This document shows positions 1-21,825 of a DNA stretch of 21,825 nucleotides, piece by piece. Within the stretch, counting starts at the first letter, position 1. Each line of letters starts with the position of its first letter. The DNA is from Chromera velia (Eukaryota; Sar; Chromeraceae): NCBI GenBank assembly GCA_018398765.1, contig JAHBMJ010001734.1, positions 5,001 to 26,825 on the forward strand, in the 5' to 3' direction. The position numbers and the translations under genes were made by a program. A model generated the notes under the pieces. The model was not told the DNA's origin, made no database searches, and was given only the letters and a program-made list of their open reading frames with translations.

Positions 1-1055
1 GCCTTCCTGTGTCCCCCCAAATCGATGTTGAAGTCCGCTGCGCCTCCTTTGTGGTGCATGCAGGTAACGCTCGGGTGACGATTCAGTAGGTCTGTCCTGA
101 GGAAGTGAGTGAAAGAACATCAGATGGCTTCACCTGCTTTCACAAATAGCTTTTTAAAAAGCTTTAAAGTACTAAACATTAACAAAAACAATGTACAGAC
201 TAGCAAATCAGTCTACATTTAAGTGAACAGACTCTGAATTTTAGAAAAAAATTTAAAGTAGGCCTTATACATCCTTACACACTATAAAAAATAGAAAAAC
301 AAATTTAAAAAACACATGAATTTTCAGTTTCTTTATGTTTTTTTATTTATCTAAACAAGAAAATATGTTTTTTTAATTAATAAAACACTCCCTGTAACCA
401 CTCTTTGCCGAAATTGCCGTTTGTGGGGGCGACCTTTATAAGACAAAACGGCGACAGTGCTTAAAGACACCAATAAATCACTTATCACTTATCACTAAAA
501 CAACAATTTAAACAATAATCGTTTCTAAGGTTGTTTAATTGTTTTTAAAATTGCTTATGATAGTGATAAAGAATCATAATATATTGGTAGGCCATTACAT
601 AAAGAAGTCGCTAGATTACTATATATATCTATATATTTTCCCCTGAATTTTTATTTTTTTTGTAGCTCTCTTCAAGTTTCAACAAAAACTCAAACAAAAA
701 GCATATTCATTATCACCATACTGATTATTGCTAGGATATTATAAGGATTATATTATATGTGTATATGATTTAAATCAATTTGAATACTTTATCAGAATTT
801 GTACTTAAACTATCATTAAAGTCATATATAAATTAAGAAACTTTTAAATGAAGCTAATGAGCTAGTTATAGCCTTTTTCACACTGCCAGTGCTACAGACC
901 TAGTATTCAAAATACAAAAACAAGTCTAAAATTTCTAAGTCAGATTGTTTAAATTTTGTTTAAATTCCATTTGATGACTCGGATCTGAAACTTGATTTGC
1001 TATAAGTATAGGATTTCCATTTTTCTTTTCATTTGCCCTATTCTGGCAGGAATAT
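1..1055. repeat. AT-rich dispersed repeat of about 1 kb, copy A (left end outside the window)
   Basis: This block matches 3705-4765 in the same orientation. Shared blocks include the stretch around GTGCATGCAG (55-64 against 3761-3770), AAGTGAACAGACTCTGAATTTT (near 222), TTTAAATCAATTTGAAT (near 769) and AGTCAGATTGTTTAAATTTT (near 938). Similarity ends around 1050, just after CTGGCAGG. No open reading frame of note lies inside and I see no terminal inverted repeats. Its left boundary is not visible because the match already holds at base 1. It could be a degraded non-autonomous mobile element or a segmental duplication. The family is not recognised. Confidence 0.6.
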
Positions 1056-1640
1056 AATACACACTCTAGCTGACTACAAGTAACGAGGAGAAAAGAAAGA
1101 GATTGGAGTAACAGGGGTAGTAGAGGAAGGGCAAACCCATCGGGTGACAAGCAGTAGAAACAACTGACCTTCATACCGTCTCCTCCTTCGATCGTAAACC
1201 CGACACGCCGCCCATGATGCAAAACGCTCTGCATACACCCAAGGAAGTATACAAGGTCCATTAGATAATAATAGTACAGAACAAAGCAAAGCAGACAAAA
1301 GAGGGAAGCAGGAGAAGCAACGGTTACCTTGCTGCACGAAGGGATTGATACAGTCTGAATGACTGACCTATATGACTGACCTTTGAAAAAAAGAACCGTC
1401 TATTCCTGTTTCGAAACAACGTGCACACAATTTCTGTAGTAAGAGTATATGAAGGGAGAGAGAAGTAAAGAAAGGAAGCTGGAAGGAGCGTGGACCTCCC
1501 AGCATGACCTCGCAAAGACAGAAACAAACTATGAACATTAAACCGACATTTACAAAGGCTATACAAAGGCCGCACATTTGTATGACCTCCCAGCTTTCCA
1601 ATAACAACTGCGGCGCTGGTGACTGGGAGTGAATACTAAG
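1056..1640. other. Unassigned stretch with weak exon-like signals on the minus strand
   Basis: Base composition is more balanced than on either side. On the minus strand an acceptor-like TGTATGCAG (near 1237-1229) and a donor-like GTATGAAG (near 1178) bracket about 50 bases that are open in more than one frame. The short reading frames here show no recognisable domain, start codons are uncertain and no coherent multi-exon model could be built. I treat it as intergenic, possibly an untranslated or decayed exon. Confidence 0.2.
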
Positions 1641-2725
1641 TGACTAAGTATAGTACGTATGATATAACTAGCTCGTTAGCTAAAAAGCTTACTGCATGCA
1701 TGGACAAAGACTATGCATGTTAAATTTTTTTCAACAAAATGAATAATAAAAACCTTGCGATCATTATTTTTCCACCAAAAACAAAACTTACGCCCCATAC
1801 TAATTTATCGATTGCATACAAAAAAAACGTGCTAGTTGATTTTTTGAGCTCTGCACTAAAAACTGCACGCCAATAATCTATATTGTATAGAAAAATGCAG
1901 GGTTGCTTTTCTACTAAATTTCTGGTTAGTAACAGGTGTAGTCTACCGGCAATTGCTGGTAACCGATAATAGCCTCAGTCTACCTTCCTTTTACTGACAA
2001 AAAAATAATAGAAATTAGGGCAAAAAAAAAAACTTTGCCTGCGGCGCTAACAGATGCGGCATGCATGATAAAACCCTCAATCATCACGGTGACACCGTCA
2101 AAAACATGTTTTTAGGTGTTTATTGACATTTGAAAAGCCTATTAACAAAAAAAAGGAAAAATGAAATAAAATAAAAAAAAATAAATTTTATAATTTACTA
2201 ATTTCAATTATTTTAACTGTTTCACCCCTATTAGGTCCTCTAAGTGACATAAAGTTCTAACAGCTCTGTTCAATAGCTACTCCTTTTTTCTTAACTCTGT
2301 TCTATCTCCTACTGTTCTGCTTCTCTGTATTAGGCCTTGAGCCGTCGTTTGAGAGCAATCAAAGTAAGGGACGGTAAAAGTCTACTTCTTTACTCCCTGG
2401 GCAAAAAATGAGGAGATAGTACGCAGAGGGCACTATGGACAAACCATCTGCTTCCAGTTGTATAATCTGCTTGCACACACCCAGCTAGGCTGTCTGTCCT
2501 ACCCAACACAATTCTTGATAAGGCGATGAATTCATTTTATGTTGTTTTTATCTAACTTCCTAGTACTAAGCTATAACATAAAAACTTGGATTCTACCACC
2601 ATCTTGCTTAGACTAGCTGTATTACAAACTGTATAATCAGTTTATATATGATCTCATATAGGCGATAGCTCTAGCACAGTAGTACTTCTTCAGACTATGC
2701 CACCTATGATTGATTGATTGACCTA
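1641..2725. other. AT-rich non-coding stretch with repeat fragments
   Basis: No credible coding region is present. Around 1828-1960 lies a fragment related to the array at 2880-3215: a CGTGCTAGTTGATTTTTTGAG word followed by a decayed palindrome CCGGCAATTGCTGG (1946-1959). Homopolymer A and T runs are frequent. A GATT repeat lies at 2708-2719. Nothing else is recognised. Confidence 0.5.
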
Positions 2726-2787
2726 TAATGGAGTGTTAGTGACTGTTAGAATTCTGCCAAGTCTTTGCCGACTACCAGCAAACTCTG

Positions 2788-2811
2788 CCGGTAATTACCG
2801 GTTACCGGTAA
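2788..2811. repeat. Adjacent perfect palindromes
   Basis: Positions 2788-2801 read CCGGTAATTACCGG, a perfect 14-base palindrome. They are followed directly by TTACCGGTAA (2802-2811), a second perfect palindrome. A decayed relative, CCGGCAATTGCTGG followed by TAACCGATAA, sits at 1946-1969. Both lie next to copies of the GTGCTAGTTGAT word, so the palindrome seems to be part of the same repeat family. Confidence 0.6.
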
Positions 2812-2879
2812 TGAAGCTTGTCTACCGCCAAAAAAATCGGCAACCCTGGAAAAATGATGATTGGGGTTTTATGAAAAAA

Positions 2880-3215
2880 AGCGTGCTAGTTGATTTTCTG
2901 AGCTTTGCACTAAAAAATGCGTCCGATTAATCTGTATTGTGTAGAAAAAAAGCGTGCTAGTTGATTTTTCAAGCTTTGCACCAAAAATAATGTAGAAAAA
3001 AGCAGGCTAGTTGATTTTCTGAGCTTTACAATAAAAAGCACGCCCCATTAATCTGTATATTATGTAGGAAAAAAAATGTGTTAGTTGATTTTCCGAGCTT
3101 TGCAATATAACCTGCACCCCAGTAATTGATTGTATAAAATAGTATTTGAAAATATATGCAAGTTGATTTTCCGAGCTTTGCATTAGAAATGATTAGAAAC
3201 TGCACCCCATTAAAG
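2880..3215. repeat. Degenerate tandem array of 50-80 bp units
   Basis: Five related units begin near 2881, 2952, 3002, 3077 and 3157. Each carries a core like GCTAGTTGATTTTCTGAGCT followed by TTGCA, a run of A, and often GCACCCCATTAATCTGTAT. Spacings are about 71, 50, 75 and 80 bases, so the array is irregular. A sixth related unit stands alone at about 1828. The units differ too much and have no constant spacer length, so this is not CRISPR-like. It is best described as a decayed minisatellite or the interior of a non-autonomous element. Confidence 0.65.
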
Positions 3216-3704
3216 TACAACTCTAGCTATGAGCTGTGACAGTCTCTTTGTTTGCATTCACTTTGGATACTGAGAGGGCAAGAAAGAAAAAAAAAAAGAA
3301 AGAAAAAGAGAAAGACAATGAGGGAATCAAAGAAGAAGACAGATGACAAAAAGCCTTAGAAAGATTCTGACTCTCTACCCCCCCTGTTTTGTTTGCTTGT
3401 CCCTCCTCATCACTCAATGTAAGTCAATGACTTGACTAACTTATTGTGAGAAAAATCAATGCAAGTGAATAGGTAATTTGAAACAATAAAAAAAAAAAAG
3501 GTGCCGTAAGGATAAGATTCTTTGGAAAAGAAAGGAAACGGAACAGAAAAGGAGAAAAAAAGGAAAAAAAAAGCTTGTTCTGTCAATTTGTACGAAAGAG
3601 CTTTGTCAGGAAATCGAATAGACTGCCCGGCCACCGTCGCACTTCGGTCCGTAACCCTTCAGTTTCTGGTTTCCGTGTTCTATCTCTCTTTGCTATATAC
3701 ATGT
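3216..3704. other. Non-coding stretch with two purine-rich tracts
   Basis: Purine-rich runs lie at about 3279-3325 and 3484-3572 (A-rich with G interruptions). They generate long Lys-rich or, on the other strand, Phe/Ser-rich reading frames of no biological meaning. No splice-consistent exon, start context or domain is visible. Confidence 0.5.
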
Positions 3705-4765
3705 ATGTCTTTCTGTGTTTCACCAAATTGATGTTAAAGTCTGGTCTGCTTCTTTTATTGTGCATGCAGATAATGTTCGGGTGTTGCTTCACTAGCCAGG
3801 TCTGTCCTCAGGATACCATTAAAGAGGGAGAAGACATCAAATAGCAAATTGAACAGATTGATCGAACAAATTTACTACTACTCTCTCACTGGAAGATTCA
3901 GTTGCATTATCAAATAACTTTTAAGAAAGACTATATATATAGTAATTAAACTAACTCCGGTGAGTCGACTCAGTCGAGTCAATTAGTCTATATTAAAGTG
4001 AACAGAGTCTGAATTTTAGAAAATGATTTAGAGGTCGCCTTGCGCCATTCAGTTTATTTTTTTTTTCATTTTTCTCTAGATTTTTCTAAACAACAAAACA
4101 CCTTTTTAATAAAGAACTCCCTATAACTTAGTTTATTATATATTAAAACAACCGTCTAAACAACTTGAACAGCTAGTTGTTTAATCAATTCTCAAATTGT
4201 TTATGATATATAGCAAAATTTAAATATAGCAAGAATCACAAGAATCATGATGTATAAGCAGGCCATTAAATAAAACAATCACCAAATTACTATATGTTTC
4301 TGAGTATACAACCGTCCTAGATAACTGCACAACTTAATATGTACTTTTATTATTATTTTAATATTTTTTCAAAATTAATTTTCTTGTAGTGCAAGGCCTA
4401 TAGGGCCTAGTATAGGCTATAGTTCTTTTAACAAAAACTAGAACAGAACTTGAAAGCGTATTCATTATCATGATTCTGGTTTAATATTACTATAGGATCA
4501 TTACATGCGCACATACAATTTAAATCAATTTGAATGGTTCATTAGAAATTACACTTAAACTATTGTTAAAGATACACGTTAATGAACTTGAATGACGTCT
4601 ATTTTAAATCAAGTACATTCAAAATGCACTCGCAAGTCTAAAATTTTCAAGTCAGATCGTTTAAATTTTGTTTGAATTCCATTTTAAATTTGATTTGCTA
4701 TAATCGATCAGCATTTTCATTTTTTTTCTCATTTGCCCCATTCTCAGACTGGCAGGCATATGCTC
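3705..4765. repeat. AT-rich dispersed repeat of about 1 kb, copy B
   Basis: This is the second copy of the element seen at 1-1055, in the same orientation and about 3.7 kb away. It is alignable from TTCTGTGTTTCACCAAATTG (3710) to CTGGCAGGCATA (about 4749-4760). Relative to copy A, many differences in the first 80 bases are C-to-T or G-to-A (for example TCGAT/TTGAT, TTGAAG/TTAAAG, AACGCTCGG/AATGTTCGG). Copies A and B are strongly diverged by substitutions and indels, so the duplication is old. No coding content is recognised. Confidence 0.6.
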
Positions 4766-5091
4766 AGTAAGGTGAAACCGCTTCAGTTTTGGCAATTGCG
4801 TTTTTCCCTCCGTGCAGTGAAAAGTTGTTTCAGTAGTTCCTTTGAGTTCTTGTTTCTTTAAAATTCCCTGAGAAATTTCCCTCCTTTGCTCTATCTAGTA
4901 TCTTGCGTGCAAGCCCGGGACCTATACCCGGGGGGGCCTTCGAGCGCCGGTCTTGCCTTTGAGAGAACCGTTCGATCACGCACGGTCTTTCAGAGCTTTC
5001 TGATGATTGCGCTGTCTCTCTCTGCTCCCTCTCCCTGCTCCCCCTTCCTGCTTGTCGTCTGCTTTAATTCTCCTGACTCCGTGCGAAACCG
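4766..5091. other. Spacer and probable 3' untranslated region downstream of the minus-strand kinesin-like gene
   Basis: The base composition switches here from AT-rich repeat to the balanced composition of the gene island. The minus-strand stop codon of the kinesin-like model is at 5092-5094, so transcripts would continue leftward into this stretch. No canonical polyadenylation signal stands out. The plus-strand reading frames here are shadows or lack support. Confidence 0.35.
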
Positions 5092-6990
5092 CTAACGGTA
5101 CATGCAGCCAGCAACAGCGGGACGCCCAACACCCCCTGCCTGGAGTGAATGAGGGGGGTACAGGAGGTGCTGGTGCTGCATTGGCTGTGGCTGCCTGTTC
5201 TGCTGCTGCTGCTGTTGTGGTGGAACGGCAGAAGAGGGAAGGAGTGTGTGCCAAGCGGGAGGGAGAGCAGCCGTCGCATGTGCAGCCTTCAGAGGAAGTG
5301 CGGATGGAGGTTTTGCATACCCAGCGCCCATCTTCGCAGTCTGCGTTTGTTGCTGCTGTTGCTGTGGCTGTGCTTTGTGCTGGTATTGATACGGGTGCTG
5401 TGAGATCCCGGGGGGGGATAGACGCTTCACGAGAGCATTGGACATTGGAGGAACTGCTGGCGTGGTGGTCAAGTTGAGCGAGCTTCGAGAATGAGGCAGG
5501 ATTGCATGGGGGGGCATCTGCATGGCTGTCTGCGGCTGGGGGTGAGGAGGATGCGGATGAGGGAAGGAAATTCTTGGGCCTCGGTGAGGGGGGGAGAAAT
5601 GCACAGTGACAAGGGGGCCATTTGCATTTGAGAGTAGAGGGCCGTGAGGGCCTGGTTGGTTCATGTTGGTATTGACTGCCTCTGACTTGAAGGCAAATGC
5701 GGGAGGAATGAGAGCAGTGGGAGGGAGCGAAGAGGGCGCATGAGTCTGTCCAGACGACGGATCTGCCTTCTCATTTTCTTTTTTGCCCCCCTTCCCTGAT
5801 CCCCTGTCTTCCTGGCGACACGGAGTCTGGTGAGTACTGGTCTGGCGGGCAGCTTTTGGAGTTCTATTCTTCTGTTCGAATTGGGCAATGCAACGATTGA
5901 GGGGGTCTGACCCTTCGGGCTTGGAAGTGAGAGACGTCTTCTTGTTCCGCTTGTCTGTATTGAGGGGGATTCCAGCGGCACAAGGGCCTCTTGCAAACTC
6001 TTGTCGATCTCTCAGTAGACTCTCCAAGGCAGACGCGAGAAATGCAGGCACAGGTGTGAGCGCTCTCGAGCCTCTGTTCCTAGACTCGGAGCGTGATGGG
6101 GCTGTTTGCTGCTGTTGTGCGACCAGGGGGGCGACTGCTGTGCCTCTCTCTCTCTCTGTGCCAGAAGCATGCGTGTCACCCTTACCCTTTGCAACAGCCA
6201 TGCGACGACGGTGCTGTTCCTCTGCACGAGCAGCCCGGACATTCGCGGCCTTTCGTGCGTTTGCCTTGTTGGGCGGGGAGATCAAAGCTCGGAGACCTTG
6301 AGAGCACCTTGGAAGTTCTCCAGAGAGAGGGGAGACGTTGACAGGGTTTGCATGCTGTTGGGTTCTGCCTGTGGGAGTGTTGCGCTTGGCAGTGGCGGGG
6401 GTTCTCGAACCTGCTGATCTCGCTACGTGCTCCCTCGGTGGTGTGAGGAGACGATTTTTGAACATGTCAATGGGGGTTGGAGTGTCGTTTCTCTCAGACT
6501 CCATTCGGTTGTGGTTCTGTTTGGTGTTGTCGATCCTGGAGAAGGTAAAGGGAGGAGAGACGGCTCTGGAAATGAGCGGAGGTCGAGGACGGGGGGGGTT
6601 CTCTTCCAGCAACCTTGAGGCAGAGGCAGAACGGGTGTGTATCTGCAGTCTGTTGGAAAGTTTGTTCGGAGCATTTCCAGATGGCACCGCAGAAAATCGA
6701 GCTGGGGTTGCTTGGAGCCTGCCCTGTCTTCCTGGCGGCGTGGTCTCTCTTTCTCTCTGGTGTCTCTTCGCGGAAGAGGAGACGTTCCCTTGAGGAGTCT
6801 GGCTGGCAGTGTGGGGGGTTTGTGCGAGAGCGGACGGGATGGTTGCCCTGTTCGGAGTAGAGGGAGAGCTTCGCGTCTCCACTCTGCCTGTTAGGTTTTG
6901 GCTGAAGGTTGAGAAGGTGAATCGAGGCTGCTTGTGTGGGGTCTGGTTTGTGTGGGGAGCGATCTCGTTGGTCATTTGCTGTTGCGGTCG
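5092..6990 (-). other. Exon 10 of the kinesin-like gene: Gln/Pro-rich tail, part 2 (could be a separate gene)
   Basis: This is an open frame of 632 codons after the acceptor CATGCTTTTTGCAG at 6991, joined in phase 0 to the donor at 7331. It is rich in Pro, Gln, Ser, Arg and Thr, with several poly-Gln runs near the C-terminus and a basic helix NVRAARAEEQHRRRMAVAKG. That helix resembles NVRLRVEERRARWR in exon 9, which mildly favours one protein. The alternative is an independent gene starting at the ATG at 7056, which would give 654 residues with no recognised domain. The stop is TAG at 5094-5092. Confidence 0.55.
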
Positions 6991-9900
6991 CTGCAAAAAG
7001 CATGGGGGAAAGGGCGCCGAGGTAGTCAAAAAACATATGCTCTTAGGCATGTGCATAAAAGGGAGAATTGTTTTCTTTCATCCTCCATCCCCTTCTGATT
7101 TTTCATCCTTTCTTAGAGGCAAATCTGTTGACAGATTTCCGGGAAAGCAAAAAACAAAAGAAACAAAAGCGAAAGAGAAAGCGATTCACGGAGGAAATCA
7201 GGGACCTGTGAGAGACGAAATGAGGGAGAGAAGACTCCCAACTCATAGTTTGGAAACAGTGAAACAAGACGAGGTCAACCTTCTCTAGACAGACTCACTC
7301 CTCCCCTAAGGAGAAATTCAAAGAAACTGACCGAAACTTTCCACACAGGTCCAATGACACTTCCATGGGGGTGCATCTGAATCCCCGTGTGTGTGTGGTT
7401 CAGCGGCTGCTGTGGGTGTACGATGTTGGTTTCCCTGTGTTGTCTGGCTGGAGTGAAGTCATAGGTAGTCCTCATCGGAATTCCAGTCTGGTAACCAGGA
7501 GCATTGGGAGCTGATGAACGTACCGATGCATTTTCAGGGGTGGCCGGATTGGAGTTCAGTTGTGCAAACGGGGGCTGAGACGGCAGTCCTTCGTTGGTGT
7601 CGAGGGAAAGAGAAGGGAAACTGCGGGACCGAGACTTTGCCATGGAAGCGCCCCCCCGTGGAGCGGGACCACAGGGATGATTTTGAGGGGGGCCTCCAAT
7701 CGGCTTTTCCTTCTTTTGTGGCGGCTCGGTTTTCCCTCCTGCCCCTCCTTCACCTGCGGATGCTGCTACCGGCATTTGTGAGAAACGGAAGGAGACCTTT
7801 CCTTTCCTTTGAATTTTGTCATCAGCTCTTCTCAACCCTCCAATTCTGCATGGCACATCTGATACCTTTCCTTGACTTCCATGTGTGTCTCTCTCTTTCT
7901 CTTTCTTGATTCCTGACGGGCCCTCCTTCTCCTTCTCCTTCTCCTTCTCCTTTTTCATCGGGCTCTTTGACTTTCCCTGAGCGCATCCTCGTGCTGCAGC
8001 TCCTGTTTGATTATGCTGTCTCTGCTCGGCTCTCCATCGGGCTCTCCGCTCTTCTACCCGAAGTCGGACATTCGCGTTCAAAGTCTTGCCTGCTGCTGGC
8101 GGGACATCCTCTTTTGGTTTTTTGCCTCCCTCAATAGCCCCATCTGCTAGAGTCTGCATCCGATCCCCCCCCTTTTTCAGGACTTGCAAGAGAGACTGGG
8201 GAGGAACAAAGGGGTCCTGTCCTCCAGGGCTCTCTGCTTCGGCTGCTGCTGCTGCCTTCTTTGCCGCTTCTTTTGCCTCCCGTCTCCTGGGCAGATTACC
8301 TGGGGGGCCTAGAAGACCCCCCTGTGTGCGAGCGTTGGCTCCACTGCCCCCTTTGGGCTTTTGTGTCCCTTTTTTGACAGTCTGCTTTCGGGCTCTCTGC
8401 CCTCCCGTCTGCGAGATATTCCCCTTGTTCGTTCGTTCACCTGCTGTCTGTTCGTGAGAAGAAGAGAGCGAATCTTTTGTGTCCAGAGGCGCTGCTCTGT
8501 CAGCAGATGACGAAGAAGAAGAGGGGGCGTCTGCGGGTGTTCCCTGGACATCCCCCCTCATGACCCCAGAAAGACCTTTCTCAGGAGTCCCCACACCCCC
8601 ATTAATGATGCCCCCTCCCCCCCTTTTTCTACTGGAGGAGAGAGGAAACGCAACTTGGGGAGCAGGACTGGAAGCCCCAGAAACCAGAGGCGACTCTTCG
8701 GCAATCGGCCCGAATCCGTCGAGTACAGCCAGGCCGTTTCGAGAAGGGGACGTAGAGTCAAGGTAAGCAGGGAAGTTGACGCCTAATCGACAGGCGGTGG
8801 CTGTTGCTGAGGGTGTGGGGGTGTGTTTTGCAACTTGTTGCGACAGGGTGAGAGGGGCAGAAGACGAGCCGTCCCCCCCCTCTGTGTCGGCATCCTTCTC
8901 GTTGCACGGAGGAGAATTGCTGCTATTCACCCTTGCAAGCTGCTGGGGCGGGACGAAGGCGTAGAAATCGGGGGGACTCATCAGTTGAGCCTGAAGATAC
9001 CGGACACTCCTTCTGCGACTGCTCACCTGCATGCAGCCAAAAAAAGAATGAAGGGACTTTTAAAGGGTCTGAGGAAGACTTGTGGACATAAAACAATCTG
9101 TCAGCCAGACGATGAACAAGACTTGTTTTTTTCTTCCCTCCTTACTTTCTTGCTTCGTACATTTTCTTTCCTTTTCCCTCCCCCCCTTCCTTCCAGCCTC
9201 CCTTCCTCCTTCCATTTCTTTTCATCTATAGAGGCGGTCAGTCGATTGAGGAAGGATTTGGAAGGAGTTTGCGATACCTCCTGACTGACTGACCGACCGT
9301 GGAGGCTGTCCCAAGACTTCGGCCCCCCTGAGGGTCTCCTGGCGATGCGGGCAGAGCACCCAGGGCTGAAGAGGAAGAAGAGGAGCGACTCGACGAAGTG
9401 GCGTTGGAGACGGACATCGAATCGTTCGGTTGATTGGCTTTCTCTTTCTCTCCCGTCTCCCCCTTTTGGTTCTCTCTCTCAAGTGATTCCAGTTGAGTCG
9501 CCAGGGTGCTGTTATATTCACACCGAACGGCCTCCTCAACAGACGCTCTGTGGGTGGCACACGACAGAGCTCTGAGGAAGCCCTTGAAGAATTTGCACCA
9601 CAGGATGCTTTCTCGAACCTGCAGGCAGACAGGGGAGGGGAGGGATGAACAATTTGTGGTGAGTCAGTCCCATCAGTAAGGACGGACTGGAGATGGAGGG
9701 AGGGAGGGAGGGAGGCATCCGAGATTACAAGCAAGACCGGGACCTGAGATCGACCTTCCTTGGAAGGCTGCCCTGCTGACCTCCTTGTCATCTCCTGATC
9801 GCAGTTTGAGGTTGAGAATCGGAACTATGTTCATTCTGCATGCAAACAGAGAGAGAGCTCAGAGATATAACTAACTGCATAGGAGAACTGGCGGAAGAAA

Positions 9901-10001
9901 AGTGAATTCACTGAGAAGAGTCGGAAACGAGAAGTGACAAACCATCGTAGAAACAGAGTCGGAGGATAAAAGATGGCAAAGAGGGGCAAAAAGAAGGCAA
10001 A

Positions 10002-10034
<33 letters not shown>

Positions 10035-13000
10035 TAGAGAGGCAGATAGAGTCCGAGACTAAGGTTGGATAGATTAGGGAGAAACAGACCTGGGCACGAC
10101 ACCCGATACCGCGCGGACTAACAGCCGGTGTGCTGGGGTGTGCTATGCATACACGAACCCTCAAGCGTAAGGAAACACACACACACACACACACACCGCG
10201 ATAGAGAGAGGCAGAGCGATGCAGCGGCTGGCGGGAGAGAAAGAGCCAATGTCGACTCACGTGTTGGGGCACGAGAAAATTGGTTTGAGGAGTTTAGAGA
10301 GCACCGAGTCTTCATAGGAGATTTCCTCTCCCAGAGGAGACCAGACTCCCCTACTCTTCCAGTAAGCCAAAGAGGAGAAGACAGAATTTCGACACTCTTC
10401 GTCGAGTTCGTCCAATTCGGGGAGCACGGGAAAGTGGACGATCTGAAAACAACCAGGGGAAGAAAATACAACTTTATTTGACTCTGTATCATAAAAGTCA
10501 TTTGTAGACTTTGCTCTCTCGCGAAACTTTGCAGGAAACCTCAAAACCTGAGATCAAAACCAGAGTAGATTTGTCTGTACGCTCTCATCCCTACCATCAC
10601 ACAAACAGGCCGGGTGAACGGATGATACACGAAGTTGCGCAAGTCCGTTGTTTCACCTTAGTTGCCGAAGGTTAGACGTCTCTTTCCTTTGCAAAATCAC
10701 ACCTCTGTACCGAACCGTCTCGTCTTTGCCACAGTCTCTTTCTCTTCCTAGCAAATTGCACTCTGAGCGTTCCAGTCTGCAGGCTCACCTGAGAGATGAT
10801 CAACCGGAGTGCCTGCAGAGAGTCCGAAATCGCTTGGCTGACGGGGTCACTCGGGGCACCTGCAGAGCTAAGTGCCATGGCAGTGGCGACGTCGACAAAA
10901 GACAATGCTGCCCTCTGTCCCGTTGCTCTCTTTGTGACAACCACCGAGAGCATCGAGTGCCCTCTTGATGTTCTCGAATTTGTCGGAAGTGACTCCACGC
11001 TTCTCTGGCTGAGGCTGCAACGGAGAAGGGAGAGCGCCTCTGTCTCGCTTGAGACCTGGGTTCTCGACAGACCGTTCACTGAGAACAAACCGAATCTGCA
11101 GACAGGCAGGAAGGAAATGCATAAACAAGGCTGGTGTAAACACGGAAAGCAAAGAGTGGAGGTCTAAGAAGTTATGGCGAAGAAAATCGCTTCTGACCAA
11201 AAAAAGAGTATCTGCCATTTTTCATGTTCGATCTTGTCCTTTTCATATCTTCCCTCCCCTCCCCCCCCGCCTTGCTTTTCGTCCACTCCTTCCTCACCTG
11301 TCCTTGACAACAGCGAGTTGCCGTCTTGCTTCTGGAGCCTTCAGAAGATCAATCACAGAACCCCCTAGCACCTCGAGGAACACCATCTCGACCAGAAAGG
11401 GACACTCACCAACAGACTCCCCCACCCCGACTCCTCTGCCGAGACTGGTCGAGGATGCCGTGCCGAAATGGGAGAGCGCACACCCTGGATTGCTGCTGTT
11501 GTTGTTGTTCGTGCCATAATCGCCCCCCCATCCCCCTTTTCCCTCTCCCCCCCCTTCTTTCTTTCCAAAGACGGCCTCCCCTTCCCCCCTGAGGACCTCA
11601 CGAAAAAGATGGGACAACGCCTGAGAGGCCACGCCTCCGTCTGAAGAACCAGAAAGATCTGCTGAGAGGTCACCTGACAAAGACAGACCGGCAGACACGG
11701 ATGCAGGCAGACAGCCAGAAGAAGAAAGGGCTTGTTCGGAATCGCACAGATCGTTCACCTTTACTTTACGCAAAGGAGAATGGCAAAAAGGTTTCCTCCA
11801 GACTAACGGGAAAAAGGACGAAAGTAAAAGACAAAAGTAAAAGACAAAGTGAAAGAACAACGCATCCTACACATACAGAAAACAAAGAAAAAGCCCGCAA
11901 CGGAGAAAAAGCGGCAGACTCAACGGCAGCGAGCAAAAGGACCATGAACTGTCGACAGCGGGTCGTTGCATCCACCGTGCATCACCATGGAGCTGCGTAC
12001 ATGGACAATGACTGCAACGATAAGGCGATGTGAGTGAAAACGAAACGGTTAATTCTTTTGCGAAGATTCGTTGGAGAGGCAGGCCAGTTGTGCCCTAGCT
12101 GTCGACAGACTCACGAACCGAAGAGAGTATGAGACTTTCCGGTCCCAGTGCCCCCCAGTGTCACGAAGACGCTGCTCTTCTGCGCTTCCACCACGGCGGC
12201 CACGCAGGGTGCCCCCACTGTCGCGAAGAAATCGGAACGTTGTGCCCCTGCAGACAGACAGACAGGCAGACAGACAAAGAGGCAGACAAAGAGGCAGACA
12301 GACACACTGAGAACATGAATTGGGGGTCATCTGGCATCAAATCACACACCCAACGTCCGTGGAGCATTTGACGGGCTCAAAGGACGATTCAGGCGTGCAC
12401 AAATGCAGGGAGCGGGACGGAAACTCACAAACATTGTTGAAACTGAACGCTATATATGTCCCAGAGTCAAACAGCTTCAAAAGATTTGTGCAAGTGCCAA
12501 AAAAGTGCAGAGGTCGAGAGAAAAGAGGAAACCTACTGGTCGAATGAAACATCACGTGGTGCATAGCGTGGTTCAGTCGAAGAGACCGATTGGGATGGAC
12601 AGAAATACAATGAAAGGATGGTGCACGTGTGTTGTATGTTGAAAAGGTTTCCCTCTTCAGAGAAATATAAAATTGCATGCAGTTGTGCTCAACATATATA
12701 CATACCTGTGACCCTGTGATCTGTAAGGCTGGATGGATTCATTTGTACTTTTAACTTACCAGGAGCGAAAACATGGTCATACTCAAAAGTCTGTTTTTCG
12801 GTCTCTGCCTGGAGCTTTGCGCTTTTGCTGAGACGACTGTTCTTTCTCGTGTTTGCAGGCACCGTCTGTTCTCCCTCTGACGTCTTCAGAACGTTGCCAT
12901 CAATAAAAATGCTCGCTTGGTGTCTTTGTCGTCGGCCTTTGGTTGCTGCAAATACCAAAAGACCAACAGGACAGTCGCATACTCAAGAGAGGTTTGCATT

Positions 13001-13171
13001 CATATATTTGTATGTGTGCTCTGAACAACACATCGCTATTCACTGTTCCTATTGCCTACCGTTGGACGACAGCACCGACTCCGGATGGAATACGCAGACG
13101 TTCTTGCTCAAATCTGCGGTGGAGGGCTTTACCTCACTTGGTATGATCGGAACAACGTTGTACATGGACAT
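5092..13171 (-). CDS. Kinesin-like protein with a degenerate motor domain and a long low-complexity tail (10 exons)
   Basis: I assembled ten minus-strand exons with matching phases: 13171-13060, 12945-12760, 12247-12119, 11673-11298, 11095-10789, 10442-10261, 9835-9781, 9618-9278, 9018-7332 and 6990-5092 (about 1757 residues). The start is the first ATG after an in-frame TGA seven codons upstream. The motor domain spans about residues 1-470. FEYDHVFAPG (about 91-100) precedes the P-loop GGTGTGKSHT (131-140), which looks able to bind nucleotide. FLVEMVFLEV and VIDLL (235-253) match the motor strand before the switch regions. NSRTSRGHS (307-315) is switch I. SFVDVATAM (333-341) stands where DLAGSE should be. 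ISYEDSVLSKLLK (411-423) matches the PYRDSKLTRLL block. A short coiled coil (about 467-510) follows. The tail is rich in Ser, Pro, Gly, Gln and Lys. Kinesins are microtubule motors, but loss of the switch II Gly and Glu, and of the N-terminal RxRP, suggests weak or absent ATP hydrolysis. The exon 3/4 junction and the last two joins are the least certain. Confidence 0.75.
7332..9018 (-). other. Exon 9 of the kinesin-like gene: disordered tail, part 1
   Basis: A single large exon codes for about 562 residues, open in one frame from an acceptor at 9019 (AGCAG; the alternative GCATGCAG at 9027 is also possible) to a donor GTCAGT at 7331. It is rich in Ser, Pro, Gly and Lys. Visible elements are two copies of the short motif FVPPQ (residues 584-588 and 833-837), an Ala/Glu/Lys helix RRREAKEAAKKAAAAAEAE (about 807-825), a basic helix NVRLRVEERRARWRAEQRQ (879-897), and a Lys-Glu dipeptide run (919-928) encoded by a hexamer repeat at 7923-7952. 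No enzymatic domain is seen. Without the intron at 6991-7331 the frame would stop at 7275. Confidence 0.6.
7923..7952. repeat. Coding hexamer repeat (CTCCTT on the plus strand)
   Basis: Five tandem CTCCTT units lie inside exon 9 of the kinesin-like gene. On the coding strand they read as AAGGAG and give an alternating Lys-Glu run. Such repeats are prone to length change without frameshift. Confidence 0.8.
10004..10032. repeat. CA dinucleotide microsatellite
   Basis: About 29 bases of uninterrupted CA/AC lie inside intron 6 of the kinesin-like gene (9836-10260). On the transcribed strand this is a GT/TG run. Confidence 0.95.
10175..10196. repeat. AC dinucleotide microsatellite
   Basis: A second, shorter AC run of about 22 bases lies in the same intron as the run at 10004-10032. 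Confidence 0.95.
12248..12305 (-). repeat. CTGT/CTGC tetranucleotide-like run forming a splice acceptor tract
   Basis: On the minus strand this is a run of CTGTCTGCCTCTTTGTCTG-type sequence. It ends in CTGTCTGTCTGCAG directly before exon 3 of the kinesin-like gene, so a simple repeat supplies the polypyrimidine tract. Similar CTGCCTGTCTGCAG ends precede exon 5 (11096) and exon 8 (9619). Confidence 0.75.
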
Positions 13172-13430
13172 TCTGGCTGTACTTGGCAGAGATCAAGAAC
13201 GAATCGATGACTGTGGCGTTTCACACGTGTCGCCACAAGTCCAAAGAAATTGGCAGGTATGTGTAAGTGGCTACGCTGTTGGCGGAGTACTTCTGTTATC
13301 TGTAGAGCTGGTTTGGCTATGACAGGCACTGATGTGTAAGATAACAAAGGAAGTCGCACGCACTAGGTCAAGAAATCGATCGACACGTATATATATATAT
13401 GTATACATCTTCGTATATACGTACGGGATA

Positions 13431-13448
13431 CACCCAACCAGTTGGGTG
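13431..13448. repeat. Perfect inverted repeat (8-bp arms, 2-base centre)
   Basis: The arms CACCCAAC and GTTGGGTG are separated by CA. The site lies about 260 bases upstream of the kinesin-like start codon. It could be a binding site for a dimeric protein. No known factor is assigned. Confidence 0.5.
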
Positions 13449-13620
13449 AGTGCCTCGGGGGGCCATTTAGGGGGTCGGCCATAATTTGATTGCATGATGA
13501 AAACCATCAGGGGCTTGGGCATGTCTTGCCTGCAATGCATGCATGGGCAAATGGCGGGGGCCACGGCAACGTGCGCAAAATATGCTTTTCGGGACCGCGC
13601 ATGAACAGATATGCAATCAA

Positions 13621-13716
13621 CTCCGTGCGAGTTACTTGAGGGGCACGTATCATGAAGAGCGCAGTATATAATACTATAATGCGATCGCGGCTCCGTGCGA
13701 GTTGCTTGAGGGGCAC
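13621..13716. repeat. Pair of 26-base direct repeats
   Basis: Positions 13621-13646 and 13691-13716 share CTCCGTGCGAGTT, one variable base (A or G), then CTTGAGGGGCAC. That is 25 of 26 identical, with starts 70 bases apart. They sit in the divergent spacer and may be regulatory or remnants of a small tandem duplication. Confidence 0.8.
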
Positions 13717-14206
13717 ATTTTGGAATTTGGGCGACAACGGAGACAGAACCGAATCCCCCCCCCAAAAAATGAAAAAATGCGTTATGCGGATGCGTGCGAT
13801 CTCAGGGCCTCTCGGCTGATCTCAGCAGAGCTGAGCTGCCCCCCGAGGCGATATGTATACAACTTTCTGATTCATTATATATCTGTTATAATCCCGTCTA
13901 AAATAAAAATGTAAGGAATGCCGAGCTAAATGGGGGCCCGGAAGGCGCAAAATCCCAGAAAATGTGAGGTGTTCCATGGATGGTGCCGCGCGCGTTGCAC
14001 AGCCCGTGCCGCCCGTCTACACGCACGTCATGGGGGTTGCAGGTGCCGCCGGGTAAGTGAGTTCCTGCGATGGCGGACGCACTTACGCATGTACTCACTT
14101 GACTCAGCGCGCAATGCGCGCGAACTGACTTGTTTTATTTTTTTTTTTCATTAATTAATTTCATACAAGTTTGTTCGCGCGATGAAAAGTTTTTGAAAAG
14201 TTTTGT

Positions 14207-14330
14207 CATGCATGCAAGCGTTACTGTATATACGCCAACATCAATTAACATTGCATGTACGCGCATGCATGCAAGAAGGTCAGACATGCAGACATGTATA
14301 TACATGCAGTCCATGCAACATGCATTCATG
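14207..14330. promoter_or_regulatory. Cluster of TGCATG(CA) motifs upstream of the secreted EEP gene
   Basis: TGCATGCA occurs at 14209-14216 and 14266-14273. TGCATG or ACATGCA variants occur near 14252, 14284, 14303, 14312 and 14319, all 250-370 bases before the ATG at 14577. TGCATGC-type motifs are known in apicomplexan promoters and as targets of some ApiAP2 proteins. Applying that here is inference. The word also occurs elsewhere in this window, including splice acceptors, so it may partly reflect genome-wide composition. Confidence 0.35.
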
Positions 14331-14576
14331 TGCACTGCGAAAAGCAGCTCCGACTTTTCGTCCTCTTCAATGCCATGTAGCATGTAGTAGCATGTCTGAC
14401 ACGACCTTTTCTGAGGACAGAATCAACAAGTCTTTTCCTTTCACTTTTCCCTTTCAAAGCTTCCTCGTTTCTCTTCTAAAAACGCTCACTGCGAGAAGAG
14501 TTGTTAAACACCAGTTGTGCACGAGTGTGTCCACCTTTCCCTCCTTCAGCCGACTAAACAAGCAAGCCAGTCAGTC

Positions 14577-16319
14577 ATGGTCAACTGTAAGATCGCATCC
14601 TCTTACAGGACAGCAACAGTCTTTTGCTTTCTGCTCTGGCTGTATTCTGCCCAGGCATTCAGCGTGGTCACCGTCAACTCACTCGCACAAACAAGTTGCC
14701 AGGCCAAACCAACGGGCATGCCCAGCTTCACGCAGAACGACATCAACAATAAGAAAGGATGGCTCCTGACGATGCTGACCGAACAGATCGCCAACAAGAA
14801 CATTGACTTCGCCACAGTGCAGGTGAGTGTTTGTGCAGCCAGCGACACGTACGCAGACTAACAAGGTCTTCTTCGTGAGAAAGAAAAGACGATCAAAGAC
14901 TTATAAAACGTTCAATGACTCTCTCACGTATCGTTGCTGCAGGAAGTCGACGCAGCTCCAGGGAGCGGCAAGAGCAATAAAGACTCCTCCATTGACGACG
15001 TCATGGCCTGGGCCGAGGATGAGGAATACATCGCCATCCACACACAGCCCAACCCTAACGCCAAACCCTCAGACAAGGCTCCCAATGACGTCGCATTTGT
15101 CCTCCTGAAGAAGAGCTCCTTCCCCGACGCCACAGTCAACTCTTGCACCTTCAGAAGCGATAAGGAGACCGGCCACCTATCCAAATGGTTGTGGTGTGAA
15201 GGTCTGAAGATTCAAGGCGGCCAGCCAATCAACGTCCTGGCGGGACACGCGCCCTCCTCCGGCCCCGATTTCAATAACGCCGAATTCCAAGAGAGGTTGA
15301 AGGCCGCCACGATGATTGTTGGGGACATGAACATGGACGCCTCAGGTCTCAAGGCAGGCACGTCAAGCGTCAATGCCGGTGACCTGACCGTCTATCCCGA
15401 TGCAGACAGTGGTTTGGTGACCACGGCAAAAGACGCTTTCAAGTACAGAAAGCTCTCCCAAGCCATGGAGAATACCCACGGCTTTCAGAACGCCGTAGCG
15501 GATGACTCCGGGGAGACCACTTGCACAGACATCCAGTGCAAACCGAAACAGCAGCAGCAGGAGGATACGGAATCCGATCAGCAGGACGATGAACCTTGCT
15601 GTGACCTCACTAACGAGAAGCACCCTTACATGGTTACCATCGACGGGACCCTTCAGAACGACAAGAATGTCTGCAAATACGCGTCCCGCATTTGTGCGTT
15701 GGCTGACAAGAAGAACAAGGCAGAGCTCAAGATGTTGGCAGGGTCCGATGGTGACACCACCGACAGGCTTCGTGAGTTTGTTGACAAGATCGATCTGAAG
15801 AGTCTGTACACAAGCATCGGGTGTGCCGACACAGACTGCGGCTCCCTTTCCCAAGACAACCTCCTTGATCATATGCAGAGAACACTCATGCAAGAGGATC
15901 TCGTTGCCATCAAGGCGCCCCTGTCTTTTGAAACGAAATCAACGCCCTATGTCTACCCCCTTGAAATGACCACTGCCGCTATTCTGAAAGAAAACGACAA
16001 CGGACAAACGAAACAACAAGCACAGGCAAGAGGATTCCCCACGGGGGCCTGGCCCTCTGACCACTTTCTTGTTGCAGTCGAAATTGTCGTACCTGAAGAA
16101 GAGACGAGGGCAGAGATAGACAAGATGGATGATGAGATGCAAAACACAGACGACAATTCAGATGAAGAGCAGGAAATCTCAAAGCAGCGGGATGTAAATC
16201 CGAGTATGAAATCCGAGCTAGATCAGATTCAGCCAACCGTCAAAACAAACACAGATGGAGGGGCGGGATTTCTCGCTAAGCGCGTGGATGCAGTCGTTCG
16301 TCGTCACTCGGTGAAGTAA
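14577..16319 (+). CDS. Secreted endonuclease/exonuclease/phosphatase (EEP) family protein, CCR4/nocturnin-like (2 exons)
   Basis: Exons 14577-14822 and 14943-16319 encode 540 residues. The intron is 120 bases, GTGAGT to CTGCAG, phase 0. The first 27 residues form a signal peptide (basic start, hydrophobic TVFCFLLWLYSAQA, likely cleavage before F28). EEP elements follow in order: VVTVNSLAQ (30-38), the QE metal-binding motif VQEVD (81-85), VAFVLLKK (132-139), AGHAPSSG (182-189), the GD-N motif MIVGDMNMD (206-214), HPYMVTIDGTL around 353, and WPSDHFLVAVEI with D455 and H456 (453-463). LAQ, QEVD and PSDH resemble the CCR4/nocturnin/Angel/PDE12 branch, which removes poly(A) or cleaves phosphodiesters. 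A secreted member would more likely act on extracellular or vacuolar nucleic acid or phosphoesters. Eleven cysteines in the mature chain suggest disulfides. The C-terminal tail is acidic and has no recognised domain. All catalytic residues expected for the fold appear present. Substrate is unknown. Confidence 0.85.
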
Positions 16320-17869
16320 GCAAATGGACGGCCTGTCAGGATGTGAGAAAAGAAGTTTGAGCATCAAGGCAGACACGCAGAAACTTCAAATGAAAGAATA
16401 GCCTCACCTTGACAACTCAACAGAGGCTCGAAAAAGAAAAGAAAGCTTTGAGAAAATGCCAACGCTTGAACGTGACACATACGCAGCGCATGATGGCAAC
16501 ACCACAGTTTTGCTTCTTAATTTCGGCCCGCCCTTCTTTTTTCCCAAAGACACCCGCCCGCCCGCCCCCATGCTCTGCATGCCATCAAATGCATTCGTCA
16601 GACTGTGTCCTCTTTACCTTGAAGGGTGTCTTGTGGGCTTTGCCACCGTTTCTGACTAGAGGTATGAATGATGCAGTGAGCAAGTGAGACGGTCAATTAA
16701 TTGAATCTTTTTTGTTCAGTAGGTCACGTCTGTGAAGAAAATGCACACACGACAACACAGAGAAGCATCGATCTCATTGAGACACAATTTTGTTTTCCCT
16801 CTCCACTAACGAATTGCATCGTTTGCTCAAATTGAATGCAAACCTCTGCCAGTGCCCTGCCACCAAGTACGGAAACCACAGGGACACAATGATAATGCTG
16901 GCTGACAAATTGCTGAAACGAATCCCAAATTTGCGGCGTGAAAATTGATTCTCATCACAGAGTGAATGATCCTTGAAAACACTGGCATGCAACGTCACAA
17001 ATGAGCCGAAAACGTCCACAAACCCAAGAAAGTGATTTTGTACATGCAAACCTCACGTATGTGCTGTTGTACCGCGATTGAGTCAATCCTGCTGGCAATC
17101 CTGTCAGAGTCTGAAAACGAATGCAGATGCAGATTTGCAATTCAACTGAACCGCTCTATGTCAGTGTATAACCTGAGTTGCGTATCAGATTTGCGACGAA
17201 TTTTGCCTGCTGCCGAATGCCAATCAGCAAACGAGGCGGCATTTCAGGCGAAACACAAGTCGTTACACGACTCAAACATTTTTGAAATATACTAGCCTCT
17301 ATCTGTGCATCAGTACCTTTAGATTTATCTATACAAATAATATAATACTCTAGATACTAATACTTACAGTGATATACTGAGTGCCAGAGTGTATGATATT
17401 GCGCGGGCTTTGCACATAGAATAGTGTATGAAGATAAAATCTCATGTCCTCCCAATACTTCCATTTATGATGTGACCTATTTACATCCGAGCTAGCATCC
17501 GAGTGTATCACTACGTCGCCATTTTATGCGACCTCCCTAAACCTAACTACCACTTGAAAATTCAAGCCGCATTTTGAATAAACATGAAAGTCCGCGTTAC
17601 AAGCGCGGATCATTTACGGTGTCTTGAAAGCCAAAGCCGCATATCTGGACGGTGTTTTGACCGTCTACGCCGAAGCTCTTGAAAAACGATGCCACAGATA
17701 GAGATCATCTTGATTATATTTTTTCAAGTGACACTTAGGTTCAGGGAGGTTTTTCATGCATTACTAAATGCATTGCCACATATCAGAAACGCGGTTATTA
17801 TTTAAAGATATAAGTATGCGTGTTTATCTTAATATGTGTATGTTGACAATTTAATCCGAAATTGATCGT
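16320..17869. other. Intergenic stretch with no supported gene
   Basis: This region follows the EEP stop codon. The only reading frames of note (for example minus strand 16774-17049) begin at non-ATG codons, lack splice support and show no domain. Two short hairpins lie close together: TCCGCG-loop-CGCGGA (about 17591-17609) and GACGGT-loop-ACCGTC (about 17649-17666). They do not fit a tRNA. From about 17290 the DNA becomes AT-richer. Confidence 0.45.
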
Positions 17870-18332
17870 TGCTTTGTCCCTCCTGTCCGGCCACCTTATG
17901 GCGTCCAGACAGAAGGTAAAGCGAGGATCAGAACCTTAGGAAGATCTAGAGAAGGAACGTGAGCAACACCTAGTCAGGTAACAGTTTACAGAAGGTTTGT
18001 CCCTACATCAGTTTAAGTTCTAGCGCGATCTGGTATTCCAATCAGCTGGGTTCATTCTATCATACACGGTTTCTGCTCATTCCTCTCTCTTTCAGACTCT
18101 AGAGCTCTCTTGATCTATGACAAACAGACATCAGACTCAAACGATCCTATCTGTTGCTCAAGTGACATGTTGCTTGAATGTGAACATTGTGAAGGTGAGA
18201 CTCGACTTCGATCGATCGACGCGTGCATGATACGTCGTACGAAGCAAAGCGCGGTGGCAGAATGTGGCGTGGCACGCTGGCTCACTCAGTCATGGTGCAT
18301 GTGAAGGCTCAAAGGGCGGCACCACAGGGTAG
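17870..18332 (+). repeat. Direct repeat of about 460 bp, copy 1, carrying an exon-like segment
   Basis: This is nearly collinear with 19932-20391 (same orientation, about 2.06 kb apart), from TGCTTTGTCCCTCCTG to CCACAGGGTAG. The first 40 bases hold an imperfect hairpin: CTGTCCGG and GCCA pair with TGGC and CCAGACAG. An exon-like segment of 99 bases (18096-18194) is bracketed by CTCTCTCTTTCAG and GTGAGA. It is open in phase 1 to phase 1 and reads through the peptide DPICCSSDMLLECEHCEG. Copy 1 shows TG or CA at several sites where copy 2 keeps CG, for example GTGAACATTGTGAAG against GCGAACATTGCGAAG. The repeat family is not recognised. Confidence 0.85.
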
Positions 18333-19931
18333 CCTAAGGACTCCACAGATCCCCCCCGGCCACGGACAAGAAAATCGCGTCCTTGCGATCAACAAATGAA
18401 AAGACCGAGCATGCGCTTCAATGTCTAAAATGGATCTCATCTAACTTGCCGTAGATGTTGTTAGAGCTCTGAGAACTCCATCTCGATGGCATCCATGTCG
18501 AAATATTCAAGGGCCGGGGCGCCACATGAATCAGAACAATCTCAAAGCGCCACGATATGTGAGGCGTGCTTGCAAGTCCAAGATCACCCAGACGTAGGTA
18601 TGCGATGCAGATACTGGTAGCACCAATAAGAGCACTCGTCCACCATGTGTGTATGTCGTCGACCGGAAGACTCGATCGGTCCGAGAGTCGTGGGTCTACA
18701 GCACCAGCCAGTTCGGGAGCACGGCGGCCGTGCGCATGCGTCCAACTCGGCGTCATCGAATTGTTAACAGCTGCAAAGGGATGAAGAGAAAAGAAAAGGG
18801 TGCAGCTACACACTGTTCCACTCATGGCTTCCTGAAAGCTTGTTTGTGTATCGGCCATCCTCGTTCTCACTAAGCTACCATGCCAAACCAAGTAACTTCA
18901 GAATACTCTGTTACGACCTCACTCCTCGAGGTGCATTACTCTGATTGTTCGATCGTTTACTTCATGAGCAGCTATCACCAGCTTCAAATCCCTCCACCTT
19001 CTCACTGTCAGTCGAGAGGAACGGTGCAACCGGGGTTTACCAGCCCATCACAGGGCAACCCGACCATGCGGCAGCAGTCACACACTTGATTTTTCGTATT
19101 TCAGGCCTGCCGTTCCCTTAGGGGCATCAAATACATCCAATGCTTCCTGACTCAACATCAAGATCGAAAGTGCGAGTCTTCTCGGCTTCCGACAGCGTGT
19201 CACTTTGCAGCAGAAAGAACTCTCTCAGCTCTGCTCTTTTGGAGGGAAGTCCCAACGACTTCATGTGTGTGTGTGTATATAATGCATGGAGTGGTTGTAA
19301 AGCCGTGGCACACTCAGCCTCCTGCTAAGCGCCCATACCTTTCGCATCACTATGACACAAAAGGACCATCGCACAAAGGTGCCAACCACTGTGAATAAGC
19401 GCACAAACCAGCTGCCAGAGTCAGACCACATGCAGACAGTCGTTCATGTACAGATACGCACGCAGCAAACAGCAGAGTCAATGCTGAACATACACACGCT
19501 GGTTCCGATCGATCAGGTACAAAACTAGTCATACACTCACAGAACAGCAAGCAAAAGAAGCAATCTACTGGCCGTTTCATTTGCGATGCACTTGTAGAAG
19601 GCAATCTCCGTGAGATGGAGTCACTCCAAAGTCTAAGTAACACCAAGCAACATCTCCACGATCGGTTCCATGTAGAGGTCTCTAATCCACTTCTCCAATC
19701 AGGAACGCCACCCCGAGACTCAGTTCCCAGTCCACCATGATGATCTCGAAAAGAGGGCTCCGGGCAGCTTGGGACGCAAGGCGACGCTGAATTCCCCCAC
19801 TCACGGTCTTTGCCTGACCGTGCCCGTATCGTTGCAATCGGTTTCCAACTGTTGCACAAAAGGACAGATCTGGTCTCCATCATAGAAGGTACTCGAGAGT
19901 CGATACTCATCGAGCTGGGCGTTTACCACAA
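18333..19931. other. Segment between the two 460-bp direct repeats, no supported gene
   Basis: About 1.6 kb is flanked by the direct repeats. Two minus-strand open frames, 18418-18891 (157 codons) and 19350-19910 (186 codons), show no recognisable domain. The first includes a hydrophobic stretch (WWTSALIGATSICIAYL) and an ATG at about 18858, so it could be part of a real or decayed gene. No reverse transcriptase, integrase, transposase or primer-binding site was recognised. A short GT run is at 19265-19274. Confidence 0.4.
18418..18858 (-). CDS. Hypothetical open reading frame, low support
   Basis: From the ATG at about 18858 this minus-strand frame encodes about 146 residues (beginning MADTQTSFQE) and ends at 18418. 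It carries one possible membrane segment, TWWTSALIGATSICIAYL, in its middle and no known motif. It lies between two direct repeats, so it may belong to a mobile or duplicated segment. An acceptor-like TTTGCAG occurs inside it, so the real structure could be spliced. Chance occurrence is quite possible. Confidence 0.15.
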   Translation of the reverse strand: MADTQTSFQEAMSGTVCSCTLFFSLHPFAAVNNSMTPSWTHAHGRRAPELAGAVDPRLSDRSSLPVDDIHTWWTSALIGATSICIAYLRLGDLGLASTPHISWRFEIVLIHVAPRPLNISTWMPSRWSSQSSNNIYGKLDEIHFRH

Positions 19932-20391
19932 TGCTTTGTCCCTCCTGTCCGGCCACCTTATGGCGTCCAGACAGAAAGTAAAGCGAGGATAAGAACCTTA
20001 GGAAGATTTAAAGAAGGAACGTGAGCAACACTCAGTCAGGCAACAGTTTATAGAAGGTTTGTCCCTACATCAGTTTAAGTTCTAGCGCGTTCTGGTATTC
20101 CAATCAGCTGGATTCATTCTATCATACACGGTTTCTGCTCATTCCTCTCTCTTTCAGACTCTAGAGCTCTCTTGATCTATGGCAAACAGACATCAGACTC
20201 AAACGATCCTATCTGTTGCTCAAGTGACATGTTGCTTGAATGCGAACATTGCGAAGGTGAGACTCGACTTCGATCGATCGACGCGCACATGACACGTACG
20301 AAGCAAAGCGCGGCGGCAGAATGTGGCGCAGCACGCTGGCTCACTCAGTCATGGCGTATGCGAAGGCTCAAAGGGCGGCGCCACAGGGTAG
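19932..20391 (+). repeat. Direct repeat of about 460 bp, copy 2, carrying the same exon-like segment
   Basis: This is the second copy of the repeat at 17870-18332. The exon-like segment is 20158-20256, 99 bases. It differs from copy 1 at three bases, two of which are synonymous TGT/TGC Cys changes. Copy 2 retains more CpG sites, but loses CpG at others where copy 1 kept TG (GCGCAC against GCGTGC, GCGCAG against GCGTGG). Both copies therefore appear to have decayed independently from a more CpG-rich ancestor. Confidence 0.85.
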
Positions 20392-20919
20392 GACTCTACA
20401 TCGTTCAAGTCTAGGTTCAACTTGAAGTTCATCGTTCTAACTAGTAGTTTAACACTCTAATTTGGATTCGGCCTGGAAAAATTTAAACCATAATTGGAAC
20501 CTAGAATTGGAACATTGTACTCTAAATTTGTAGTAAAAATTAATTTGTGTCATTAAATCTAAAATTAAATGGAACTGGTTAAAGACGAATTAATACCTCA
20601 GAATTATTAACTATTTAATTTTTTATCTGTTTTTCAAGCTATTTTTTGTGCACATGCGGCTTTATATAATGCAACGTTTTCGAATGTTTTCTAATCGGAT
20701 TTTCAACTTGAATTATTATATTTATTAAGTTGAATAGAAATGAAATGATTCAAATGGACTACACCTTAATTTGGTGTACGCAGATGTGGCGCATCACACC
20801 ATCAAAGCCACTCAAAGCTACGACCCTCCTTCGTCTTCTTCCAAAGGCGGCTGCTGAGACACAACTTCCATCTCTACTGGCGCGCTGCCTGCCTGCGTGG
20901 GGCTGCCGCCGGCGGCAGG
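20392..20919. other. AT-rich spacer then 3' flank of the right-edge gene
   Basis: Bases 20400-20750 are AT-rich and carry no reading frame of interest. From about 20760 the composition becomes balanced. A perfect 16-base palindrome CTGCCGCCGGCGGCAG lies at 20903-20918, immediately beyond the proposed stop codon (20920) of the minus-strand gene. It would form a strong hairpin in the 3' untranslated region. Confidence 0.45.
20903..20918. repeat. Perfect 16-base GC-rich palindrome
   Basis: CTGCCGCC followed by GGCGGCAG. It stands two bases beyond the proposed stop of the right-edge minus-strand gene and would form a stable hairpin or cruciform. Confidence 0.7.
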
Positions 20920-21812
20920 CTAGATCCGTCTCTTCTCTCCCAGTCTGCGAGCACGAAAGCACATGGGAACACGAAAGGAGAAAAAACGTAGATCGGACAC
21001 TACGCAAACATAAATTGGTTGAAAAAAGGGAAGAAGAAAATGAATTCGGGGATTTCGGAGTGCTGGTTGGTACTGGAGGGAGAAGCATAGCAAGAGAAGG
21101 AAAGGATTTTGGTTCGTCATGCAGACATCGCCACACAGCAAACAGATAAAAGGGCGAGCACAAAAGAGCGAACTGCATAAGACAAAATTGTCAAAGCGCG
21201 AGACCTATCAATGAACCCTTCAAATCCACAGAAAAAACTTGAAGGCCTCCCGTCTCCCTGCCAATGGTCCTGAGTGTACCAAAAAACATTCACTTTCCTT
21301 TCGTTTCCTTTCCTTTTCTTCCTTTTCAGAAATAAACCCATCTATGGAAGTGATGTCACGTAAACAAAACTCACGTGGGCAGTCCGAGGTTTTGGAACCC
21401 TCCTCTCTTGGGTGTCGCGGTCGGGCTTCTTCCCGTGGGACTCTGTTGAGACTCCGAATCGGCCTGGGCAGGCTGCTGCTGGTCTCGCCGGCCGAATTTC
21501 GGAATCCTGCTTCATTCAGTCAACGTGCAGGCATGCGAAAAAGGGAAGAGAGGAATGCAAGAGAGTGTACGCAGAAGATGGTCGAATTCGGAAAGATGTA
21601 CACACATCATAACATTAGGATAGCAGAGAATACCTGTTTCCGTGCCTGAGGACTCTCCATTCACCCCCTTATCTCCCTCCTTTCTATCATTTCTTCGATG
21701 CAATCACTTTTGCTTCCCTCCTCTGCTCACTTGAACCGACCCGAAAGCCAACGTTCTCCAGGGGTCTTTACATGTTTCAATTGGCACACTCGCCCCCGTA
21801 TTTCTTCAAACT
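20920..21812 (-). CDS. Probable 3' end of a minus-strand spliced gene, partial
   Basis: Three candidate exons join with consistent phases. 21812-21731 encodes EFEEIRGRVCQLKHVKTPG and more, with a GTGAGC donor. 21506-21375 has an acceptor TGAAGCAG and a GTGAGT donor; it encodes a Gln/Ser/Pro-rich peptide including RRDQQQPAQADSESQQSP. 20944-20920 has the acceptor GTGCTCGCAG and gives LGEKRRI then TAG. The 5' part lies beyond the right edge. The middle exon is open in all three minus frames, so its frame rests on the phase match with its neighbours. No domain is recognised. The composition resembles the tail of the kinesin-like protein, a general feature of this genome's proteins. Confidence 0.4.
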
Positions 21813-21825
21813 CTACCACTTACTC

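Follow-up and report, generated by a model that had tools for sequence, protein, structure and literature searches.

What remains of a kinesin motor when its P-loop is kept and its switch II is not? This question is raised by a locus of Chromera velia within a stretch of 21,825 nucleotides (GenBank assembly GCA_018398765.1, contig JAHBMJ010001734.1, forward-strand positions 5,001 to 26,825), hereafter called the window. An initial annotation had read here a kinesin-like motor with the P-loop GGTGTGKSHT, TSRGH in switch I and DVATAM in switch II, and six-frame motif scanning and translation found GGTGTGKSHT, NSRTSRGH and DVATAM as described, all of them encoded on the minus strand, which the annotation had left unstated. 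The annotated interval (13171–10789) begins exactly at an ATG, whose first base is 13171, and stops at 10789, where the exon with TSRGH and DVATAM ends and GTGAGC follows. Phase-matched GT/AG exon joins lead to an open spliced product, and the full candidate model with the downstream exons has ten exons; its length, 1769 to 1812 codons including the stop, depends on which of the three exon 3/4 joins that we tried is used (Table 1). Donors were scored by a general consensus table. The donor of the exon 3/4 join was weak whichever choice was made, so that about 42 residues preceding GGVASQAL are uncertain; the first base of exon 4 may be 11795, 11802 or 11673. Exon 1 was assigned solely by position and splice phase and lies outside the Pfam match given below. 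No paper on this gene was found among the literature matches listed, which came from a partial library.

Table 1. Positions in the window of the exons and motifs of the kinesin-like gene model.
Feature	Position	Strand	Description
Candidate exon 1	13060..13171	-	ATG and start of first strand; donor ACG/GTAGGC
Exon 2	12760..12945	-	Ends FEYDHVFAPG (kinesin FxFDxVF)
Exon 3	12115..12247	-	alpha1 and P-loop; ends at 12115 or 12119 (donor uncertain)
P-loop GGTGTGKSHT	12126..12155	-	In exon 3
Exon 4	11298..11795	-	alpha2, Gly-rich insertion, FLEVL replacing kinesin EIY segment
Exon 5	10789..11095	-	Switch I, switch II and helix 4, all in a single exon
Switch I TSRGH	10957..10971	-	SSRSH in kinesins
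Switch II DVATAM	10876..10893	-	DLAGSE in kinesins
Candidate exon 6	10261..10442	-	Acidic loop 12 and SYEDSVLSKLL (alpha5-like); splice phase
Candidate exon 7	9781..9835	-	beta8 region; splice phase only
Candidate exon 8	9278..9618	-	alpha6-like VRESILWCKFFKGFL, coil-like segment, Ser-rich linker
Candidate exon 9	7299..9018	-	Low-complexity basic tail, or separate gene; open frame, weak join
Candidate exon 10	5092..6990	-	Pro/Gln/Thr-rich basic tail up to stop

Elsewhere in the window, a two-exon gene on the plus strand (14577–16319) has a signal-peptide-like start (MVNCKIASSYRTATVFCFLLWLYSAQA) and contains DFATVQEVD across its join, followed by GDMNMDAS and SDHFLVAVEI, which are reminiscent of an endonuclease/exonuclease/phosphatase fold; two Pfam families alone, GspA_SrpA_N and RXT2_N, were returned for it, and neither reached its cut-off. 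Between the two divergent genes, inspection revealed two near-identical stretches of the form GTGCCCCTCAAG[C/T]AACTCGCACGGAG (13720–13620, minus strand), which resemble repeat remnants. The G+C content per kilobase is 30–40% over positions 1–5000 vs 47–58% over 5001–17000, and tandem arrays with units of about 38 and about 50 bases lie at 2874–3037.

The Pfam comparison suggested in the initial annotation bore out the kinesin assignment. The product of the first nine exons matched the Kinesin family PF00225 with 124.3 bits (cut-off 29.3, E 6.9e-36), residues 64–429 falling on profile positions 16–295, and two parts of the head taken alone were also recognized (end of exon 2 to start of exon 4, E 3.5e-14; end of exon 4 with exon 5, E 7.5e-18). 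Judged by these scores, the similarity to kinesins is far beyond chance, and the homology is firm only to about helix 4 (profile positions 16–267). A Vik1/Cik1-type motor homology domain (PF16796), a kinesin fold without a nucleotide-binding site, matched with 27.9 bits (cut-off 27); this assignment was rejected because PF00225 scores far higher and the Walker A motif GxxxxGK[ST] is present as GGTGTGKS. Among the 146 distinct PDB sequences matched by phmmer at E up to 1, the best 60 were all kinesins by name, with Klp61F (kinesin-5) at the top (E 2.9e-15) and the chromokinesin KIF4 at E 4.9e-13; the top nine spanned just 59.3 to 47.6 bits, a kinesin-14 among them, and with scores so nearly flat no kinesin family was assigned. 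No relative was confirmed when the kinesin-1/Eg5 alignment was compared with viral contigs and the head itself with viral and prokaryotic contigs, collections that say little on this point. Three MAFFT settings were used to align the head with human kinesin-1 and Eg5; identity to kinesin-1 was about 24% of aligned positions (76/315 in one setting). Over columns common to human kinesin-1 and Eg5 (residues 43–268), 40/104 were identical here and 55/104 identical or conservative, values that describe a broad divergence from kinesins.

The claim that the rest of the fold is retained held for one part of the head, namely profile positions 16–267; the exons for alpha5 to alpha6 lie outside the annotated interval and gave a different result. 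These exons 6–8 (10442–9278) were assigned by splice phase and weak alpha5/alpha6 look-alikes, and an in-frame stop follows exon 8 unless it is spliced. On their own they matched no Pfam family at E up to 10, and their score on a two-sequence profile was equalled by 117 of 1000 shuffles and by 94 of 691 window frames. They lifted the Pfam score from 122.9 to 127.6 bits, and four of eight shuffled versions that had been made gave 122.2, 123.0, 124.8 and 127.1. Their kinesin similarity is thus not clearly above shuffled controls, and for this reason the acidic loop 12 of candidate exon 6 and the substitutions R278E and K281V in its alignment carry little weight. Any holding of microtubules by the head would depend on a surface beyond the firm homology.

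Further downstream, the longest open frame in 5092–9059 measures 661 amino acids (maximum of 200 dinucleotide shuffles, 408), and candidate exon 10 matched nothing in Pfam at E up to 1. The exon 8 to exon 9 join has a poor donor and uses the second AG, so the tail may be another gene; if it belongs, the candidate neck and tail together carry a net charge of +79. Thr-Pro occurs 21 times in the tail vs 9.6 expected, a count that none of 1000 shuffles reached, and Ser-Pro is not enriched (14 vs 14.6 expected). Other repeated pairs in the tail frames (5092–9018, minus strand) are QQ, 13 vs 6.0 expected, and PP, 26 vs 14.9 expected.

Within the head, switch I and switch II share one exon whose flanks match kinesin on both sides, and the alignment with kinesin-1 and Eg5 confirmed the substitutions in both switches. 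In kinesin-1 numbering, which is used throughout for this head, the switch I pattern NxxSSRSH is replaced by NSRTSRGH, keeping N198, S202, R203 and H205 and carrying S201T and S204G, and the switch II pattern DxxGxE is replaced by DVATAM. TSRGH is the milder change of the two: position 201 still has a hydroxyl, and both Ser202 and Arg203 are retained. In addition, the segment preceding the P-loop reads VFVTLGGT in place of IFAYGQT and is longer by one residue. A splice that restores DLAGSE, the alternative against which the annotation was to be judged, was looked for and rejected: the motif scan found DLAGSE in none of the six frames of the whole window, and the spacing from D231 to G242 already equals that of kinesin-1, so that no intron is needed between them. 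A scan of minus-strand 11700–10200 likewise returned no [DEN][LIVM]AG, AG[ST]E or [LIV]DL[AGS].

The annotation had also stated that no RxRP motif precedes the first strand, which agrees with candidate exon 1, where neither arginine is encoded; MAFFT places VFHP at this position, and NVVP fits equally by eye. The arginines of RxRP contact adenine, and in their absence the affinity for the base would be lower. Three RxRP frames occur in minus-strand 15500–13060, none of them a credible exon. The one near 13739 contains the first-strand-like IRFCLRCRP and was rejected as an upstream exon because it has no ATG and no AG acceptor between the upstream stop and the motif; those near 14875 and 15015 were rejected since they meet a stop no more than one residue from the motif, and overlap the plus-strand gene. 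Beyond 15500, RxRP was sought in the narrower form [RK]x[RK]P[LFM].

Two groups of residues were assembled, after the alignment had been seen, from PMC4924600 and PMC4383081 (cited from excerpts, as are all papers below). Group A holds the contacts to Mg and nucleotide (K91, T92, R190, S201, S202 and D231, where K91 is the salt-bridge partner of D231), and group B the closed-switch network with the gamma-phosphate contact (Y138, R203, G234, E236, E250 and N255). The chemistry of group A is kept at 6/6 positions, with K91, R190, S202 and D231 identical and T92S and S201T conservative. On the other hand, group B has lost 5/6 (Y138L, G234T, E236M, E250Q, N255S), R203 alone being kept; E250 and N255 adjoin a two-residue alignment gap, and their partners here are approximate. 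For the contrast between the groups, Fisher p was 0.015 when conservative changes counted as kept and 0.24 when identical residues alone did so. In the background 49/104 columns were lost, a proportion that group B does not greatly exceed.

In kinesin-1, Gly234 touches both catalytic waters as well as the gamma-phosphate, Glu236 makes a latch with Arg203, and hydrolysis is strongly inhibited when this latch is mutated (PMC4924600). Since both residues are lost here, hydrolysis should fail, and the expectation of the initial annotation that ATP would not be hydrolysed normally is supported to this extent. Its other expectation, poor nucleotide binding, is opposed by the retained chemistry of all six group A positions and by the kinesin-1 E236A monomer, which takes up ATP with an on-rate of 5.6 per s per uM (wild type, 6.6) and hardly hydrolyses it (PMC12005725). 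That mutant and KIF3B E250Q, altered at the homologous switch II residue, likewise keep the P-loop while the switch II Glu is lost (PMC12005725, PMC11043552), and by analogy an intact P-loop beside a dead switch II would be expected to hold nucleotide. Unlike the present head, which also lacks Gly234 and coupling residues, both are single changes in otherwise complete motors. The altered, longer IFAYGQT segment and the absent RxRP could weaken nucleotide binding.

The open reading frame bears on whether such a protein is maintained. Exons 2–5 run through 332 codons with no stop. In simulated neutral decay, 16/300 runs remained stop-free at 20% changed residues, 2/300 at 30% and 0/300 at 50%, with mean stop numbers of 3.2, 4.8 and 7.6, respectively. 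This argues for a maintained protein and against a pseudogene, as the initial annotation had proposed, and for selection that acted after catalysis was lost, assuming that the catalytic and coupling changes accumulated slowly; we infer such lasting constraint solely from the open frame in one genome. By codon usage the true frame could not be told from the others (in-frame 0.074; one reverse-complement frame 0.077). Taken as a whole, the earlier interpretation stands in its loss of hydrolysis and its maintained frame, and is not supported in its poor nucleotide binding.

We consider that the gene probably encodes a kinesin-derived pseudo-motor, that is, a hydrolysis-dead fold that still binds nucleotide and acts as a scaffold. 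The head would adopt the kinesin fold as far as helix 4 or beyond, and it would grip Mg-nucleotide through Arg190, Asp231, the hydroxyls at two switch I positions and a Walker A motif that is intact. With Gly234 and Glu236 substituted, and with their partner residues Tyr138, Glu250 and Asn255 gone, the lytic waters would not be positioned and the latch between switch I and switch II would not form. ATP turnover and stepping would be absent; nucleotide in the pocket would keep a fixed fold stable, and the protein would work by binding partners through this fold, possibly together with the basic Thr-Pro-rich tail. More tentatively, and as a suggestion that we would not ourselves expect to hold, evolution may have fixed a natural pseudo-motor in one nucleotide-bound state, discarding the latch, the gamma-phosphate sensor and microtubule coupling and keeping all of the Mg and phosphate ligands, so that nucleotide would serve as a structural cofactor or ATP/ADP sensor and not as fuel.

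How does this head compare with known inactive kinesins? Kif26b has neither IFAYGQT nor DLAGSE, has no ATPase activity and binds microtubules constitutively (PMC3387196), and both Kif26a and Kif26b are thought to lack ATPase activity (PMC3387196, PMC13228590). The comparison with KIF26 made in the initial annotation is fair at the level of motifs, as both segments are missing here in their exact letters (VFVTLGGT, DVATAM); this exact-letter loss may be shared by chance and would not in itself establish membership of kinesin-11/KIF26. The Walker A core GxxxxGKS is intact in the present head, which was compared with Kif26b through the published description of the latter. Trypanosome KIN-B is likewise a protist kinesin predicted to be inactive, without switch II and many helix 4–loop 12 residues; unlike the present head, it is also reported to be without the P-loop and switch I motifs, and its coiled-coil domain reaches kinetochores on its own (PMC10987093). 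Cos2 and Smy1 are recorded as highly divergent or thought to be non-motile (PMC2867816, PMC3387196), and one survey set aside 166/1624 kinesin-like sequences as the most divergent (PMC2867816).

Other explanations of the same residues differ mainly in what the head would bind. It might be trapped with ATP in a rigor-like state, binding without splitting it and staying clamped on microtubules as a static cross-linker aided by the basic tail. Kinesin-1 E236A does trap ATP, with a Kd estimated at 4 nM for the heterodimer rear head in the microtubule-bound state, a value that its authors give with caveats, noting that for wild type it may be too low (PMC12005725), KIF3B E250Q decorates microtubules (PMC11043552), and the charge of the candidate neck and tail would suit such a role; we nevertheless think it unlikely, as Gly234 is gone too, the couplers E250 and N255 are lost, and loop 12, in an admittedly uncertain exon, is acidic and without R278 and K281. 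At the opposite extreme stands an adaptor of the KIN-B kind, whose head would bind neither nucleotide nor microtubules and would work only through partners. The degenerate head of trypanosome KIN-B showed no co-sedimentation with microtubules (PMC10987093), and the present head is broadly diverged (40/104 shared columns identical), lacks the RxRP arginines and has an altered IFAYGQT. Its Walker A motif and the kept Mg and nucleotide chemistry, set against the reported loss of the P-loop and both switch motifs in KIN-B, make this improbable to us.

A pseudogene in decay, or an erroneous gene model, could account for the weak donors after exons 3 and 8, for exons 6–8 that do not clearly beat controls and for codon usage that is not frame-specific; it is difficult to reconcile with exons 2–5, which are stop-free with phase-matched GT/AG joins where the decay simulations averaged 3.2–7.6 stops, and we regard it as quite improbable. 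We give hardly any credence to the idea that the kinesin is active by means of an unusual catalytic site, even though the P-loop, Ser202, Arg203 and Asp231 are kept, because DVATAMALSSAG offers no acidic residue after the Asp to stand in for Glu236, Gly234 is also lost, and latch mutation strongly inhibits hydrolysis in kinesin-1 (PMC4924600).

The nucleotide-holding pseudo-motor that we favour would be surprising to a limited degree, since inactive kinesins as such are already known (KIF26, Cos2, VAB-8 and KIN-B); among them, the present head would stand out by its kept grip on nucleotide. If correct, nucleotide grip would be kept while hydrolysis and microtubule coupling are lost, so that two halves of kinesin chemistry would have been separated in nature. 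The protein, likely a cytoskeletal scaffold, would then provide a natural test of which residues each half needs.
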